Source: Pseudoclavibacter triregionum
GTDB lineage: Bacteria; Actinomycetota; Actinomycetes; Actinomycetales; Microbacteriaceae
Assembly: GCA_910822395.1 (NCBI GenBank)
Contig: OU365335.1
Location: 1,364,001 to 1,428,000 of the forward strand
Direction: 5' to 3'
DNA: 64,000 nt
In this document: in pieces, positions 1-64,000 of the stretch
Numbering within the stretch: the stretch's first letter is position 1
How the letters are laid out: each line of letters starts with the position of its first letter
The notes under the pieces: generated by a model
What the model was told of the DNA's origin: nothing
The model's input: only the letters and a program-made list of their open reading frames with translations
Databases searched by the model: none
Translations under genes and position numbers: made by a program

Positions 1-1
1 C

Positions 2-388
2 CTCGCGAACGGCGCGCCGCTCACCGGCGTCGATGAGTTCGACGAGCCCGACTTCGAGGCCCGCACCCCGCAGGGCTTCACCGTCATCAGCCCCGCCTCG
101 CACATGAGGCGGGCGCGCGGCGACGGAAAGGAGCGGATCCTCCGGCGCGTCTACAACTACGACGACGCGGTGCCCGGCGCCGCGGGCACGGGCGCGGCGG
201 TGAACGACTCTGGGCTGCTCTTCGCCTCGTTCCAGGCCGACCCGCTCGAGCAGTTCGCGCCCATCCAGGCGCGGCTCGCGGAGGCCGACCTCCTCAACGT
301 GTGGACGACGCCGATCGGATCCGCGGTGTTCGCCATCCCGCCGGCGGCGGGGGCGGGCGGGTTCCCGGGGGATGGGCTGTTCGCGTAG
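2..388 (+). CDS. Dyp-type peroxidase, C-terminal part (cut by window edge)
   Basis: The reading frame is open from base 2 to the TAG at 386-388, and the gene begins upstream of the window. The visible 128 residues match the end of the Dyp-type/EfeB haem peroxidase family: NGAPLTGVDEFDEPDF, a SHMRRA segment, RRVYNYDD, LLFASFQADP, QFAPIQARLAE and WTTPIGSAVFAIPP. Family members use haem and peroxide to oxidise dyes or porphyrins; EfeB versions are exported with an EfeUO iron uptake system. The haem-binding GxxDG region and any Tat signal lie outside the window, so export and the iron link cannot be judged here. It ends with a glycine-rich tail. Confidence 0.85.
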   Translation, partial: LANGAPLTGVDEFDEPDFEARTPQGFTVISPASHMRRARGDGKERILRRVYNYDDAVPGAAGTGAAVNDSGLLFASFQADPLEQFAPIQARLAEADLLNVWTTPIGSAVFAIPPAAGAGGFPGDGLFA

Positions 389-401
389 GGCTGCCGGGGC
401 C

Positions 402-492
402 GGTGATCTCGAGACGCGGCTGCGCTCGCTCCTCGACCGCCTCCACGCGCCGGAGGTGGTTGAGGAGGCCGAAGGCCCGTCTCGAAACCACC
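402..492. repeat. Imperfect intergenic palindrome of Microbacteriaceae type
   Basis: An imperfect inverted repeat of about 91 bases lies between the peroxidase and coaD. The left arm contains TCTCGAGACGCGGCTGCG and CGCTCCTCGACC; the right arm contains GGTGGTTGAGGAGGCC and CCGTCTCGAAACCACC. Folded, the arms pair around a centre near base 451 and each arm also holds small inner palindromes. From memory, palindromes with the words TCGAGAC and CTCCTCAACCACC recur between genes in this family; this could not be checked here. Confidence 0.6.
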
Positions 493-588
493 GACCCTCT
501 GACCATCCGCCACGCCATACGCCCCAGAGCGCTCGCCCTCGCCCGCGCGGATACCGGACGCCCAAGCCGCCCCGCAGGCTCTTGGCCC

Positions 589-601
589 TAGGGTGGATCC
601 C
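589..601 (+). promoter_or_regulatory. -10 box for leaderless coaD transcript
   Basis: TAGGGT at 589-594 is followed by 7 bases and then the ATG at 602. This spacing puts the transcription start at or next to the start codon. There is no Shine-Dalgarno sequence and no room for one, which favours ATG 602 over the in-frame ATG at 593 that overlaps the box. Confidence 0.6.
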
Positions 602-1105
602 ATGAGCAAGATCGCCGTCGTCCCGGGCTCCTTCGACCCGGTGACCCTGGGCCACCTCGACGTCATCGCCCGCGCCGCGAGCGTCTTCGACGAGGTGCAC
701 GTCGTCGTCGTCCACAACCCGGACAAGCATGCGCTGCTGCCGATCTCGCGCCGCGTCGAGCTCATCGAGTCGGCCATCGCGGACGCCCGCATCCGCGGCG
801 ACATCCGGGTCTCCTCGTGGTCGATGGGCCTGCTCGTCGACTACTGCACGGACATCGGCGCGTCGGTCATCGTGAAGGGCATCCGCTCGGCGCAGGACGT
901 CGCCTACGAGACCCCGATGGCGATCGTGAACCGCAACCTCGCGAAGATCGAGACGATGTTCCTCCTGCCCGACCCGCAGCACGCCCACGTCTCGAGCTCG
1001 CTCGTGCGCCAGGTCGCGGCGCTCGGCGGCGACGTCACGCCCTACGTGCCCGCGGTCGTCCGCGAGTACCTCCAGGGCGACACGGATCCCACCATCACCG
1101 AATAG
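602..1105 (+). CDS. coaD: Phosphopantetheine adenylyltransferase
   Basis: CoaD transfers AMP from ATP to 4'-phosphopantetheine to give dephospho-CoA, the penultimate step of coenzyme A synthesis in the cytoplasm. The 167-residue length is normal. The nucleotidyltransferase signature [15 protein letters not shown] sits at residues 8-22 with the T-x-GH motif, followed by the VKGIRSAQD substrate loop and the C-terminal [13 protein letters not shown]-binding motif. The start at 602 is set by the -10 box directly upstream. It is the first gene of the conserved coaD - DUF177 - rpmF - rnc - mutM run. Confidence 0.97.
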
Positions 1106-1121
1106 GCCCACGATCACCGAG

Positions 1122-1134
1122 TAGGCTCCGCCAG
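1122..1134 (+). promoter_or_regulatory. -10 box for leaderless DUF177 transcript
   Basis: TAGGCT at 1122-1127 is followed by 7 bases and the ATG at 1135, with no Shine-Dalgarno site. It lies in the 29-base gap after coaD, so the DUF177 - rpmF unit can be transcribed on its own. Confidence 0.55.
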
Positions 1135-1668
1135 ATGAGCGCTTCCCCCTTCGTCGTCAACGTGGCGACGATCATCCGCAGGCCCGGCCAGATGCGAGAG
1201 CTCGAGCTCGACCTCGAGCTTCCCGAGCGGATCGGCGAGGGCATCGCGAAGCTCGAGAAGGGCTCGCCCCTCGAGATCGACGTCCGGCTGGAGACCCTCC
1301 ACGACGGGATCCTCGCCTCTGGCAAGGCCCGCGGCGAGATGACCGCCGAGTGCGTGCGCTGCCTCGACCCCATCGAGGAGGAGCTCGAGGTCGATTTCGC
1401 GGAGCTGTTCGCGTATGCTCAGGACGACGCGGTTGAATACGAGGTCCACGACGACACCGTCGACCTTGAGCCTCCCATCCGCGACGCGGTCGTGCTCGCC
1501 CTGCCATTCCAGCCGGTGTGCACGCCGGACTGCCTCGGCCTCGACCCGGCGACGGGCGAGAAGCTCACGGAGCCCCTCCCTGAGCCCGCCGAGGACGTCG
1601 ACCCCCGCTGGGCCGCGCTCCAGCAGCTCGCCGCGGACGACCGCGGCGACGACACGCCCTCCCGCTAG
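1135..1668 (+). CDS. YceD/DUF177 family protein
   Basis: This is a 177-residue member of the YceD/DUF177 family that almost always lies directly upstream of rpmF, as here. The family is linked to 23S rRNA accumulation and large-subunit assembly, but its mechanism is not settled. Visible family features are the N-terminal beta-rich half, the central CVRCLDPIEEELEVDF segment (CxRC), and the C-terminal CTPDCLGLDPATG (CxxxCxGLC-like motif). These four cysteines could bind a metal. The start at 1135 follows a -10 box; longer open frame upstream overlaps coaD and is not coding. Confidence 0.9.
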   Translation: MSASPFVVNVATIIRRPGQMRELELDLELPERIGEGIAKLEKGSPLEIDVRLETLHDGILASGKARGEMTAECVRCLDPIEEELEVDFAELFAYAQDDAVEYEVHDDTVDLEPPIRDAVVLALPFQPVCTPDCLGLDPATGEKLTEPLPEPAEDVDPRWAALQQLAADDRGDDTPSR

Positions 1669-1737
1669 GCGGCCACATCGGCCTGGCGCGGAACCCCGGC
1701 ACCGCCAAGCATTCCCTCAATCCAGGAAGGAGCCACC

Positions 1738-1941
1738 ATGGCTCTCCCCAAGCGCAAGATGAGCCGCTCGAACACGCGCTCGCGTCGTTCGCAGTGGAAG
1801 GCATCGGTCCCGACGCTCGTCAAGACCGTCGAGAACGGCAAGGTCGTCTACTCCCTTCCGCACCGCGCGAAGGTCGTCGAGGACGCCGCCGGCACGCCCA
1901 TGCACCTCGAGTACAAGGGCCGCAAGGTCGCCGACGCCTAG
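1738..1941 (+). CDS. rpmF: 50S ribosomal protein L32
   Basis: L32 is a small protein of the large ribosomal subunit. The 67 residues begin with the typical [20 protein letters not shown]. There is no cysteine, so this is the zinc-independent form, not the CxxC zinc-ribbon form. An AGGAAGGAG ribosome-binding site lies 7 bases before the ATG, in contrast to the leaderless gene upstream. It follows the DUF177 gene after 69 bases, the usual arrangement. Confidence 0.95.
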
Positions 1942-1992
1942 GCGTCGACCCTTCAGACCATCTCTGCATCCCTGATCGATTCGGCAGGCGCA

Positions 1993-2784
1993 GTGACGAA
2001 CGACCCCGGGCACCCCGGGCCGGCTGAGCTGGCCCAGGCGCTCGGGGTCGACTTCGTTCCCGAGCTCCTCGAGACCGCCCTCACCCACACCTCCTACGCC
2101 TTCGAGCACGGGGGACGGGCCGCGGGCGTCGAGCACTCCGAGCGGCTCGAGTTCATCGGCGACCGCATCCTCGGCGAGGCCATCGCGATCTGGCTCTACG
2201 AGCAGCGGCCGGATGACGACGAGGGCTCGCTCTCGCGCTTCACCCACGCCCTCGTCTCCACGACCTCCCTCGCGGAGATCGCCCGCGGCATCGGCCTCGG
2301 CGAGCACCTCCGCCTCGGCAAGGGGGAGCTGCTCACCGGCGGCCGCGAGAAGGACTCCCTCCTCGCCGACGCGATGGAGGCCGTCTTCGGCGCCGCCTAC
2401 CTCTCGGCGGGCCCCGAGGCCGCGCGCGATCTCGTGCTGCGCCTCGTCACGCCGAAGTTCGAGGAGATCTCGCGCCTCGGCGCGGCCCTCGACCCGAAGA
2501 CCGCCCTGCAGGAGCTCGCCGCCCAGCGCGGCGGCCTCGCGCCGGTCTACGAGCTCGCCTCCTCCGGACCCGACCACGACCGCGCCTTCGTCGCGACGGT
2601 GACCGTCGCCTCGAAGAGGACGGGCGCCGTGCTCGCGCAGGCGCGCGGCGAGGGCACGAGCAAGAAGGCCGCCGAGCTCGAGGCCGCGATGCTCGCGTGG
2701 CGGGAGCTCTCCTCCGGCGCGCGCGGCGCGAAGGGCGGATCGTCCGCGGACGGCGCCTCGGGCGCCACCGCAGCCCGGGGCTAG
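1993..2784 (+). CDS. rnc: Ribonuclease III
   Basis: RNase III cuts double-stranded RNA and processes rRNA precursors. The 263 residues hold the endonuclease domain with the signature ERLEFIGDRILGE at residues 50-62 (the acidic residues E50, E53 and D57 match the known active site) and LLADAMEAVFGAAYL (D126, E129). A double-stranded RNA-binding domain starts at about residue 165 (DPKTALQELAAQRGG) and ends with GEGTSKKAAELEAA. A glycine/alanine/serine-rich tail of about 25 residues follows. GTG is the start, 51 bases after rpmF. The gene stops 2 bases before mutM, so the two are probably co-translated. Confidence 0.95.
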   Translation: MTNDPGHPGPAELAQALGVDFVPELLETALTHTSYAFEHGGRAAGVEHSERLEFIGDRILGEAIAIWLYEQRPDDDEGSLSRFTHALVSTTSLAEIARGIGLGEHLRLGKGELLTGGREKDSLLADAMEAVFGAAYLSAGPEAARDLVLRLVTPKFEEISRLGAALDPKTALQELAAQRGGLAPVYELASSGPDHDRAFVATVTVASKRTGAVLAQARGEGTSKKAAELEAAMLAWRELSSGARGAKGGSSADGASGATAARG

Positions 2785-2786
2785 CC

Positions 2787-3680
2787 GTGCCCGAGCTGCC
2801 CGAGGTCGAGGTCGTCCGCATGGGCCTCGCGCCCGCCGTGGCGGGCGCGCTCGTCGAGCGCGTCGAGGTGCGCGACGAGCGCGGCCTCACCCGGCATCCG
2901 GGCGGCCCGGCCGACTTCGCGGCGCGGCTGGAGGGAGCCCGCCTCGAGGCGCCCCGCCGGCGCGGCAAGTTCCTCTGGATCCCGATCGCGGGCCGCGACG
3001 AGGCGCTCGTCGCCCATCTCGGCATGAGCGGCCAGATGCTCCTGCGCGCCCACGACGCGCCCGACGACCGGCACCTCCGCGTGCGTCTCGGCCTCGACGG
3101 CCCCGCCGGCCGCCTCGACGTCGCCTTCGTCGACCAGCGCACCTTCGGCTCGCTGGCCGTCGACCCGCTCGCCCCGACCCCCGACGATCCCCTCGAGCGG
3201 ATCCCCGGCCAGGTCGCCCACATCGCCCGCGACCTGCTCGACCCGCGCTTCGACGAGCGCGCCGTGCTCGCGCGCCTCGCCCGCTCGCGCGCCCCCATCA
3301 AAGCCGCGCTGCTCGACCAGACGCTCGTCTCGGGCGTCGGCAACATCTACGCCGACGAATCGCTCTGGATGGCGCGCCTCCACCCCGCCCAGCCCGCCGG
3401 CATGATCTCGACCAGGAAGGCGCGCGAGCTGCTCGCCGCCATCCGCCTCGTGCTCGAGAAGGCGCTCGCCGAGGGCGGCACGAGCTTCGACGCGCAGTAC
3501 GTGAACGTGAACGGACAGGCCGGCTACTTCGCCCATTCCCTCCACGCCTACGGCCGCGACGGCGAGCCCTGCGACCGCTGCGGGACGACGCTCGTGCGCG
3601 TCCCCTTCGCGAACCGCTCGTCCCATTACTGCCCGCGCTGCCAGCGGATGCGGGGGCCGCGCACGTCGTCGCTGCTGTGA
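2787..3680 (+). CDS. mutM: Formamidopyrimidine-DNA glycosylase (Fpg/MutM)
   Basis: MutM removes oxidised purines such as 8-oxoguanine and cuts the abasic site. The start is GTG 2787, which gives the N-terminus (M)PELPEVE, where the proline exposed after methionine removal is the catalytic nucleophile. The in-frame ATG at 2697 lies inside rnc and is excluded. Other motifs are HLGMSGQML, the helix-two-turn-helix VSGVGNIYADE, and a C-terminal zinc finger C-x2-C-x16-C-x2-C from about residue 262 (CDRCG to CPRC). The 297-residue length is normal. Confidence 0.96.
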   Translation: MPELPEVEVVRMGLAPAVAGALVERVEVRDERGLTRHPGGPADFAARLEGARLEAPRRRGKFLWIPIAGRDEALVAHLGMSGQMLLRAHDAPDDRHLRVRLGLDGPAGRLDVAFVDQRTFGSLAVDPLAPTPDDPLERIPGQVAHIARDLLDPRFDERAVLARLARSRAPIKAALLDQTLVSGVGNIYADESLWMARLHPAQPAGMISTRKARELLAAIRLVLEKALAEGGTSFDAQYVNVNGQAGYFAHSLHAYGRDGEPCDRCGTTLVRVPFANRSSHYCPRCQRMRGPRTSSLL

Positions 3681-3690
3681 TCGCTCGTGA

Positions 3691-3993
3691 CGGACGCCGA
3701 TCGACGTCATCGACGAGGAGGCGCGTCGGCTCGGGCTCGTCCCGGAGTACCGCCTTCGCCTGCCCTCGCTCGGCGCCGTCTACGCGGTGGCGAGCGCGGG
3801 GGCGGGGCGGGCGATCCTCCCGATCGGCACGGCCCGCCGGCTCGGCGTCCCCGAGCGGCTCGTGCACCGGATGTCCGAGCCCTGGGCGCAGCGCCGCGCG
3901 GTGCTGCTCGCGCGCTCGGGCGAGCGGCGGTCGGGCATCGAGGCGGCCTTCATCGACGCGATGCTGCGGTACCGTGCGGAGGTCGAGGGCTGA
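3691..3993 (+). pseudogene. LysR-type regulator, C-terminal remnant
   Basis: After a TGA at 3688-3690 a frame of about 100 codons reads RLGLVPEYRLRLPSLGAVYAV, then ASAGAGRAILPIGTARRLG and RRAVLLARSGERR, ending at 3993. This resembles the last third of a LysR substrate-binding domain (the G-x-G-x-x-x-L-P element of the effector domain). The DNA-binding domain and the first part of the effector domain are missing, and there is no credible start codon except a GTG at 3787. It looks like a deletion remnant. The identification rests on the GAGRAILP pattern and is moderate. Confidence 0.5.
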
Positions 3994-4094
3994 GCGAGGC
4001 CCGCGCCGGCGCCGAGGGGTCGAGATGGGCCGCCGGATGGGACATGATGGCCATCTCGCCGCGACCGGCGCGGGATCGCAGACGGGAGCGACGC

Positions 4095-4418
4095 ATGGAG
4101 AAGGGGCCGCCGCGCGACGACGAGGGCCGCATCGTCCTCCGCATGTCGCCCGACTACGGGCTCGCCTGGCCGCTCTCGGACGCCATGTGGCCGAGCGCCT
4201 GGGGCCCGGTCGACTGGGATGCCGAGATCGGGCCCGAGCTCGTGGAACGGCTGCGCTCCTGGGCGCGCTCGTTCACGGAGCACGCTGACGAGGAGTCGGG
4301 GGAGTTCCGCGCGCCGATGACGCGCGAGGCGTTCGATGCTCGCGGCCGCGAGCTCGCGGAGGCGCTGCGAGCGCGGATCGGCGAGCGGTACCGCGTCGAC
4401 CTCGAGCTCTGGTTCTGA
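4095..4418 (+). CDS. Hypothetical protein
   Basis: A 107-residue protein of unknown function. It starts MEKGPPRDDEGRIVLRMSPDYG at an ATG preceded by a GGGAGCG ribosome-binding site. Notable are a tryptophan-rich centre (LAWPLSDAMWPSAWGPVDWD) and an acidic, arginine-rich helical second half ending in ELWF. No signal peptide or membrane segment is seen. Codon use matches the backbone. I do not recognise a family. Confidence 0.6.
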   Translation: MEKGPPRDDEGRIVLRMSPDYGLAWPLSDAMWPSAWGPVDWDAEIGPELVERLRSWARSFTEHADEESGEFRAPMTREAFDARGRELAEALRARIGERYRVDLELWF

Positions 4419-4449
4419 TCGCTCCGGGTGCCGCGTTGGGCGTCGCGCG

Positions 4450-4737
4450 CTACGGCGCGGAGGGTGACGTCTCGGCCGGGGCCGTCGCGTTGGGAGTCGG
4501 CGTCGGGATGGGGGTGAGCGTCGGGGTCGCGCCGAGGGTCGCCTCCGGCGTCGAGGTTGAGGTGTGCGAGCGCGCCGGGGCGGGGGCGCCGGCCTTGTCG
4601 TCCTGAGCGATGACGGGGGTGAAGAGGCAGGCCGTGAGGCTCGCGGTCGCGGCGATCCCGAGCATCCCCGCCGCGAGGAGGCGGCGGAGGATCGGGGCCG
4701 GCCTCGCGGGCCGGGCGCGCTCGAGGTGGTGCGACAT
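4450..4737 (-). CDS. Small putative lipoprotein
   Basis: A 95-residue protein with an arginine-rich n-region, a hydrophobic stretch (LLAAGMLGIAATA) and a lipobox SLTAC with Cys37, so it is likely exported and lipid-anchored. The mature part of about 58 residues is low-complexity Pro/Thr/Ala, with no domain. The start at 4737 is chosen because it is the ATG that yields a normal lipoprotein signal and lies 8 bases after TACCTT (complement of 4746-4751); the longer open frame upstream is arginine/proline-rich non-coding sequence. Function unknown. Confidence 0.6.
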   Translation of the reverse strand: MSHHLERARPARPAPILRRLLAAGMLGIAATASLTACLFTPVIAQDDKAGAPAPARSHTSTSTPEATLGATPTLTPIPTPTPNATAPAETSPSAP

Positions 4738-4819
4738 CGCGGTCGAAGGTAGCGGTCGGCCGACCGCGTCGCGTCCGACTTCGGGCTGATGAGGGCCCGT
4801 TTCCGGCCGCTCGGTCGGG

Positions 4820-5674
4820 TCAGGCGGCGGGGCGACCCGGCGCCGGGACATCGGTCGGGCCCGCGGCGGGCGGGACCGGGGCCGCCGCCGGCCCATCCGG
4901 CAGCTCGCGCGGCGCCTCGCCGCGGTCGGGCGCCGGCAGCGTCTTCGGGGCGCCGAGGATCCACGAGACCGTCGCGCCCGCGATCGCGCCGCCGAACATG
5001 ATGCCGCCGAGCACGACGAGCTGGAAGAGCCCCGCCTCGAGCGGGTCGGCGCCCGCGAAGATCGCGCCGACGAAGGCGCCCGGCAGGGTCACGAGGCCGG
5101 TCGTCGAGGTCGAGTCGACGGTCGGGATGAGCGCGTGGGCGACGGACGCCCCCCGGAAGCGCTCCGCCGCCTGTCGCGGCGTCGCGCCGAGCGCGAGCAT
5201 GCCCTCGATCTCGTCGCGCGAGTCGCGGAGGTGCTCCCGAAGCCGCTTCGCCGTGACCGAGGTGATCGACATGACGTTGCCGATGACGATCCCGCCGAAG
5301 GCGAGCACGTACTGCGTGCCGAAGCCGATCGCCCCGCTCGCGACGACGACGCCGAGCGTCACGACGGCCGAGAGCGAGATCGCGGCGGCCGCGGCGAGGG
5401 GCACCTCGCGCGACCAGCCGATCCGACGGGTCGAGGTGACGATCGCGACGGCGAGCATGACGCAGAGCCAGCCGACGACGAGCCACATGCTCGAGAAGGC
5501 GAGGCGCAGGATGAGCGCGAGCAGCGCGAGCTGGACGGCGGCCCGCGCGATCGCGATGAGCGGCTCGAGCTTCGTGCCCGCGCCGATCGCCCGGAGCAGC
5601 AGCGTCGCCACGAGCACCATCCCCGCGACGACCGCGAGGACGAGCGCGATGCCGAGGGGAGTCGTGGCGTCCAT
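4820..5674 (-). CDS. FetB/UPF0014-type ABC transporter permease
   Basis: This 284-residue integral membrane protein matches the FetB (YbbM, UPF0014) family, whose Escherichia coli member works with the ATPase FetA in iron export. About seven hydrophobic segments are seen. The family core is GNVMSITSVTAKRL, then RDEIEGMLALGATPRQAAER, ALIPTVDS and GLVTLPGAFVGAIFAGADP. The last 45 residues are Pro/Ala-rich. No FetA-like ATPase lies next to it, which is unusual, so the partner must be elsewhere. The start at 5674 is set by the -10 box just upstream. Confidence 0.85.
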   Translation of the reverse strand: MDATTPLGIALVLAVVAGMVLVATLLLRAIGAGTKLEPLIAIARAAVQLALLALILRLAFSSMWLVVGWLCVMLAVAIVTSTRRIGWSREVPLAAAAAISLSAVVTLGVVVASGAIGFGTQYVLAFGGIVIGNVMSITSVTAKRLREHLRDSRDEIEGMLALGATPRQAAERFRGASVAHALIPTVDSTSTTGLVTLPGAFVGAIFAGADPLEAGLFQLVVLGGIMFGGAIAGATVSWILGAPKTLPAPDRGEAPRELPDGPAAAPVPPAAGPTDVPAPGRPAA

Positions 5675-5687
5675 CGCCGGAAGCCTA
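5675..5687 (-). promoter_or_regulatory. -10 box for leaderless fetB-like gene
   Basis: On the minus strand TAGGCT (complement of 5682-5687) is followed by 7 bases and the ATG at 5674. The stop codon of the upstream GNAT gene (5685-5687) lies inside this box, so stop and promoter share bases. Confidence 0.55.
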
Positions 5688-6917
5688 CGGGGCGGGACGC
5701 TCCTCGGGCTCGGCGGCGGCCGGGGGCTCGCCGGACGCCTGACGTTCCGCGCCTGGCACGGGGATCGCTCCGTGCCATGCGCCCTCGTAGCCGATCGGGC
5801 GGAAGCCGACCTGCTCGTTCACGGCGAGCATCGGCCGGTTCTCCTCGGCATTCCAGGTGATGACGCCGCGCGCCTCGGGGTGCTCGGCCCGCAGCCGCAG
5901 GAGCCCCTCGGTCTTCACGAGCCAGCCGAGCCGGTGGCCGCGGTGCTCGGGCAGGACGAGCGTGTCCTCCTGATGCGCGCGCCGCTCGGGATGCGCGAGG
6001 TCGACCTTGAGGACGTTCTGCGCGACGATCCGCCCGCTCGGCACGTGCTCGACGACGGCGTAGCGCAGCGGCGTGCCCTTCTCGATCGACCGGGCCTCGT
6101 TGCGGCGGATCCGCTCGGCGTCGAAGGTGCGGGCGACGCGCTCGAGCTCGCCGGAGGGCTCGTCGGTCGACATCCGGGCGGCGAGCGCGGCGAGGTCGTC
6201 GAGGCGCTCCTCGGGGGAGGGCGCGGTCCACGCGAGCACGCGGTAGTCCTGCCCGGCCGTGTCGGCGGCGGCGTCGCGGAGCTCGGCGAGCCGCTCGAGC
6301 TCGCGGCCCTCGTCGTCGAAGTCGAGGGCGCTCACGCGGACGACCTGGCCGAGGCCGAGCCCGAAGCCGAGCGCGAAGCGCGAGACGGCGTCATCGGCGG
6401 GCACGCGGCCCTGGCCGGAGGGCGCCTCGAGCCACTCGTCGCCGTCGGCGTCGTGCAGGCACCAGCTCTCCAAGCGCGTGCGGCCGCCGGCGCGGAGGTC
6501 GGCGAGGGCGGCCTCGGCGAGCGCGCGCCCGACGCCGCGGCGGCGCCACGGGGAGCCCACGACGACCGAGACGTACGCGAGCGCGAGGTCGTCCTGCTCG
6601 TCGAGATCGGCCTGCGCGTAGCCGACGATCCGGGCCGGATCGCTGTCGCCCTCCGCGAGCTCGGCCACCCAGTACCGCTGGCCCCACGAGCTCGGCCGCG
6701 TCCAGTCGATCCGCCACTGCTCGGCGGTCTCGGCGAGGTCGTCGTCGCCGTAGGCCTCGCGGTGGAAGGCGTTCGCGAGCTCGACCATCGCCTCGAGGTC
6801 GCGCATCGAGGCCGTGCCGGCCGCCGCCGACGCGTCGGCATCCGGCTTCTCGATCCGACGGATGACGATGCCCGGGCTCGCCGGGCGCTCGAGGTCGCCG
6901 CGCTGCGTCTCGTCCAT
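5685..6917 (-). CDS. Tandem-domain GNAT acetyltransferase
   Basis: This 410-residue protein has two GNAT N-acetyltransferase folds in tandem. The first (about residues 20-190) has the acetyl-CoA loop SPWRRRGVGRALAEAAL. The second (about residues 230-400) has LPEHRGHRLGWLVKTEGL followed by TWNAEENRPMLAVNEQVGF, a pattern seen in mycothiol synthase-like and other double GNAT proteins. The acceptor is unknown. The start at 6917 is set by TACGGT (complement of 6924-6929) 6 bases upstream; it is divergent from smc. The C-terminus is an acidic Pro/Ala tail. Confidence 0.8.
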   Translation of the reverse strand: MDETQRGDLERPASPGIVIRRIEKPDADASAAAGTASMRDLEAMVELANAFHREAYGDDDLAETAEQWRIDWTRPSSWGQRYWVAELAEGDSDPARIVGYAQADLDEQDDLALAYVSVVVGSPWRRRGVGRALAEAALADLRAGGRTRLESWCLHDADGDEWLEAPSGQGRVPADDAVSRFALGFGLGLGQVVRVSALDFDDEGRELERLAELRDAAADTAGQDYRVLAWTAPSPEERLDDLAALAARMSTDEPSGELERVARTFDAERIRRNEARSIEKGTPLRYAVVEHVPSGRIVAQNVLKVDLAHPERRAHQEDTLVLPEHRGHRLGWLVKTEGLLRLRAEHPEARGVITWNAEENRPMLAVNEQVGFRPIGYEGAWHGAIPVPGAERQASGEPPAAAEPEERPAP

Positions 6918-6929
6918 CCCGCCACCGTA
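6918..6929 (-). promoter_or_regulatory. -10 box for leaderless GNAT gene
   Basis: TACGGT on the minus strand, complement of 6924-6929, lies 6 bases before the ATG of the tandem GNAT gene, with no ribosome-binding site between. Confidence 0.45.
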
Positions 6930-6954
6930 GCGGCCCGACCGGAGCCGCCGCCGG

Positions 6955-6987
6955 TAGGCTCGTCGGACCCCCGAACGACGGAGCCCC
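6955..6987 (+). promoter_or_regulatory. smc -10 box and short leader
   Basis: TAGGCT at 6955-6960 is followed by a leader of about 20 bases with ACGACGGAG before the ATG at 6988. Unlike most neighbours, this is a leadered start with a ribosome-binding site. Confidence 0.4.
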
Positions 6988-9900
6988 ATGCACCTCAAGA
7001 GCCTCACCCTCAAGGGGTTCAAGTCGTTCGCGAACCCGACGACCCTCCTCTTCGAGCCCGGCGTGACGTGCGTCGTCGGCCCGAACGGCTCCGGCAAGTC
7101 GAACGTCGTCGACGCGCTCGCCTGGGTCATGGGCGAGCAGGGCGCGAAGTCGCTGCGCGGCGGGAAGATGGAGGACGTCATCTTCGCGGGCACCTCCACC
7201 CGCGGCCCGCTCGGCCGCGCCGAGGTGGCGCTCACGATCGACAACGCCGACGGCGCCCTCCCGATCGACTACGCCGAGGTGACGATCCGCCGCACGCTCT
7301 TCCGCTCCGGCGGCTCCGAGTACGCGATCAACGGAGAGCCCGTGCGCCTCCTCGACGTGCAGGAGCTCCTCTCGGACACCGGGCTGGGTCGAGAGATGCA
7401 CGTCATCGTCGGCCAGGGGCGCCTCGACTCCGTCCTCCACGCGACCCCCGAGGAGCGGCGCGGCTTCATCGAGGAAGCCGCGGGCATCCTCAAGCACCGC
7501 CGCCGCAAGGAGAAGACCGTCCGCAAGCTCGAGGGGATGGAGCACAACCTCACGCGCCTGCGGGATCTCGCGACCGAGGTGCGGCGCCAGCTGAAGCCGC
7601 TCGGCCGTCAGGCCGAGGTCGCCCGCCGCGCCCAGGGCATCGCCGCGATCGTCCGCGACGCGAAGGCGCGTCTCATGGCCGACGACGTCGTCGAGCTGCG
7701 GCGCGCCCTCCAGGTCGCCGGACGGACCGAGCAGGAGCGCTCGACCGAGCGGATGGTGCTCCAGGAGAAGCTCCAGCAGGCGGTCGTCCGCGCCGAGCGG
7801 ATCGTCGCCGAGCAGCGCGGCGACCGCGTCGACGGGGCCCGCCGCGTCGCCTTCGAGCTCGAGTCGGCGCTCGAGCGCCTGCGGAACCTCGAGCAGCTCG
7901 CCGGCCAGCGCCGCGCCCTCCTCGAGCAGCGCCTCGAGCAGCCCGCCCGCGAGGTCACCGTCGCGCCGGATGCCGTCGAGCAGGCGCTCGCCGAGGCCGA
8001 GCTGCTGCGCGGCCGGGCCGCGGAGGCCGAGGCCGCATGGCGCGCCGCGCAGGACGCCACCGCCGCCGCGCGCGCCGCCCTCGACGCCGTCGACGAGGAG
8101 ATCGCCGCCCAGTCGGCGCTCATCTCGCGCCACGACCTCGAGGCCTCGCAGCTGCAGGGCGCCGCCGACGCGGCGGCATCCCGCCTCGCCGCCGTGCGCG
8201 GCGAGGTGCTGCGCCAGAGGAACGCGCGGGACGCCGCCGCCCAGCGCCTCGCCGACGGCGAGACGGCGCTCGCGGAGCTCGACGCCTCCTCGAGCGCGGG
8301 CGAGGCCGAGTCGGGCGAGCTCGACGCCGCCTACCAGGCCGCCGAGATCGCCGTCACCGACGCCGAGGTCGACCTCGAGGCCGTGCGCGAGCGCCTCCAC
8401 GAGCTCGAGCGTGAGCGCGACGCCCTCGAGGCGCGCGAGCAGGCGCTCGGACTCGCCGCCGAGGTGCAGGACGGCACGGGCGCCCTCCTCGCCGCGAAGC
8501 TCGACGGGGTCGACGGGCTCGTCGCCGAGCGGATCGCCGTCGACGAGGGCTACGAGACGGCGATCGCCGCCGCGCTCGGCCAGCTCGCCGACGCCATCCT
8601 CGCCGAGTCCGCGGAGGCCGCGATCGCGGTGCTCGAGCGAGCGCGTGAAGGGGAGCTCGGGCGCGTCGAGGTCGTCGCGCCGTTCTCCGCGCCGGAGGCC
8701 GCGGCCCGCGCCGGCTCCTCCGCGAAGCTCCCGCCGGGCGAGGTCGCCGCGGCCTCCGTCGTCCGCGCCCCGACGCCCGTCGAGGCGCTCCTCGCCGGCA
8801 CCGTCGTCGTCGAGACCCTCGACGACGCCCGCGCGCTCCTCGCCGCCGACGACGCGCCGCCGCGCGTCGTGACGCGCGCGGGGGAGTCGCTCACCGCCTC
8901 GAGCGCAGCCGGCGGCACGGGGACCTCCGGCCAGAGCCGCATCGAGCTCCTCGCCGAGCGCGACCGCGCGAGCGCGCGCCTCGCCGAGGTGCGCGCCGAG
9001 ATCGACGAGGCCTCGCTCCAGCGCGGCGAGCGGCGCGCCGAGCTCGAGGCCGCGAAGTCGGCGCAGGCGCAGGCGCTCGAGGGGCTGCGCGCCTTCGACG
9101 CCGAGCTCGCCTCCCGCCGCGAGGCCCTCCACCGCGCCACGAGCCGCGTCGAGTCGGCCCGCGCCGAGCTCGCCCGCGCCGCGAAGGCGCTCGAGCTCGC
9201 CGAGTCCGGCGTCGCGGACGCCGAAGCCAAGGCCGAGGCCGCCAAGCGCGCCCTCGAGGTGCACCGCTCGACCCCGCGCCCCCTCCTCGAGCCCGGCCGG
9301 CGCGACGAGCAGCTCGAGGCGCTCGAGGCCGCCCGCGAGGCCGAGGTCGAGGCGCGCCTCGGGCTCGAGACCCTCCGCGAGCGCGTCCGCGCCGAGACGC
9401 TCCGCGCCGAGCAGCTCGCCGAGCGGCTCGAGGCCGAGCGCGCGGCCGCCGACCGGGCCGCGCGCGAGACGGTGCTGCGCCGGGCCGAGCTCGATCGCAC
9501 GCTCGGGGTGCTCGGGGCGCTGCCCCAGGTCATCCGCCTCGCCGCCGCCTCGCTCGACGAGGCGAAGGACGCCCTCCGCGACGCCGAGCGCGAGCGCGAG
9601 TCGCAGAACGAGGAGCTCGCGCGCCTGCGCGGCCAGGAGTCCGAGCTGCGCGGCCGCCTCGCCGAGATCACCGACGACGTCCACAACCTCGAGCTGCAGA
9701 TCTACGAGAAGAAGCTCCAGCTCTCGAGCCTGCTCGAGCGGGCCGCGAGCGAGCTCTCGCTCACCGAGGCGATCCTCGTCGACGAGTACGGGCCGGATCG
9801 CCTCGTGCCGGACGACGACGAGACGCTGCGATCCATCGCCGAGCGCGCCGCCGCGGTGACCGCCGAGAGCTCGGCCATCCGCCGCGCCCTCGAGGAGGCC

Positions 9901-10788
9901 GAGGGCGACGAGGAGCGCGACGGCCTCGAGCGCGAGTTCGAGCGGGCGCTCCGCGAGCGGCTCGAGGAGGCGGGGGAGGGCGACGACGCCGAGGCCGCCG
10001 CCGATGCCGATGCCGATGCCGAGCGCTCCCCCGATGACGACGGCGCCGAGCCGGCCGATCCGGCGGGCGTCCCCTACGAGCGCGTCGCCCAGCAGCGCCG
10101 CCTCGCCGAGGCCGAGCGGATGATGGCCCAGCTCGGCCGCATCAACCCCCTCGCCCTCGAGGAGTTCGCCGCCCTCGAGCAGCGCCACGCCTTCCTCGCC
10201 GAGCAGCTCGACGACCTCGAGCGCACCCGCCGCGACCTCATGAAGATCGTCGCCGACATCGACGAGCGCATGAAGACGGTCTTCGCGGAGGCCTTCGAGG
10301 ACACCCGCGAGGCCTTCCACACGGTCTTCCCGATCCTCTTCCCGGGCGGCGCGGGCGACATCCGCCTCACCGCGCCGGACGACCTCCTGACGACCGGCAT
10401 CGAGGTCTCGGTGAAGCCCGCCGGCAAGAAGATCGAGCGGCTCTCCCTGCTCTCGGGCGGCGAGCGCTCGCTCGCGGCGGTGGCCCTCCTCATCGCGATC
10501 TTCAAGGCCCGCCCGAGCCCGTTCTACATCATGGACGAGGTCGAGGCGGCCCTCGACGACGCGAACCTCGGTCGCCTCCTCGAGGTGTTCCAGGACCTCC
10601 GCGCCTCGAGCCAGCTCATCGTCATCACCCACCAGAAGCGCACGATGGAGATCGCGGACGCCCTCTACGGGGTCTCGATGCGGCAGGACGGCGTCTCCGC
10701 GGTCGTCGGCCAGCGCATCGCCGACGAGGCCCCTGGGGAGGCCCCGAGGGAGCGGCCGTCCGCCGTGCAGGATCAGCCCAGGGGCTGA
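6988..10788 (+). CDS. smc: Chromosome segregation protein SMC
   Basis: SMC forms the arms and ATPase head of the bacterial condensin SMC-ScpAB, which compacts and separates chromosomes. The 1266 residues show the N-terminal Walker A GPNGSGKSN (31-39), a first long coiled coil, the hinge near residues 495-570 (GALLAAKLDGVDGLV onward), a second coiled coil, and the C-terminal head with signature LLSGGERSL near residue 1155 and Walker B FYIMDEVEAALDD near 1178. An acidic low-complexity insert (EAAADADADAERS) near residue 1005 is encoded by a repeated GCCGAT unit. ScpA and ScpB are not in the window. Confidence 0.97.
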   Translation: MHLKSLTLKGFKSFANPTTLLFEPGVTCVVGPNGSGKSNVVDALAWVMGEQGAKSLRGGKMEDVIFAGTSTRGPLGRAEVALTIDNADGALPIDYAEVTIRRTLFRSGGSEYAINGEPVRLLDVQELLSDTGLGREMHVIVGQGRLDSVLHATPEERRGFIEEAAGILKHRRRKEKTVRKLEGMEHNLTRLRDLATEVRRQLKPLGRQAEVARRAQGIAAIVRDAKARLMADDVVELRRALQVAGRTEQERSTERMVLQEKLQQAVVRAERIVAEQRGDRVDGARRVAFELESALERLRNLEQLAGQRRALLEQRLEQPAREVTVAPDAVEQALAEAELLRGRAAEAEAAWRAAQDATAAARAALDAVDEEIAAQSALISRHDLEASQLQGAADAAASRLAAVRGEVLRQRNARDAAAQRLADGETALAELDASSSAGEAESGELDAAYQAAEIAVTDAEVDLEAVRERLHELERERDALEAREQALGLAAEVQDGTGALLAAKLDGVDGLVAERIAVDEGYETAIAAALGQLADAILAESAEAAIAVLERAREGELGRVEVVAPFSAPEAAARAGSSAKLPPGEVAAASVVRAPTPVEALLAGTVVVETLDDARALLAADDAPPRVVTRAGESLTASSAAGGTGTSGQSRIELLAERDRASARLAEVRAEIDEASLQRGERRAELEAAKSAQAQALEGLRAFDAELASRREALHRATSRVESARAELARAAKALELAESGVADAEAKAEAAKRALEVHRSTPRPLLEPGRRDEQLEALEAAREAEVEARLGLETLRERVRAETLRAEQLAERLEAERAAADRAARETVLRRAELDRTLGVLGALPQVIRLAAASLDEAKDALRDAERERESQNEELARLRGQESELRGRLAEITDDVHNLELQIYEKKLQLSSLLERAASELSLTEAILVDEYGPDRLVPDDDETLRSIAERAAAVTAESSAIRRALEEAEGDEERDGLEREFERALRERLEEAGEGDDAEAAADADADAERSPDDDGAEPADPAGVPYERVAQQRRLAEAERMMAQLGRINPLALEEFAALEQRHAFLAEQLDDLERTRRDLMKIVADIDERMKTVFAEAFEDTREAFHTVFPILFPGGAGDIRLTAPDDLLTTGIEVSVKPAGKKIERLSLLSGGERSLAAVALLIAIFKARPSPFYIMDEVEAALDDANLGRLLEVFQDLRASSQLIVITHQKRTMEIADALYGVSMRQDGVSAVVGQRIADEAPGEAPRERPSAVQDQPRG

Positions 10789-10895
10789 CCTCGCGCCCGG
10801 CTCGGCGCAGGGTCGCGTCGCTATGCTGACCGGGTAGGCCCCGGCCGGCATCCGCGCATGCCGCCACCCGACTTCACGAGATCGAAGGATGGCTG

Positions 10896-12019
10896 ATGAA
10901 CTGGCAGATCTGGGACACCCTGTTCATCGTCGCCGGCCTGCTCTGCTTCGGCATCGCGGCCGCCCTCTGGAAGACCTCCTCGCTCGCGACGAAGATCGTC
11001 GCGGCCGCCGGCGGCCTCGTGCTCGTCATCTACGGCCTCTACACGGGCCTGCAGATGGAGGCGATCTACCCGCTCGTCCTCCTGCTCGCGCCGGTCGCCG
11101 TGCTCGTCATGGGCATCCTCGACCGCTCGCGCGCCGTGGCCGGCCGCCCCGCCGGCGACGCGCTCGCGGGCGGCCCCGCGGCCCCGTCGCGCATAACCCC
11201 GCCTCGGCGAGCGCGCCGCGGGCCGGCGCCGCGCCCGCCGCGCCCGCCGCGCCCGCCGCTCCCGCCGCGCCCGCCGCTCCCGCCGCGCCCGCCGCTCCCG
11301 CCGCTCCCGCCGCTCCCGCCGCACCGGCCGTGCCGGCCGTGCCGGTGCCCGCCGAGGGGCACGAGAACCGCATCCGCCAGGTCGACCTCGGCGACGAGGC
11401 CGAGGCCACGAAGCCCGCCGCCGCACCCAAGCCCTCCGTCTCCACGGCCGCCTCCGAGCCGAAGGCGAGCCACGAGGACATCGACGCCGCCCTCGCCGAG
11501 TGGTACTTCGAGCCCTACTCCGGGAAGGACGGCGAGGAGGGCGAGGACGCCGAGCCGTCGGAGGCCGCTTCGGCCGCCCCCGCCGCCGCGCCCGCGCTCG
11601 AGGCAGACGAGGACGAGGACGAGCGCCTCCTCGGCGGCGGCCCTATCGGCGGCCCGGCCGACGACCTCGACTCGATCGGCGGCTACGAGAGCCCGCGCAC
11701 GGTCGACGAGGTCCGCGACGCCCGCCCGGCGGCCGCCTCGCCGGAGCCCGCCGCGACGGCCTCCGAGACGGCCGCCTCGCAGCCTGCCGCCTCGCAGGAT
11801 GCTGCCGCCGCGGCATCCGCCTCGCACGGCTTCACGGCCGCCCAGGCCGCCGACCCGGCCACTCCCGCCGCGACGCTCCACCGCATCGCCGCCGAGGCGC
11901 CCGAGCTCCACGCGCAGCTCGCGAAGAACCCCGCCCTCTACCAGGACCTCCGCGACTGGCTCTCGAACAGCCCGGACCCCGAGGTCCAGCAGGCCCTCGC
12001 GGAGCGCGACGACCGCTAG
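10896..12019 (+). pseudogene. Frameshifted membrane protein with AP repeats and LRV-like C-terminus
   Basis: Two frames make one protein. From ATG 10896 (AAGGAT site upstream) the first frame encodes three hydrophobic segments, MNWQIWDTLFIVAGLLCFGI, then IVAAAGGLVLVIYGLYTG and YPLVLLLAPVAVLVMGILD. Near 11180-11195 coding passes to another frame, giving a long Ala-Pro repeat, an acidic middle with AALAEWYFEPYSGKD, and a C-terminus AADPATPAATLHRIAAEAPE like the variant leucine-rich repeat (LRV) found in many actinobacterial proteins. The shift is at the edge of a tandem repeat of GCGCCCGCCGCTCCC type units (11225-11345), so either a real repeat mutation or a sequence error is possible. Function unknown. 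Confidence 0.65.
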
Positions 12020-12045
12020 CGGTCAGCTCCGCAGCTCCCGCGTAC

Positions 12046-12084
12046 GAAGAAGGCCCCGCCCCGATGGGGAGCGTGGCCTTCCTC
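12046..12084. terminator. Bidirectional terminator hairpin
   Basis: GAAGAAGGCC at 12046-12055 pairs with GGCCTTCCTC at 12075-12084, with further inner GC pairing around a GATG loop. It lies between two convergent genes, the LRV-like gene and terC. A run of A/T bases is weak, so the assignment rests on position and stem. Confidence 0.55.
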
Positions 12085-12112
12085 GTCGGCCCGTCAGGTC
12101 TGCGACGGCTCG

Positions 12113-13258
12113 CTATCGGCGAGCGGGCCGGTGGCCGGACCCGGTCTCGCTCGCGGGAACCGCGTCCGCGACGTGCGCGCCGGCCGAGGGAGCGGCGCGG
12201 TCGAGCTCGGTGCGGTCCGCGTCGGCCTGCACGGCGTCGGCCTCGTCGCCCTCCGCCTCCACGGCATCCGGCTCCTCGCCATCCGCCTCGTCGTCCTTCC
12301 CGGACGAGTAGATGAGGCTCGCGATCGTCGCGATCGCCAGCACGCCGAAGATGAACGTGAGCGAGAACCAGATCGGGATCTCCGGGGCCCACTCGATCGG
12401 CTGGCCGCCGTTGATGAACGAGAGCTCGTTCACGTGCATGGCGTGGAAGAAGAGCTTCACGGCGATGAAGCCGAGGATGAACGCGAGGCCGAGGTCGAGG
12501 AAGACGAGCTTCTCGAGGAGCGCCCCGATGAGGAAGTAGAGCTGGCGCAGCCCCATCAGTGCGACCGCGTTCGCGAGGAAGACGAGGTACGGCTCCTGCG
12601 TGATGCCGAAGATGGCGGGGATCGAGTCGAGCGCGAAGAGGAGGTCGGTGAAGCCGAGCGCCACGATGACGAGGACGAGCGGCGTGAGGGCCTTCCGGCC
12701 GTCCTTCACGATCGTCCAGCGATCGCCGTCGTAGTCATCGCTCGTGTGGATGACCTTGCGGACGAGGTTCACCCAGGAGGGCATCTCCGGCTCGTCGTCC
12801 TTGAACGACTCCACCGCCTGGCGGATCGCCACGAAGAGCAGCCACGCGCCGAAGAGGTAGAAGACCCAGCTCCACGCCTCGAGGATGGCGGCGCCGCCGA
12901 TGATGAAGAGCATGCGCATGACGAGGGCGATGGCGATGCCGATGAGGAGCGCCTTCTGCTGGGCGATCTTCGGCACCTTGAAGCTCGTCATGATGATGAG
13001 GAAGACGAAGAGGTTGTCGACCGACAGCGCCTTCTCCGTCGTGTAGCCCGCGATGAACTGCATGGCGTGGTCCCAGTCCCACATGAGGCCGATGCCGACC
13101 ATCATCACGACCGCCAGGCCGATGTAGAAGAGCGACCAGACGGTCGACTCCTTGACGCTCGGCTCGTGGGCGTTGCGCACGTGGGAGAAGAAGTCGAAGA
13201 CGAAGAACCCGACGACGACGAGGACCGTGACGATCCAGATCCACAGGGGGACGTACAT
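12113..13258 (-). CDS. TerC/Alx family membrane protein
   Basis: This 381-residue protein belongs to the TerC/Alx family. Members export manganese or help to load metals into secreted enzymes. Seven to nine hydrophobic segments are seen; the family core includes EKALSVDNLFVFLIIM with the acidic residues in the membrane, and later GFTDLLFALDSIPAIFGIT. The last 60 residues are an acidic, Asp/Glu/Ala-rich tail. GGAGG lies 8 bases before the ATG. A yybP-ykoY riboswitch-like leader upstream suggests control by manganese, which fits a role in metal export. Confidence 0.9.
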   Translation of the reverse strand: MYVPLWIWIVTVLVVVGFFVFDFFSHVRNAHEPSVKESTVWSLFYIGLAVVMMVGIGLMWDWDHAMQFIAGYTTEKALSVDNLFVFLIIMTSFKVPKIAQQKALLIGIAIALVMRMLFIIGGAAILEAWSWVFYLFGAWLLFVAIRQAVESFKDDEPEMPSWVNLVRKVIHTSDDYDGDRWTIVKDGRKALTPLVLVIVALGFTDLLFALDSIPAIFGITQEPYLVFLANAVALMGLRQLYFLIGALLEKLVFLDLGLAFILGFIAVKLFFHAMHVNELSFINGGQPIEWAPEIPIWFSLTFIFGVLAIATIASLIYSSGKDDEADGEEPDAVEAEGDEADAVQADADRTELDRAAPSAGAHVADAVPASETGSGHRPARR

Positions 13259-13284
13259 AGCGATGAACCTCCGGCGTTCAGGGA

Positions 13285-13417
13285 CGGTGAACCGCCGAAG
13301 GTCTCTTCCGCCGGAGGCCGGCCGGCGCGCCCGGGAGCCGGTGCCCCGATGGGGCGATGGCGCCGTGATGACGAGCGCGTCGCGGAGGAATACTCCCCTT
13401 CAACTCGGTCAAGGATA
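13285..13417 (-). promoter_or_regulatory. yybP-ykoY manganese riboswitch with upstream -10 box
   Basis: On the minus strand the leader of the TerC gene starts with AAGGGGAGTATTCC (complement of 13391-13398 is GGGGAGTA) and later has GAGACCTTC (AGACCTT is the complement of 13298-13304). GGGGAGUA and GACCUU are the two conserved metal-binding loops of the yybP-ykoY class, which senses Mn2+ and usually switches TerC, MntP or P-type exporters on. GC-rich pairing lies between them. TATCCT (complement of 13412-13417) may be the -10 box. Seen by motif only; no covariance search was possible. Confidence 0.75.
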
Positions 13418-13470
13418 CACGGCGCGATCGGGCGTTCCCGAGCATCGGACGTTCCGGTCGCGCAGGCCTC

Positions 13471-14124
13471 CTAGGCGCCGGGCTCCTGCGCGTCCGGCGT
13501 CTCGGCGCCCGTCTCGCAGCGCTTGCGGGCGTCCTCCGCGGCGCGCGCCACGGCGTGCACCTCGTCGAGCGGGAACCGCGGATAGCCGTTCGCGAGCACG
13601 ACCTCGAAGCCGTCGCCCTTCGGCACCAGCACGCTGAGCGAGAGGTTCGTGACGCCCGGCGCGTCCTCCACCATGAAGCGGTCGAGCACGTTGCGGATGA
13701 CCGTGCCGTGCGCGACGACGAGCACGTTCTCCATGGGGTGCCGCGCCGCGACCTCGCGAATGGTCGCGACCGAGCGCTCGACGACCGCCTCGATCGGCTC
13801 GACGCTCGGGTGGTCGAGCGGCGCGCGCGTGCCGTCCGGCTGCCAGTACGAGGTGCCCTCGAGCTCGCCGAAGGCGCGCTCGATGACGCCCGGCAGCTCG
13901 ATCGGCTCGGGGAGGCCCGCCTCGGCGGCGAGCAGCCGCGCCGACTCCATCGCGCGCTGCAGGGGAGAGGCGTAGAGCACCTGCCATCCCTGCCCGGCGA
14001 TCATGCGGCCCGCGCTCACGGCCTGCGAGCGGCCGAGGGGGTTGAGGGGAATGTCCGAGATGCCCTGGAGCAGCCCCTGGGCGTTCCACGCCGTCTCGCC
14101 GTGGCGGATGAGTCCGATGCGCAT
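13471..14124 (-). CDS. Histidine phosphatase (phosphoglycerate mutase-like)
   Basis: A 217-residue histidine phosphatase. The N-terminal LIRHGETAWN gives R7 and the phosphohistidine H8; R57 (SPLQRAM), E82 and H139 (VVAHGTVIRN) complete the active site. Such enzymes act as phosphoglycerate mutase, cobalamin-type phosphatase or general sugar phosphatase, and the sequence does not decide between these. An ACGGAGG site lies 6 bases before the ATG at 14124. The C-terminal 20 residues are a charged tail. It is divergent from ftsY. Confidence 0.85.
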   Translation of the reverse strand: MRIGLIRHGETAWNAQGLLQGISDIPLNPLGRSQAVSAGRMIAGQGWQVLYASPLQRAMESARLLAAEAGLPEPIELPGVIERAFGELEGTSYWQPDGTRAPLDHPSVEPIEAVVERSVATIREVAARHPMENVLVVAHGTVIRNVLDRFMVEDAPGVTNLSLSVLVPKGDGFEVVLANGYPRFPLDEVHAVARAAEDARKRCETGAETPDAQEPGA

Positions 14125-14231
14125 GCCGTGCCTCCGTTCCGGCCGCGGCGCGATCGCCTGGATCGCCGCGGGCCTCGCCGCCATCGTGGCACGGCCGCGT
14201 GAGCGCGCGCTGGCCGCGCGGCGCGCCCGGC

Positions 14232-14244
14232 TACCCTGGTCGGC
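14232..14244 (+). promoter_or_regulatory. -10 box for leaderless ftsY
   Basis: TACCCT at 14232-14237 is followed by 7 bases and the ATG at 14245, with no ribosome-binding site. Confidence 0.5.
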
Positions 14245-15132
14245 ATGGCGGAACGCGCATCCTGGTCCCTCGGCAGCGCCCTCCGAGGCATGTTCACCCG
14301 TCGCACGATCGACGAGACGACGTGGGAGGACCTCGAGGAGGCGCTCATCACGGCCGACTTCGGGCCGGACATCACCGACGAGATCATCGACGAGTGCCGC
14401 GCCATGGTCGAGCGGTACCACACGACCGATCCCCGCGAGCTCCAGCGCATGCTCAAGGAGGTCATCGAGGAGCGGCTCGCGAAGTTCGACCCGACGCTGA
14501 AGCTCTCGGCCCGTCCCGCGGTGACGCTCGTCGTCGGCGTGAACGGCGTCGGCAAGACGACGACCATCGGCAAGTTCGCGAAGTTCCTCCGCAACCACGG
14601 CCGGACCGTCGTCATCGGCGCCGCCGACACCTTCCGCGCCGCGGCCGTCGAGCAGGTCACGACCTGGGCACAGCGCGCCGGCGCGTACATCGTGCGCCCG
14701 CAGCACCCGGGACAGGATCCCGCCTCCGTCGCCTACCAGACCATCGAGGCCGCGCAGCGCGAGGGCATCGAGATGGTCATCATCGACACGGCCGGGCGCC
14801 TGCAGACCAAGGGCGGGCTCATGGACGAGCTCGGGAAGATCCGCCGCGTCGTCGAGAAGCTCACCGAGATCTCCGAGGTGCTCCTCGTGCTCGATGCGAC
14901 GACGGGCCAGAACGGCGTGAGCCAGGCAGAGGCGTTCATCCAGCACGCCGGCGTCACGGGCCTCGTCATCACGAAGCTCGACGGCTCGGCGAAGGGCGGC
15001 TTCGTGCTCGCCGTGCAGGAGCGCACGGGCCTGCCGATCAAGCTCATCGGCCAGGGCGAGGGCATCGACGATCTCACGGGCTTCACGCCGCACGTGTTCG
15101 CCGAGAAGCTCGTCGGCGACGCGATCGACTAG
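14245..15132 (+). CDS. ftsY: Signal recognition particle receptor FtsY
   Basis: FtsY is the membrane-associated GTPase that receives ribosome-SRP complexes. The 295 residues are nearly only the NG core: a four-helix N domain (residues 1-85), P-loop GVNGVGKTT at 98-106, the DTFRAAA motif, DTAGRLQTK at about 182, and TKLDGSAKGG at about 243. The acidic A domain of some bacteria is absent, so membrane binding must rely on the N-terminal helix. Its partner Ffh is encoded 1 kb downstream. The 282 bases after its stop hold nothing that I can assign. Confidence 0.96.
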   Translation: MAERASWSLGSALRGMFTRRTIDETTWEDLEEALITADFGPDITDEIIDECRAMVERYHTTDPRELQRMLKEVIEERLAKFDPTLKLSARPAVTLVVGVNGVGKTTTIGKFAKFLRNHGRTVVIGAADTFRAAAVEQVTTWAQRAGAYIVRPQHPGQDPASVAYQTIEAAQREGIEMVIIDTAGRLQTKGGLMDELGKIRRVVEKLTEISEVLLVLDATTGQNGVSQAEAFIQHAGVTGLVITKLDGSAKGGFVLAVQERTGLPIKLIGQGEGIDDLTGFTPHVFAEKLVGDAID

Positions 15133-15414
15133 CGGGGGAGCCGTCGCCGCCCGCGGCCGTCCGGCTCCGGACGTCCGCCTCCCTGAACCCGCCTCCCCGA
15201 AGAGGACGCGGACACGGGCCGCGGAAGCCTGCACGACGCCTTCCCTCATCGTGCCGGCGCATCGCGACCCGCGCCCGCGGGTATCGCAGCCCCGACACTT
15301 GGGCGCTCCGCATGATGGCCGTCCGCGCCGAGGTCGAACGAGCGTGCCACCCGACCCTGCGAGCAGCGTGGACGCCGCCGGGACGGAGCCTGGGCATAGC
15401 GGCATCTGCTGGGG

Positions 15415-16047
15415 CTACGCGTAGACGGGCGGCTCGCCGCCGATGCCGGCGGCCTCGTCGCGGAGCTCCTCGAGCGAGAGCGCCTCGGCGAGGACCGGCT
15501 GCGCCTTCGACAGCGTCACGTACGAGCCCGCGTGGGGGATGAACGCCCGCGACTCCTCGGCCGTGAGCTCGCGCCGCACCTTCGCGGGCACGCCCGCCGC
15601 GAGCGAGCGGGCGGGGATCTCGGCGGCCTCGAGCACGATCGCGCCTGCGGCCACGAGCGATCCGGTGCGCACGATCGAGCCCGAGAGCAGGGCCGACTTC
15701 ATGCCGATGAGGCAGCCGTCCTCGACCGTCGCCCCGTGCACGAGGGCCATGTGGCCGACGGTCACGTCGTCGCCGAGCCAGGCCGGCAGGTCCTCGTCGA
15801 CGTGCATGACGCAGCTGTCCTGGATGTTCGAGCGCGCGCCGATCCGGATCGAGCCGCCGCCGTCGGCGCGGAGCACGCAGCCGTAGAAGACGCTCGAGTC
15901 GGGGCCGATCTCGACGTCGCCGATGAGCGTCGCGGTCGGGGCGATCCACGCCGTCGGGTTGATGCGGGGGCGCTTCCCGTCGATCGGGAGGAGGAGGGGG
16001 CCGGCGGAGGCCGGGCGCTTGGCGATGGCGGCTTCGGTGACGTCCAT
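15415..16047 (-). CDS. Gamma-carbonic anhydrase-like protein
   Basis: This 210-residue protein is a left-handed beta-helix of the gamma-carbonic anhydrase/PaaY family, seen from its hexapeptide repeats (for example IGPDSSVFYGCVLRADGG). The three zinc-ligand histidines are present at H82 (CVMHVDEDLP), H99 and H104 (TVGHMALVHG). Family members hydrate CO2 or have unknown roles, so activity is inferred. The gene sits alone, divergent from ffh and convergent to ftsY. CATCAT ends 6 bases before the ATG and may be a leaderless -10 box. Confidence 0.85.
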   Translation of the reverse strand: MDVTEAAIAKRPASAGPLLLPIDGKRPRINPTAWIAPTATLIGDVEIGPDSSVFYGCVLRADGGGSIRIGARSNIQDSCVMHVDEDLPAWLGDDVTVGHMALVHGATVEDGCLIGMKSALLSGSIVRTGSLVAAGAIVLEAAEIPARSLAAGVPAKVRRELTAEESRAFIPHAGSYVTLSKAQPVLAEALSLEELRDEAAGIGGEPPVYA

Positions 16048-16148
16048 GACCAGATGATGCCACGGCCGTGCGGTGCGCCCGCGGCGAACAGCGCCGCCAT
16101 CCCGCCTGCCGGGAGGCGACGCGGCGGGCCGCGCGGCCGGGCCTCGCG

Positions 16149-16163
16149 TAGAATCCCATCACT
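16149..16163 (+). promoter_or_regulatory. -10 box upstream of ffh
   Basis: TAGAAT at 16149-16154 is followed by 9 bases and the ATG at 16164. No ribosome-binding site fits in the gap, so the transcript is leaderless or has a leader of two or three bases. Confidence 0.5.
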
Positions 16164-17738
16164 ATGGCCATCTTCGGGAACCTGTCGGTCCGCCTCACCG
16201 AGACCCTCGCGAATCTCCGCACCAAGGGCAAGCTCACGCCCGCCGACGTCGACGGCACCGTCCGCGAGATCCGCCGCGCCCTCCTCGAGGCCGACGTCGC
16301 GCTCCCGGTCGTCAAGGACTTCACCGCGCACGTCCGCGAGCGCGCGCTCGCCGACGACGTGAACAAGGCGCTCAACCCGGCGCAGCAGGTCGTCCAGATC
16401 GTCAACGACGAGCTCATCCGCATCCTCGGCGGCGAGGTGCGCCGCCTCGAGTTCGCGAAGACCCCGCCGACGGTCATCATGCTCGCGGGCCTCCAGGGCG
16501 CCGGAAAGACGACCCTCGCGGGCAAGCTCGCGAAGAAGCTCCGCGACGACAAGCACGCGCCGCTGCTCGTCGCCGCCGACCTCCAGCGCCCGAACGCCGT
16601 CACCCAGCTCCAGGTCGTCGGCGAGCAGGCCGGCGTCCACGTCTACGCGCCCGAGCCCGGCAACGGCGTCGGCGACCCCGTGAAGGTCGCGAAGGACGCC
16701 GTCCGCTACGCGCAGGACAAGCTCTACGACGTCGTCATCATCGACACCGCCGGCCGCCTCGGCGTCGACGCCGAGCTCATGAAGCAGGCGTCGAACATCC
16801 GCAAGGCGACGAACCCGGACGAGGTCCTCTTCGTCATCGACGCGATGATCGGCCAGGACGCCGTCGCGACGGCGAAGGCGTTCCAGGACGGCGTCGGCTT
16901 CACGGGCGTCGTGCTCTCGAAGCTCGACGGCGACGCGCGAGGCGGCGCGGCCCTCTCGGTCGCGCACGTCACGGGCAAGCCGATCATGTTCGCCTCGACG
17001 GGCGAGCGCCTCGACGAGTTCGAAGTCTTCCACCCCGACCGCATGGCGAGCCGCATCCTCGACATGGGCGACATCCTCACGCTCATCGAGCAGGCGCAGA
17101 AGGCATTCGACGAGCAGGAGGCGATGAAGGTCGCCGAGAAGCTCGCGACCGACGACTTCACGCTCGACGACTTCCTCCAGCAGATGCAGCAGCTGCGGAA
17201 GGCCGGCAACCTCAAGCGCATGCTCGGGATGCTCCCCGGCATGGGGCAGATGAAGGAGGCGCTCGAGAACTTCGACGAGCGCGAGATCAACCGCACCGAG
17301 GCGATCATCCAGTCGATGACGCCGGAGGAGCGGAGGAACCCGAAGATCCTCAACGGCTCGCGCCGCGCCCGCATCGCCCGAGGCTGCGGCCGCACGGTCA
17401 CCGACGTGAACGAGCTCGTGAAGCGCTTCGAGCAGGCCTCGAAGATGATGAAGCAGGTCGCCCGCGGCGGCACGCCGCAGATCCCCGGCATGCCCGGGAT
17501 GCCCGGCATGGGCGGCGGCCGCGCCGCGCAGCGCGCCGCGCAGAAGGGCAAGAAGAAGGGCCAGGCCCGCTCGGGCAACCCGGCCAAGCGCCAGCAGCAG
17601 GAGCTCGAGGCCGCGCAGCGGCCGCAGCCCGGCGCCGCGCTCGGCAAGGGCGCGGCCTTCGGCGGCCCCGCGGCGTCGATCCCCGGGCAGCCGACGGAGG
17701 AGGAGCTCGCGCAGCTCCAGAAGTTCCTCGGGCGCTAG
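16164..17738 (+). CDS. ffh: Signal recognition particle protein Ffh
   Basis: Ffh binds signal peptides and 4.5S RNA and delivers ribosomes to FtsY. The 524 residues comprise the N domain, the G domain with P-loop GLQGAGKTT (about 109-117), DTAGRLGVD (about 194) and SKLDGDARGG (about 252), and the methionine-rich M domain. The RNA-binding part reads SRRARIARGCGRTVTDVNEL, with a cysteine where most bacteria have serine. A long glycine/methionine then lysine/alanine-rich tail follows, longer than in E. coli. The SRP RNA gene is not seen in the window. Confidence 0.97.
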   Translation: MAIFGNLSVRLTETLANLRTKGKLTPADVDGTVREIRRALLEADVALPVVKDFTAHVRERALADDVNKALNPAQQVVQIVNDELIRILGGEVRRLEFAKTPPTVIMLAGLQGAGKTTLAGKLAKKLRDDKHAPLLVAADLQRPNAVTQLQVVGEQAGVHVYAPEPGNGVGDPVKVAKDAVRYAQDKLYDVVIIDTAGRLGVDAELMKQASNIRKATNPDEVLFVIDAMIGQDAVATAKAFQDGVGFTGVVLSKLDGDARGGAALSVAHVTGKPIMFASTGERLDEFEVFHPDRMASRILDMGDILTLIEQAQKAFDEQEAMKVAEKLATDDFTLDDFLQQMQQLRKAGNLKRMLGMLPGMGQMKEALENFDEREINRTEAIIQSMTPEERRNPKILNGSRRARIARGCGRTVTDVNELVKRFEQASKMMKQVARGGTPQIPGMPGMPGMGGGRAAQRAAQKGKKKGQARSGNPAKRQQQELEAAQRPQPGAALGKGAAFGGPAASIPGQPTEEELAQLQKFLGR

Positions 17739-17822
17739 CCTCCGCCGCTCGCCGGCCTGGGCGCCTCACCTCGGCCATCCGGTCCGCTGAGCGGCGCTCG
17801 ACGAAGCGTCGGCTCGCCTTGC

Positions 17823-17835
17823 TATCGTCGCGCCC
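17823..17835 (+). promoter_or_regulatory. -10 box for leaderless small membrane protein
   Basis: TATCGT at 17823-17828 is followed by 7 bases and a GTG at 17836. This supports GTG as the true start. Confidence 0.5.
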
Positions 17836-18114
17836 GTGAACCTCATCGCGGACCTCGACCTCGCCCTCCGCTCGCTCGCGGACCAGCTCGCGACCGCCGG
17901 CGGCACCTTCGATCCGGTGCCGTGGGTCGTCGGCGGCCTCATCGCGCTCGCGCTCGGCGCCTTCGCGCTCGTCGCCGTGAACCGGAACCGCGCGAAGAAG
18001 GACGCCGAGCTCCAGGCCGACGCCGCGGCCGACCGCGCCGCCGAGCGCGGCGTGGGCCAGGCCGACGCCGACGGCGACGGCCTCGTCGACGACTCCTGGA
18101 TGACGAAGCGCTAG
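17836..18114 (+). CDS. Small single-span membrane protein
   Basis: A 92-residue protein starting at GTG. It has an N-terminal amphipathic segment, one hydrophobic span (VPWVVGGLIALALGAFALVA) and a charged tail (NRNRAKKDAELQADAAADR) that should face the cytoplasm, ending in the acidic GDGLVDDSWMTKR. I recognise no family. It lies between ffh and rpsP, and a leaderless start supports that it is a real gene. Confidence 0.6.
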   Translation: MNLIADLDLALRSLADQLATAGGTFDPVPWVVGGLIALALGAFALVAVNRNRAKKDAELQADAAADRAAERGVGQADADGDGLVDDSWMTKR

Positions 18115-18322
18115 CCCGCGGGGGAGCGAGGGCCGCGCCCGACGCCGGCCGCCTCGCCGTGCGAGTGGCCGATCGGGCCGCGATCTGACAGGATAGGACG
18201 CTGACGAGCGCCGTCCGACCCTCTATCCGACGCGCCGACCGACCATCCGAGCCAACGCCGAGCGCGCCCCACGCGCTCCGCGCGACGTTCAACGCTCTTC
18301 ACTCACACCATTCAGGAGACAC

Positions 18323-18790
18323 GTGGCTGTCAAGATCCGCCTCAAGCGCCTCGGCAAGATCCGAGCGCCCTTCTACCGCATCGTCGTCGCCGACTCGCGC
18401 ACCAAGCGCGACGGCCGCGTCATCGAGGAGATCGGCAAGTACCACCCGACCGAGCACCCCTCCCTCATCGAGGTGAACTCGGAGCGCGCCCAGCACTGGC
18501 TCTCCGTCGGCGCGCAGCCGACCGAGGCCGTCGTCGCCCTCCTCAAGCTCTCGGGCGACTGGGGCAAGTTCACGGGCGAGGGCTCCACCGAGTCGACCAT
18601 CAAGGCTCCCGAGGCCAAGCCCGCCTTCGAGGCGGACGCCCAGAAGAAGCCGGTCCTCAAGCCCAAGGCCGAGCCGAAGGCGGAGGCCCCCAAGGCCGAC
18701 GACGCCGAGGCTCCGGCCGAGGACGCCGCCGAGCAGGCCGAGGCGCCCGCCGAGGACGCCGCCGCCGAGTCGGCCGAGGCCGAGGCGTAG
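18323..18790 (+). CDS. rpsP: 30S ribosomal protein S16
   Basis: S16 is an early-binding protein of the small subunit. The family core ([20 protein letters not shown], then [13 protein letters not shown]) fills the first 85 residues. The rest, about 70 residues, is a Lys/Pro then Ala/Glu-rich acidic tail ([19 protein letters not shown]), making the protein 155 residues, nearly twice the E. coli length. GTG 18323 follows an AGGAG site. It heads the rpsP - khpA - rimM group; the gap to khpA is 5 bases. The 208 bases upstream are non-coding and must hold its promoter. Confidence 0.95.
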
Positions 18791-18795
18791 GCATC

Positions 18796-19026
18796 ATGCT
18801 GCGCGCCGCGCTCGAGCACCTCGTCCGGGGGATCGTCGATCACCCCGACGAGGTCCGCGTCGATCGCGTCCAGCAGGCCCGCGGCGAGGTCCTCGAGGTG
18901 CGCGTGCACCCCGAGGACCTCGGCCGGGTCATCGGACGTTCCGGCCGCACCGCGAAGGCGCTGCGGACGGTCGTCACCGCGCTCGCCGGCGGCGAGCGCA
19001 TCCGCGTCGACGTCGTCGACGCCTAG
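18796..19026 (+). CDS. khpA: KH-domain RNA-binding protein KhpA
   Basis: A 76-residue single KH domain. The RNA-gripping loop is GRSG in LGRVIGRSGRTAKALR. KhpA (YlqC) proteins bind RNA, often with KhpB, and influence cell division and small-RNA function in Gram-positive bacteria. It lies 5 bases after rpsP and 2 bases before rimM, the usual place for this gene. Confidence 0.92.
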   Translation: MLRAALEHLVRGIVDHPDEVRVDRVQQARGEVLEVRVHPEDLGRVIGRSGRTAKALRTVVTALAGGERIRVDVVDA

Positions 19027-19028
19027 CC

Positions 19029-19700
19029 GTGGCGCCCCGGCAGAGCGGCATCACGCAGCTGCGCGTCGGCCGCCTCACCAAGGCCCACGGGCTCAAGGGC
19101 GCGCTGAAGATCGAGCTCTACACGGATGAGCCCGAGCGCCGCTTCACCCCGGGCGCGAGCTTCAGCCTCCAGGTCCTCCCTGACAGCCCCTGGCACGGGA
19201 AGTCGATCGAGCTTCGCGAGCTGCGCTGGTACAACGGGCATCCCGTCGGCTTCTTCGAGGGCGTCGACGACCGCACCGCCGCGGAGACGCTCGCGAAGGC
19301 GATCCTCTGGGTCGACCAGGACGACGCCGAGGAGCTCGAGCCCGACACCTGGTACGACCACCAGCTCGTCGGCCTCGACGTCGTCGTCGACGGCGAGACC
19401 GTCGGCACCGTCGCGCGGGTCGACCACCTCCCCGCGCAGGACCTCATCGTCGTGTCGACCTCCGGCGAGGACGTCCTCGTGCCCTTCGTGCGCGCGATCG
19501 TCCCGACCGTCGACCTCGAGGCGGGGCGGATCGTCATGACTCCGCCGACCGGCCTCTTCGACCCCGACGCGGCGGAGGTCGCGCGCGACACCTCGGCGCC
19601 GACCGCGGACGCGGAGCTGGCCGAGGCTGCCGAGGCGGAGCCCGCCGAGCAGCCCGCCGCATCCGACGACGAGGGCGCCGACGCGCCCGCGGAGGCCTAG
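19029..19700 (+). CDS. rimM: Ribosome maturation factor RimM
   Basis: RimM helps assemble the head of the 30S subunit and binds S19. The 223 residues hold the N-terminal beta-barrel (LRVGRLTKAHGLKGALKIEL) and the PRC-barrel domain (DTWYDHQLVGLDVVVDGETV to VPFVRAIVPTVDLEAGRIVM). About 45 extra residues at the end are an Ala/Glu/Asp-rich acidic tail, like that of S16 in the same operon. The start is GTG, 2 bases after khpA. Confidence 0.95.
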   Translation: MAPRQSGITQLRVGRLTKAHGLKGALKIELYTDEPERRFTPGASFSLQVLPDSPWHGKSIELRELRWYNGHPVGFFEGVDDRTAAETLAKAILWVDQDDAEELEPDTWYDHQLVGLDVVVDGETVGTVARVDHLPAQDLIVVSTSGEDVLVPFVRAIVPTVDLEAGRIVMTPPTGLFDPDAAEVARDTSAPTADAELAEAAEAEPAEQPAASDDEGADAPAEA

Positions 19701-19707
19701 CCGCGCG

Positions 19708-21093
19708 ATGCGCTGGGTCGGCATCTCCTCGATCGTCGCGGGCATCGCGGGCTACGTCGTCATCCTCTTCGCGACCCAGACCCTCGGTGCCGAGCGCTTC
19801 GAGATCTTCAACGTCTTCTGGGGCCTCTTCTTCACGCTCCAGGGCATCGTCCAGGGCCTCATGCACGAGACGACGCGCGGCGTGCGCGCGCTCTCGCGGC
19901 CCGAGGACGTCGTCTCCCCGACGGACGAGCTCGAGGGCCCCGACGGCGCGCTCCTCGACGAGTACGAGGAGGGCGTCGACCGCCCCGTCGAGGTCGAGTC
20001 GGCCGAGGCGCAGCTCGCGACGGCGAAGGCGCAGCGGGGCGAGGGCATCCGCCCGCTCGGCATCGGCGGCGTCGTCGGCCTCATCGCCGGCGGCCTCGTG
20101 CTCGCGACGAGCCCGCTGTGGGCGTCCGCGATCCTGCCCGAGGGGCAGCGCGCGCTCGGCGTGGGCCTGCTCGCCGCGGCGGTCGCGATGGCCTCCGTGC
20201 AGGCGGTGTTCGCGGGGCTCCTCTCGGGCATCGGACGCTGGCGCGCCTACGCCGTCCTCATGATGATCGACGCGCTCGCCCGCGTCGCGGTCGCCGCCGT
20301 CGCGACGATGCTCGGCGACCCGATCACGGGCTTCCTCATCGCGACGATCGCGGGCGTCATCGCGGGGCCGATCATCATGCTCACGCCCGCCGGCCGCTCG
20401 GTGCTCGGCGCCCGCACCGACGTCGGCGCGGGGCAGTACCTCGCCCGCTCCGCGCAGGCCATGCTCGCGGCGAGCGCCGCGGCGATCCTCGTCGTGGGCT
20501 TCCCCGTCCTCATCAAGGCGACCCGTCCGGGTGCGGACCCGACGCTGCTCTCGAACCTCCTCCTCGCCGTGACGCTCACGCGCGCGCCGATCCTCATGCC
20601 GATCACGTCCTTCCAGAACGCGATCGTCGTGTACTTCGTCGACCGCCGCGACAAGGGCCGCGGCGTCGTGCTGCTCCCCGTCGCGGTCGTCCTCGCGATC
20701 GCCGCCATCGGCGCCGCGCTCGCGTGGATCGCGGGCCCGCCGATCATCGAGCTCATGGGCCGCGGCTTCTCGGTCGGCGGCAACGTGCTCGCCGCGCTCA
20801 CCTTCGTCGCGGGCCTCACCGGATGCCTCTTCGTCACCGGCTCGGCCGTGCTCGCGGGCGACCGCCACGGCATCTACGTCGCCGGATGGTGGGTCGCCTC
20901 GGGCGTCGCCATCGCCGCGCTCCTGCTCACCCCGGGCCTCGTGGTGGGCGTGTGCCTCGCGCTCGGCATCGGCCCGCTCGCGGGCTCGCTCGTGCACGTG
21001 CTCTTCGGGCTGCGCCCGGGCGATGCGGCCGCGGTCGCGGACCGCCCGGCCGGCGAGGACCTCGAGATGTCCGAGGTCGCCCCTACCGTGTGA
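19708..21093 (+). CDS. Flippase-like polytopic membrane protein
   Basis: A 461-residue protein with about twelve hydrophobic segments arranged like polysaccharide (Wzx/MATE-like) exporters. A soluble acidic loop (residues about 65-115, DELEGPDGALLDEYEEGVDR) interrupts the first part. No diagnostic motif is visible, and the substrate cannot be named. It starts 7 bases after rimM without a clear ribosome-binding site, and is probably transcribed with it. The order rimM - membrane protein - YbjN - trmD is not the usual rimM - trmD pair. Confidence 0.65.
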   Translation: MRWVGISSIVAGIAGYVVILFATQTLGAERFEIFNVFWGLFFTLQGIVQGLMHETTRGVRALSRPEDVVSPTDELEGPDGALLDEYEEGVDRPVEVESAEAQLATAKAQRGEGIRPLGIGGVVGLIAGGLVLATSPLWASAILPEGQRALGVGLLAAAVAMASVQAVFAGLLSGIGRWRAYAVLMMIDALARVAVAAVATMLGDPITGFLIATIAGVIAGPIIMLTPAGRSVLGARTDVGAGQYLARSAQAMLAASAAAILVVGFPVLIKATRPGADPTLLSNLLLAVTLTRAPILMPITSFQNAIVVYFVDRRDKGRGVVLLPVAVVLAIAAIGAALAWIAGPPIIELMGRGFSVGGNVLAALTFVAGLTGCLFVTGSAVLAGDRHGIYVAGWWVASGVAIAALLLTPGLVVGVCLALGIGPLAGSLVHVLFGLRPGDAAAVADRPAGEDLEMSEVAPTV

Positions 21094-21143
21094 TCGACCT
21101 CGGGGCCGCCGGATGGCCCCGACCGATCCGCCTGGAGGCGACC

Positions 21144-21659
21144 ATGACCGACGACCTCGACGCCGACGCGATCTCGAGCGAGCTCGCCGCCCTGCACGAC
21201 GGCGAACCCCTGCCGCCGCTCGAGCCGCTCCTGCCGCTGAGCCGCGAGCGCATCCGCGATGCGCTCGAAGCCCGCCGCACGCCGTACCGAGTCGATTCCG
21301 ACCTCGACATCGGGGTGAAGGGCGAGCACGGATTCGTGTGGGTGCTCGCGGAGGGCCAGTCGCACGAGATCCTCGTCCTGCGCGGATTCTGGTCGCGCCG
21401 GCTGCCGCTCGCCGAGCGCGACCGCCTCCTGGAGGCCGCGAACGACGACAACGGGGCCTACCGATGGCCGCGCTCGTGCGTCTTCGTCGACGACGAGGGG
21501 ACCGTCGGGATCCGCGCGGAGCACGTCGTCGACTTCGAGCTCGGGGTCACCGACGCCCAGCTCGACTATGCGGTCCACGGGGGGCTCTCCGCCGTCTTCG
21601 GCGCCTTCGCCCGCTACGCGGAGCGATTTCCGGAGCCCGGGCCCGAACCGGAGTGGTAG
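21144..21659 (+). CDS. YbjN domain-containing protein
   Basis: A 171-residue protein with a YbjN-like fold: an N-terminal helical part, then RIRDALEARRTPYRVDSDLD, GEHGFVWVLAEGQSHEIL, a central helix (ANDDNGAYRWPRSCVFVDDE) and VDFELGVTDAQLDYAVHGGL. YbjN proteins resemble secretion chaperones and affect motility and stress in E. coli; the role in actinobacteria is unknown. GGAGG lies 6 bases before ATG 21144. It overlaps no neighbour and lies upstream of trmD. Confidence 0.7.
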   Translation: MTDDLDADAISSELAALHDGEPLPPLEPLLPLSRERIRDALEARRTPYRVDSDLDIGVKGEHGFVWVLAEGQSHEILVLRGFWSRRLPLAERDRLLEAANDDNGAYRWPRSCVFVDDEGTVGIRAEHVVDFELGVTDAQLDYAVHGGLSAVFGAFARYAERFPEPGPEPEW

Positions 21660-21688
21660 TCGCGGGGCGGCATGAGGGCCGCGCCGCC

Positions 21689-21701
21689 TAGGGTGGAGCC
21701 C
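21689..21701 (+). promoter_or_regulatory. -10 box for leaderless trmD
   Basis: TAGGGT at 21689-21694 is followed by 7 bases and the ATG at 21702. This excludes the longer in-frame start at 21672, which lies upstream of the box. The block TAGGGTGGA-CCCATG is the same as at coaD. Confidence 0.6.
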
Positions 21702-22463
21702 ATGCGCGTCGACATCGTCACGATCTTCCCGAGCTTCTTCGACGTCCTCGACCTCTCGCTGCTCGGGAAGGCGCGCGAGCAGGGGCTCTTCGAGCTGCAG
21801 GTCCACGACCTCCGCGACTTCACGCACGACCGGCACCGCACCGTCGACGACACCCCGTACGGCGGGGGAGCGGGCATGGTCATGAAGCCCGAGCCGTGGG
21901 GCGAAGCGCTCGACCTCATCCTCGTCGACGAGCCCGCGCCCGCCGAGGGCGCCGAGCCCGGCCCCGACCAGCCGCTCGTCGTCTTCCCCTCGCCCGCCGG
22001 GCACGTCTTCACGCAGGCGACCGCGCGCCGCTTCGCGCAGGAGCGGCGGATCGTCTTCGGCTGCGGCCGCTACGAGGGCATCGACCAGCGCGTCTTCGAC
22101 CACGCGGCGACGCGGGCGCGCGTCGAGCTCGTGAGCCTCGGCGACTACGTCCTCAACGGCGGCGAGGTGGCGGTCATGGCCATGATCGAGGCCTTCGGGC
22201 GGCTCATCCCGGGCGTCGTCGGCAACCCGATGTCGCTCGTCGAGGAGTCGCACGAGGACGGCCTGCTCGAGTACCCGAGCTACACGAAGCCCGCCGAATG
22301 GCGCGGGCTCGAGGTGCCGCCCGTGCTCCTCTCCGGCCACCACGGCAACGTGGCGGCCTGGCGCCGCGAGCAGCAGCTCGAGCGCACGCGCCGCGTGCGG
22401 CCGGATCTCCTCCCGCCGGAGGCCGAGCCGTGCGCCGCGGCGCCGGAGCGCCGGGGGAGCTGA
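21702..22463 (+). CDS. trmD: tRNA (guanine-N1)-methyltransferase TrmD
   Basis: TrmD methylates G37 next to the anticodon with S-adenosylmethionine and prevents frameshifting. The 253 residues begin [20 protein letters not shown]. The knotted SPOUT core shows [32 protein letters not shown] and [15 protein letters not shown], and the C-terminal helix has [15 protein letters not shown]. The partner gene rimM is 2 kb upstream, separated by two extra genes. Confidence 0.96.
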
Positions 22464-22471
22464 GCCCGGCC

Positions 22472-23104
22472 GTGGGCGCGGAGCCGGAGCGCGATCGCGA
22501 GCTCGAGCGCGAGCTCGCTCGGATCGGGCGCGGCGACGAGGCCGGCGGCTGGGGCGTCGACCGCGCCGCGAGCGCATCGCAGGACGCCGCCGCGGACGAC
22601 GACCGCGCCGGCGACTCGACGAGCCGCGACGGCGCGCGCCTCAGCCCCGTCTTCCCCCCGCTCCGGGGCCAGCTGCCGTGGGCCGTCGCGGCCTTCGCGA
22701 TCCTCGCCCTCGTCGGCTCGCTCGCCTGGGCGGGCGCCCTCCGCTTCGTCGTGGACCCCTACGGCATCCGCGCGCAGGTCGTCGCGGCGGCGCGGGAGGT
22801 CCCCTCGGCCGTGCGGATCCTCGACCTCGGCGCGCGGCTGCCCTGGGACGACGTCGTCCGCGTCCACGTCATCGTCGGCGACGAGGTCGGACCGCAGACC
22901 GACACGAGCCTCATCGACGGCGCCGTCGCGAGCCTCGAGGCGCAGGGCGTCGACGGGCGCCGCTTCGCGATCTGCCCGTACTTCGCCGACGGGGCGCCGG
23001 CTGGGCCGGGCGGGCGGTACGGCGTGAGCAGCCTGCACCGGCATCCGCCGTGTCCGCCGTACGCGGACCTCGCCGATCCCGACTGGGAGGACGCCCGCGG
23101 CTAG
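22472..23104 (+). CDS. Single-span membrane protein, unknown function
   Basis: A 210-residue protein with an acidic cytoplasmic region, one membrane span (LPWAVAAFAILALVGSLAWA) and an outside domain of about 115 residues containing RVHVIVGDEVGPQTDTSLID and two cysteines near the end. No family is recognised. The start is taken as GTG 22472, 8 bases after trmD and with GGGGGAG upstream; GTG 22430, inside trmD, is possible. Confidence 0.6.
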   Translation: MGAEPERDRELERELARIGRGDEAGGWGVDRAASASQDAAADDDRAGDSTSRDGARLSPVFPPLRGQLPWAVAAFAILALVGSLAWAGALRFVVDPYGIRAQVVAAAREVPSAVRILDLGARLPWDDVVRVHVIVGDEVGPQTDTSLIDGAVASLEAQGVDGRRFAICPYFADGAPAGPGGRYGVSSLHRHPPCPPYADLADPDWEDARG

Positions 23105-23119
23105 CGGGAGCGGGGGGCG

Positions 23120-23899
23120 CTACGCCTCGAGGAACCCGCGATCCGTGAGGATGACCGGCTCGCCCTCGGTGATCGCCACCGTGTGCTCCGAGTGGGCGCC
23201 GCGCGAGCCGTCCGCGCCGAGGAGGGTCCAGCCGTCGGCCGCCTTCGCGAGGCGGTTCGTCGTCATGTTGAACCACGGCTCGATGGCGAGGACGAGGCCC
23301 GGCTCGAGGTGCATGCCCCGCTTCGCGCGGCCGCGGTTCGGCACCGAGGGCTCCTGGTGCATCGTGCGGCCGACGCCGTGGCCGCCGAACTCGACGTTGA
23401 CCGGGTAGCCGTACGACTTCGCGACCTCGCCGATCGCGTGCGAGATGTCGCCGAGGCGGTTGCCGGCGCGCGCCTCGGCGATGCCCGCCGCGAGCGCCTC
23501 CTCGGTGCAGCGGATGAGGCGGAGGTCCTCCTCGCGGGGCGTCCCGACGACGAAGGAGATCGCCGAGTCGGCGACCCAGCCGTCGACGCTCACCGCGAAG
23601 TCGAGCGTGAGGAGGTCACCGTCCTGCAGCGCGTAGTCGTGCGGGCGGCCGTGGAGCACGGCCTCGTTCACGGAGGTGCAGATGACGTAGGCGAAGGGGC
23701 CCGCGCCGAAGGAGGGCGCGTAGTCGAGGTAGCAGCTCTCGGCGCCGCGGGCCCGGATCATCTCGTGCGCGCGGGCGTCGATCTCGAGGAGGTTCGTCCC
23801 CACGGCCGTCTCGGACTTCAGGGTGTGGAGGACCTCGGCGACAAAGCGGCCCGCGGCGCGCATCTCGTCGATCTCGGCGGGGGTGCGCAGCTCGATCAT
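23120..23899 (-). CDS. map: Type I methionine aminopeptidase
   Basis: Map removes the initiator methionine from new proteins. The 259 residues carry the full metal site D100, D111, H174, E207 and E238, plus the catalytic H83 (VLHGRPHD) and HGVGRTMHQEP. The N-terminus lacks the SH3-binding zinc extension found in a second actinobacterial Map. The gene is convergent to the trmD group. The start at 23899 is fixed by a -10 box 7 bases upstream. Confidence 0.95.
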   Translation of the reverse strand: MIELRTPAEIDEMRAAGRFVAEVLHTLKSETAVGTNLLEIDARAHEMIRARGAESCYLDYAPSFGAGPFAYVICTSVNEAVLHGRPHDYALQDGDLLTLDFAVSVDGWVADSAISFVVGTPREEDLRLIRCTEEALAAGIAEARAGNRLGDISHAIGEVAKSYGYPVNVEFGGHGVGRTMHQEPSVPNRGRAKRGMHLEPGLVLAIEPWFNMTTNRLAKAADGWTLLGADGSRGAHSEHTVAITEGEPVILTDRGFLEA

Positions 23900-23912
23900 G
23901 CCGACCAGGCTA
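23900..23912 (-). promoter_or_regulatory. -10 box for leaderless map
   Basis: TAGCCT on the minus strand (complement of 23907-23912) lies 7 bases before the ATG at 23899. Confidence 0.55.
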
Positions 23913-23975
23913 TCGCCGCAGGCAACGGGCAGGTCACGGATCGCGTCGCGGGACGAGTTCTCGGGACGCCTCCAA

Positions 23976-23988
23976 TAGCGTGGGGCGC
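23976..23988 (+). promoter_or_regulatory. -10 box for leaderless membrane protein gene
   Basis: TAGCGT at 23976-23981 is followed by 7 bases and ATG 23989. The GTG at 23980 overlaps the box, so it is not the start. Confidence 0.55.
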
Positions 23989-25056
23989 ATGACCGCTCGA
24001 ACGCTCGTCCATCGGCTCCTGCTCCCGGCCGTGCTCGTCATCCCCGCGCTCATCTTCGCGGGATGGCTCATCCGGGGCGCCCAGGGCTCCGAGCTGCTCG
24101 CCGTCCTCCTCGGGTCGCCGGCGTGCCTCATCCTGCTCGCCGGCCTCTCCGGCGTCGTGTGGGCCCGGCCGGACGTGCGCGAGGACCGCGCCGTCTCCGG
24201 CCGCGACGTGGCGATCCTCGGCGCCGTCTGGGCGCTGTGGATCCTCGGCGCGCTGCTTCCGGCACCCGCCGGCCCGATCCTCCTCGCCGTGGCCGTCGTC
24301 TCGACGGTCGTCGCCGTCATCCTCGAGGCCCTCCAGCTCAAGAAGGTCGTGAAGGGCCGCCTCGACGCCCAGCTCGACCACCTCCGCAGCCAGGGCGCGA
24401 ACCCGACCTGGGGCACACCCCGCACGCGCGCGCCGCGCGACGGCGCCGGCACGATCATCGAGGGCAAGGTCTCGCCGACGCCCGCGGCCGCCGCGGCCTC
24501 CCGCGAGACGATGTCGGGTGAGCGCGCCCGCTCGGCCGCCCCCGCCGCGCACCCGGCCGACGAGGAGCTCGGCCTCTCGGAGTCGGGCGTCGAGGCGCCC
24601 GCGCAGCCGGCTGCCGACTCGGCCGCGGCGTGTGCCGCCGCGACGGGCGCGGCCTCCGCCGCCGACGCCACGGGCGCCTCCGCGACCGCCGGCGACGCCT
24701 CCGCACCCGCCGCGCCCCGCCTCTCGAGCGACCCCGCCTCGCCCGACGACGCCCCCGCCGCCCAGGACGGTCGCGCCCGCTACGACGCGAGCGGCGTGAA
24801 CCGCGGCCCCGGCCCCGAGCCGACCGGCCCCTTCATGGACGGGGCGATGCCCGGCTCGACCCGCACGGGCGCCGGCGAGCTGCCCGAGACCGACTCGACG
24901 CGCCCCGGCGTGAACTTCGGCTATAACAAGGCGCCCGCCTCGCCGACCTGGGATCCCTCCCGGCCCGTCGGCCACCGCGGCGTCGCCCCGAAGCCCGCCG
25001 CGGACGCCTCCGACGCGGGCGAGCAGGACGACGAGCGTTCCGCCTCCGGCGTGTAG
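23989..25056 (+). CDS. Membrane protein with long low-complexity tail
   Basis: A 355-residue protein. The first 115 residues hold four hydrophobic segments ([56 protein letters not shown] and [20 protein letters not shown]). After a short basic stretch comes a 220-residue Ala/Pro/Ser/Asp-rich, probably disordered region. No family is recognised. It is divergent from map, with the -10 boxes of the two genes about 65 bases apart. Confidence 0.65.
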
Positions 25057-25098
25057 CCCCCGGCATCCCGACCTCTCGACATCCCCGCAATGACGGGG

Positions 25099-25135
25099 GA
25101 GCGGCCCGCTGCGGCACTTGCCGGGCGGGCCGCTC
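25099..25135. terminator. GC-rich hairpin between membrane gene and rplS
   Basis: GAGCGGCCCGC at 25099-25109 pairs perfectly with GCGGGCCGCTC at 25125-25135. It lies 43 bases after the upstream stop, so it may be a terminator without a T-run. Its loop holds the proposed -35 box of rplS, so a regulatory role is also possible. Confidence 0.45.
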
Positions 25136-25147
25136 GCATGGCACAAT
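25118..25147 (+). promoter_or_regulatory. rplS promoter
   Basis: TTGCCG at 25118-25123 and CACAAT at 25142-25147 are separated by 18 bases, a good housekeeping sigma promoter. It would give a leader of about 110 bases before rplS. Confidence 0.5.
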
Positions 25148-25265
25148 GGCTCCTTGTGCCGCGCGGCCGCGCTCTGCCATCGGGGAGCCAGGCCATCACC
25201 GCGTCGCCCCTCAATCTCAACCCTCAGCGCGCAGTCGACCGATGGCGAGTGCAGAGAGCGACATC

Positions 25266-25613
25266 ATGAACCTCATCGACGTCCTGGACCAGTCCTCCCT
25301 CAAGCAGGACATCCCCGACTTCCGCCCCGGCGACACCGTCAAGGTGCACGTGAACATCGTCGAGGGCAACCGCAGCCGTATCCAGGTCTTCCAGGGCGTC
25401 GTCCTGGGCCGCCAGGGGTCGGGCGTCCGCGAGACCTTCACGGTCCGCAAGGTCAGCTTCCAGGTCGGCGTCGAGCGCCAGTTCCCGGTGCACTCGCCGA
25501 TCATCGACAAGATCGAGCTCGTCTCCCGCGGTGAGGTCCGCCGCGCGAAGCTGTACTACCTCCGCGGCCGCCGCGGCAAGGCCGCCAAGATCCGCGAGAA
25601 GCGCGAGAACTAG
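25266..25613 (+). CDS. rplS: 50S ribosomal protein L19
   Basis: L19 sits at the subunit interface. The 115 residues match the family along their length ([40 protein letters not shown], then [20 protein letters not shown]). ATG 25266 gives the standard N-terminus [15 protein letters not shown]; the longer open frame upstream is leader. The genes that usually follow in actinobacteria (lepB, rnhB) are absent here: 14 bases after the stop an insertion sequence begins. Confidence 0.97.
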
Positions 25614-25657
25614 GCCGTGTTGCTAAATGAAGCGCCCCGGGTTTCGTGGAGGCTCGG

Positions 25658-26959
<1,302 letters not shown>

Positions 26960-27010
26960 GACTCTCATCCTCCGTGAGCTGAGAGCCTCCACCGAACCCG
27001 GGGCGCTTCA

Positions 27011-27261
27011 CCTTCGGCAACGCCATCGGCACCCATCCGACGCCCTCGCAGCTCGGAGCCGGGTGGGCAGTCACGAACTGGATGAAAGACAACGCCGAAA
27101 CCCTCGGCATCACCTACCTGATCTGGCAGGGCAAGATCTGGTCGCTGTCCCGCGACAGTGAGGGGTGGCGGGACTACAACGGCGGGAGCATGCACGACCC
27201 CGCAGATGTGACCGGAGGCCACTACGACCATTTGCATGTGACCGTCGATGAGGGGGCCTGA
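27011..27261 (+). pseudogene. C-terminal remnant of conjugative-element hydrolase
   Basis: The frame runs from the right end of IS copy 1 to TGA 27259-27261 and reads FGNAIGTHPTPSQLGAGWAV, WMKDNAETLGITYLIWQGKI, SEGWRDYNGG and GGHYDHLHVTVDEGA. This is the C-terminal ARB_07466-like domain found behind NlpC/P60 or lysozyme-type hydrolases in actinobacterial integrative conjugative elements. Everything upstream of the domain has been removed by the insertion sequence. It stops 5 bases before the next gene. Confidence 0.7.
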
Positions 27262-27266
27262 CCATC

Positions 27267-27533
27267 ATGAACGTGTTTCCTGACTTCGACGGGCTCGGCG
27301 GCATCGGAGACCTCAAAGCCGTGATTGGTGCGCTGCTGACGTTCGTGCTCATCATCGCCGTGCTGATGCTGATCGTGTGCGCGATCATCTGGGCAGTCTC
27401 CTCCGCGCACGGCAACCACGCCACCGCATCCAAAGCCCGCACCGGCCTCCTCGTCGCCATCGGTGCGGCGGCGCTTGCTGGTGGCGGTGTGGCGTGGATG
27501 AACTGGCTCATCGCCCTCGGCGACCAGCTCTAG
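27267..27533 (+). CDS. DUF6112-like small membrane protein of conjugative element
   Basis: An 88-residue protein with two hydrophobic spans (VIGALLTFVLIIAVLMLIVC and GLLVAIGAAALAGGGVAWM) separated by a short polar loop rich in His/Ala. This layout matches the small TrbC/VirB2-like or DUF6112 proteins that occur next to VirB4-type ATPases in actinobacterial conjugative elements. A second member lies at 28488. No transfer ATPase is present in the window, so the element is a fragment. Confidence 0.6.
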   Translation: MNVFPDFDGLGGIGDLKAVIGALLTFVLIIAVLMLIVCAIIWAVSSAHGNHATASKARTGLLVAIGAAALAGGGVAWMNWLIALGDQL

Positions 27534-27542
27534 CCAGAGGGC

Positions 27543-28355
27543 TCAAGCTGCTTTCTTGCGTCGGGGTGCCCGCTGCAAGATGACGGAGTCCGCCGGGAAG
27601 CTCTTGTCGATCCAGTCGTGAAGCGCCGAAGTGACGTACTCGTTCCCCAGGGGGCCGATGCAGTAGACCTCAACGTCGGGGTGCTCATCGACGTTGGGGC
27701 AGGTTGCGAAGCCCACCACTTGGAGCATCTTCACCTTCAACGGATCGGCCGCTAGATCAACGATCGCCTCGAACGAGCGAGCCAACGCGGATGTCAAGAC
27801 CGTCTTCACCGCTCCGGTGAGGAACGACGGCTGGCCCAATGAATCGACAACCTTCTGGGCGATATCGTCCGCAACCGCATTCGCGAGCCCCTTGACCTCA
27901 TGAATCAGTTTCAGAACCTCCACGCATAGCGTGCAGATGACGTGCAGGTTGTTGACGGCGGTCTCGATGTTCTTGGAATCGGCATCGTCCAGCTCTGCGT
28001 CAACGATCTCCTTCACGAACGGGTCGAGAACACTCTTCAACGTGTCACGAAGGACCTGCTGTTCACTTGTTGCGGTAACGAGGATGAGTTCGTCGATCAT
28101 GCACGTCACGGCGAGGTCCGTGCACGCCTCGCCGACCGAATTCTCGGCAGCGATTGCTTGACGCGCCTTCCGCTTCGCGCCTGCAACTTGGCGTCGTGAG
28201 TACTTGTGGCGCTTGCCTTCCTCCCAAACCAAGGCGCGCACCCGTTCGGTATGCGGTCCGCCGTGGAAGTCCCCTTCGCAGGCGCACTTGCACTCCTCAG
28301 GCGTCGTCCGCACGGCATCCGCGCAACTAACGCTGTGGCTTTCTCCTCTGGCCAT
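27543..28355 (-). CDS. Unknown cargo protein with Cys-rich N-terminal motif
   Basis: A 270-residue protein on the strand opposite to its conjugative neighbours. The start at 28355 follows a strong AGGAGG site. The N-terminus has CADAVRTTPEECKCACEGDF followed by HGG, a cluster of Cys and His that could bind zinc. The middle is helical (DTLKSVLDPFVKEIVDAELD) with hydrophobic helices (LHVICTLCVEVLKLIHEV), and the end is basic (APRRKKAA). Its base composition is visibly less GC-rich than the backbone. It sits between two DUF6112-type genes, a typical place for cargo. I do not know its function; a defence role is only a guess from context. Confidence 0.65.
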   Translation of the reverse strand: MARGESHSVSCADAVRTTPEECKCACEGDFHGGPHTERVRALVWEEGKRHKYSRRQVAGAKRKARQAIAAENSVGEACTDLAVTCMIDELILVTATSEQQVLRDTLKSVLDPFVKEIVDAELDDADSKNIETAVNNLHVICTLCVEVLKLIHEVKGLANAVADDIAQKVVDSLGQPSFLTGAVKTVLTSALARSFEAIVDLAADPLKVKMLQVVGFATCPNVDEHPDVEVYCIGPLGNEYVTSALHDWIDKSFPADSVILQRAPRRKKAA

Positions 28356-28487
28356 GATCCCTCCTCCTACGTCATGAACCGATCGTCCCACCCGGCACCG
28401 ACATTCCGGGGGCTACAGGCGTGCACCTGACACGCGAACCCTTCCGCCGCCCACACGTTGTGGGCTTGTTCGTGTCAGGAGCCCATC

Positions 28488-28781
28488 GTGTTCGACCTCA
28501 TCACCACCCTGTCTGCTGTTCCGGCCGTGTTGCCGATGGACATCAACATCGACCCCAACGACTCAGGCCTGCCCGGCATCGCCCAGCTCCGCAACATCGT
28601 CGGCGCGGTCATGACCGTCGGTCTCATCCTCTCCGTTCTGGCGCTGATCATTTCGGCGATCGTGTGGGGCTTCGGCGCGAACTCCTCGAACCCCCATCTG
28701 GCGGGTCGGGGGAAGATCGGTGTCCTTGTCTCCTGCGGTGCCGCGATCATCTGCGGCGCGAGCGTCACGCTCATCAATTGA
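28488..28781 (+). CDS. DUF6112-like protein truncated by IS copy 2
   Basis: It begins at GTG 28488 after an AGGAG site. The sequence MDINIDPNDSGLPGIAQLRN with a hydrophobic span VGLILSVLALIISAIVWGFG and GVLVSCGAAIICGASVTLIN matches the DUF6112 family. The frame runs into IS copy 2: the TGA stop is formed by the first bases of the IS. About ten residues of the usual C-terminus are missing. Confidence 0.65.
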   Translation: MFDLITTLSAVPAVLPMDINIDPNDSGLPGIAQLRNIVGAVMTVGLILSVLALIISAIVWGFGANSSNPHLAGRGKIGVLVSCGAAIICGASVTLIN

Positions 28782-28808
28782 AGCGCCCCGGGTTTCGTGG
28801 AGGCTCGG

Positions 28809-30109
<1,301 letters not shown>

Positions 30110-30160
30110 GACTCTCATCCTCCGTGAGTTGAGAGCCTCCACCGAACCCGGGGCGCTTCA

Positions 30161-30326
30161 GGCCCTCCCGGCGCAGGATCTCCCCACGCCCAGAGCGGTC
30201 CGCGGCGTCGTACTCGGCCAGGATCGCCGCTTTGAACTCGGCGGTGAACGTCCGCCTCTTGGGCCGGTCAGCACGAGGAGCCATAGCCCCATCATCGGTG
30301 CCGACGTCAGCAACCGTCATCGTCAT
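30161..30326 (-). pseudogene. 5' fragment of another transposase OrfA
   Basis: On the minus strand the frame reads MAPRADRPKRRTFTAEFKAA then ILAEYDAADRSGRGEILRRE, the start of an IS3-family OrfA different from that of the IS6110-like element. It is cut off by the right end of IS copy 2. Confidence 0.75.
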
Positions 30327-30405
30327 CTCAGTATTGGTCCGTTCTCGCCCCGTGCAGTGCGAAGGTCAGCAGTGCTGGTGTCTCACCCCATCCTGACGCA
30401 CAGGG

Positions 30406-30537
30406 GCTTGCGGACGACCTGCTCCGGGGTGTGACGCTTCCTACTGTTCGACATGATCTGACCAGTCTCCCTGCCCGAACCCTCGGGCAACAGGACGACT
30501 CTCAGAACCGCCGGACCTACGAAACGGGGTCAGCCCA
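30406..30537. repeat. 132-base direct repeat, first copy (IS end fragment)
   Basis: Identical by eye to 30616-30747, 210 bases away. On the minus strand it holds the outer end of an IS3-type element (GGGTTGACCCC-like end, here GGGCTGACCCCGTTTCG) and the first codons of its orfA, MSNSRKRHTPEQVVRKL, starting at 30454. Confidence 0.8.
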
Positions 30538-30664
30538 CCTGCTCGGACACCCCGAGCTCCCGGCACACCGCCGCGACGTCCTGCCCGTCGGCGAGCAACC
30601 TGTCGGCCTGCCCGAGCTTGCGGACGACCTGCTCCGGGGTGTGACGCTTCCTACTGTTCGACAT
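30538..30664 (-). pseudogene. IS3-type OrfA N-terminal fragment
   Basis: From ATG 30664 on the minus strand: MSNSRKRHTPEQVVRKLGQA, then DRLLADGQDVAAVCRELGVS, ending where the first 132-base repeat begins. It is the start of an orfA of a third IS3-type lineage. The repeat duplicated the IS end and its first 16 codons. Confidence 0.75.
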
Positions 30665-30747
30665 GATCTGACCAGTCTCCCTGCCCGAACCCTCGGGCAA
30701 CAGGACGACTCTCAGAACCGCCGGACCTACGAAACGGGGTCAGCCCA
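30616..30747. repeat. 132-base direct repeat, second copy
   Basis: Second copy of the IS-end repeat described at 30406. Its right border (GGGTCAGCCCA) joins directly to the fragment of yet another IS3 element, so these repeats mark past insertion or recombination joints. Confidence 0.8.
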
Positions 30748-31357
30748 GCTCGTGATCTTGGGATCAGCGAGTCGTGTCTGCGGAACTGGATGAACCGGGA
30801 CGCGGTCGACTCCGGCCGCAAGGCCGGCGTCACCACTGACGAGCACAAGGAGCTGGTCGAGTTGCGTCGCCGCAACCGTGTGCTGGAGATGGAGATCGAG
30901 ATCCTCAAGCGTGCGTCGGCGTACTTCGCGCGGGAGAACGTGCTCCCAAAATAGGGTTCCGGCTGGTCCAGGAGCTCGCCGCGGACGGGATCCCCGTCGC
31001 GGTGGCCTGCCGGTTCCTGAACGTCTCGACCTCCGGTTACTACGAGTGGGTGAACCGGCCACCGTCGCCGCGAGCGGTCGCGGATGCGGCGTTGACGACG
31101 ACGATCCGACGCATCCACGCCGACTCCCGCGAGACTTATGGCGCCCCGCGCGTGCTCGCCGAGCTGCGCCTCGGGCTCGGCGTTCACGTCGGCCGCAAGC
31201 GCGTCGCCCGGTTGATGCGACTGGACGGTCTGGTCGGGGTCTCGCACCGTCGGAAGCGGCGCGGCTGGAAGCCTGACACGGCGACGCACGAGGATCTCGT
31301 GAAGCGGCAGTTCCGCGCAGACGCGCCGAACCGGCTCTGGTTCTGCGACATCACGCG
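30748..31357 (+). pseudogene. IS3-family orfA/orfB fragment, cut at both ends
   Basis: The end of an orfA (DLGISESCLRNWMNRDAVDS to ENVLPK, stop 30952-30954) overlaps an orfB in the -1 frame from 30951 (IGFRLVQELAADGIPVAVAC, then RETYGAPRVLAELRLGLGVH). The slippery AAAATAG lies at the overlap. OrfB ends at LWFCDIT, right at the first catalytic aspartate, where the next insertion sequence begins. It cannot encode active transposase. Confidence 0.85.
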
Positions 31358-31366
31358 TGTCCCGCG

Positions 31367-32365
31367 TCAAGTAGTTGGCAGGATTTCTTCTGTTTCAAAG
31401 GTGGGGGTGGTGGGGTCGGCCAGGCCGAGGTGCACCTCCAGTGGCCGGTTCCAGGCGATCGCCTCATGAGGGCGCTCGGTGTTGTACTCGACTCGGTAGT
31501 CCTCGGCCCGCTCGATGAGCGTCAAGGCGTCCGGGATCTCGTCGAGGAACAGCCGCTCGTACTTCAGCGTCCCGAACCCGCGTTCGTGTGACCCGTTCTG
31601 GCCTGGCGACTTCACCCGGGTGCGGACATGCCGAAGCTCGGGGTGACGCATGATGAACAACTCGAAGTTCAACGACCGGAACGGGCCGCCATTGTCCGTG
31701 ACGATGGTGAGGACCGGCAGCAGCTCCCAGGTGTCCGCATCGACCTCACACTCGTCGACGAGCGGGTGCCCGAACAGACGCTCGTACTCGGCCAAGGCGA
31801 GTTCGATCGCGGCGATCGCGTCGTACTGGTTCGCCGTCGGCGACACACGGAACGGGTACTCGAGCTTCGAGAACCAGTCCCGACACCCCGCGATCCGCCA
31901 GGTCCCGCCCTGGGTGGTCTCGAACTCGCTGAAGTCCAGCTGCCACACCTGGTTCGGTCCGGTCGGGTTGCGAGCGAACGCTGCCTTCCGGTCCTTCGCC
32001 AACTCCCGACGCTGCTTCTGGTACTCCGACGGCAGGATCAGCCCGTCGTCACGCAGCAGCCGCAGCACCGTCGCCTGCGACACCTTGTGCCCGTCGTGCC
32101 GCGTCATCGCCCAGACCTTCCGGTGACCCCACGCCGGCTTCGCCAACGCATGCTTCACCACCAGCGGCCGAGCGGCATCCCTCGCCGGCTGCGGCCGCGG
32201 CCCCTTCGGCGGCTGTTCCTGCCGCGCCTTGGCCTGCCAGCGTCGCCAGGTGCGTTCGGGCATGTCGATCAGCTTGCAGAACCTCGCGGTCGACATGCCC
32301 GCCTCGACGCGGATCACCTCGAGGTCCTCGAAGGGCCCAAGCGTCCCTCCGCGGACTTCTTCCAT
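31367..32365 (-). CDS. IS3-family transposase OrfB (second type)
   Basis: 332 residues with the integrase core: D144 (WQLDFSEF), D224 (IVTDNGGPF) and E261 (NGSHERGFGTLKYE). It starts inside orfA in the -1 frame, so the enzyme is likely made by frameshifting. The N-terminal part has PAWGHRKVWAMTRHDGHKVS, the HTH_21-like domain. It lacks close resemblance to the IS6110-like OrfB. Confidence 0.88.
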   Translation of the reverse strand: MEEVRGGTLGPFEDLEVIRVEAGMSTARFCKLIDMPERTWRRWQAKARQEQPPKGPRPQPARDAARPLVVKHALAKPAWGHRKVWAMTRHDGHKVSQATVLRLLRDDGLILPSEYQKQRRELAKDRKAAFARNPTGPNQVWQLDFSEFETTQGGTWRIAGCRDWFSKLEYPFRVSPTANQYDAIAAIELALAEYERLFGHPLVDECEVDADTWELLPVLTIVTDNGGPFRSLNFELFIMRHPELRHVRTRVKSPGQNGSHERGFGTLKYERLFLDEIPDALTLIERAEDYRVEYNTERPHEAIAWNRPLEVHLGLADPTTPTFETEEILPTT

Positions 32366-32631
32366 ACCCGGATCTCGACCGCCGCCTCACCGAGCGCCTG
32401 GGTCAGCTCCGCGACCTCCGCCTCGAGCTGCTGCTCCCGGGTCGAGGGCCCGTTCTTGCCCGCCGCGAGACTCGTCTTCCCGGCCTCGAGGAAGTCCGCC
32501 TTCCACCGGCCGATCGACTGCTCGCTGACCTTCTCGCGCCTGGCCGCCTCGGCGATCGTCATCTCGCCGGCGAGGATGCTCAGCACGATCCTCGTCTTCT
32601 TCTCCACCGGGATCACAGGTGGTCTTCCCAT
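32314..32631 (-). CDS. IS3-family OrfA (second type)
   Basis: 105 residues starting MGRPPVIPVEKKTRIVLSIL, with a helix-turn-helix (MTIAEAARREKVSEQSIGRW) and a coiled coil (QLEAEVAELTQALGEAAVEI). It overlaps orfB by 52 bases. Confidence 0.85.
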   Translation of the reverse strand: MGRPPVIPVEKKTRIVLSILAGEMTIAEAARREKVSEQSIGRWKADFLEAGKTSLAAGKNGPSTREQQLEAEVAELTQALGEAAVEIRVWKKSAEGRLGPSRTSR

Positions 32632-32690
32632 GTCGAACTCTCCGCTCAGGACTCAATCAACGGTCCTGCCACAAAGTCTGACGCGCGACA

Positions 32691-33035
32691 GACCTGGGCA
32701 TCTCGCTGGGTATCGCGGTGATCGGCAGCATCGGCATCGCCACCTACCGCAGCCAGATCACCGAGCTGCTGCCCGGCGGCCTGCCCGCCGACGCCACGAC
32801 GGCCGCGTCCCGCAGCATCGACGGCGCTCTCACCGCGGCGGCTGAGCTTCCCGGCGCGCTCGGCGGGCAGCTGGTGACGGCGGCGCAGCAGGCGTTCACG
32901 AGCGGGCTGAACACCGCCGCGATCGAATCCGCCGTCATCGCCGCGATCGCCGCGCTGATCTCCGCGACCCGGCTGCGTCACATCCGCCCCACCGGTGAGG
33001 CGCGGCAGGCCGCAGACGAGTCGATCACCAGTTGA
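32691..33035 (+). pseudogene. MFS multidrug exporter, C-terminal remnant
   Basis: From the end of the insertion sequence the frame reads LGISLGIAVIGSIGIATYRS, TELLPGGLPADATTAASRSI, QQAFTSGLNTAAIESAVIAA and stops at 33033-33035. This is the last quarter of a DHA2-type (14-span, EmrB/QacA/SmvA-like) drug:proton antiporter, including the last membrane span. The rest is missing. Confidence 0.75.
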
Positions 33036-33060
33036 GGAATACACCATAGGGGTATGGGGT
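33032..33060 (+). promoter_or_regulatory. Copper promoter with CsoR-type operator
   Basis: ATACACC-ATA-GGGGTAT at 33039-33055 is a near-perfect palindrome (6 of 7 pairs) of the CsoR kind (TACCCC...GGGGTA). It lies between TTGAGG at 33032-33037 and TGGGGT at 33055-33060, 17 bases apart, so CsoR would block the polymerase. It precedes copZ. A perfect version of the operator occurs at 42812. Confidence 0.65.
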
Positions 33061-33097
33061 TAGATGAATCTGTACACGAGTGAAGGAGTTGGATGAG

Positions 33098-33307
33098 ATG
33101 GCTACGACCGAGTATCAGGTGACCGGGATGACCTGCGGGCACTGCGAGACGTCCGTGCGCGGCGAGGTGTCGCAGGTGCCGGGCGTGACCGGAGTCGAGG
33201 TCAGCGTGGCGACGGGGCGGCTGGTCGTGACGGCCGAGCAGCCGGTCGACGATGCTGCGGTGATCGCGGCGGTCGACGAGGCGGGCTACGCCGCCGTCAG
33301 GAGCTGA
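33098..33307 (+). CDS. copZ: Copper chaperone CopZ (HMA domain)
   Basis: A 69-residue heavy-metal-associated domain with the Cu(I)-binding motif MTCGHC near residue 12 and the family end (AVIAAVDEAGYAAV). It carries Cu(I) to copper ATPases. ATG 33098 follows AGGAG by 8 bases; a GTG at 33080 is less likely. It is the first gene after the CsoR operator and stops 1 base before the next gene. Confidence 0.9.
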   Translation: MATTEYQVTGMTCGHCETSVRGEVSQVPGVTGVEVSVATGRLVVTAEQPVDDAAVIAAVDEAGYAAVRS

Positions 33308-33308
33308 C

Positions 33309-34307
33309 ATGAGGGCACCTGCGCGGCTGGGCCTGTATGGCGCGGGACTGGTGGCCGTGTTCGCCGTGGCATTCGCCACGGCGGGCGCGGTCGTCCCGGA
33401 GGCGACCGTGCAGGCATGGGCAGAAGAAGGCGACCAACACAGCATGACCGGGGAGGACACCGACGACATGGACACCACCAGCGGACACGTAGGCCACGAC
33501 GCAGGCGCCGGCACCGCCTCCGACGATGCGGCGGCCGGGCTCGGCCTGGCCCAGGACGGGTACCGCCTCACCGCGGTCAGTGCCCCGGCCGAGACCGGCA
33601 CGGGAGGAGAGCTGTCGTTGACGGTGACCGGCCCGGACGGCAACGCGGTCACCGGCTTCGAGGTGGAGCACGACAAGCAGCTGCACCTGATCGTGGTGCG
33701 CGCCGACGGCCAGCACTTCGCCCACGTCCACCCTCAGATGGATGCCGAGGGCACCTGGTCGATCCCGTGGCAGTGGGAGGCGGCCGGCAGCTACCGGGTC
33801 TTCGCAGACTTCATTCCCGCAGACGCGGCGGACGGGGTGGAGGGGGTCACCTTGTCGACCTCGGTGCAGGTGGCCGGGGACTACGCCCCGGTTCCCGTGG
33901 AGCCGGCGGCCGCGACCACGGTCGATGGGTTCGAGGTGAGCGTGGAGGGTGACTTGATCGCCGGGTCGGCCTCGACGCTGACCCTGACCGTGTCCCGTGA
34001 CGGGGAGCCGGTCACCATCCTGGAGCCGTACCTGGGCGCGTTCGGGCACTTGGTCGCGCTCCGCGACGGCGATCTGGCGTATCTGCACGTCCACCCCCGC
34101 GGGGACGCCCCGGCCGCAGGCGAGACGTCGGGGCCGGAGATCGTGTTCGAGGCCACCGCACCCACGCCTGGCCGGTATCTGCTCTACCTCGACTTCCAGG
34201 TCGACGGGCAGGTGCACACGGCCCCGCTGGTCATCGACACGACCGCAACGAGCGGCGAGAGCGGCGCGACCGACCAGGGCTCAGACTCCGGGTCGGGCTC
34301 GGACTAG
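33309..34307 (+). CDS. YtkA-like secreted copper-associated protein
   Basis: A 332-residue exported protein: an N-terminal hydrophobic signal or anchor ([20 protein letters not shown]), a His/Asp/Met-rich linker ([20 protein letters not shown]), then two similar beta domains with matching motifs, [20 protein letters not shown] and [20 protein letters not shown]. The HxHP pairs could bind metal. Such YtkA/FixH-like proteins accompany copper ATPases in actinobacteria; their mechanism is unknown. The C-terminus is a Ser/Gly/Asp tail. Confidence 0.7.
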
Positions 34308-34353
34308 GACTCGGGTTCGGGTGCGGCGGGCGAATCAGAGGAAGGAGCCGACC

Positions 34354-36678
34354 ATGACCACTGAGCAGACCGCTAGCGGTGTCGCGGGCATCGAGTTGCA
34401 GATCGGCGGGATGACCTGCGCCTCGTGCGCGAACCGCATCGAGAAGAAGCTGAACAAGCTCGACGGTGTGAGCGCGAGCGTGAACTACGCGACCGAGAAG
34501 GCCAGCATCACCGGTACCGACCTGGACGCGGCCGCGCTGATCGCCGAGGTCGAGAAGACCGGCTACACCGCCACGCTTCCCGCCGCTGCCAAGAACAGCG
34601 GCACCGCGGGCGAGGAGGGTGAGGGTGAGTCGGCTGAGGATGCCGAGCTGCGCAGCCTGCGGCAGCGGCTGATCGGGGCGGCGATCCTGGCCGTTCCGGT
34701 GATCGCGATGGCGATGATCCCCGCCCTGCAGTTCGACTATTGGGGTTTTGCCTCACTCGTACTCGCCGCGCCGGTGGTGGTGTGGGCGGGCTGGCCCTTC
34801 CACCGGGCCGCATGGATGAACCTCAAGCACGGGACGGCGACGATGGACACGCTGATCTCGGTGGGCACCACCGCGGCGTTGCTGTGGTCGATCGTCGCGC
34901 TGTTCTTCGGCACCGCGGGACAGCCCGGCATGGTGCACCCGTTCGAGCTGACGATCTCCCGATCCGATGGGCTCAGCAACATCTACCTCGAGGTCGCCGC
35001 CGGGGTGATCACCTTCATCCTGCTCGGCCGCTACTTCGAGAAGCGGTCCAAGCGCCGCGCCGGAACCGCGCTGCGTGCCCTGCTGGAGCTCGGCGCCAAG
35101 GAAGTCTCGGTCCTGCGCGACGGCAAGGAGAAGCGCATACCGATCGATGAGCTGGCGGTCGGGGACGAGTTCGTGGTCCGGCCGGGTGAGAAGATCGCCA
35201 CAGACGGCCTCATCACCTCCGGCAGCTCGGCGATCGATGCCTCCATGCTCACCGGCGAGTCCGTGCCGGTCGAGGTCGGCACCGGCGACCCGGTGACCGG
35301 AGCGACGGTCAACGCCGGCGGTCGCCTGGTCGTCAAGGCCACCCGGGTCGGGTCGGACACCCAGCTGGCGCAGATGGCCAAGCTCGTCGAGGACGCCCAG
35401 TCCGGCAAGGCCGAGATCCAGCGGCTCGCCGACCGGGTCTCCGGGGTGTTCGTGCCGATCGCGATCGCGATCGCCGTCGCCACCCTGGGCGCGTGGATCG
35501 GCGCCGGGTTCCCCCTCAGCGCCGGGTTCACCGCCGCAGTCGCGGTGCTCATCATCGCCTGCCCGTGCGCGTTGGGGCTGGCCACGCCGACCGCGCTGCT
35601 GGTCGGCACCGGACGCGGTGCGCAGATGGGTGTGCTCATCAAGGGCCCCGAAACCCTCGAATCCACCCGCAAGGTCGACACCATCGTGCTGGACAAGACC
35701 GGCACCGTCACCACCGGGAAGATGACCCTCACCGACGTCATCGTCGCCGATGGGCAGGACCGGGCTGAGCTGCTGCGGCTGGCTGGTGGCCTGGAAGACG
35801 CCTCCGAGCACCCGATCGCCCAGGCCATCGCCGCCGGCGCGACCGCCGAGGTCGGCGACCTGCCGACCCCGGAATCGTTCGAGAACATCGAAGGCAAGGG
35901 CGTCCAGGGCGTCATCGACGGGCACGCCGTGCTCGCCGGCCGCGAGACCCTGCTGGCCGAATGGTCCCAGCACCTCGACGCCGACCTCGCGGCAGCCAAG
36001 CGCGCCGCAGAAGCCGAGGGCAAGACCGCGATCGCGGCCGGCTGGGACGGCCAGGCGAGGGGCGTGCTCGTGGTCTCCGACCAGATCAAACCGACCAGCG
36101 CGCAGGCGATCGCCCAGTTCAAGGAACTCGGACTGACCCCGGTGCTACTCACCGGCGACAACCAGACCGTCGCCGAGCAGGTCGCCGCCGAGGTCGGCAT
36201 CGAACAGGTGATCGCCGAAGTCCTGCCCAAGGACAAGGTCGACGTCGTCGCCCGCCTCCAAGCCGAGGGCAAGGTCGTGGCGATGGTGGGCGACGGCGTC
36301 AACGACGCCCCCGCCCTCGCCCAGGCCGACCTGGGGCTGGCGATGGGCACCGGCACCGACGTCGCGATCGAGGCCGCCGACATCACCCTGGTCCGCGGTG
36401 ACCTGCGCGCAGCAGCCGACGCGATCCGTCTCGCCCGGCGCACCCTGCGCACGATCAAGACGAACCTGTTCTGGGCCTTCGCCTACAACACCGCCGCGAT
36501 CCCACTGGCCGCGTTCGGGCTGCTCAACCCCATGCTCGCCGGAGCCGCCATGGCCCTGTCCAGCGCATTCGTGGTGTCCAACAGCCTGCGCCTGCGCAGC
36601 TTCACCGCACGCGCCGACACCAGCACCGAACCGGCGTCCGCCGGCCCGACACCGGCCCGCGAGCCAGTCAACGCCTGA
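34354..36678 (+). CDS. copA: Cu(I)-exporting P1B-type ATPase (CPC type)
   Basis: CopA pumps Cu(I) out of the cytoplasm with ATP. The 774 residues hold one N-terminal HMA domain (MTCASC, C22 and C25), eight membrane spans with the CPC motif at 403-405, the phosphorylation loop DKTGT at 447, the HP motif (EHPIAQAI), TGDN and the GDGVND hinge near 646. The last 25 residues are Pro/Thr/Ser-rich. ATG 34354 follows AGGAAGGAG. It is third in the copper operon. Confidence 0.96.
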
Positions 36679-36715
36679 CCACCCCCGTCATCAACCCAAC
36701 CGGAAGGAACACCCG

Positions 36716-36988
36716 ATGACCGCACACAACCAGCTGAACCTGACCGACACCAACACCGCCTCTGCAGGCGGCTGCTGCGGCCACAAGCCCAGCGCCCAAA
36801 CTGCCGCCCAGACCCCGGCCGCCGACATGGCCGAGTGCCCGGTGATGGCCGGAACCCCCGTGGTCAAGGCCGAAGCAGAAGCAGCGGGCCTGTACCGCGA
36901 CCACAACGGCCAGCGGTACTGGTTCTGCTGCGCCGCCTGCGGCCCACTCTTCGACGCCGACCCCGACCGCTACACCAGCGCCGCATAA
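36716..36988 (+). CDS. YHS-domain metal-binding protein, copy 1
   Basis: A 90-residue protein. After a short tail with GGCCGHK comes the YHS/TRASH-like module: ECPVMAGTPVVKAEAEAAGL, YRDHNGQRYWFCCAACGPLF, DADPDRYTSAA. The pairs CPVM and CCAAC may bind copper. GGAAGG precedes the ATG. A second gene with the same module is at 42913. It probably acts as a copper chaperone or buffer. Confidence 0.8.
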   Translation: MTAHNQLNLTDTNTASAGGCCGHKPSAQTAAQTPAADMAECPVMAGTPVVKAEAEAAGLYRDHNGQRYWFCCAACGPLFDADPDRYTSAA

Positions 36989-37020
36989 CCCCACATAGCC
37001 CCGCGGCGAACGGAAGTGAC

Positions 37021-37062
37021 GCTCCGCGCTCGGCGAACCACTTGAACGACCGAGCGCGGAGC
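37021..37062. terminator. Hairpin between YHS gene and copB
   Basis: GCTCCGCGCTCG at 37021-37032 pairs perfectly with CGAGCGCGGAGC at 37051-37062 around an 18-base loop, 33 bases after the YHS stop. No T-run follows. It may end or attenuate the copZ operon. Confidence 0.55.
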
Positions 37063-37153
37063 ATCACCGCCCACCCACAGCATCGGCACACATCCCCGAA
37101 GGCGAACAGCCCGCGACGAACAGCCACCACCGTCCCAGGAAGACAAACCCGAC

Positions 37154-39460
37154 ATGAACACGCACCCAGACCACGAACCCCAAGAGCACGCCGGCCATGC
37201 CGGGCATGCGGGACACGGCACGATGAATCACGCGGGTCACCACGACCCCACCCGTCACGACAGACACAGCGAGCACCATCAGGCCAGCAGCCACAGCGAC
37301 CACGACGGCCACGCCGCGCACGTCGAGCACAGCACCCCTACAGCTCGCCCGGGAGACGATCAGCACGCCAACCACTCCGGCCACGCCAACCACTCCAGCC
37401 CTGACGATCATGCCGGTCACATGGGGCATGCCGGTCACATGGGGCACAGCGGGCATGCCGGGCACGGGGCCGATCATGTGGCGCGGTTCCGGCGGCTGTT
37501 CTGGATCATGCTGGTCCTGGCGGTCCCGGTCGTGGGACTCAACGAGATGTTCGCCCAGGTCATCGGCTACCGGCTCCCCGACGCCGCATGGGTGCCCTGG
37601 ATCTCACCGCTGCTGGGCACGGTGATCTACCTGTGGGGCGGCTGGCCGTTCCTCACCGGCGCCATCTCCGAGATCCGCGCCCGCAAGCCCGGCATGATGC
37701 TGCTGATCGGGCTGGCGATCACCGTGGCGTTCGTCGCGTCCTGGGGGGCCAGCAGCGGGCTGCTCAGCCACGAGCTGAACTTCTGGTGGGAACTGGCGCT
37801 GCTGGTCGTGATCATGCTTGCCGGGCACTGGATCGAAATGCGCTCCCTGGCACAGACGACCTCCGCGCTGGACTCCCTGGCAGCCCTGCTGCCCGACGAG
37901 GCCGAGAAGGTGGTCGGCGACGACGTCGTGAAGGTCGCCCCGGCCGATCTGGCCGTCGGTGACATCGTGATCGTCCGCCCAGGCTCTGCGGTGCCCGCCG
38001 ATGGGCGGATCGTCGACGGATCGGCGTCGATGGACGAGTCGATGGTCACCGGCGAGTCCAAGACCGTCCGCCGCGACAAGGGCGCCCAGGTCGTCGCCGG
38101 GACCGTGGCCACCGACTCCGGGCTGCGGATCGAGGTCACCGCGACCGGCGACGACACCGCGTTGGCTGGCATCCAGAAGCTCGTCGCCGACGCGCAAGCC
38201 TCCTCCTCCCGCGCGCAGCGGATCGCCGACACCGCGGCCGGGTGGCTGTTCTGGTTCGCGCTGGGCGCGGCCGCGATCACCGCCGTGGTCTGGTCGCTCG
38301 TCGGCCTGCCCGATGATGCCGTGATCCGCACCATCACCGTGCTGGTGATCGCCTGCCCCCACGCTCTTGGCCTGGCCATCCCCCTGGTGGTCTCGATCGC
38401 TACCGAACGTGCCGCCCGCGGCGGGGTCCTCATCAAGGACCGCCTCGCGCTGGAGTCGATGCGCACCGTCGATGCCGTGCTGTTCGACAAGACCGGCACC
38501 CTGACCAAGGGCGAACCCACCGTCACCGGCATCGAGCCCGTCGGGGACCACGACGAGAACCAGGTACTGGCCCTGGCCGCCGCAGCCGAGGCCGACAGCG
38601 AGCACCCGCTGGCGCGGGCCATCGTCGGCGCCGCCCGAACCCGGAACCTGTCCGTGCCGAAAGCCACCGACTTCTCCTCCTCACCGGCTGTCGGAGTCAC
38701 AGCGACCGTCGACGGCACCGTCGTCGAGGTCGGTGGCCCCTACCTGCTCGACCAGCACAGCGTGAGTGAACTCGCGATCGCCGACACCTGGCGCAGCGAA
38801 GGCGCGATCATCCTGCACGTTCTCGCCGACCGACAAGTCATCGGCGCACTCCGGTTGGCCGATGAGATCCGGCCCGAATCGCGCGACGCCGTGACCGCGC
38901 TGCACGCCGCGGGAGCGCAGGTGGTCATGATCACCGGCGACGCGCAAGCCGTCGCCGACACCGTCGCCAAGGACCTGGGCATCGACCGCGTCTTCGCCGG
39001 TGTGCGCCCCGAGGACAAGGCCGCCAAGGTCGCCGAGCTGCAAGCCGAGGGCCGCAAGGTCGCCATGGTCGGCGACGGCGTCAACGACGCCCCCGCCCTC
39101 GCACAAGCCGATGTGGGCATCGCGATCGGTGCCGGCACCGACGTCGCGATCGGGTCCGCCGGCGTCATCCTCGCCTCCTCCGACCCCCGCTCGGTCCTCT
39201 CGGTCATCGACCTGTCCCGCGCCAGCTACCGCAAGATGAAGCAGAACCTGTGGTGGGCAGCCGGCTACAACCTCATCTCCGTCCCGCTCGCCGCCGGTGT
39301 GCTCGCCCCCATCGGGTTCGTCCTGCCGATGAGCGTCGGCGCCATCCTCATGTCCGCCTCCACCGTCGTCGTCGCGCTCAACGCCCAGCTCCTGCGCCGC
39401 CTCGACCTCACCCCGCAGGCCAGCACCGCCAAGTTCCTCGACCACTCATCGCAGCCATGA
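37154..39460 (+). CDS. copB: Copper P1B-type ATPase with His-rich N-terminus (CPH type)
   Basis: A 768-residue heavy-metal ATPase of the P1B-3 (CopB) group. The first 110 residues are His/Gly/Asp-rich with many HAGH and MGHAGH repeats, in place of an HMA domain. The membrane motif is CPH at 401-403, DKTGT at 445, SEHPLARAI, TGDA and GDGVND follow. CPH ATPases export Cu(II) or Cu(I)/Ag(I). With copA it gives two copper pumps in one island. Confidence 0.92.
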   Translation: MNTHPDHEPQEHAGHAGHAGHGTMNHAGHHDPTRHDRHSEHHQASSHSDHDGHAAHVEHSTPTARPGDDQHANHSGHANHSSPDDHAGHMGHAGHMGHSGHAGHGADHVARFRRLFWIMLVLAVPVVGLNEMFAQVIGYRLPDAAWVPWISPLLGTVIYLWGGWPFLTGAISEIRARKPGMMLLIGLAITVAFVASWGASSGLLSHELNFWWELALLVVIMLAGHWIEMRSLAQTTSALDSLAALLPDEAEKVVGDDVVKVAPADLAVGDIVIVRPGSAVPADGRIVDGSASMDESMVTGESKTVRRDKGAQVVAGTVATDSGLRIEVTATGDDTALAGIQKLVADAQASSSRAQRIADTAAGWLFWFALGAAAITAVVWSLVGLPDDAVIRTITVLVIACPHALGLAIPLVVSIATERAARGGVLIKDRLALESMRTVDAVLFDKTGTLTKGEPTVTGIEPVGDHDENQVLALAAAAEADSEHPLARAIVGAARTRNLSVPKATDFSSSPAVGVTATVDGTVVEVGGPYLLDQHSVSELAIADTWRSEGAIILHVLADRQVIGALRLADEIRPESRDAVTALHAAGAQVVMITGDAQAVADTVAKDLGIDRVFAGVRPEDKAAKVAELQAEGRKVAMVGDGVNDAPALAQADVGIAIGAGTDVAIGSAGVILASSDPRSVLSVIDLSRASYRKMKQNLWWAAGYNLISVPLAAGVLAPIGFVLPMSVGAILMSASTVVVALNAQLLRRLDLTPQASTAKFLDHSSQP

Positions 39461-39509
39461 TCAGACACGCAAGACAACCATCATCGAAGCGACAAGAAGG
39501 GATCCGACG

Positions 39510-39824
39510 ATGGCAACGGCACCCCAAGCACCCTCAGAACCAACCTCCAGCCACGGCTACATCAGCGACAAGGATCGCTACCTCGCCCGTCTCAAGCGCA
39601 TCGAGGGCCAAGCGCGCGGCATCCACCGAATGATCGACGAGGACACCTACTGCATCGACATCCTCACCCAGATCAGCGCCGTCACCGCAGCACTACAGAA
39701 CGTCGCCCTCGGCTTGCTCGACGACCACCTCAAGCATTGCGTCGCAGCCGCCATCCACGATGGGAACGCCGAGATGAAGATCAAGGAAGCCTCCGACGCC
39801 ATCGCCCGCCTCGTCAAGTCCTAG
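39510..39824 (+). CDS. csoR: CsoR-family copper-sensing repressor
   Basis: CsoR binds operators of copper genes and lets go when Cu(I) binds. The 104 residues form the all-helical fold (RYLARLKRIEGQARGIHRMI) with C48, H73 and C77, the same spacing as C36, H61 and C65 of Mycobacterium tuberculosis CsoR, so it should be a true copper sensor. ATG 39510 lies 49 bases after copB. Its targets are likely the operators at 33039 and 42812. Confidence 0.92.
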   Translation: MATAPQAPSEPTSSHGYISDKDRYLARLKRIEGQARGIHRMIDEDTYCIDILTQISAVTAALQNVALGLLDDHLKHCVAAAIHDGNAEMKIKEASDAIARLVKS

Positions 39825-40118
39825 CCGGCGCGGATGCTCACTTCGCTGCGACACCTCAGAACCCTGGCCGGACTCGAGGAAGTTCGGTTGTCTGCCCGGC
39901 GCTGCTGCCAGGCGATGCGATGGGCCGTCACAGTCCGATTCGTCAGGACTACCGACGACCGATGACTGGCCGTGGCCCGAGCACGATGGGCAGCCACGGC
40001 TCGTAACTGGTCTGGCTCGGATCACCCGCCGGACTCTTGCCGCCCGCGGGCTACCTTCTCCTCGCGCCGGGACTCGCAGGCGGAGGTGTCAGGCACACAC
40101 GACAACCACGGTACAATC
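39825..40118. other. Non-coding stretch between csoR and zinc operon
   Basis: About 290 bases without a credible gene, terminator or repeat. The short open frames here lack ribosome-binding sites and family features. The promoter of the zinc operon, including TACAAT at 40112-40117, is at its right end. Confidence 0.5.
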
Positions 40119-40136
40119 GAGAACGATTATCATTTC
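40112..40136. promoter_or_regulatory. Zur/Fur-type operator next to -10 box
   Basis: GAGAACGATTATCATTTC at 40119-40136 reads GAAATGATAATCGTTCTC on the other strand, close to the Fur/Zur consensus GAAATGATAATCATTTTC. TACAAT at 40112-40117 just upstream is a good -10 box. Position before znuA-like sequence points to Zur, the zinc-responsive repressor. Confidence 0.65.
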
Positions 40137-40184
40137 TGATGTGGCCGAGTTTGTCGGTTGCTTGTTCTGAAAGAGGTCGTCCCG

Positions 40185-41061
40185 ATGAATCGCACCACTG
40201 CTCTCGCCCCGGTCCTGCTGACGGCTGGACCCCCGAGTGCGGACACGATCACGGTATATCCGGAGCGGCGGTGCAGCCAGCCAGGGCCACACCCGCGGCG
40301 ACGATCGGTGGGGACGCAGTGGAGGTGACGTCGATCATCGACGACCCGAACAAGGACCCGCATGAGTACGAGGCCAGCGCGCAGAACCAACTGGCTCTGT
40401 CCAACGCTCAGGTGGTGATCGAGAACGGTGGCGGCTACGACGACTTCGTGGACACCATGCTGGACTCGGCCGGCAACGACTCGGCCACGGTGCTGGACGC
40501 GGTGGACATCTCCGGCAAGACCGCCGAGGACGGCGAAGAGCTGAACGAGCACGTCTAGTACGACTTCCCGACCATGCTGCTGGTGATCGACGAGATCGAG
40601 TCGGCGTTCGCGAGGCTGGACCCCGACAACGCCGAGACCTTCGCCGACAATGCGGATGCGTTGCAGGCTGATATCGAGGAGCTGATCCAACGCGAGGCGG
40701 ACCTCAACGCCCAGTACGCGGGGGCGGGCGTGGCGATCAGCGAGCCGGTGCCGCTGTACCTGTTGGAGGCAGTCGGGTTGGTCAACAAGACCCCCGCCGA
40801 TTCAGTGAGGCCATCGAGGAGGGCTCAGATGTGCCGCCGAGCGTGCTGCTGGAGACACTGGAACTGTTCACCGGCGGCGAGGTGGAGCTGCTGGCGTACA
40901 ACGAGCAGACCACCGGCCCGCAGACCGAGCAGATACTGGAAGCCGCGAACGAGAACGATATTGCGGTGGTCCCGGTGACCGAGACGTTGCCGGACGGCGA
41001 CACCTACGTGTCCTGGATGTCAGGCAACCTGGACGCTATCGCGACCGCGCTCGGTTCGTGA
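40185..41061 (+). pseudogene. znuA: znuA-like zinc-binding protein, degenerate
   Basis: Homology to metal-ABC substrate-binding proteins passes through three frames. ATG 40185 begins a signal sequence (MNRTTALAPVLLTAG) that is out of frame with IGGDAVEVTSIIDDPNKDPH. A TAG at 40556-40558 replaces the tryptophan of the conserved HVWYD (the code reads HV-stop-YDFP). Near 40798 the frame changes again, before DVPPSVLLETLELFTGGEVE and VVPVTETLPDGDTYVSWMSG. With at least two frameshifts and a nonsense codon it cannot make a working protein. It would have captured zinc or manganese outside the membrane. Confidence 0.85.
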
Positions 41062-41910
41062 CCGGCCGAGACAACCCACCTGCCAGCGCGAAGCGATCAT
41101 CCCTGCTGCCGGGGGAGGTCGTACTGAGCCTGCGGGGCGCATGCCTGGGGTTCGGGGACCGTACGCTGTGGGACGGGCTGGACCTGGACGTGCGGGCGGG
41201 CGAGCTGGTCGCGGTGCTGGGCGCGAACGGGTCCGGGAAGTCGAGCCTGTTGAAGGTGATCCTCGGGCAGCTGCCGTTGCGCGCAGGCACGGTGGAGTTC
41301 CTCAGGCAGCGAGCCGGTGCGGGGCGGGAACCGCCGTATCGGGTATGTGCCGCAGCAGAAGCTGTTCGATGAGGCGACCCCGCTGCGCGGACAAGACCTG
41401 ATCGGGCTCGGTGTGGACGGGCACCGGTGGGGCATCCCGCTGCCCCGCCGTGCCCGCCGCACCGCGGTCGCCGACCTGGTCGCCTCGGTGCACGCCGAAT
41501 CCACCGCCCACGCCCCGATCAGCCGGCTCTCCGGTGGGGAGCAGCAACGCCTCCGGGTTGCGCAGGCACTCGCCGGGAACCCGGCCCTGCTGCTGTGCGA
41601 CGAGCCGCTGCTGTCGTTGGATCTGGCCCATCAGCGGCTGATCTGCGACCTCGTCGACCAGGCCCGCCGCGACGCCGCACGCGGGGTGCTGTTCGTCACC
41701 CACGACATCAACCCGCTGCTGGGCGCCGTGGGCCGGGTCCTCTACCTCGCCGGCGGTCGGTTCCGGATCGGCACCCCGGACCATGTGCTGCGCACCGAGG
41801 TACTCACCGAGCTGTACGGGTCACCGGTCGAGGTGATCCGCAGCCGGGACCGCATCCTCGTCGCCGGTGTCCCCGACCACCCCCACCACACCACCGAGCC
41901 CGAGGTATAA
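41058..41910 (+). pseudogene. znuC: znuC-like ABC transporter ATPase, frameshifted
   Basis: The first frame (GTG 41058, overlapping the znuA stop) has the Walker A GANGSGKSS and runs to VEFL. The second has GNRRIGYVPQQKLFDEATPL, the ABC signature LSGGEQQ, Walker B LLLCDEPL and FVTHD. The frames join if the A at 41304 is treated as an insertion. The Walker A and signature parts would thus be separated, so no working ATPase is expected. Confidence 0.8.
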
Positions 41911-41912
41911 CC

Positions 41913-42878
41913 GTGCAGCTGTCCGACCTCGCCGACTGGTGGAACCAGATCTTCACCTTCACCAACTACGGTGAACTCCTCGCCCTGCTGCACAACAGCA
42001 TCCTCGCCGGTCTCGTGCTGGGCATCACCGGCGGTCTGATCGGTGTGTTCGTGATGGCCCGCGACATGCCTTTCGCCGTGCACGGCATCAGCGAGCTCTC
42101 CTTCGCCGGCGCCGCCGCCGGGCTCCTGCTCGGCGTGGGGGTGGTCGCCGGGTCCCTCATCGGGTCGATCATCGCCGCGCTGCTGATCGGCGCCCTCGGC
42201 TCCCGCGCCCGCGACCGCAACTCCATCACCGCCGTGCTGATGCCGTTCGGTCTGGGCCTGGGCATCCTCTGCCTCGCCCTGTACTCCGGCCGGTCCGCGA
42301 ACAAGTTCGGGCTGCTCACCGGGCAGATCGTCGCCATCGATAACCCGCAGATCGGCGCGCTCATCCTGATCTGCACCCTCGTGTGCGCAGGGCTCCTCGT
42401 GATCTGGCGGCCGCTGCTGTTCGCCAGTGTCGACCCGGCCGTCGCCGCCGGCCGCGGCGTGCCCACCCGCGCCCTGTCCATCCTGTTCATGCTGCTGCTG
42501 GGCATGACCGTCGCCGTCGCCGTCCAGATCGTCGGCGCCCTCCTGGTCCTGTCCCTGCTGGTCACCCCCGCCGCCGCAGCCCTCCGTGTCTCCTCCTCAC
42601 CGGTGGTGGTGCCGCTGCTCAGCGTCCTCTTCGCCGTCACCGCCAGCGTCGGCGGCATCCTCCTCGCCCTCGGCAGCGCCATCCCGATCAGCCCCTACAT
42701 CACCACCCTCTCCTTCCTCATCTACCTCGGCTGCTGGATCATCAGCGCGAGCCGGGCGCGCCGCCACGAGCGCGGGAGCACGCCGAGTGCTGCATCGGCC
42801 ACAGTGCACGGTGATACCCCTCTGGGGTATCATGATGGTCGAGCGTGCGGACGCCAATGGGGTGCCAGTGCGGGATGA
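41913..42878 (+). CDS. znuB: ZnuB-like metal ABC permease with fused tail
   Basis: A 321-residue polytopic protein of the ABC-3 permease family for zinc or manganese. It has about eight spans, with the family motif SELSFAGAAAGLLLGVGVVA (G-x-L-x-F-x-G-A) and VGALLVLSLLVTPAAAALRV. GTG 41913 lies 2 bases after znuC. The last 40 residues (from about 42770) read through the CsoR operator at 42812 and into the leader of the next gene. So the original 3' end has been lost and replaced. With znuA and znuC broken it is likely without function. Confidence 0.75.
   Translation: MQLSDLADWWNQIFTFTNYGELLALLHNSILAGLVLGITGGLIGVFVMARDMPFAVHGISELSFAGAAAGLLLGVGVVAGSLIGSIIAALLIGALGSRARDRNSITAVLMPFGLGLGILCLALYSGRSANKFGLLTGQIVAIDNPQIGALILICTLVCAGLLVIWRPLLFASVDPAVAAGRGVPTRALSILFMLLLGMTVAVAVQIVGALLVLSLLVTPAAAALRVSSSPVVVPLLSVLFAVTASVGGILLALGSAIPISPYITTLSFLIYLGCWIISASRARRHERGSTPSAASATVHGDTPLGYHDGRACGRQWGASAG
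42805..42833 (+). promoter_or_regulatory. Perfect CsoR-type palindrome over a -10 box
   Basis: GATACCCC-TCT-GGGGTATC at 42813-42831 is a perfect palindrome, extended by a T/A pair on the outside. TATCAT at 42828-42833 overlaps its right arm as a -10 box; TGCACG at 42805-42810 is 17 bases upstream as a weak -35. It would place the YHS - DUF6153 - DUF305 genes under copper control. It lies inside the reading frame of the znuB tail. Confidence 0.78.
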
Positions 42879-42912
42879 CAGGCAAGCGGTATTGCTGGAG
42901 AGGACGTGGAGC

Positions 42913-43164
42913 ATGTCGGGGCAGCATCATCACGAGAGCCACGGCGGGCATGAGGCGCAATCTCACGCTCATCACCATCACCCGGCACCGGACGCGGAGA
43001 ACATGGTGCAGTGTCCGGTGATGCCGAACAATCTGGTGGACCCGGAGCAGGCTGAGCAGCAGGGCCTGTACCGGGACTATGAGGGCAAGCGGTACTGGTT
43101 CTGTTGCGCCGGGTGCGGCCCGTTGTGGGACGCAGACCCGGCGCGATACGCGCACGCCGCCTGA
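42913..43164 (+). CDS. YHS-domain metal-binding protein, copy 2
   Basis: An 83-residue protein. The His-rich N-terminus (MSGQHHHESHGGHEAQSHAH) precedes the same module as in copy 1: QCPVMPNNLVDPEQAEQQGL, YRDYEGKRYWFCCAGCGPLW, DADPARYAHAA. ATG 42913 follows GGAGAGGACG. It is the first gene after the perfect CsoR operator, so it is probably induced by copper. Starts further upstream are possible (ATG 42832). Confidence 0.78.
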   Translation: MSGQHHHESHGGHEAQSHAHHHHPAPDAENMVQCPVMPNNLVDPEQAEQQGLYRDYEGKRYWFCCAGCGPLWDADPARYAHAA

Positions 43165-43285
43165 CCGGTTGAGCGTCGCTGCCACGAGCGCACAGGTGGC
43201 TTCGTGGCGCAATGCTCTACCGTTGTGAGTAACGATCGTGCATGCCGTGAGGCTGATGGACTCGGAGGTCGAAGGGAGGACGGCG

Positions 43286-43774
43286 ATGGGTGCTTTGCGC
43301 TCGCTGATGACCGGCGGGTCGCCTCGTCGTCGTGGCCTGCTCGTGTTCGGCTTGCTGATGATGGTGATCGCCGGACTCCTCGCGATGCACGCCCTCAGCA
43401 TGTCCGGCCCCCACGGGCATACGTCCCCGGCCCTCACGATCGAGACCGACCACGCCGCCGAGGCGATGCCGGACGGCACCGCCTCGGCCGCTATGGCGGA
43501 TGAGATGGCCGGCGCCAGCATGAGTGATGCTGCCGCAGCCGGTGAGACGGACTGCGGTGATGGGTGCGGGGAACCGTCGCCGAGCCATTCGATGCTGATG
43601 ATGGGGTGCGTGATCGCGCTCCTGATCGGCCTGCCCTTCCTGATCGCCCCCGGGCTGCTGAGTCGCGGGTGGCTGACGCAGCGGCTTGCTGTTCGGGCGC
43701 TGCCGCTGCTGGGCGCGGTGCTGCCACGCCCGCGACCTCCTTCTCTCATCGTTCTCTCGATCAGTCGCACCTGA
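43286..43774 (+). CDS. DUF6153 family membrane protein
   Basis: A 162-residue protein with an N-terminal span (GLLVFGLLMMVIAGLLAMHA), an outside loop rich in His, Met and acidic residues (SMSGPHGHTS, AMPDGTASAAMADEMAGASM, a CGDGC pair), and a second span (MLMMGCVIALLIGLPFLIA). It matches DUF6153 proteins that travel with DUF305 genes and copper pumps in actinobacteria. Metal binding by the Met/His loop is inferred. GGGAGG precedes ATG 43286. Confidence 0.7.
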   Translation: MGALRSLMTGGSPRRRGLLVFGLLMMVIAGLLAMHALSMSGPHGHTSPALTIETDHAAEAMPDGTASAAMADEMAGASMSDAAAAGETDCGDGCGEPSPSHSMLMMGCVIALLIGLPFLIAPGLLSRGWLTQRLAVRALPLLGAVLPRPRPPSLIVLSISRT

Positions 43775-43894
43775 GTTGCGCTGCGGCGTCCCACGGGCCG
43801 ACAGGTTCCGGGTGATGCCTGTCTGTCCTGCCCCGGTCCGGGGTTGGGGATGGACCGCGACTCTTCATTCGACTGACGAAAGGACAACTTCATC

Positions 43895-44512
43895 ATGCGT
43901 ATGCGCATGCTTGCGCTGGCTTCGACCGCGCTCATCACGACTCTGGTGCTCGCCGGTTGCGGGCAGAACAACGACCCCGGCATGTCCGGGATGGATCACG
44001 GCTCGTCAAGCTCCAGCCCCTCCTCGTCGGAGGCCAGCGCGGACTTCAACGCCGCGGACGAGATGTTCGTGACGATGATGATCCCGCACCACCAGCAGGC
44101 CATCGAGATGGCCGATCTGATCCTCGGCAAGGACGGGATCGATGAGCGGGTGGTGACACTGGCTCAGCAGATCAAGGACGCCCAGGGGCCCGAGATCGAC
44201 ACCATGCAGGGCTGGCTACAGGAATGGGGTCTGCCCTCACCCGACCCATCCATGGGCGGCATGGACGGCATGGACCACGGCGACGGCATGATGTCCGAGG
44301 GAGACATGGCCGCGTTGGAGTCTGCGACCGGTGTCGAGGCGACTCGGCTGTTCCTGCAGGGCATGATCGAGCACCACAACGGCGCGATCATGATGGCCGA
44401 GACCGAGCTGTCCAACGGACAGAACCCGGATGCGCTGGAACTGGCGCAGCAGGTCATCGACGGCCAGAGCGCCGAGGTCACCACGATGCAAGAGATTCTG
44501 GACAGCCTCTAG
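43895..44512 (+). CDS. DUF305 lipoprotein
   Basis: A 205-residue lipoprotein (signal ending VLAGC at about residue 22). The ferritin-like DUF305 fold shows twice the motif of paired histidines, MMIPHHQQAIEMADLIL and MIEHHNGAIMMAETEL, with a Met/Asp/His-rich loop between (MGGMDGMDHGDGMM). DUF305 proteins are common in copper and silver islands, where they may bind metal outside the membrane. ATG 43895 starts it; the first in-frame codons MRMRM give alternatives. Confidence 0.88.
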   Translation: MRMRMLALASTALITTLVLAGCGQNNDPGMSGMDHGSSSSSPSSSEASADFNAADEMFVTMMIPHHQQAIEMADLILGKDGIDERVVTLAQQIKDAQGPEIDTMQGWLQEWGLPSPDPSMGGMDGMDHGDGMMSEGDMAALESATGVEATRLFLQGMIEHHNGAIMMAETELSNGQNPDALELAQQVIDGQSAEVTTMQEILDSL

Positions 44513-44519
44513 CCGTCCT

Positions 44520-44578
44520 CGGCAGGTGCGGGCGTGGGAGCCCGACCACCCATGGTGCGGGCTCCCACCGTCCTGCCG
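44520..44578. terminator. Terminator hairpin after DUF305 gene
   Basis: CGGCAGG at 44520-44526 pairs with CCTGCCG at 44572-44578, and inside it GTGGGAGCCCG (44534-44544) pairs with CGGGCTCCCAC. The structure begins 7 bases after the DUF305 stop and is followed by CTGCTCTTG, a weak T-rich end. Confidence 0.65.
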
Positions 44579-44679
44579 CTGCTCTTGACACCGGTCTCCC
44601 CGTTTCGCGGCCGGTTCCTTCTGCCGACACACCGGCCGCCTCTGGTAGTCGTCCTCCTCTCTCGAAAGGCCCCCCTTTG

Positions 44680-45543
44680 ATGTTCTCTCGTCTTCGTTCC
44701 TCGCCTCGCCGCGCGCTCGCCGCGCTCGCCGGGGTGGCCGCTGTCACGGTGCTGGCTGGCTGCGGCGCCTCGTCCGCACCGTCCTCCTCGGCGCAGGCGC
44801 CGGTCGAGTTCGGGCACATCCATGCGGTGGTGCCCGAGGCCGATGCCACGATCCTGGTCGGCACGCACACCGGTCTGTACCGCGTCGATGCCGAAGGCGC
44901 TGTGGAAGGTCCGTTGGGTGGCTACGACTTCGACGTGATGGGCCTGACCGTCACCGACGGCATGCTGATCGCCTCCGGGCATCCCGGCCTGGACACTCCG
45001 TCGGAGTTGGGGTCACCGAATCTCGGCATCATCCGCAGCGAAGACGGCGGGCAGAGCTGGGAACCGGTCGCGTTCACGGGCGAGGAGGACTTCCACGTCC
45101 TGACCGCCGGTCCCGATGGGCAGGTGTACGGGATCGGGTCGAGCAGTCCCGCGGTACAGATCAGCGACGACTCCGGCAGCACCTGGACGGCTGGCAGCGA
45201 GGTGACCGCCGCTGATCTTGCGGTCACCGCAGACGGCGTGATCTATGCGGCCACCCAAAGCGGGCTGTTCGCCAGCCAGGACAACGCGGCCACCTTCGCA
45301 CTGATCGCTGATGCACCCACGCTGTACCTGCTCGATGCGGCCGGAGACGAGCTGGTCGGTGTCGATACCGATGGGCAGCTCTGGCGGCGCAGCGGCCAAG
45401 CCGCCTGGACACCGATCGGTACCGCGGAAGGCACCGTCGCTGCCCTCGGTCTTGCCCCGTCCGGGGTCGTCTACGTCGTGGACGACCGCGGCATCGTCGC
45501 CCTCGAGGGCGACCAGGCCACCACCATCCTGCCCGCCTTGTAG
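44680..45543 (+). CDS. BNR-repeat lipoprotein (F510_1955 glycosylhydrolase-like)
   Basis: A 287-residue lipoprotein with a signal ending VLAGC. The rest is a beta-propeller: repeated S/D-D-x-G-x-x-W motifs occur as SEDGGQSWEPV and SDDSGSTWTAG, with weaker ones as SQDNAATF. It resembles the F510_1955 family annotated as glycosylhydrolase in copper islands, often beside DUF305. It starts FGHIHAVVPEADATILVGTH after the anchor. Enzyme activity is not shown by the sequence. It is the last island gene; codon use changes just after its stop. Confidence 0.75.
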   Translation: MFSRLRSSPRRALAALAGVAAVTVLAGCGASSAPSSSAQAPVEFGHIHAVVPEADATILVGTHTGLYRVDAEGAVEGPLGGYDFDVMGLTVTDGMLIASGHPGLDTPSELGSPNLGIIRSEDGGQSWEPVAFTGEEDFHVLTAGPDGQVYGIGSSSPAVQISDDSGSTWTAGSEVTAADLAVTADGVIYAATQSGLFASQDNAATFALIADAPTLYLLDAAGDELVGVDTDGQLWRRSGQAAWTPIGTAEGTVAALGLAPSGVVYVVDDRGIVALEGDQATTILPAL

Positions 45544-45619
45544 GGCTGGGCTGAACACCCGTCATAGGAAGCCGAAGGCCGGCGGGAAGCCGAAGCATGA
45601 CGAGACGCCGAAGCGCGAC

Positions 45620-47089
45620 GTGAACCCGAAGCACGACGGCAGGAAGCCCGAGCACGACGCCGCCTCGCCCGCCGACGCCCCCGCCCCGCACCCCGAGCTC
45701 GCCGTCGACGCGGGCTCGGGCGGCGGCGTCTCCGCGCCCGCGGGCATCCCCGTGAGCGGCTCGATCTTCGCCGACCAGGGCGAGCTCGGCGAGCTGCCGA
45801 CCCGCGAGCTGCCGACCGAGCCGCTCGACGCCGACACCGCCTAGCAGCTCGTCCACGACGAGGCGATGCTCGACGGCAACGCGCGCCTCAGCCTCGCGAC
45901 CTTCGTCGGCACCTGGATGGAGGAGCCCGCGCGCCGCCTCTACGCCGAGACCGTCGACAAGAACCTCATCGACAAGGACGAGTACCCGCGCACGGCCGAG
46001 ATCGAGCAGCGCTGCTGGCGCATCCTCGCCGGCGTCTGGAACGCCCTCGACGTCGAGCGCGCCCTCGGGATGAGCACGATCGGCTCCTCCGAGGCGTGCA
46101 TGCTCGGCGGCCTCGCGCTGAAGAAGCGCTGGCAGGCGCGCCGCGGCGACCCGTCCGCGCGCCCGAACCTCGTCATGTCGAGCGCCGTCCAGGTGTGCTG
46201 GGAGAAGTTCTGCGCCTACTGGGACGTCGAGCCGCGCTACGTCCCCGTGACCGACGAGCATCCCGTGCTCGACGGCGACGGCCTCGACGAGCTCGTCGAC
46301 GAGGACACGATCGGCGTCGTCGGCATCCTCGGCGTCACCTACACGGGCGCCTACGAGCCGATCGCCGGGATCGCGAAGGCCCTCGACCGCATCCAGGAGG
46401 AGCGGGGGCTCGACATCCCGATCCATGTCGACGCGGCCTCCGGCGGCTTCGTCGCGCCGTTCACCGAGCCCGAGCTCGAGTGGGACTTCCGCGTCGAGCG
46501 CGTCGCGTCGATCAACGCCTCGGCGCACAAGTACGGGCTCGTGTACCCCGGCCTCGGCTGGATCGTGCGGCGCGACGAGGCCCTCGTGCCCGAGGAGATG
46601 ATCTTCCACGTCGCGTACCTCGGCGGCGACCTCCCCAACCTCGGCCTCAACTTCACGCGCCCCGGCGCGCAGGTGCTGTTCCAGTACTACATGCTCCTGC
46701 GCCTCGGCCGCCGCGGCTTCGAGGAGCTCCAGACGGCGACGCGCGGCACGGCCCAGTGGATCGCCGACCGCATCGGCGAGATGCCCGAGTACCGGCTCGT
46801 GCAGGAGCGCGTCGACCTCCCCGTCATCGCGTGGGCGATGGACGATCCGGACGCCGAATGGACGCTCTCCGACGTCTCCGACCGGCTCCGGATGTCCGGA
46901 TGGATCGTGCCGGCGTACCCCATGCCGGAGGACCTCGCGGACCGCTGGGTGCTCCGCGTCGTCGTCCGCCACGGCTTCGGCCGCGGCCTCGCCGCGGACT
47001 TCGTCGCGGACCTCCGCCGCGTGACGAGCGAGCTCGCGAGCGGGATGCTGCCGGGCGGGCGGCGCGGGGAGAGCGGGTTCCACCACTAG
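45620..47089 (+). pseudogene. gad: Glutamate decarboxylase with in-frame amber codon and lost 5' end
   Basis: Glutamate decarboxylase turns glutamate into GABA and consumes a proton. The PLP fold is present: SINASAHKYGLVYPG with the PLP lysine at codon 46529, and HVDAASGGFVAPF. The conserved AYQLVHDE-MLDGNARLNLATF region reads DTA-stop-QLVHDEAMLDGNARL, so TAG at 45842-45844 replaces the tyrosine. The frame upstream has no ATG and enters the island junction; it includes KPKHDE-like repeats (45575-45655). ATG 45866, with a weak GAGG before it, could restart a version without about 45 residues. Backbone codon use. Confidence 0.75.
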
Positions 47090-47268
47090 GCGAGCGGATG
47101 CGCCCGACCCTCCGGAAGGGCGACGGAGGGCCGCGAGCTCGCCTCCGGCGCATCCACGCGCTCCGGTAGCCTGGCTCTCGGCTCGACGTCGAGCCGTTCT
47201 GACCGGGACGGGCCGGCGCGGCCCCGCCCGCGAGCTCGCGCGGCGGCACGCACCCCATAAGGAGAGCC

Positions 47269-49581
47269 ATGCCCCCGAAGCTGCTGCGCGCCATCCGCGC
47301 CGCGCTCGCCCGACCCCGCTCGCTCCTGTCCGTCCTCGCCCTCGGCCTCATCGCCGTCCTCCTCGGCGGCACGACGGCCGGAGCGGCCCAGGCGCTCGCC
47401 GCGCCCGCCGCCAAGCCCGCGGCCTCCGCCGTGCAGGGCCAGACCTTCGTCATCGCCAGCGACACGACCTGGGCGCCGTTCGAGTTCGAGCAGAACGGCG
47501 AGATCAAGGGCATCGACATGGATCTCATCCGTGCGATCGCCAAGGACCAGGGCTTCACCGTCGACATCCAGCGCATCGGCTTCGACGGCGCGCTCCAGGC
47601 CGTGCAGGCCGGCCAGGCCGACGCCGTCATCGCCGGCATGTCGATCACCGACGAGCGCAAGAAGACCTTCGACTTCTCGAACCCGTACTTCGACTCCGGC
47701 GTGCAGATGGCCGTCGCCGAGTCGAACACGACGATCAACGGCTACGCCGACCTCAAGGGCCAGGTCGTCGCCGCGAAGAACGGCACCGAGTCCTTCGACT
47801 TCGCGACGAAGATGTGCGAGAAGAACGGCTGCACCGTCCGCGGGTTCCAGGACACGGCCGATGTCTACAACGACGTCCAGACCGGCAACTCGGCCGCGAT
47901 CTTCGACGACTACCCGATCATCGCCTACGGCATCAAGACCGGCGAGGTGAAGCTGCGCATCGTCACCGAGCGCGAGCGCGGCTCGTCCTACGGCATCGCC
48001 GTGAACAAGGGCCAGAACGCGGAGCTGCTCGCCGCGATCAACGAAGGCCTCAAGAACGTCGTCGCCTCCGGCGAGTACCAGCGCATCCTCGCGGAGTACC
48101 TCGGCGACGAGGCGCCCGACGCGACGAAGATCGGCCACGGCGCGATCTCGCTCGGCAACCAGACGATCCCGGAGGACGGCGGGCCCGGCACGCTCCCGCA
48201 GAACCCGCTCTTCCCCGTCGACACCCCGGTCACGAAGGGCACCTTCGTCATCGCGACCGATACGACCTTCGCGCCCTTCGAGTTCCAGCAGGACGGCAAG
48301 GACGTGGGCATCGACCTCGATCTGCTTCGCGCGATCGCCGCGAACCAGGGCTTCGCGGTCGAGATCCGGCCGCTCGGCTTCGACGCCGCGCTCCAGGCCG
48401 TGCAGTCGGGCCAGGCGGACGCCGTCATCGCGGGCATGTCGATCACCGACAAGCGCAAGGAGATCTTCGACTTCTCCGACCCGTACTTCGAGTCGGGCGT
48501 GCAGATGGCCGTGCCGAAGTCGAACACGACGATCACGAGCTACGCCGACCTCGCTGGCCAGGTCGTGGCCGTGAAGACGGGCACCGAGGGCGCCACGTTC
48601 GCGCAGTCGCTCGCCGAGCAGCACGGCTTCGAGATCCACCAGTTCGCCGACTCCGCTGACATGTACAACGAGGTCCTCACCGGCAACGCCGTCGCGGCGT
48701 TCGAGGACTACCCCGTCCTCCAGTACGGCATCCAGCAGGGCCTCGAGCTCAAGACCGTCACCGAGCCCGAGAAGGGCGCCTCGTACGGCTTCGCCGTGAA
48801 CAAGGGCCAGAACGCCGAGCTGCTCGCGATGTTCAACGAGGGCCTCGCGGCGGCCAAGGACACGGGCGTCTACCAGGCCATCCTCGACCGCTACCTCAAG
48901 AGCGAGGACGATGCGGCTGCGGCCGGCAACGGTGGCTTCCTCGGCCTGGTCGGCCAGGCGATGCCGGCGCTGCTCGCGGGCCTCGGCTACACGCTCATCG
49001 CGACCGGCCTCTCGATCGTCTTCGCGATGCTGCTGGGCCTGCTCTTCGGCTTCCTCAAGCTCTCGAGCAACCCCGTGCTCCGATTCCTCGCGAGCGGTTA
49101 CGTGAACATCTTCCGCGGCACCCCGGTGCTCGTGCAGGCGTTCTTCTTCTACTTCGGAGTGCCGGCCGTGACCGGCATCACCCTCGACGCCCTCACCGCG
49201 GGCGTCATCACGCTGAGCCTCAACGCTGGCGCCTACATCACCGAGATCGTCCGCGGCGGCATCCAGTCGGTCGATCCGGGCCAGATGGAGGCGAGCCGCT
49301 CGCTCGGCCTCGGCTGGGGCAAGTCGATGCGGAAGGTCGTCCTCCCGCAGGCGCTGAAGATCATGACGCCCTCGCTCATCAACCAGTTCATCATCACGCT
49401 CAAGGACACGTCCCTCCTCTCGGTGCTCGGCCTCGCCGAGCTCACCTACCAGGGCCGGATCATCATCGCCTCGACCTTCCGATCCTTCGAGATCTGGATC
49501 ATGGTCGGCGCGGTGTACTTCATCGTCATCTGGCTCCTCACCGTGCTCTCGAACTACGCAGACAGGAAGCTCAACAAGTGA
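47269..49581 (+). CDS. Amino-acid ABC transporter: two binding domains fused to permease
   Basis: A 770-residue fusion. After a signal segment ([20 protein letters not shown]) come two solute-binding domains of the polar amino-acid type: about 58-290 ([14 protein letters not shown]) and about 324-548 ([14 protein letters not shown]). They are clearly duplicates, each with the motifs [12 protein letters not shown] and [11 protein letters not shown] HisM-type permease with about five spans starts near 560 and contains the EAA loop [20 protein letters not shown]. Layout matches GlnPQ of lactic bacteria. Substrate is probably glutamine or glutamate. GGAGA precedes the ATG, and it overlaps the ATPase gene. 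Confidence 0.92.
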
Positions 49582-50360
49582 CCGACACCGAGAAGACGCC
49601 GTTCACGGCGCGCATCGACCTGCCCAACGCCGGCAAGCGCATCGAGGTGCAGGAGCTGCGCAAGTCGTTCGGGAAGAACGAGGTGCTCAAGGGCATCGAC
49701 CTCACGATCGGCAACGGCGAGGTCGTCGCCGTCATCGGGCCCTCGGGCTCGGGCAAGTCGACGCTCCTGCGCTGCCTCAACCGCCTCGAGGAGGTCACGA
49801 GCGGCCGCGTGCTCATCGACGGCATCGACATCACCTCGAAGGAGACCGATCTCGACAAGGTGCGCCAGCGCATCGGGATGGTCTTCCAGCACTTCAACCT
49901 GTTCCCGCACTTGAGCGTGCTCGAGAACGTCACCCTCGCCCCCGTCGAGCTCGGCAGGATGGGCAAGGCGAAGGCCCGCGAGCGCGGCATGGAGCTGCTC
50001 GAGCGGGTCGGGCTCGGCGAGAAGGCGGATGCCCGCCCGGCGAGCCTCTCCGGCGGCCAGAAGCAGCGCGTCGCGATCGCCCGCGCGCTCGCGATGGACC
50101 CGGAGGTCATGCTCTTCGACGAGGCGACCTCGGCGCTGGACCCGGAGATGGTGGGGGAGGTGCTCCAGGTCATCCGCGACCTCGCGAAGGCGGGCATGAC
50201 CATGGTGCTCGTCACCCACGAGATGGGCTTCGCGCGCGAGGTCGGCGACCGGGTCGTGTTCATGGCCGACGGCGTCGTCGTGGAGCAGGGCCGCCCGTCG
50301 GAGCTCTTCGACGCCCCGCAGCACCAGCGCACGAAGGACTTCCTCTCGAAGGTGCTCTAG
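49578..50360 (+). CDS. Amino-acid ABC transporter ATPase (GlnQ-like)
   Basis: A 260-residue ABC ATPase with Walker [11 protein letters not shown]-loop [18 protein letters not shown] (typical of polar amino-acid systems), signature LSGGQKQR and Walker [18 protein letters not shown] 49578 overlaps the stop of the binding-permease gene (GTGA), so the two are translationally coupled and form one importer. Confidence 0.95.
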
Positions 50361-50396
50361 CCCGGGCCTTCTCCGGCCGCTCTCTAGGCCCGCACA

Positions 50397-50449
50397 CGCG
50401 TCCCGGCCTCCCGCCCGCGCGCCCGCGCGGCGGGAGGGACCGGGACGCG
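50397..50449. terminator. Long hairpin after the ABC ATPase gene
   Basis: CGCGTCCCGG (50397-50406) pairs with CCGGGACGCG (50440-50449), and inside CTCCCGCC pairs with GGCGGGAG. It lies 36 bases after the ATPase stop and before the DUF2087 gene. There is no strong T-run (CGTTCTGG follows), but position suits a terminator. Confidence 0.6.
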
Positions 50450-50472
50450 CGCCGTTCTGGGGGGATGCAGGC

Positions 50473-50955
50473 ATGCGCGATGAGCTTCGTCCCGTCCGGT
50501 CCTTCCTCGCGATGCTGCGGCGACCGCAGCTGCGGCATGCCGTCGGCGGGCTGCTCGCCGAGTCGCCGGGCGCCGCCGACGCGCCCGAGCTCGCGGCCCT
50601 CGAGCAGATCGGCGCGGCCGAGCGCGACGGCGTGGGCCTGCGGCTGCGTGAGGGCTTCCTCGAGGAGGCGGTCGCGGCGCTCGACGCCCGGCTCGGTCCG
50701 CTCGCGGTGCTCGACGGCGAGCGCGTCGCCCTCGGCGACCTCGGCCCCTCGCAGGTCGACGACGCCGTCGCCCGCGTCGTCGAGCGGGTCGTGGCGCCGG
50801 CGGAGACGCTCGACGAGCGCGCGCTCGGCGATCGCCTCGGGCTCTTCGTCGCCGACGTCGCGTTCTTCCGCCGGCACGCGTGCGATCTCGGCCTCCTCGA
50901 GCGGGAGGCGGACGGCTCGGCGTATCGGCGCCCGAAGGGCGCGCTGCGACCCTGA
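50473..50955 (+). CDS. DUF2087 domain protein
   Basis: A 160-residue soluble protein. Its second half (DERALGDRLGLFVADVAFFR, RHACDLGLLEREADGSAYRR) matches DUF2087, a small domain with the pattern D-x-x-x-x-RR-x-x-C/V-D-x-x-x-L-x-R-x-x-x-G-x-x-Y-x-R often found in regulators. The first half looks like a degenerate helical winged-helix segment (MLRRPQLRHAVGGLLA). Role unknown; likely nucleic-acid binding. Confidence 0.65.
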   Translation: MRDELRPVRSFLAMLRRPQLRHAVGGLLAESPGAADAPELAALEQIGAAERDGVGLRLREGFLEEAVAALDARLGPLAVLDGERVALGDLGPSQVDDAVARVVERVVAPAETLDERALGDRLGLFVADVAFFRRHACDLGLLEREADGSAYRRPKGALRP

Positions 50956-51004
50956 TCTCGGGCGCCGGCTCGCAAGGTCCGCGCCGGGTGGGAGGATGGC
51001 GGGC

Positions 51005-51565
51005 ATGAGCGAGCAGCCTCCGCAGGCCGGGTCCGAGCGCCTCGAGCCCACCTTCATCGCCGTCCCGTGGACGGACGAGCGCGCCGTCGCCATCCGCGAT
51101 GAGTTCGACGCCGAGATGGACTCCCGCTACTGGGATCCGGACGCCCCGCCCGCCCCGCCGGAGGTGGCGCAGATGCTCAGCGAGGTCTTCGAGACCCGGC
51201 CCGAGGAGCTCGTCGAGTCGATCCTCCTCATCGACCCGGACGGCGAGCCCGCCGGCCACGGCGCGCTCTTCAGCCGCCCGGAGCCGCGCACCCTCGAGCT
51301 GCGGAAGGTCGCCATCCGCCCCGCCTACCGCCGCCGCGGCCACGCCCGGAAGCTCCTCGCCGAGCTCGAGCGGCGGGCCGTCGAGCGCGGCGCGGAGCGG
51401 ATCGTCCTCGACACGGGCCCCAAGCAGCCCGACGCCATCGCCCTCTACGACGCCGTCGGCTACCGGCGCATCGCGCCCTTCCCGCCCTACGACCGGCTCG
51501 GCGAGGGCGGCGCGATCTGCTTCGACGTCGACCTGGCGGCCCGCGCGGCCGAGGGCGGGCGCTAG
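51005..51565 (+). CDS. GNAT family N-acetyltransferase
   Basis: A 186-residue acetyltransferase. The acetyl-CoA loop is IRPAYRRRGHARKLLAELER, followed by IVLDTGPKQPDAIALYDAVG and YRRIAPFPPYDR. The substrate is not evident. ATG 51005 lies 7 bases after GAGGAT, so the start may be leaderless. It is convergent to the symporter gene, with a long hairpin between. Confidence 0.85.
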   Translation: MSEQPPQAGSERLEPTFIAVPWTDERAVAIRDEFDAEMDSRYWDPDAPPAPPEVAQMLSEVFETRPEELVESILLIDPDGEPAGHGALFSRPEPRTLELRKVAIRPAYRRRGHARKLLAELERRAVERGAERIVLDTGPKQPDAIALYDAVGYRRIAPFPPYDRLGEGGAICFDVDLAARAAEGGR

Positions 51566-51617
51566 CCCCGATCTTCCGCACGGCCGGGCGCCAGCCCCCC
51601 GCGTCGACCCGCGCACG

Positions 51618-51660
51618 ACGACGGCGCCCGCCGCGCATCATGCGCGGCGGGCGCCGTCGT
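51618..51660. terminator. Bidirectional terminator with perfect 20-bp stem
   Basis: ACGACGGCGCCCGCCGCGCA (51618-51637) pairs without mismatch with 51641-51660; the loop is TCA. It lies between the convergent GNAT and symporter genes, 52 and 25 bases from their stops. Confidence 0.7.
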
Positions 51661-51685
51661 GGCGAGGCCCTCGAGGACCGGTCCG

Positions 51686-53194
51686 CTAGCGGCCCGCCGT
51701 CGATCCCGCGAGCTCGACCTCGGCGGCCTCGGCGTCCCCGCGGTGCGCGCCGAGCACGTCATCCGTCGCCTCGTCGGAGCGGCTCACGTCGATCGCGTCG
51801 CCCGCCGGCTCGTCGTCGCCGAGTCCCTCGAAGGCGTCCGGCGCGTCGTAGACGGCCTGGTCGAGGATGCCCTCGCGCTTCGCGACGATGGCCGGCACGA
51901 GCGCCTGGCCCGCGACGTTGAGCGCCGTCCGGAGCATGTCGATGATCGGGTCGACGGCGAGGAGCAGGCCCACGCCCTCGAGCGGGAGTCCGAGCGTCGA
52001 GAGGGTGAGCGTGAGCATGACCGTCGCCCCCGTGACGCCCGCGGTCGCGGCCGAGCCGAGCACCGAGACGAGCGCGATGAGCGCGTAGTGGAGCGGCTCG
52101 AGCTGGATGCCGTAGAAGTTCGCGACGAAGATCGCGGCGATCGCGGGGTAGATCGCGGCGCAGCCGTCCATCTTCGTCGTGGCGCCGAGCGGCACCGCGA
52201 AGGAGGCGTACGCCTTCGGCACGCCGAGGTTCTCGATCGCCACGGCGCGCGTCACCGGCATCGTGCCGAGCGAGGAGCGGGAGGCGAAGCCGAGGGCGAC
52301 CGCCGGCCACACGCCCGAGAGGAAGCGGCGCACCGAGAGGCCGTGGAGCTTCGCGAGGATCGGGTAGACGACGAAGCCGATGATCGCGATGCCGATGACG
52401 ATCGCGACGACGAAGGTGCCGAGCGAGCCGAGCGCCGACCATCCGTAGCTCGCGACCGCGTTGCCGATGAGGCCGGCCGTGCCGATCGGGGCGAGGAGGA
52501 TGATCCACCAGAGCACCTTCTGCACGATCGCGAGGAGCGACTCCGAGAGCGCGAGGAAGGGCTTCGCCTTCTCTCCGACCTTGAGCGCGGCGATGCCGAC
52601 GGCGATCGAGATGACGAGCACCTGGAGCGCGTCGAAGGAGAGCACCGGCTTCTCGTCGCGCATCGAGGCGCCGAGTCCGAGGAAGTTGCCCGGCACGAGG
52701 CCGCGGAGGAAGTCGAACCAGCCGCCCGTCGTCGAGGGGGCCTTCGGGGTGCCGGCGGCGATCTGGCCGGCCCCCGGCTGGAGCACGAGGCCGACGGCGA
52801 TGCCGACGACGACGGCGATGAGCGCCGTGATGCCGAACCAGAGCAGCGTCTTCCACGCGAGCGAGGCGGCGTTCGCGACGCCGCGCAGCTGCGAGATCGA
52901 GGAGACGACGGCGAGGAAGATGAGCGGCGGGACGATCGCCTTGAGGAGCGTCACGAAGCTCGAGCCGACGGTCTGGAGCGTCACCGTGAGCCAGTTCGGG
53001 CCGAGCGAGCCGTCGGCGGCGGGCACCTTGCCGATCGCGACGGCGGCGAGGCCGAGGAGGACGCCCGCGGCGAGGCCGATGAGGATCCAGGCGGAGAAGG
53101 GGATGCGGAGGCGGCGGCGCGGCGCGGCGGCCGCGCCCGAGGGCACGGCCGGGTCGGCGTCGGCGGCCGAAGGGGGAGTCGTCGAGGAGGTCAT
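51686..53194 (-). CDS. Dicarboxylate/amino acid:cation symporter
   Basis: A 502-residue DAACS family transporter (GltP/DctA/SstT type) that imports acidic amino acids or dicarboxylates with sodium or protons. The family motifs are FASRSSLGTMPVT (serine-rich hairpin), LGATTKMDGCAAIYPAIAAI (N-M-D-G-like), and VDPIIDMLRTALNVAGQAL. About eight spans are seen. The first 25 residues and last 60 are low-complexity soluble tails. Start at 53194 follows a -10 box by 6 bases. The nearby glutamate decarboxylase and ABC importer fit glutamate use. Confidence 0.93.
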   Translation of the reverse strand: MTSSTTPPSAADADPAVPSGAAAAPRRRLRIPFSAWILIGLAAGVLLGLAAVAIGKVPAADGSLGPNWLTVTLQTVGSSFVTLLKAIVPPLIFLAVVSSISQLRGVANAASLAWKTLLWFGITALIAVVVGIAVGLVLQPGAGQIAAGTPKAPSTTGGWFDFLRGLVPGNFLGLGASMRDEKPVLSFDALQVLVISIAVGIAALKVGEKAKPFLALSESLLAIVQKVLWWIILLAPIGTAGLIGNAVASYGWSALGSLGTFVVAIVIGIAIIGFVVYPILAKLHGLSVRRFLSGVWPAVALGFASRSSLGTMPVTRAVAIENLGVPKAYASFAVPLGATTKMDGCAAIYPAIAAIFVANFYGIQLEPLHYALIALVSVLGSAATAGVTGATVMLTLTLSTLGLPLEGVGLLLAVDPIIDMLRTALNVAGQALVPAIVAKREGILDQAVYDAPDAFEGLGDDEPAGDAIDVSRSDEATDDVLGAHRGDAEAAEVELAGSTAGR

Positions 53195-53206
53195 GTGGGG
53201 ACGCTA
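53195..53206 (-). promoter_or_regulatory. -10 box for leaderless symporter gene
   Basis: TAGCGT on the minus strand (complement of 53201-53206) lies 6 bases before the ATG at 53194. Confidence 0.5.
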
Positions 53207-53314
53207 CGGCGCTCGCGCCCGCTCGCCAATTTCCATGACGGCGCATGAAGCTGTGTGACGTCATCCTCGTCACGGGGAATATCCGAGGCTGCGGATGGCA
53301 GCGGAACCGCGGCG

Positions 53315-53782
53315 TCAGGCGCCGGAAAGCGGCAGCATCCGCCTCACCGCGGCGAGCACGGCGCTGGCCTGCGCCGTCATCTCGCCAGGGGGCACTCGGG
53401 ATGCCGCCTCGTGGCAGGCCGACTCGAACGGTGCGGCCGACAGGCCTTCGGGCAGATGAAGGCGCCACCGCGTGCCCCATGGAGGCCGAGGGATGCCGGC
53501 CGCCTCCAGGTACGACGTCATCTCGGCGTGGACGATCGTATCGTCGTCGTCATCCCCGCCCGGCGCGAGACCGACGTCGTCGCCGACGGCGGGCTGCGCT
53601 CCGCAGCCGGGCGCGGGCTCCCGCGTCACCCAGCTCGGGCCGGCGAGGAAGGCGAGCATCGCGAGCCAGCCGTTGCGGTCCAGGACGAGCGCGCGGGCCG
53701 ACCCATTCGACGTGGAGGATTTCTCCGTTCTTGAGAAGTCGTCCCAAGTCCAAGGCACGAGGGGGTGAATTGCGGAACTCAT
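53315..53782 (-). CDS. Hypothetical protein downstream of hrpA
   Basis: A 155-residue protein starting 8 bases after the hrpA stop, with GGAGGGC upstream inside hrpA, so it could be translated from the hrpA mRNA. It has a tryptophan-rich start (HPLVPWTWDDFSR), a central LVLDRNGWLAMLAFLAGPSW segment, an acidic GGDDDDD loop and a C-terminal helix. No family is recognised. It is less GC-rich than its neighbours, and it may be a recent arrival or a remnant. Confidence 0.5.
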   Translation of the reverse strand: MSSAIHPLVPWTWDDFSRTEKSSTSNGSARALVLDRNGWLAMLAFLAGPSWVTREPAPGCGAQPAVGDDVGLAPGGDDDDDTIVHAEMTSYLEAAGIPRPPWGTRWRLHLPEGLSAAPFESACHEAASRVPPGEMTAQASAVLAAVRRMLPLSGA

Positions 53783-53789
53783 TCCTGCC

Positions 53790-56700
53790 TCAGCCCTCCG
53801 CGAGCGCCTGGCGGAGGCGCTTCACCGAGACGGTCTCCGCCGTGCCGAGCTGCTGGGCGAAGAGCGAGACGCGGAGCTCCTCGAGCATCCAGCGGGCGCG
53901 GACGAGGCGATCCGGCGCATCGTCGGGCAGCGGGATCGACCCGCCCGCCTCCTCGAAGAGGCCGATCGCCTGCTGGATCTGCTGCAGGCCCGCGCGCTCG
54001 AGCGCCGGGTTCTCGCGCACGCGCTCGAGGCGGTGCGTCGCCGCCTTGAGGTAGCGCGGGAAGTGGCGCAGCCGAGCGATGCCCGCGTCGCGCACGAAGC
54101 CGGGGCGGATGAGCCCGTCGAGCTGGGCGCGCGCGTCGGAGAGCGAGGGGAGGACGCTGCGGTGGTTCGCGCCCTTGAGCGCGGCCTCGGCCTTCCGCCA
54201 CTCGCCGAGGATCGCCGCGAGCCGCTTCGCCTCGTCGAAGAGCGCGTCGACGACGCGGGCGTTGAGCTCGTCGCGGAGCCGCTCGAACTCGGCGCGCGTG
54301 CGCACCATCGGGTCGGGCGCGGCCGCGAGCGTCTCGGCGGCGAGGGCGAGGACGACGTCCTCGAGGAGCGCCTGAACGCTCGGGTACGGGCTCGCGGTGA
54401 GGAGGAGCTTCTCCTGCGCTGTGAGGTGCTCCTGCACGTAGCTCACGGGGGAGGGGACGGACTTCGCGAGGAGGCGCCGCAGCGCCTTCGGGTGCTCGCG
54501 GGCCTGGTCCTCCGCGGTCGTCACGACGCCGAGGTCGACGCGGCCGCCCTTCGCGAGGCGCAGCGCCGGGTAGGCGCGGATGACGCCCGACTTCCTCCGC
54601 AGGTCGACGTAGGCGGGGAGCTCGTGGACGGGGAAGGTCGAGACGTCGGTCTGCTCGAGGTCGGGGGAGACGGCGTCGGAGGCATCGTCGCGCGTGGATG
54701 CGCCGGAGCCCGCGGCGGGGGCCGAGGCCGCGCCCTTGCCGACGCCGGACCCCTTGACCGAGCCCGCGCCGGCTCCGAGCCCCGTCGCCTCGCGCGCCGC
54801 CCGTACGAGCGACGCCTCCGCCGCGCGCTTGAGCCGCGACTGCAGCTCGAGGAGCTCCTCGCCCGCGCCGAGCTCGCGGCCCCGGTCATCCAGCACCCGA
54901 AATCGCATGCGCAGATGCGCCGGCACCTTCGCCCACTCGAACTCCTCGACGTCGAAGCGGATGCCCGCCGCCGTCTGCATGACGCCGCGGAGCGTCTCGT
55001 CGAGCGGCCCCGGGGGCTCTTCGCCGAGATCCGGCCGGAACTCGCCGAGCGGGCGCGTGCCGCCGCCCTTCCCGAGCGGGACGGGGGCGGCGAGGAGCGT
55101 CTCGGCCCAGTCGGCCGCCGGCACGAAGCTGCGGCGGATGGCCTTCGGGAGCGACCGCAGGAGCGCCGTCACGAGCTCGGCGCGCATGCCAGGCACCTGC
55201 CAGTCGAACCCGACCGGGTCGAGGCGGGCGAGCAGCGGCAGCGGGATCTGCGCCGTCACGCCGTCGTCGGCCGCGCCCGGGTCGAAGCGGTACCGCAGCT
55301 TCAGGCGCTGGTCGCCCTGCCGCCACTGCGTGGGGAAGCGATCCGCGTCGGCCTCGGCGTCGGCCTCGTCCTCGAGGAGGTCGCCGCGGCGCATGGTGAG
55401 CAGCTCCGGCTGATGCTTCTGGGCCTCGCGCCACCACTGCTCGAAGGACGCCTGGGACACGACCTCGTCGGGGAGGCGCTCGTCGTAGAACTCGAAGACG
55501 GCGTCGGCATCGTCGCCGAGCACGTCGCGACGGCGCACGCGGTCCTCGAGGGCGGCGAGCTCGCGGCGCAGCTGGGTGTTCCGGCGGTCGAAGGCGTGCG
55601 CGCCCGTCCAGTCGCCCTCGACGAGGGCGTGGCGGATGAAGAGGTCCCTCGCCCAGCGCGGGTCGAAGCGGGCGAGCTGCACGCGCCGGTCGCGGACGAT
55701 CGGCACGCCGTAGAGCGTCACCTGCTCGATCGCGACGGCCTGCCCGAGCTTGCGCTCCCAGTGGGGATCCGAGTGGCGGCGCTTCGCGAGCGGGCCCGCG
55801 AGCTCTTCGGCCCAGGCCGGGTCGATCTTCGCGACGGTGCGGGCGAAGAGGCGGCTCGTCTCGACGAGCTCGGCGGCCATGATCGCGTCGGCGCCCGACT
55901 TCGCGAGGCCGGAGCCGGGGAAGACGAGGAAACGCTGGTTGCGCGCGCCGACGTATTCGCGCTTGAGCTCGTCGCGCACGCCGAGGTGCGAGAGGAGGCC
56001 CGCGAGCACCGACTTGTGGATGGCGTCCGCCCGCGCCCCCGGCTCGTCGTCGCCGTGCGGCTTCTCGACGCGCAGGCCCAGCGAGCTCGACATCTGGCGC
56101 AGCTGCCGGAAGACGTCCTGCCACTCACGGAAGCGGAGGAAGTTGAGGAACTCGTCGCGGCAGAGGCGGCGGAAGGCGCTCGAGCCGAGCTCGCCCGACT
56201 TCGCCTCGAGGTAGCGCCACAGGTTGAGGAGCGTGAGGAAGTCGCTCGTCGGGTCTGTGAAGCGGGCGTGGAGCGAGTCGGCCTTCTGCCGCTGCTCGAG
56301 CGGGCGCTCGCGGATGTCCTGGACGGCGAGCCCCGCGACGATGATGAGGACGTCGCGCGAGACGTCGTGGCGCTTCGACTCGACGACCATCCGGCCGTAG
56401 CGGGGGTCGATCGGGAGGCGCGAGAGCTCGCGGCCGATGCGCGTGAGGCGGGGGCCGGGGGCGGGATGGCGGCGGGCGCGGGGTTCGTGCCCATTTCCGG
56501 CGCCGTCGGCCTCGCCGTCCTTCGCCCCGCCGCGGCGGCCCTTCGCGGGCGCCGGCCCCTCCTCGATCGCGCCGAGCTCGCGGAGGAGGTCGAGGCCGTC
56601 CTTCACGCCGCGCGGGTCGGGCGCCTGGAGGAACGGGAAGCGGTCGATGCCGCCGAGCCCGAGCTCGAGGGCCTGGAGGATGACGCTCGCGAGGTTCGTG

Positions 56701-58058
56701 CGGAGGATCTCGGGGTCGGTGAACGCCGGGCGCCGCTCGAAGTCGGCCTCCGAGTAGAGGCGGATGGCGATGCCCGGGCGCGTGCGGCCCGAGCGCCCGG
56801 AGCGCTGGTTCGCGCTCGCCTGCGAGACCGCCTCGATCGGGAGGCGCTGCACCTTCGCCTTCGTCGAGTAGCGGGAGATGCGGGCCGTGCCGGCGTCGAT
56901 GACGTACGCGATGCCGGGCACGGTGAGGCTCGTCTCGGCGACGTTCGTCGCGAGCACGACGCGGCGGCGGACGCCCGGACGGCGGCTCGTCTCGAAGACG
57001 CGGTGCTGGTCGGCGGCGGAGAGGCGGCCGAAGAGGGGGAGGACCTCCGTCGCCTCGGGCATCCGCGAGCGCTGGAGGTGGCCGCGGATCGCGTCCTGCG
57101 CGTCGCGGATCTCCTGCTCGCCCGGGAGGAACACGAGCACGTCGCCCGGCTCCTCGCGCTCGAGCTCGTCGAGCGCGTCGCAGATGCCCTCGAAGAGGTC
57201 GCGCTCGGGGGTGCGCTGCGGGGCGTCGTCATCCACGTCGCCGTCGTTCGGGCCGGGCGTGATGGCGTCGGGGACGAGCGGGCGGTAGCGGATCTCGACC
57301 GGGAAGGTGCGGCCGGACACCTCGATGATCGGGGCCGGCTCGGGCTCGCCGCCGGGGGTGCGGGGCGTCGCGAAGTGGCGGGCGAACGACTCTGGGTCGA
57401 TCGTCGCCGAGGTGATGATGACCTTGAGATCGGGGCGCTTCGGCAGGAGACGCTTGAGATAGCCGAGGAGGAAGTCGATGTTGAGGCTGCGCTCGTGGGC
57501 CTCGTCGATGATGATCGTGTCGTAGGCGCGCAGCTCGCGGTCGCGGTGGATCTCGTTGAGGAGGATGCCGTCCGTCATGAGCTTCACGCGGGTCTCGTCG
57601 GAGACCTCGTCGGTGAAGCGGACCTGGTAGCCGACGAGGCCGCCGAGCTCCGAGCCGAGCTCGGACGCGATGCGCTCGGCGATCGTGCGGGCGGCGATGC
57701 GGCGAGGCTGGGTGTGGCCGATCATCTCGCGGCCGAGCTCGAGGCAGATCTTCGGCAGCTGGGTCGTCTTGCCGGAGCCGGTCTCGCCCGCGACGATGAC
57801 GACCTGGTGCTCGCGGATGGCGTCGGCGATCTCCTCGCGCAGCTGCGAGACGGGGAGGTCCTCGGGGAATGAGATCGGCGGGAGCGGGGGGAGAGGGCCG
57901 CGGCGCTCGCGGAGGGTGAGGCGGCGCTCGCGGGGGGCGCGGTCGGCGCGGCGGGGTCCGCGGTCGGCGCCGTCGGCGCGGCGGCCTGGGGCGGGGCGCT
58001 CGGCGCGGTCGCGGGGGGCTCGCTCGTCCCGCGCGGGGCGGTCATCCTGGCTCGACAT
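53790..58058 (-). CDS. hrpA: ATP-dependent RNA helicase HrpA
   Basis: A 1422-residue DEAH-box RNA helicase. It shows motif I GETGSGKT (91-98), motif II DEAH (185-188), motif III SATID, motif VI (QRSGRSGRTRPG), then the winged-helix, ratchet and OB regions and a long C-terminal DUF3418-type domain, all as in HrpA. HrpA helps clear stalled or colliding ribosomes and processes some mRNAs. The first 55 residues are an Arg/Asp-rich disordered tail. TAGGAT (complement of 58068-58073) and GGAGG lie just upstream of the start. Confidence 0.94.
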   Translation of the reverse strand: MSSQDDRPARDERAPRDRAERPAPGRRADGADRGPRRADRAPRERRLTLRERRGPLPPLPPISFPEDLPVSQLREEIADAIREHQVVIVAGETGSGKTTQLPKICLELGREMIGHTQPRRIAARTIAERIASELGSELGGLVGYQVRFTDEVSDETRVKLMTDGILLNEIHRDRELRAYDTIIIDEAHERSLNIDFLLGYLKRLLPKRPDLKVIITSATIDPESFARHFATPRTPGGEPEPAPIIEVSGRTFPVEIRYRPLVPDAITPGPNDGDVDDDAPQRTPERDLFEGICDALDELEREEPGDVLVFLPGEQEIRDAQDAIRGHLQRSRMPEATEVLPLFGRLSAADQHRVFETSRRPGVRRRVVLATNVAETSLTVPGIAYVIDAGTARISRYSTKAKVQRLPIEAVSQASANQRSGRSGRTRPGIAIRLYSEADFERRPAFTDPEILRTNLASVILQALELGLGGIDRFPFLQAPDPRGVKDGLDLLRELGAIEEGPAPAKGRRGGAKDGEADGAGNGHEPRARRHPAPGPRLTRIGRELSRLPIDPRYGRMVVESKRHDVSRDVLIIVAGLAVQDIRERPLEQRQKADSLHARFTDPTSDFLTLLNLWRYLEAKSGELGSSAFRRLCRDEFLNFLRFREWQDVFRQLRQMSSSLGLRVEKPHGDDEPGARADAIHKSVLAGLLSHLGVRDELKREYVGARNQRFLVFPGSGLAKSGADAIMAAELVETSRLFARTVAKIDPAWAEELAGPLAKRRHSDPHWERKLGQAVAIEQVTLYGVPIVRDRRVQLARFDPRWARDLFIRHALVEGDWTGAHAFDRRNTQLRRELAALEDRVRRRDVLGDDADAVFEFYDERLPDEVVSQASFEQWWREAQKHQPELLTMRRGDLLEDEADAEADADRFPTQWRQGDQRLKLRYRFDPGAADDGVTAQIPLPLLARLDPVGFDWQVPGMRAELVTALLRSLPKAIRRSFVPAADWAETLLAAPVPLGKGGGTRPLGEFRPDLGEEPPGPLDETLRGVMQTAAGIRFDVEEFEWAKVPAHLRMRFRVLDDRGRELGAGEELLELQSRLKRAAEASLVRAAREATGLGAGAGSVKGSGVGKGAASAPAAGSGASTRDDASDAVSPDLEQTDVSTFPVHELPAYVDLRRKSGVIRAYPALRLAKGGRVDLGVVTTAEDQAREHPKALRRLLAKSVPSPVSYVQEHLTAQEKLLLTASPYPSVQALLEDVVLALAAETLAAAPDPMVRTRAEFERLRDELNARVVDALFDEAKRLAAILGEWRKAEAALKGANHRSVLPSLSDARAQLDGLIRPGFVRDAGIARLRHFPRYLKAATHRLERVRENPALERAGLQQIQQAIGLFEEAGGSIPLPDDAPDRLVRARWMLEELRVSLFAQQLGTAETVSVKRLRQALAEG

Positions 58059-58073
58059 GGAGCCTCCATCCTA
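58059..58073 (-). promoter_or_regulatory. -10 box and compact start of hrpA
   Basis: TAGGAT (complement of 58068-58073) is followed by GGAGGCTCC and ATG. With 9 bases the transcript would begin inside the GGAGG, so it is leaderless or nearly so. Confidence 0.5.
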
Positions 58074-58158
58074 CGAGCGCGGGGCGGGGAGGACGGCGGG
58101 GCCGGGCGGACGGCGGGGCCGGGCGCGGGCCGGGCAGAGTCCGCGGAGGCGGCGGGTG

Positions 58159-58171
58159 TAGAACGTACGGC
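58159..58171 (+). promoter_or_regulatory. -10-like box before aldo/keto reductase
   Basis: TAGAAC at 58159-58164 is followed by 7 bases and ATG 58172. The last base departs from TANNNT, but the spacing is the same as at the other leaderless starts. Confidence 0.4.
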
Positions 58172-59008
58172 ATGACGAACATCCCCACCATCGACCTGCA
58201 CGACGGCGCGAAGATCCCGCAGCTCGGCGTCGGCGTCTTCAAGGTGAAGCCCGAGGACACCGAGCGCGTCGTCTCCGACGCCCTGGAGATCGGCTACCGC
58301 CACATCGACACCGCCCGCATCTACGGCAACGAGGAGGGCGTCGGCCGCGCGATCGCGTCGTCCGGCATCCCGCGCGAGGAGCTCTTCGTCACGACGAAGC
58401 TCTGGAACGACGACCACGGCGCCGAGAAGGCGCGCCCGGCGGCCGAGGCGAGCCTCGAGCGGCTCGGCCTCGACCACGTCGACCTCTACCTCATCCACTG
58501 GCCGGCGCCGGCGAACGGGCTCGCGCTGCCGACGTGGGAGGAGATGCTGAAGATCCGCGAGGCGGGCCTCGCGACCTCGGTCGGCGTCTGCAACTTCCTG
58601 CCGGAGCACCTCACGCCGCTCCTCGACGAGTTCGACGACGTGCCCGTCGTCGACCAGATCGAGCAGCACCCGTACCTGCAGCAGCCGGAGCTGCGCACGC
58701 TCCTCGAGTCGAAGGGCATCCGCACCGAGGCGTGGGCCCCGATCGGCCAGGCGAAGCCGGAGCTGCTGGCCGAGCCCGCCGTCGTCGCGGCCGCCGAGGC
58801 GCACGGCAAGACGGCGGCGCAGGCGATCCTCCGCTGGCACGTCCAGCGCGGCACGATCATCTTCCCGAAGTCGAACCACCGCGAGCGCCTCCAGGAGAAC
58901 TTCGAGCTCTTCGACTTCGAGCTCACCGACGCCGAGATGGCCGCCATCACCGCCCTCGACAAGGGCGAGTCCGGCCGCCTCTTCACCCACCCCCGCGACC
59001 TCAACTAG
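58172..59008 (+). CDS. Aldo/keto reductase
   Basis: A 278-residue NADPH-dependent aldo/keto reductase, of the 2,5-diketo-D-gluconate reductase type by length and motifs. The catalytic tetrad is D46, Y51 (ARIYGNEEGVG), K76 (TKLWNDDHG) and H109 (LYLIHWPAP). The NADP-binding end is IIFPKSNHRERLQENF. It reduces aldehydes and ketones; the natural substrate is not evident. The first of two long palindromes begins 23 bases after its stop. Confidence 0.92.
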   Translation: MTNIPTIDLHDGAKIPQLGVGVFKVKPEDTERVVSDALEIGYRHIDTARIYGNEEGVGRAIASSGIPREELFVTTKLWNDDHGAEKARPAAEASLERLGLDHVDLYLIHWPAPANGLALPTWEEMLKIREAGLATSVGVCNFLPEHLTPLLDEFDDVPVVDQIEQHPYLQQPELRTLLESKGIRTEAWAPIGQAKPELLAEPAVVAAAEAHGKTAAQAILRWHVQRGTIIFPKSNHRERLQENFELFDFELTDAEMAAITALDKGESGRLFTHPRDLN

Positions 59009-59031
59009 CGGGGCATCGGCGCCGTCCCGAT

Positions 59032-59094
59032 AACTGCGCGAATGGCGGGGGTCCGAGGTGGTATCCACCTCGGACCCCCGCCATTCGCGCAGTT
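59032..59094. repeat. 63-base perfect palindrome, copy 1
   Basis: A 30-base arm (59032-59061, AACTGCGCGAATGGCGGGGG followed by TCCGAGGTGG) pairs without mismatch with 59065-59094; the loop is TAT. Copy 2 at 60146-60208 is the same except for GG to TT in one arm and CC to AA in the other, so pairing is kept. It lies 23 bases after the reductase stop and could end transcription, though no T-run follows. Confidence 0.95.
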
Positions 59095-59251
59095 GCGTGA
59101 CGCCATGCATGCCCGTGGAGCCGGAAGTCATGCCCCTCCGACGGTGCCGGCGGCGTGTCGCTCTCCGTGCACAGGACCTGCTCCGTCGGACGCTCCCCAG
59201 AAGATCAGGACGCTTCCGTCACGCGGCCTCGGCGCTTGATCGAATGCACGC

Positions 59252-60136
59252 GTGAACGTGCCTTCTCTCGATCCGGCCAGCTCCCCGTGGGCCGAGCAGT
59301 TTCGCTGGGGAGTGGTCTGCCGGAAAGCGCTGCTCGCAGCCGGATACTCGGCCGACGCGATCGCGCCCGAAGTGGCTCGGGGAGGACTGCGGCGTCTCCG
59401 TCGTGGCTGGTACGCCTTGCCCGGTGCAGAAGACAACGTCGCCGCTGCGGTGGCGCACGGCGCATCACTGACCTGTGCTGACGCCCTGTCGCTTCGGGGC
59501 TGTCGAACGGTCGGAGGACCGCAGCTGCACGTTCGCATTCCGCGCGGGCGCTCCGTCCTCCTGCCTCCCGGCCTCATCCGCCACGTCGCCCCTCATCGCC
59601 TCAGCTGCCCGGGCATGACTCCGGTCGATGAGCTCAGGCTCGCCCTGGCGTGTGCCTTCAGGTGTCTCGACGACGAGGCTCTGACCGTCGTCGCCGATTC
59701 CGCGCTCGAGCAGCGGCTCGTCGACGCCGACGACCTCAGATGGGCGGCAGACGGCTGCTCGCTCGACCGGCGGAAAGCAGTCGACTCCTTCGACGGGGGG
59801 AGCCAGTCTGTGACGGAGACGCTCGTCCGCATGCGCCTTCGCCGGATGGGCATCAAGGTCAGATCCCAGGTCGTCATCCCGGGTCTCGGGCGCGTGGATC
59901 TCCTCGTCGGAGACCTGCTCATCATCGAGTGCGACTCGAAGGCGCACCACACCTCGCTCGAGGCCTATAGGAACGACCGAAGACGGGACCGCGTCGCCGT
60001 CGTGAACGGCTACCTCGTCCTCCGACTCACCTACGCGGATGTGCTCTACGGCTGGGAAGCGGCCGTTCAGGACATCCTGGCGGTCGTGCGGGCCGACCGA
60101 CATCGCTCGTGGCGTCCGGCGCCCTGCCTCGGCTGA
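59252..60136 (+). CDS. AbiEi-N / DUF559 nuclease-like protein
   Basis: A 294-residue protein. The N-terminal part resembles the AbiEi antitoxin winged helix (EVARGGLRRLRRGWYALPGA). The C-terminal part is a DUF559, Vsr-like PD-(D/E)XK nuclease domain: E189 (SVTETLVRMRLRRMG), D216 and E226 in GRVDLLVGDLLIIECDSKAH, then RRDRVAVVNGYLVLRLTYAD. So the full set of acidic residues is kept. GTG 59252 is the first possible start. Its base composition is less extreme than the neighbours, which suggests transfer. Two near-identical palindromes bracket it. No toxin gene is beside it. Role unknown; such genes are common in Microbacteriaceae. Confidence 0.8.
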   Translation: MNVPSLDPASSPWAEQFRWGVVCRKALLAAGYSADAIAPEVARGGLRRLRRGWYALPGAEDNVAAAVAHGASLTCADALSLRGCRTVGGPQLHVRIPRGRSVLLPPGLIRHVAPHRLSCPGMTPVDELRLALACAFRCLDDEALTVVADSALEQRLVDADDLRWAADGCSLDRRKAVDSFDGGSQSVTETLVRMRLRRMGIKVRSQVVIPGLGRVDLLVGDLLIIECDSKAHHTSLEAYRNDRRRDRVAVVNGYLVLRLTYADVLYGWEAAVQDILAVVRADRHRSWRPAPCLG

Positions 60137-60145
60137 TCCTCCTGC

Positions 60146-60208
60146 AACTGCGCGAATTTCGGGGGTCCGAGGTGGTATCCACCTCGGACCCCCGAAATTC
60201 GCGCAGTT
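60146..60208. repeat. 63-base perfect palindrome, copy 2
   Basis: AACTGCGCGAATTTCGGGGG then TCCGAGGTGG (60146-60175) pairs perfectly with 60179-60208 around TAT. It begins 9 bases after the DUF559-gene stop and ends 21 bases before the 3' end of the convergent mannosyltransferase gene. Compared with copy 1, two base pairs are changed on both arms. Confidence 0.95.
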
Positions 60209-60229
60209 AGCGGAAGGGCAGGACCGCCG

Positions 60230-62398
60230 CTAGCGCCAGCCGGGGAGCCAGACGAGGAGGTTCCAGTAGCCGCTGGGGATCATGTAGCCGGCCCAGATCG
60301 GGTAGAAGGCCGCGGAGACGATCGCGATGAGGCCGACGACGCCGACGAGCGTCCAGGTCGCGGCGGATCGCTGCGGGCGGGGGTCCTGGTTCGTGCCGAT
60401 GAGCTGGCGGACGACCTCCGCGATCGCGAGCGCCATGAACGGGAGCATGACGATCGCGTAGAAGTGGAAGACGGCCTGGCGGTCGAACACCGCGAGCCAG
60501 GGCGCGTAGCCGGCCGCGTAGCCGACGAGGATCGCCCCGCCCCGCCACGTCGGGCGCGCGATCTGGAGCACGATGAGCACGAGGATCGCCGCCGTCCCGA
60601 GCCACCAGATGAGCGGATTCGAGAGCGAGGTGATCGCGTTCACGCACTGCTCGACCCCGCACCCCGAGCCGTCGCCGGCCGTGTGGTAGATGTACGAGAA
60701 CGCCGTCGGGCGGATGAGGAACGGCCACTGCCACGGCGCCGACTGGTACGGGTGCGAGGCCTGCAGCGTCGTGTGGAAGTGGTACGCCTCCGCCTGGTAG
60801 TGCCAGAGGCTCTGCACCGGCAGCGGCACCCACGAGAGCGCGCCCGTCCAGGCGTGCCCCGGCTCCTCGGCCCAGTGCCGGTAGAAGCCGTTCGAGGTCG
60901 AGAACCACGGGATCCACGTCGCGAGGTACGTGACGAGCGCGAGCGGGATGGCGAGGAGGAACGACACCGGCCCCTGCTTGAGCAGCGCCGCGCTCGCCCA
61001 GAGCGTGACGCCCTGCCGGCGGCGCTCGAGCATGTCGACGACCAGCGAGTAGACGCAGAACGCGGCGAGGAAGTAGAGGCCCGACCACTTCACGGCCGAG
61101 GCGCACGCGAAGGCGACGGCGGCGGCCATGAACCAGGGGCGGTTCCAGAGGGCGGGGCCCCAGTCCGGGCCGGAGGGCTGCTTCGCGGGCGCGCTCGCGG
61201 TGAGGCTCGGCGCGGTCGGCTCGGGGTCGCCCTCGAGGCCGTTCGCCTCCCGCCAGCGCGCGATCTTCGCGGCGAGCTTGCGGCGCTGGTCGTCCCGATC
61301 GATGAGGAAGAGCCAGAAGCCGAGGACGACGAAGAAGGTCAGGACGCCGTCGAGGATCGTGATGCGGCTCGTCACGATCGCGTGGCCGTCGATGGCGACG
61401 AGACCCGCGGCGAGCGTGGCGAGGACGGGCGAGCGGAAGAGGCGCTTGCCGATGAACCAGACCATCCCGACGAGCAGGGTCCCGAGCACGGCGACCGTGA
61501 TGCGCCAGCCCCAGGGGTTGTCGGCGCCGAGGATGAGCATGCCGAGGCCGATGACGAGCTTGCCGAGCGGCGGATGGACGACGTACGAGCCCTCGGCGAT
61601 GTAGGTGTTCGGGTTGCCGGCGGCCCAGGCGTCGTTCGCGCCGTCGGGCCACTTGCCCTCGTAGCCGAGCTGCACGAGGGTCCAGCTGTCCTTGACGTAG
61701 AAGGTCTCGTCGAAGACGAGGATGCCGGGCTTGTCGAGGTTGACGAAGCGGACGAGCGCGGCGAGGAGCATGACGAGGCCGAAGAGGATGCACTCCATGC
61801 GGCGTCGGGCCTCGGGGGTGGCGTTGAGGCGGCCCCACTTGTCGTCGAGCCAGGATCCGGTTGCGCGGACGCCGGCGACGCCGGCGGTCGCGACGGCCGT
61901 GGCGCCGGAGGCGAGGGCCGTGGGGACGCCGCCCGTGGCGGGATGCGCGAGCGGCGCCTCCGGAGCCTCGATGGGCTCGAGCCGGGGCGCGTGCGCGACG
62001 AGCTCGGCCGCATGCTCGGCGGAGGCCGCGGCGGGGTCCGAGGCTTCGGCGTCCTCGTCGTGCCAGGGGAGGGCGTCGTCCTGGGCGGCGTCGGGGAGGT
62101 CCTCGAGCGCGGCCTCCTCGGCGGCGAGCGAGGCGTCGGCCGGAGACTCGAACTCGAGCACGACCTCCTCGCCGGCGGGCAGCCCGGCGGGGGCGGAGTC
62201 GGCGTCGGCGGCGGCGCTCGCGGCGGCGGCCCCTTCGGCGGCGTCCGGCGAGATCGGCGCCTTGGGCTCGCCCTCGGCGCAGGGACCGGCGGTATCCGCG
62301 CGGCGGGCGGCGGACGCGTCGAGCGCGCCGTCTCGTCCCTGGTCCAGCGGTCCCTGGTCGAGCGGGCGGTCGTCGGGGTGGCCGTTCGTCTCCGTCAC
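60230..62398 (-). CDS. Protein O-mannosyltransferase (Pmt, GT39)
   Basis: A 722-residue membrane enzyme that moves mannose from polyprenyl-phosphate-mannose to exported proteins. The first 180 residues are acidic, Ala/Glu/Pro-rich and disordered. The membrane part has about eleven spans. The catalytic DE is in GILVFDETFYVKDSWTL; VVHPPLGKLVIGLGM and AIDGHAIVTSRITILDGVLT are family hallmarks, as is HFHTTLQASHPYQSAPWQWP. GTG 62398 is chosen as start because TACGAT lies 7 bases upstream; ATG 62407 overlaps that box. Divergent from rsmI, as in most actinobacteria. Confidence 0.93.
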   Translation of the reverse strand: MTETNGHPDDRPLDQGPLDQGRDGALDASAARRADTAGPCAEGEPKAPISPDAAEGAAAASAAADADSAPAGLPAGEEVVLEFESPADASLAAEEAALEDLPDAAQDDALPWHDEDAEASDPAAASAEHAAELVAHAPRLEPIEAPEAPLAHPATGGVPTALASGATAVATAGVAGVRATGSWLDDKWGRLNATPEARRRMECILFGLVMLLAALVRFVNLDKPGILVFDETFYVKDSWTLVQLGYEGKWPDGANDAWAAGNPNTYIAEGSYVVHPPLGKLVIGLGMLILGADNPWGWRITVAVLGTLLVGMVWFIGKRLFRSPVLATLAAGLVAIDGHAIVTSRITILDGVLTFFVVLGFWLFLIDRDDQRRKLAAKIARWREANGLEGDPEPTAPSLTASAPAKQPSGPDWGPALWNRPWFMAAAVAFACASAVKWSGLYFLAAFCVYSLVVDMLERRRQGVTLWASAALLKQGPVSFLLAIPLALVTYLATWIPWFSTSNGFYRHWAEEPGHAWTGALSWVPLPVQSLWHYQAEAYHFHTTLQASHPYQSAPWQWPFLIRPTAFSYIYHTAGDGSGCGVEQCVNAITSLSNPLIWWLGTAAILVLIVLQIARPTWRGGAILVGYAAGYAPWLAVFDRQAVFHFYAIVMLPFMALAIAEVVRQLIGTNQDPRPQRSAATWTLVGVVGLIAIVSAAFYPIWAGYMIPSGYWNLLVWLPGWR

Positions 62399-62411
62399 GC
62401 GGAACATCGTA
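62399..62411 (-). promoter_or_regulatory. -10 box for leaderless mannosyltransferase gene
   Basis: TACGAT on the minus strand (complement of 62406-62411) is followed by 7 bases and GTG 62398. Confidence 0.5.
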
Positions 62412-62591
62412 GGCGGGCGCCGCGGCGCGCCCGGGGAGCCTGGCCGGGCGTCCCACCCGGGGCCGAGGGAGGCTCATGCGCCGGACGGCCCTCGGACGGA
62501 CCGGGCCGAGGGGCCTCGGCGGCCGCCGCCGAGGCCCGCACCGCCGCGCCCCGGCCAGCCCGCGCCCCGGCCCGCGTGGGATCATCGGCCC

Positions 62592-63407
62592 ATGATCATC
62601 CTCGCGGGCACCCCGATCGGCAACCTCGGCGACGCCTCGTCCCGCCTCGTCGAGACGCTGCGGGGCGCGAGCCTTGTCGCCTGCGAGGACACCCGCACGA
62701 CCGCCCGCCTGCTGGGCCTGCTCGGCATCGGGGAGCGCCCGCGCCTCATCGCCCTCCACGAGCACAACGAGGACGCCCTCGCCGCCGAGCTCGTCGAGCG
62801 GGCCCGCGAGGAGGACGTCGTCCTCATCACCGACGCGGGCATGCCCGGCATCTCCGACCCCGGCTACCCGGTCGTCGCCCGCGCGGCCGCGGAGGGCGTG
62901 GCCGTCACGGCCGTCCCCGGCCCTTCGGCCGTCATCACCGCGCTCGCGCTCTCGGGCCTGCCGACCGACCGCTTCGCCTTCGACGGCTTCGTGCCCCGCA
63001 AGGCGGGCGAGCGCGACCGGATGCTCCGCGAGCTCGCCTCCGAACCCCGCACGGTCGTCCTCTTCGAGTCGCCCCACCGCCTCGCCGAGACGCTCCGCGC
63101 GATGGCGGGCGCCTTCCCCGCCGGCCGCCGGATCGCCGTGTGCCGCGAGCTCACGAAGCTCCACGAGGAGGTGCGCCGCGGGACGGCCGCCGAGCTCGCG
63201 GAGTGGGCTGAGGAGGGGGTGCGGGGCGAGATCGTCCTCGTCGTCGAGGCGGCGTCGATCGCGCCGGTCGAGGAGGCGGACGCCGTCGCGCAGGTGCGAC
63301 GGCTCGTCGCGGACGGCATGCGGCTCAAGGACGCCGCGGCCGAGGTCGCCGAGGCGACGGGCCGCTCGAAGCGCGAGCTCTACGAGGCGGCGCTGCGGCC
63401 GGAGTAG
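62592..63407 (+). CDS. rsmI: 16S rRNA (cytidine-2'-O)-methyltransferase RsmI
   Basis: RsmI methylates the ribose of C1402 in 16S rRNA. The 271 residues have the tetrapyrrole-methylase-like fold: LAGTPIGNLGDASSRLVETL, CEDTRTTARLLG, LITDAGMPGISDPGYPVV, VPGPSAVITALALSGLPTD, LFESPHRL and CRELTKLHEEVRRG. ATG 62592 gives the usual N-terminus; long open frame upstream is not coding. TGGGAT ends 9 bases before it and may be the -10 box. Confidence 0.95.
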   Translation: MIILAGTPIGNLGDASSRLVETLRGASLVACEDTRTTARLLGLLGIGERPRLIALHEHNEDALAAELVERAREEDVVLITDAGMPGISDPGYPVVARAAAEGVAVTAVPGPSAVITALALSGLPTDRFAFDGFVPRKAGERDRMLRELASEPRTVVLFESPHRLAETLRAMAGAFPAGRRIAVCRELTKLHEEVRRGTAAELAEWAEEGVRGEIVLVVEAASIAPVEEADAVAQVRRLVADGMRLKDAAAEVAEATGRSKRELYEAALRPE

Positions 63408-63542
63408 GGAGGCGGCCCGAGCAGGGGATACGGTCGGCGCCGCGCCGGATGCTCCGCCCGCGCGCCGCTCGCCATCCCCAGGCGCGAGTCGCCCGAGCCG
63501 TCCCCAGCTCGCTCCCGCCCGGCCGATCCGCCCGCCCGCGCC

Positions 63543-63555
63543 TAGGATGGTCCGC
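63543..63555 (+). promoter_or_regulatory. -10 box for leaderless metG
   Basis: TAGGAT at 63543-63548 is followed by 7 bases and ATG 63556. Confidence 0.55.
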
Positions 63556-64000
63556 ATGTCCTCCGGCTCCGCCTTCTACGTGACGACCCCGATCTTCTAC
63601 GTCAACGACGTGCCCCACATCGGCCACGCCTACACCGAGATCGCGGCCGACGTGCTCGCGCGCTGGCACCGCCAGCGGGGCGACCGCACGTGGTTCCTCA
63701 CGGGCACGGACGAGCACGGCCAGAAGATCCTCCGCTCGGCCGTCGCCAACGGAGTGACGCCCAAGGAGTGGGCCGACCGGCTCGTCTCCGAGGCGTGGCA
63801 GCCGATGATGACGACGCTGAACGTCTCGAACGACGACTTCATCCGCACGACCGACGAGCGCCACGAGCGCGCCGTCGCCCGCTTCCTCGAGACCCTCAAC
63901 GACGCCGGCCACATCTACGCGGCCGAGTTCGAGGCGCTCTACTGCGTCGGCTGCGAGGAGTTCAAGCCCGAGTCGGAGATCGTGAATGGCGAGGACCAGT
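63556..64000 (+). CDS. metG: Methionyl-tRNA synthetase, N-terminal part (cut by window edge)
   Basis: MetG charges tRNA with methionine. The frame is open from ATG 63556 to the window end (148 residues). It starts SGSAFYVTTPIFYVNDVPHI with the HIGH motif as HIGHAYTEIAADVLARW, then LTGTDEHGQK, and the start of the zinc knuckle YCVGCEEF. The KMSKS loop and anticodon domain lie beyond the window. Confidence 0.95.
   Translation, partial: MSSGSAFYVTTPIFYVNDVPHIGHAYTEIAADVLARWHRQRGDRTWFLTGTDEHGQKILRSAVANGVTPKEWADRLVSEAWQPMMTTLNVSNDDFIRTTDERHERAVARFLETLNDAGHIYAAEFEALYCVGCEEFKPESEIVNGEDQ

Follow-up and report, generated by a model that had tools for sequence, protein, structure and literature searches.

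AbiEi-like DUF559 nuclease genes of Actinomycetes are often bracketed by gene-specific long palindromes that recur as dispersed repeats

IS200/IS605 transposons carry subterminal hairpins at both of their ends, and these hairpins lie in the same orientation. In REP/RAYT systems, a gene is located between two palindromic repeats whose relatives are dispersed, the enzyme and its repeats diverge together, the repeat arms carry complementary changes, and clustering of repeats near the gene is seen in some genomes, as parts of two accounts describe them (PMC2817692, PMC3733652). The REPs flanking RAYTs are presented as inverted in the relevant section of the first account (PMC2817692), and the abstract of the second gives a REP length of 20-40 bp (PMC3733652). 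The operator of AbiEi is reported, in the portion of its study that treats the promoter, as an 11-bp inverted repeat spaced by 27 bp and situated in the protein's own promoter (PMC3985639). The MTES_1575 REase is named as a Vsr-fold REase, found in a large multidomain protein, in a passage of a HEPN survey (PMC3710099). The locus described here has a bracketed gene and dispersed repeats in common with REP/RAYT systems, whereas its enzyme combines predicted AbiEi-like and Vsr/PD-(D/E)XK-type halves in place of the Y1 (HUH) tyrosine transposase of the RAYTs.

The window, by which we mean the entire stretch of 64,000 nucleotides from Pseudoclavibacter triregionum that was analysed, contains this gene between an aldo/keto reductase gene and a convergent protein mannosyltransferase gene that follows the second palindrome (Table 1). 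The original prediction had described two 63-base palindromes with mismatch-free 30-base arms, a common TAT loop and two compensated adjacent changes per arm (GG/CC against TT/AA, with pairing kept in both copies), and all of this was confirmed, as were the gaps that separate the palindromes from the preceding stop codons, 23 bases from that of the reductase (59008) to the first and 9 bases from that of the nuclease (60136) to the second. For the 25-base palindrome centre with up to three mismatches, the chance expectation in the window is 0.00, and as single-stranded DNA with 10-base flanks the two copies fold at -48.5 and -46.5 kcal/mol (z = -11.53 and -13.95). No T-run follows either stem (0 terminator-like sites), and an Rfam search gave 17 matches up to an E value of 1 and none at gathering score. 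Inspection of the sequence around 59032 and 60146 found no GT(A/G)G head beside the palindromes, which is a difference from REPs.

Table 1. Positions in the window of the nuclease gene, its predicted domains and the two bracketing palindromes
Feature	Position	Strand	Remark
Upstream palindrome, family 1 copy, 30-bp arms, loop TAT	59032..59094	.	One of 9 family-1 sites in the genome
AbiEi-like / DUF559 (MTES_1575 REase) nuclease gene, 294 codons, GTG start assumed	59252..60136	+	
AbiEi-type N-terminal region (predicted), residues 14-68	59291..59455	+	Pfam score below cut-off; PADLOC AbiEi models match residues 20-177
Vsr/PD-(D/E)XK-type nuclease domain (predicted), residues 190-277, with D216, E226, D228 and K230; E189 just N-terminal	59819..60082	+	
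Downstream palindrome, family 1 copy, 9 bases 3' of nuclease stop	60146..60208	.	

Profile matches predict a two-part protein, DNA-binding and AbiEi-like in one half and a Vsr/PD-(D/E)XK-type nuclease in the other. The gene had originally been assigned to both AbiEi-N and DUF559; the DUF559 part holds, with PF04480 scoring 26.0 bits against a cut-off of 20.6, whereas AbiEi_3_N reaches 18.4 bits, under its cut-off of 26. The best PADLOC AbiEi model matches the window protein at an E value of 2.9e-6. The MTES_1575 REase model (PF18741) yields 32.9 bits, under its cut-off of 38.2, which the paralogue L015 of the same genome narrowly passes (38.3 bits), and the nearest solved chain to the nuclease domain is 3hrl, an "Endonuclease-Like Protein" (E 0.00033). 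Among the 23 aligned proteins, 23 match MTES_1575, 19 match DUF559 and 16 match AbiEi_4 at E <= 0.01. Residues E189, D216, E226, D228 and K230 and the stretch ECDSKAHH (226-233) are invariant across these 23 sequences, although for 226-233 the invariance is partly built in, because the peptide patterns used to fetch the proteins included ECDSKAHH. The paralogues L015, L016 and L019 encoded by the window genome (G000) keep the acidic positions and lack K230. A more distant relative in the same genome, L021, aligns to the family by hhalign with a probability of 95% (E 4e-8) and matches Pfam DUF559 with an E value of only 0.06.

The likeness to AbiEi concerns the N-terminal half, which matches AbiEi models, as well as the reported operator, whose published geometry is close to that of the elements described here. 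The differences are that the AbiEi-like half is here fused to a nuclease domain, that no AbiEii nucleotidyltransferase partner is present among the immediate neighbours of the window gene, and that the putative sites are also found downstream of the gene and dispersed. The Tsukamurella records examined annotate the family as "type IV toxin-antitoxin system AbiEi family antitoxin". The nuclease domain resembles MTES_1575, DUF559 and Vsr; the passage of the HEPN survey that describes the domain leaves palindromes unmentioned (PMC3710099).

Whether palindromes accompany DUF559 genes beyond chance was the check proposed with the original prediction, and the answer is affirmative. The upstream flank of each gene was compared with its own downstream flank, and a bracket was called at a similarity score of at least 17. 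The nuclease set comprised 130 loci, i.e. 132 entered minus L092 and L097, which are cut by contig ends, with 70 loci from a first set and 60 more from among the matches listed; some matches near contig ends or with an internal stop were left out, as was L021. These loci derive from Microbacteriaceae genomes, to which 27 named loci were added, among them some of Williamsia, Gordonia and Janibacter. For nuclease genes, the alignment served to estimate the start codon, whereas in controls the first available one was used. By this measure, 59 of the 130 nuclease genes are bracketed, as compared to none of 334 neighbouring genes from the same loci (Fisher P 1.7e-38, with close orthologues among the 130, e.g. 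L042/L043, not being independent). At a score of at least 15, the counts are 77/130 and 6/334. Of 103 neighbours whose intergenic room on either side is comparable, none reaches 17, and 837 mismatched flank pairs from the first set reach a maximum of 18, whereas true pairs reach up to 73. Inverted repeats scoring at least 13 occur in both flanks of 21/130 nuclease genes and 1/334 controls.

A scan for long palindromes found few brackets, whereas the comparison of flank against flank found many. In a rough initial control, one of 81 neighbours scored high; this was a duplicated stretch, probably coding sequence and not a palindrome, and it is not in the top scores of the 334-gene set. Within single genomes, five of the six nuclease genes of the congeneric genome G001 score at least 27, and two of the five in the window genome pass (51 and 21), with L021, scored separately, at 46. 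The remaining 71/130 nuclease genes fall under the threshold. Some of these (L170, L171, L176, L060) show diverged brackets by eye, so 59/130 may be an undercount; L047 has a score of only 13 and no palindrome. The orientation of the genes neighbouring the nuclease genes exhibits little or no bias. That the palindrome bracket is tied to the nuclease gene family is very well supported, and chance is excluded. As with RAYT genes, the window gene and these 59 relatives are bracketed by related repeats.

The aligned stretch measures 55-86 bp in 31/59 pairs, many of the long ones being quasi-palindromes, and 17-53 bp in the other 28. The longer class exceeds the 20-40 bp given for REPs in the part of the account that states their length (PMC3733652). 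Among the 48 pairs scoring at least 19, the downstream copy begins between -31 and +34 of the stop codon in 31, and in 46 the upstream copy stops short of the estimated start by 14-297 bases. The two copies are direct in 33 of these pairs and inverted in 15, an assignment that is undecidable for near-perfect palindromes such as the window pair. The prevalence of direct pairs differs from the inverted arrangement described for REPs around RAYTs and resembles the same-orientation hairpins of IS200/IS605 elements.

The repeat sequence is specific to the gene. When the 58 bracketed loci other than L050 are compared, none of 1644 nuclease pairs less than 60% identical has an upstream repeat in common at a score of 17, whereas four of nine pairs above 60% identity do. 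The outer ends of the repeats are not conserved between families. Families 5 and 6, with nucleases that are 47% identical, differ in their outer arms and share the consensus core CACTATCCAC; the family 1 core is TATCCAC. The motif TATCC/GGATA is located near the centre of 5/30 long elements (six close homologues left out), as compared to 2.2% of background windows (P 0.0005), while the outer-arm motif TCAGGA is only weakly enriched (8/59 versus 5% of background).

Compensatory changes had originally been taken to show selection or copying that maintains the fold, and the repeat families bear this out in part. In family 1 (8 copies), the arm triplet at columns 12-14 has 14 cells changed on both sides, reached in 0/500 shuffles; the family covariation score is likewise reached by 0/500, and the number of covarying pairs (5) by 141/500. 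In family 3 (10 copies), the corresponding figures are 11 cells (0/500) and 5 pairs (14/500); the shuffle counts of both families are not probabilities. Arm-to-arm copying during repair would also yield the triplet covariation of both families. Family 6, on the other hand, has conserved outer arms and core, and its spacers and interior exhibit no reliable pairing and no covariation beyond shuffles. This is the pattern of a protein site composed of a core and two inverted half-sites, as opposed to that of a folded RNA, and because the family 6 interior shows no covariation, a hairpin need not form.

All six repeat families, each traced from a nuclease locus, possess solo copies away from the gene, with 7 to 17 solos and 9 to 19 sites in total in the main genome checked, a dispersal reminiscent of REPs. 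Family 1 has 9 sites in the window genome (one contig, 2.36 Mb), of which two are at the gene and seven are solos, and no copy was found among the best 30 candidates in each of 9 congeneric genomes. Family 2 belongs to the gene L015/L052 of the window genome, which has a 49-bp palindrome at the ORF start and, read by eye, a decayed copy at the stop; one of its 9 sites is at the gene (one-arm pattern matches with up to three mismatches). Family 3 surrounds L021 with three palindrome copies, one upstream and two downstream, and has 11 sites in all. Family 4 brackets L039 in G001, where two of its 12 sites are at the gene, and a pattern search for it gave no match in the window genome. Family 5 has 12 sites in G319, namely two bracketing copies and ten solos, and no copy among the best 11 candidates in each of 26 other genomes of that genus. 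Family 6 counts 19 sites in G147 and 13 in G316, two of them at the gene in each genome. Matches to family 6 also exist in two other genomes: G198 has four paired sites plus single arms, and the four matches in G345 are all single-arm, with at least three of these located in hairpins. In these genomes, no nuclease more than 60% identical to the family 6 enzyme was found among the best 6 of 17 and 6 of 19 candidates, respectively, and since only these were scored, the cognate gene may have been missed. Families lacking a nuclease may exist unseen, because families were found from nuclease loci.

Convergent genes flank 18/34 solos of families 1, 3, 4 and 5, or 18/27 when the 7 located inside a crudely predicted ORF are left out. 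With the original prediction it was argued that palindromes widespread at gene ends and having no link to DUF559 genes would point to a general terminator or REP family; the location at gene ends is indeed common among solos, yet the DUF559 link exists, and the prediction as a whole is partly supported. All 19 family 6 sites found in G147 are located within C1:582384-1332488, i.e. 750 kb of a genome of ~4 Mb, for which the terminus region or local spread may be the cause. GC skew did not place the replication strands in G147, and the strand bias of its solos (12 to 4, with the gene pair and one ambiguous site left out) is not significant (two-sided binomial ~0.08). A search for the Y1 (HUH) transposase (PF01797) in two genomes, G000 and G001, found none at E <= 0.01, and the same search was positive in 6/14 controls. 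In these two genomes, the present system differs in this respect from both REP/RAYT and IS200/IS605 systems.

Comparisons among close relatives bear on both the palindromes and the complete cassette. A site devoid of the cassette is found in G008, where the two genes flanking the window element are adjacent, with ~309 nt between the matches as compared to 1411 and no element. In the closest homologue pairs compared, the nuclease genes are mostly at orthologous places, and the gene therefore appears to be mainly vertically inherited. A mobile cassette, one of the options originally offered, is among those that fit best, although the cassette as a whole may not be mobile. The palindrome copies themselves vary: upstream copies differ among L170, L171 and L176, as read from the alignment, and downstream copies differ between L102 and L105, as inferred from BLAST. 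Where they can be aligned, G147 and G316 are for the most part 92-96% identical. The 17 solos of G147 divide into six with a counterpart in aligned flanks of G316, two more that match there by spacing and sequence, five whose palindrome is missing from G316, and four undecided cases. At the five unshared sites, G316 has a different palindrome at one, a decayed half at another and none at a third, while two are inside larger indels; all five are messy, and none was found to be a clean insertion marked by a target duplication or a defined junction.

We consider the most probable explanation, with some reservation, to be that the nuclease and its cognate long inverted repeats form a unit in which the repeats are the enzyme's binding sites and spread as REP-like units. 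The reasons are the bracket of 59/130 genes, the gene-specific sequence, the solos of six families, the copy differences and the conserved acidic residues. Counting against it are the 71/130 genes under the threshold, the family 6 sites of G198 and G345, the mostly vertical inheritance that the gene appears to have, the failure to find a clean insertion at the unshared G147/G316 sites, the non-covarying interior of family 6, the non-significant strand bias in G147, the limitation of the core motif to 5/30 long elements and the lack of K230 in the paralogues of the window genome. Under this explanation, the window element would be one unit of a widespread actinobacterial nuclease-plus-palindrome system, and the cognate sequence would be a long interrupted inverted repeat with conserved outer arms, a variable spacer and a short core. 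A nuclease having its own recognition palindromes, as the original prediction also proposed, is among the best-fitting options. Several steps can be envisaged. Firstly, the AbiEi-like half may bind the outer arms, by analogy to AbiEi and its own inverted repeats. Secondly, the nuclease half may nick or cut an extruded hairpin, or else the core or its vicinity. Thirdly, repair or replication of the cut site could copy the palindrome to new intergenic places, and by this route the nuclease would mobilise its palindromes. Sites and enzyme would then evolve together much as in REP/RAYT systems, albeit with a different enzyme. Whether this amounts to an undescribed class of selfish repeat system in Actinomycetes, in which AbiEi-DUF559 nucleases cut or nick their own bracketing targets and so spread the palindromes, with a metal-dependent PD-(D/E)XK-type nuclease in place of an HUH transposase and with specificity changing from gene to gene, is in our estimation almost evenly balanced.

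In the literature searched, whose scope left preprints and most subscription papers outside, there is no description of an association between DUF559/AbiEi nucleases and palindromes. We set the association apart as new on the ground that the enzyme bears no relation to the RAYTs that mobilise REPs, and its working mode, if confirmed, would be REPtron-like. If the explanation is true, a large family annotated as AbiEi antitoxin gains a concrete DNA partner, and bacterial chromosomes would have a second possible source of REP-like repeats, enzymatically unrelated to the first. Furthermore, since the likely target of each nuclease stands on either side of its gene, genome sequences could yield many enzyme-target pairs, which would render both the evolution of specificity and the origin of dispersed palindromes directly testable.

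The main rival, which we regard as unlikely though deserving of serious attention, is that the palindromes are solely operators: the AbiEi-like half would bind them to regulate its own gene and a few others, the nuclease would act elsewhere, for example upon foreign DNA, and the repeats would not be mobilised by it. AbiEi is reported to bind and repress its own promoter at a 49-bp interrupted inverted repeat in the relevant part of that study (PMC3985639), the placement of the upstream copies ahead of the estimated start is as expected of an operator, and the conserved outer arms and poorly pairing interior of family 6 look like protein half-sites. However, an operator role leaves unexplained the second copy at the stop codon, the frequent location of solos between convergent genes and the copy-number differences between close relatives.

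A very improbable alternative is that the repeats are matS-like chromosome-organising sites, whereby a protein marks one chromosomal domain via about 10-20 long sites. The confinement of all 19 sites found in G147 to C1:582-1332 kb is what such a role would predict. Systems of the matS type are conserved, whereas the copies described here differ between close genomes, several families occur per genome, related genomes have unrelated sequences, and the protein includes a nuclease domain with conserved acidic residues.

Hardly credible is a third alternative, in which the DUF559 gene is a bystander and the palindromes are either general terminators or a REP family that some unrelated enzyme spreads. 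Solos are often in convergent intergenic spaces, other palindromes occupy such spaces too, e.g. at 51618-51660 of the window, and the tracing of families from nuclease loci could conceal nuclease-free ones. Against this are the absence of brackets among the 334 neighbouring genes, the correspondence of each family's sequence to its own nuclease, the lack of a T-run after the window palindromes and the lack of a Y1 transposase in G000 and G001. A shared strong terminator family, as originally suggested, is disfavoured by the missing T-run and by the tie of each family to its own gene, and a simple terminator family is rejected. Least credible of all are integron-like gene cassettes with the palindromes as attC-like recombination sites. 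The anatomy of a gene followed by an imperfect palindrome of ~60-85 bp, mostly in direct copies, does resemble attC-gene-attC, but attC sites have common core sites, whereas here the outer ends are not conserved between families, and a single gene family is the one around which brackets were looked for and detected.

An element of phage or plasmid origin was also considered and rejected. No match was found in phages, and of 10 stretches in viral contigs that matched the single pattern used, none encoded a relative. Three DUF559-AbiEi genes, L287-L289, are located on three "plasmid" records of Tsukamurella tyrosinosolvens NCTC13231, but the gene content around them looks chromosomal despite the labels. 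Of the three, L287 shows nothing (score 12), L288 a match of 19 bases (16) and L289 a flanking pair of 71 bp that has diverged (15).

Several further palindromes were encountered during these comparisons. In the reductase-mannosyltransferase intergenic space of G002 (L230), where the window genome has its element, there is a different long palindrome (CGAAAGAGCCGGGTTGTTGCTACCGGGCCC...) together with another gene. At one orthologous intergenic spot, L323/L345 (G147:C1:752628 and its G316 counterpart), the two genomes have palindromes of different families, as if the spot were a hotspot or one palindrome had replaced the other. Loci L146 and L148 of G001 have, beside two family 4 palindromes, another of the GCAAAATGTGGGGGTCCAAGCC type that resembles family 1. 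The window palindrome at 51618-51660 has 21-bp perfect arms and is flanked by two apparently convergent gene ends; judged by eye, it is likely a terminator-type hairpin.
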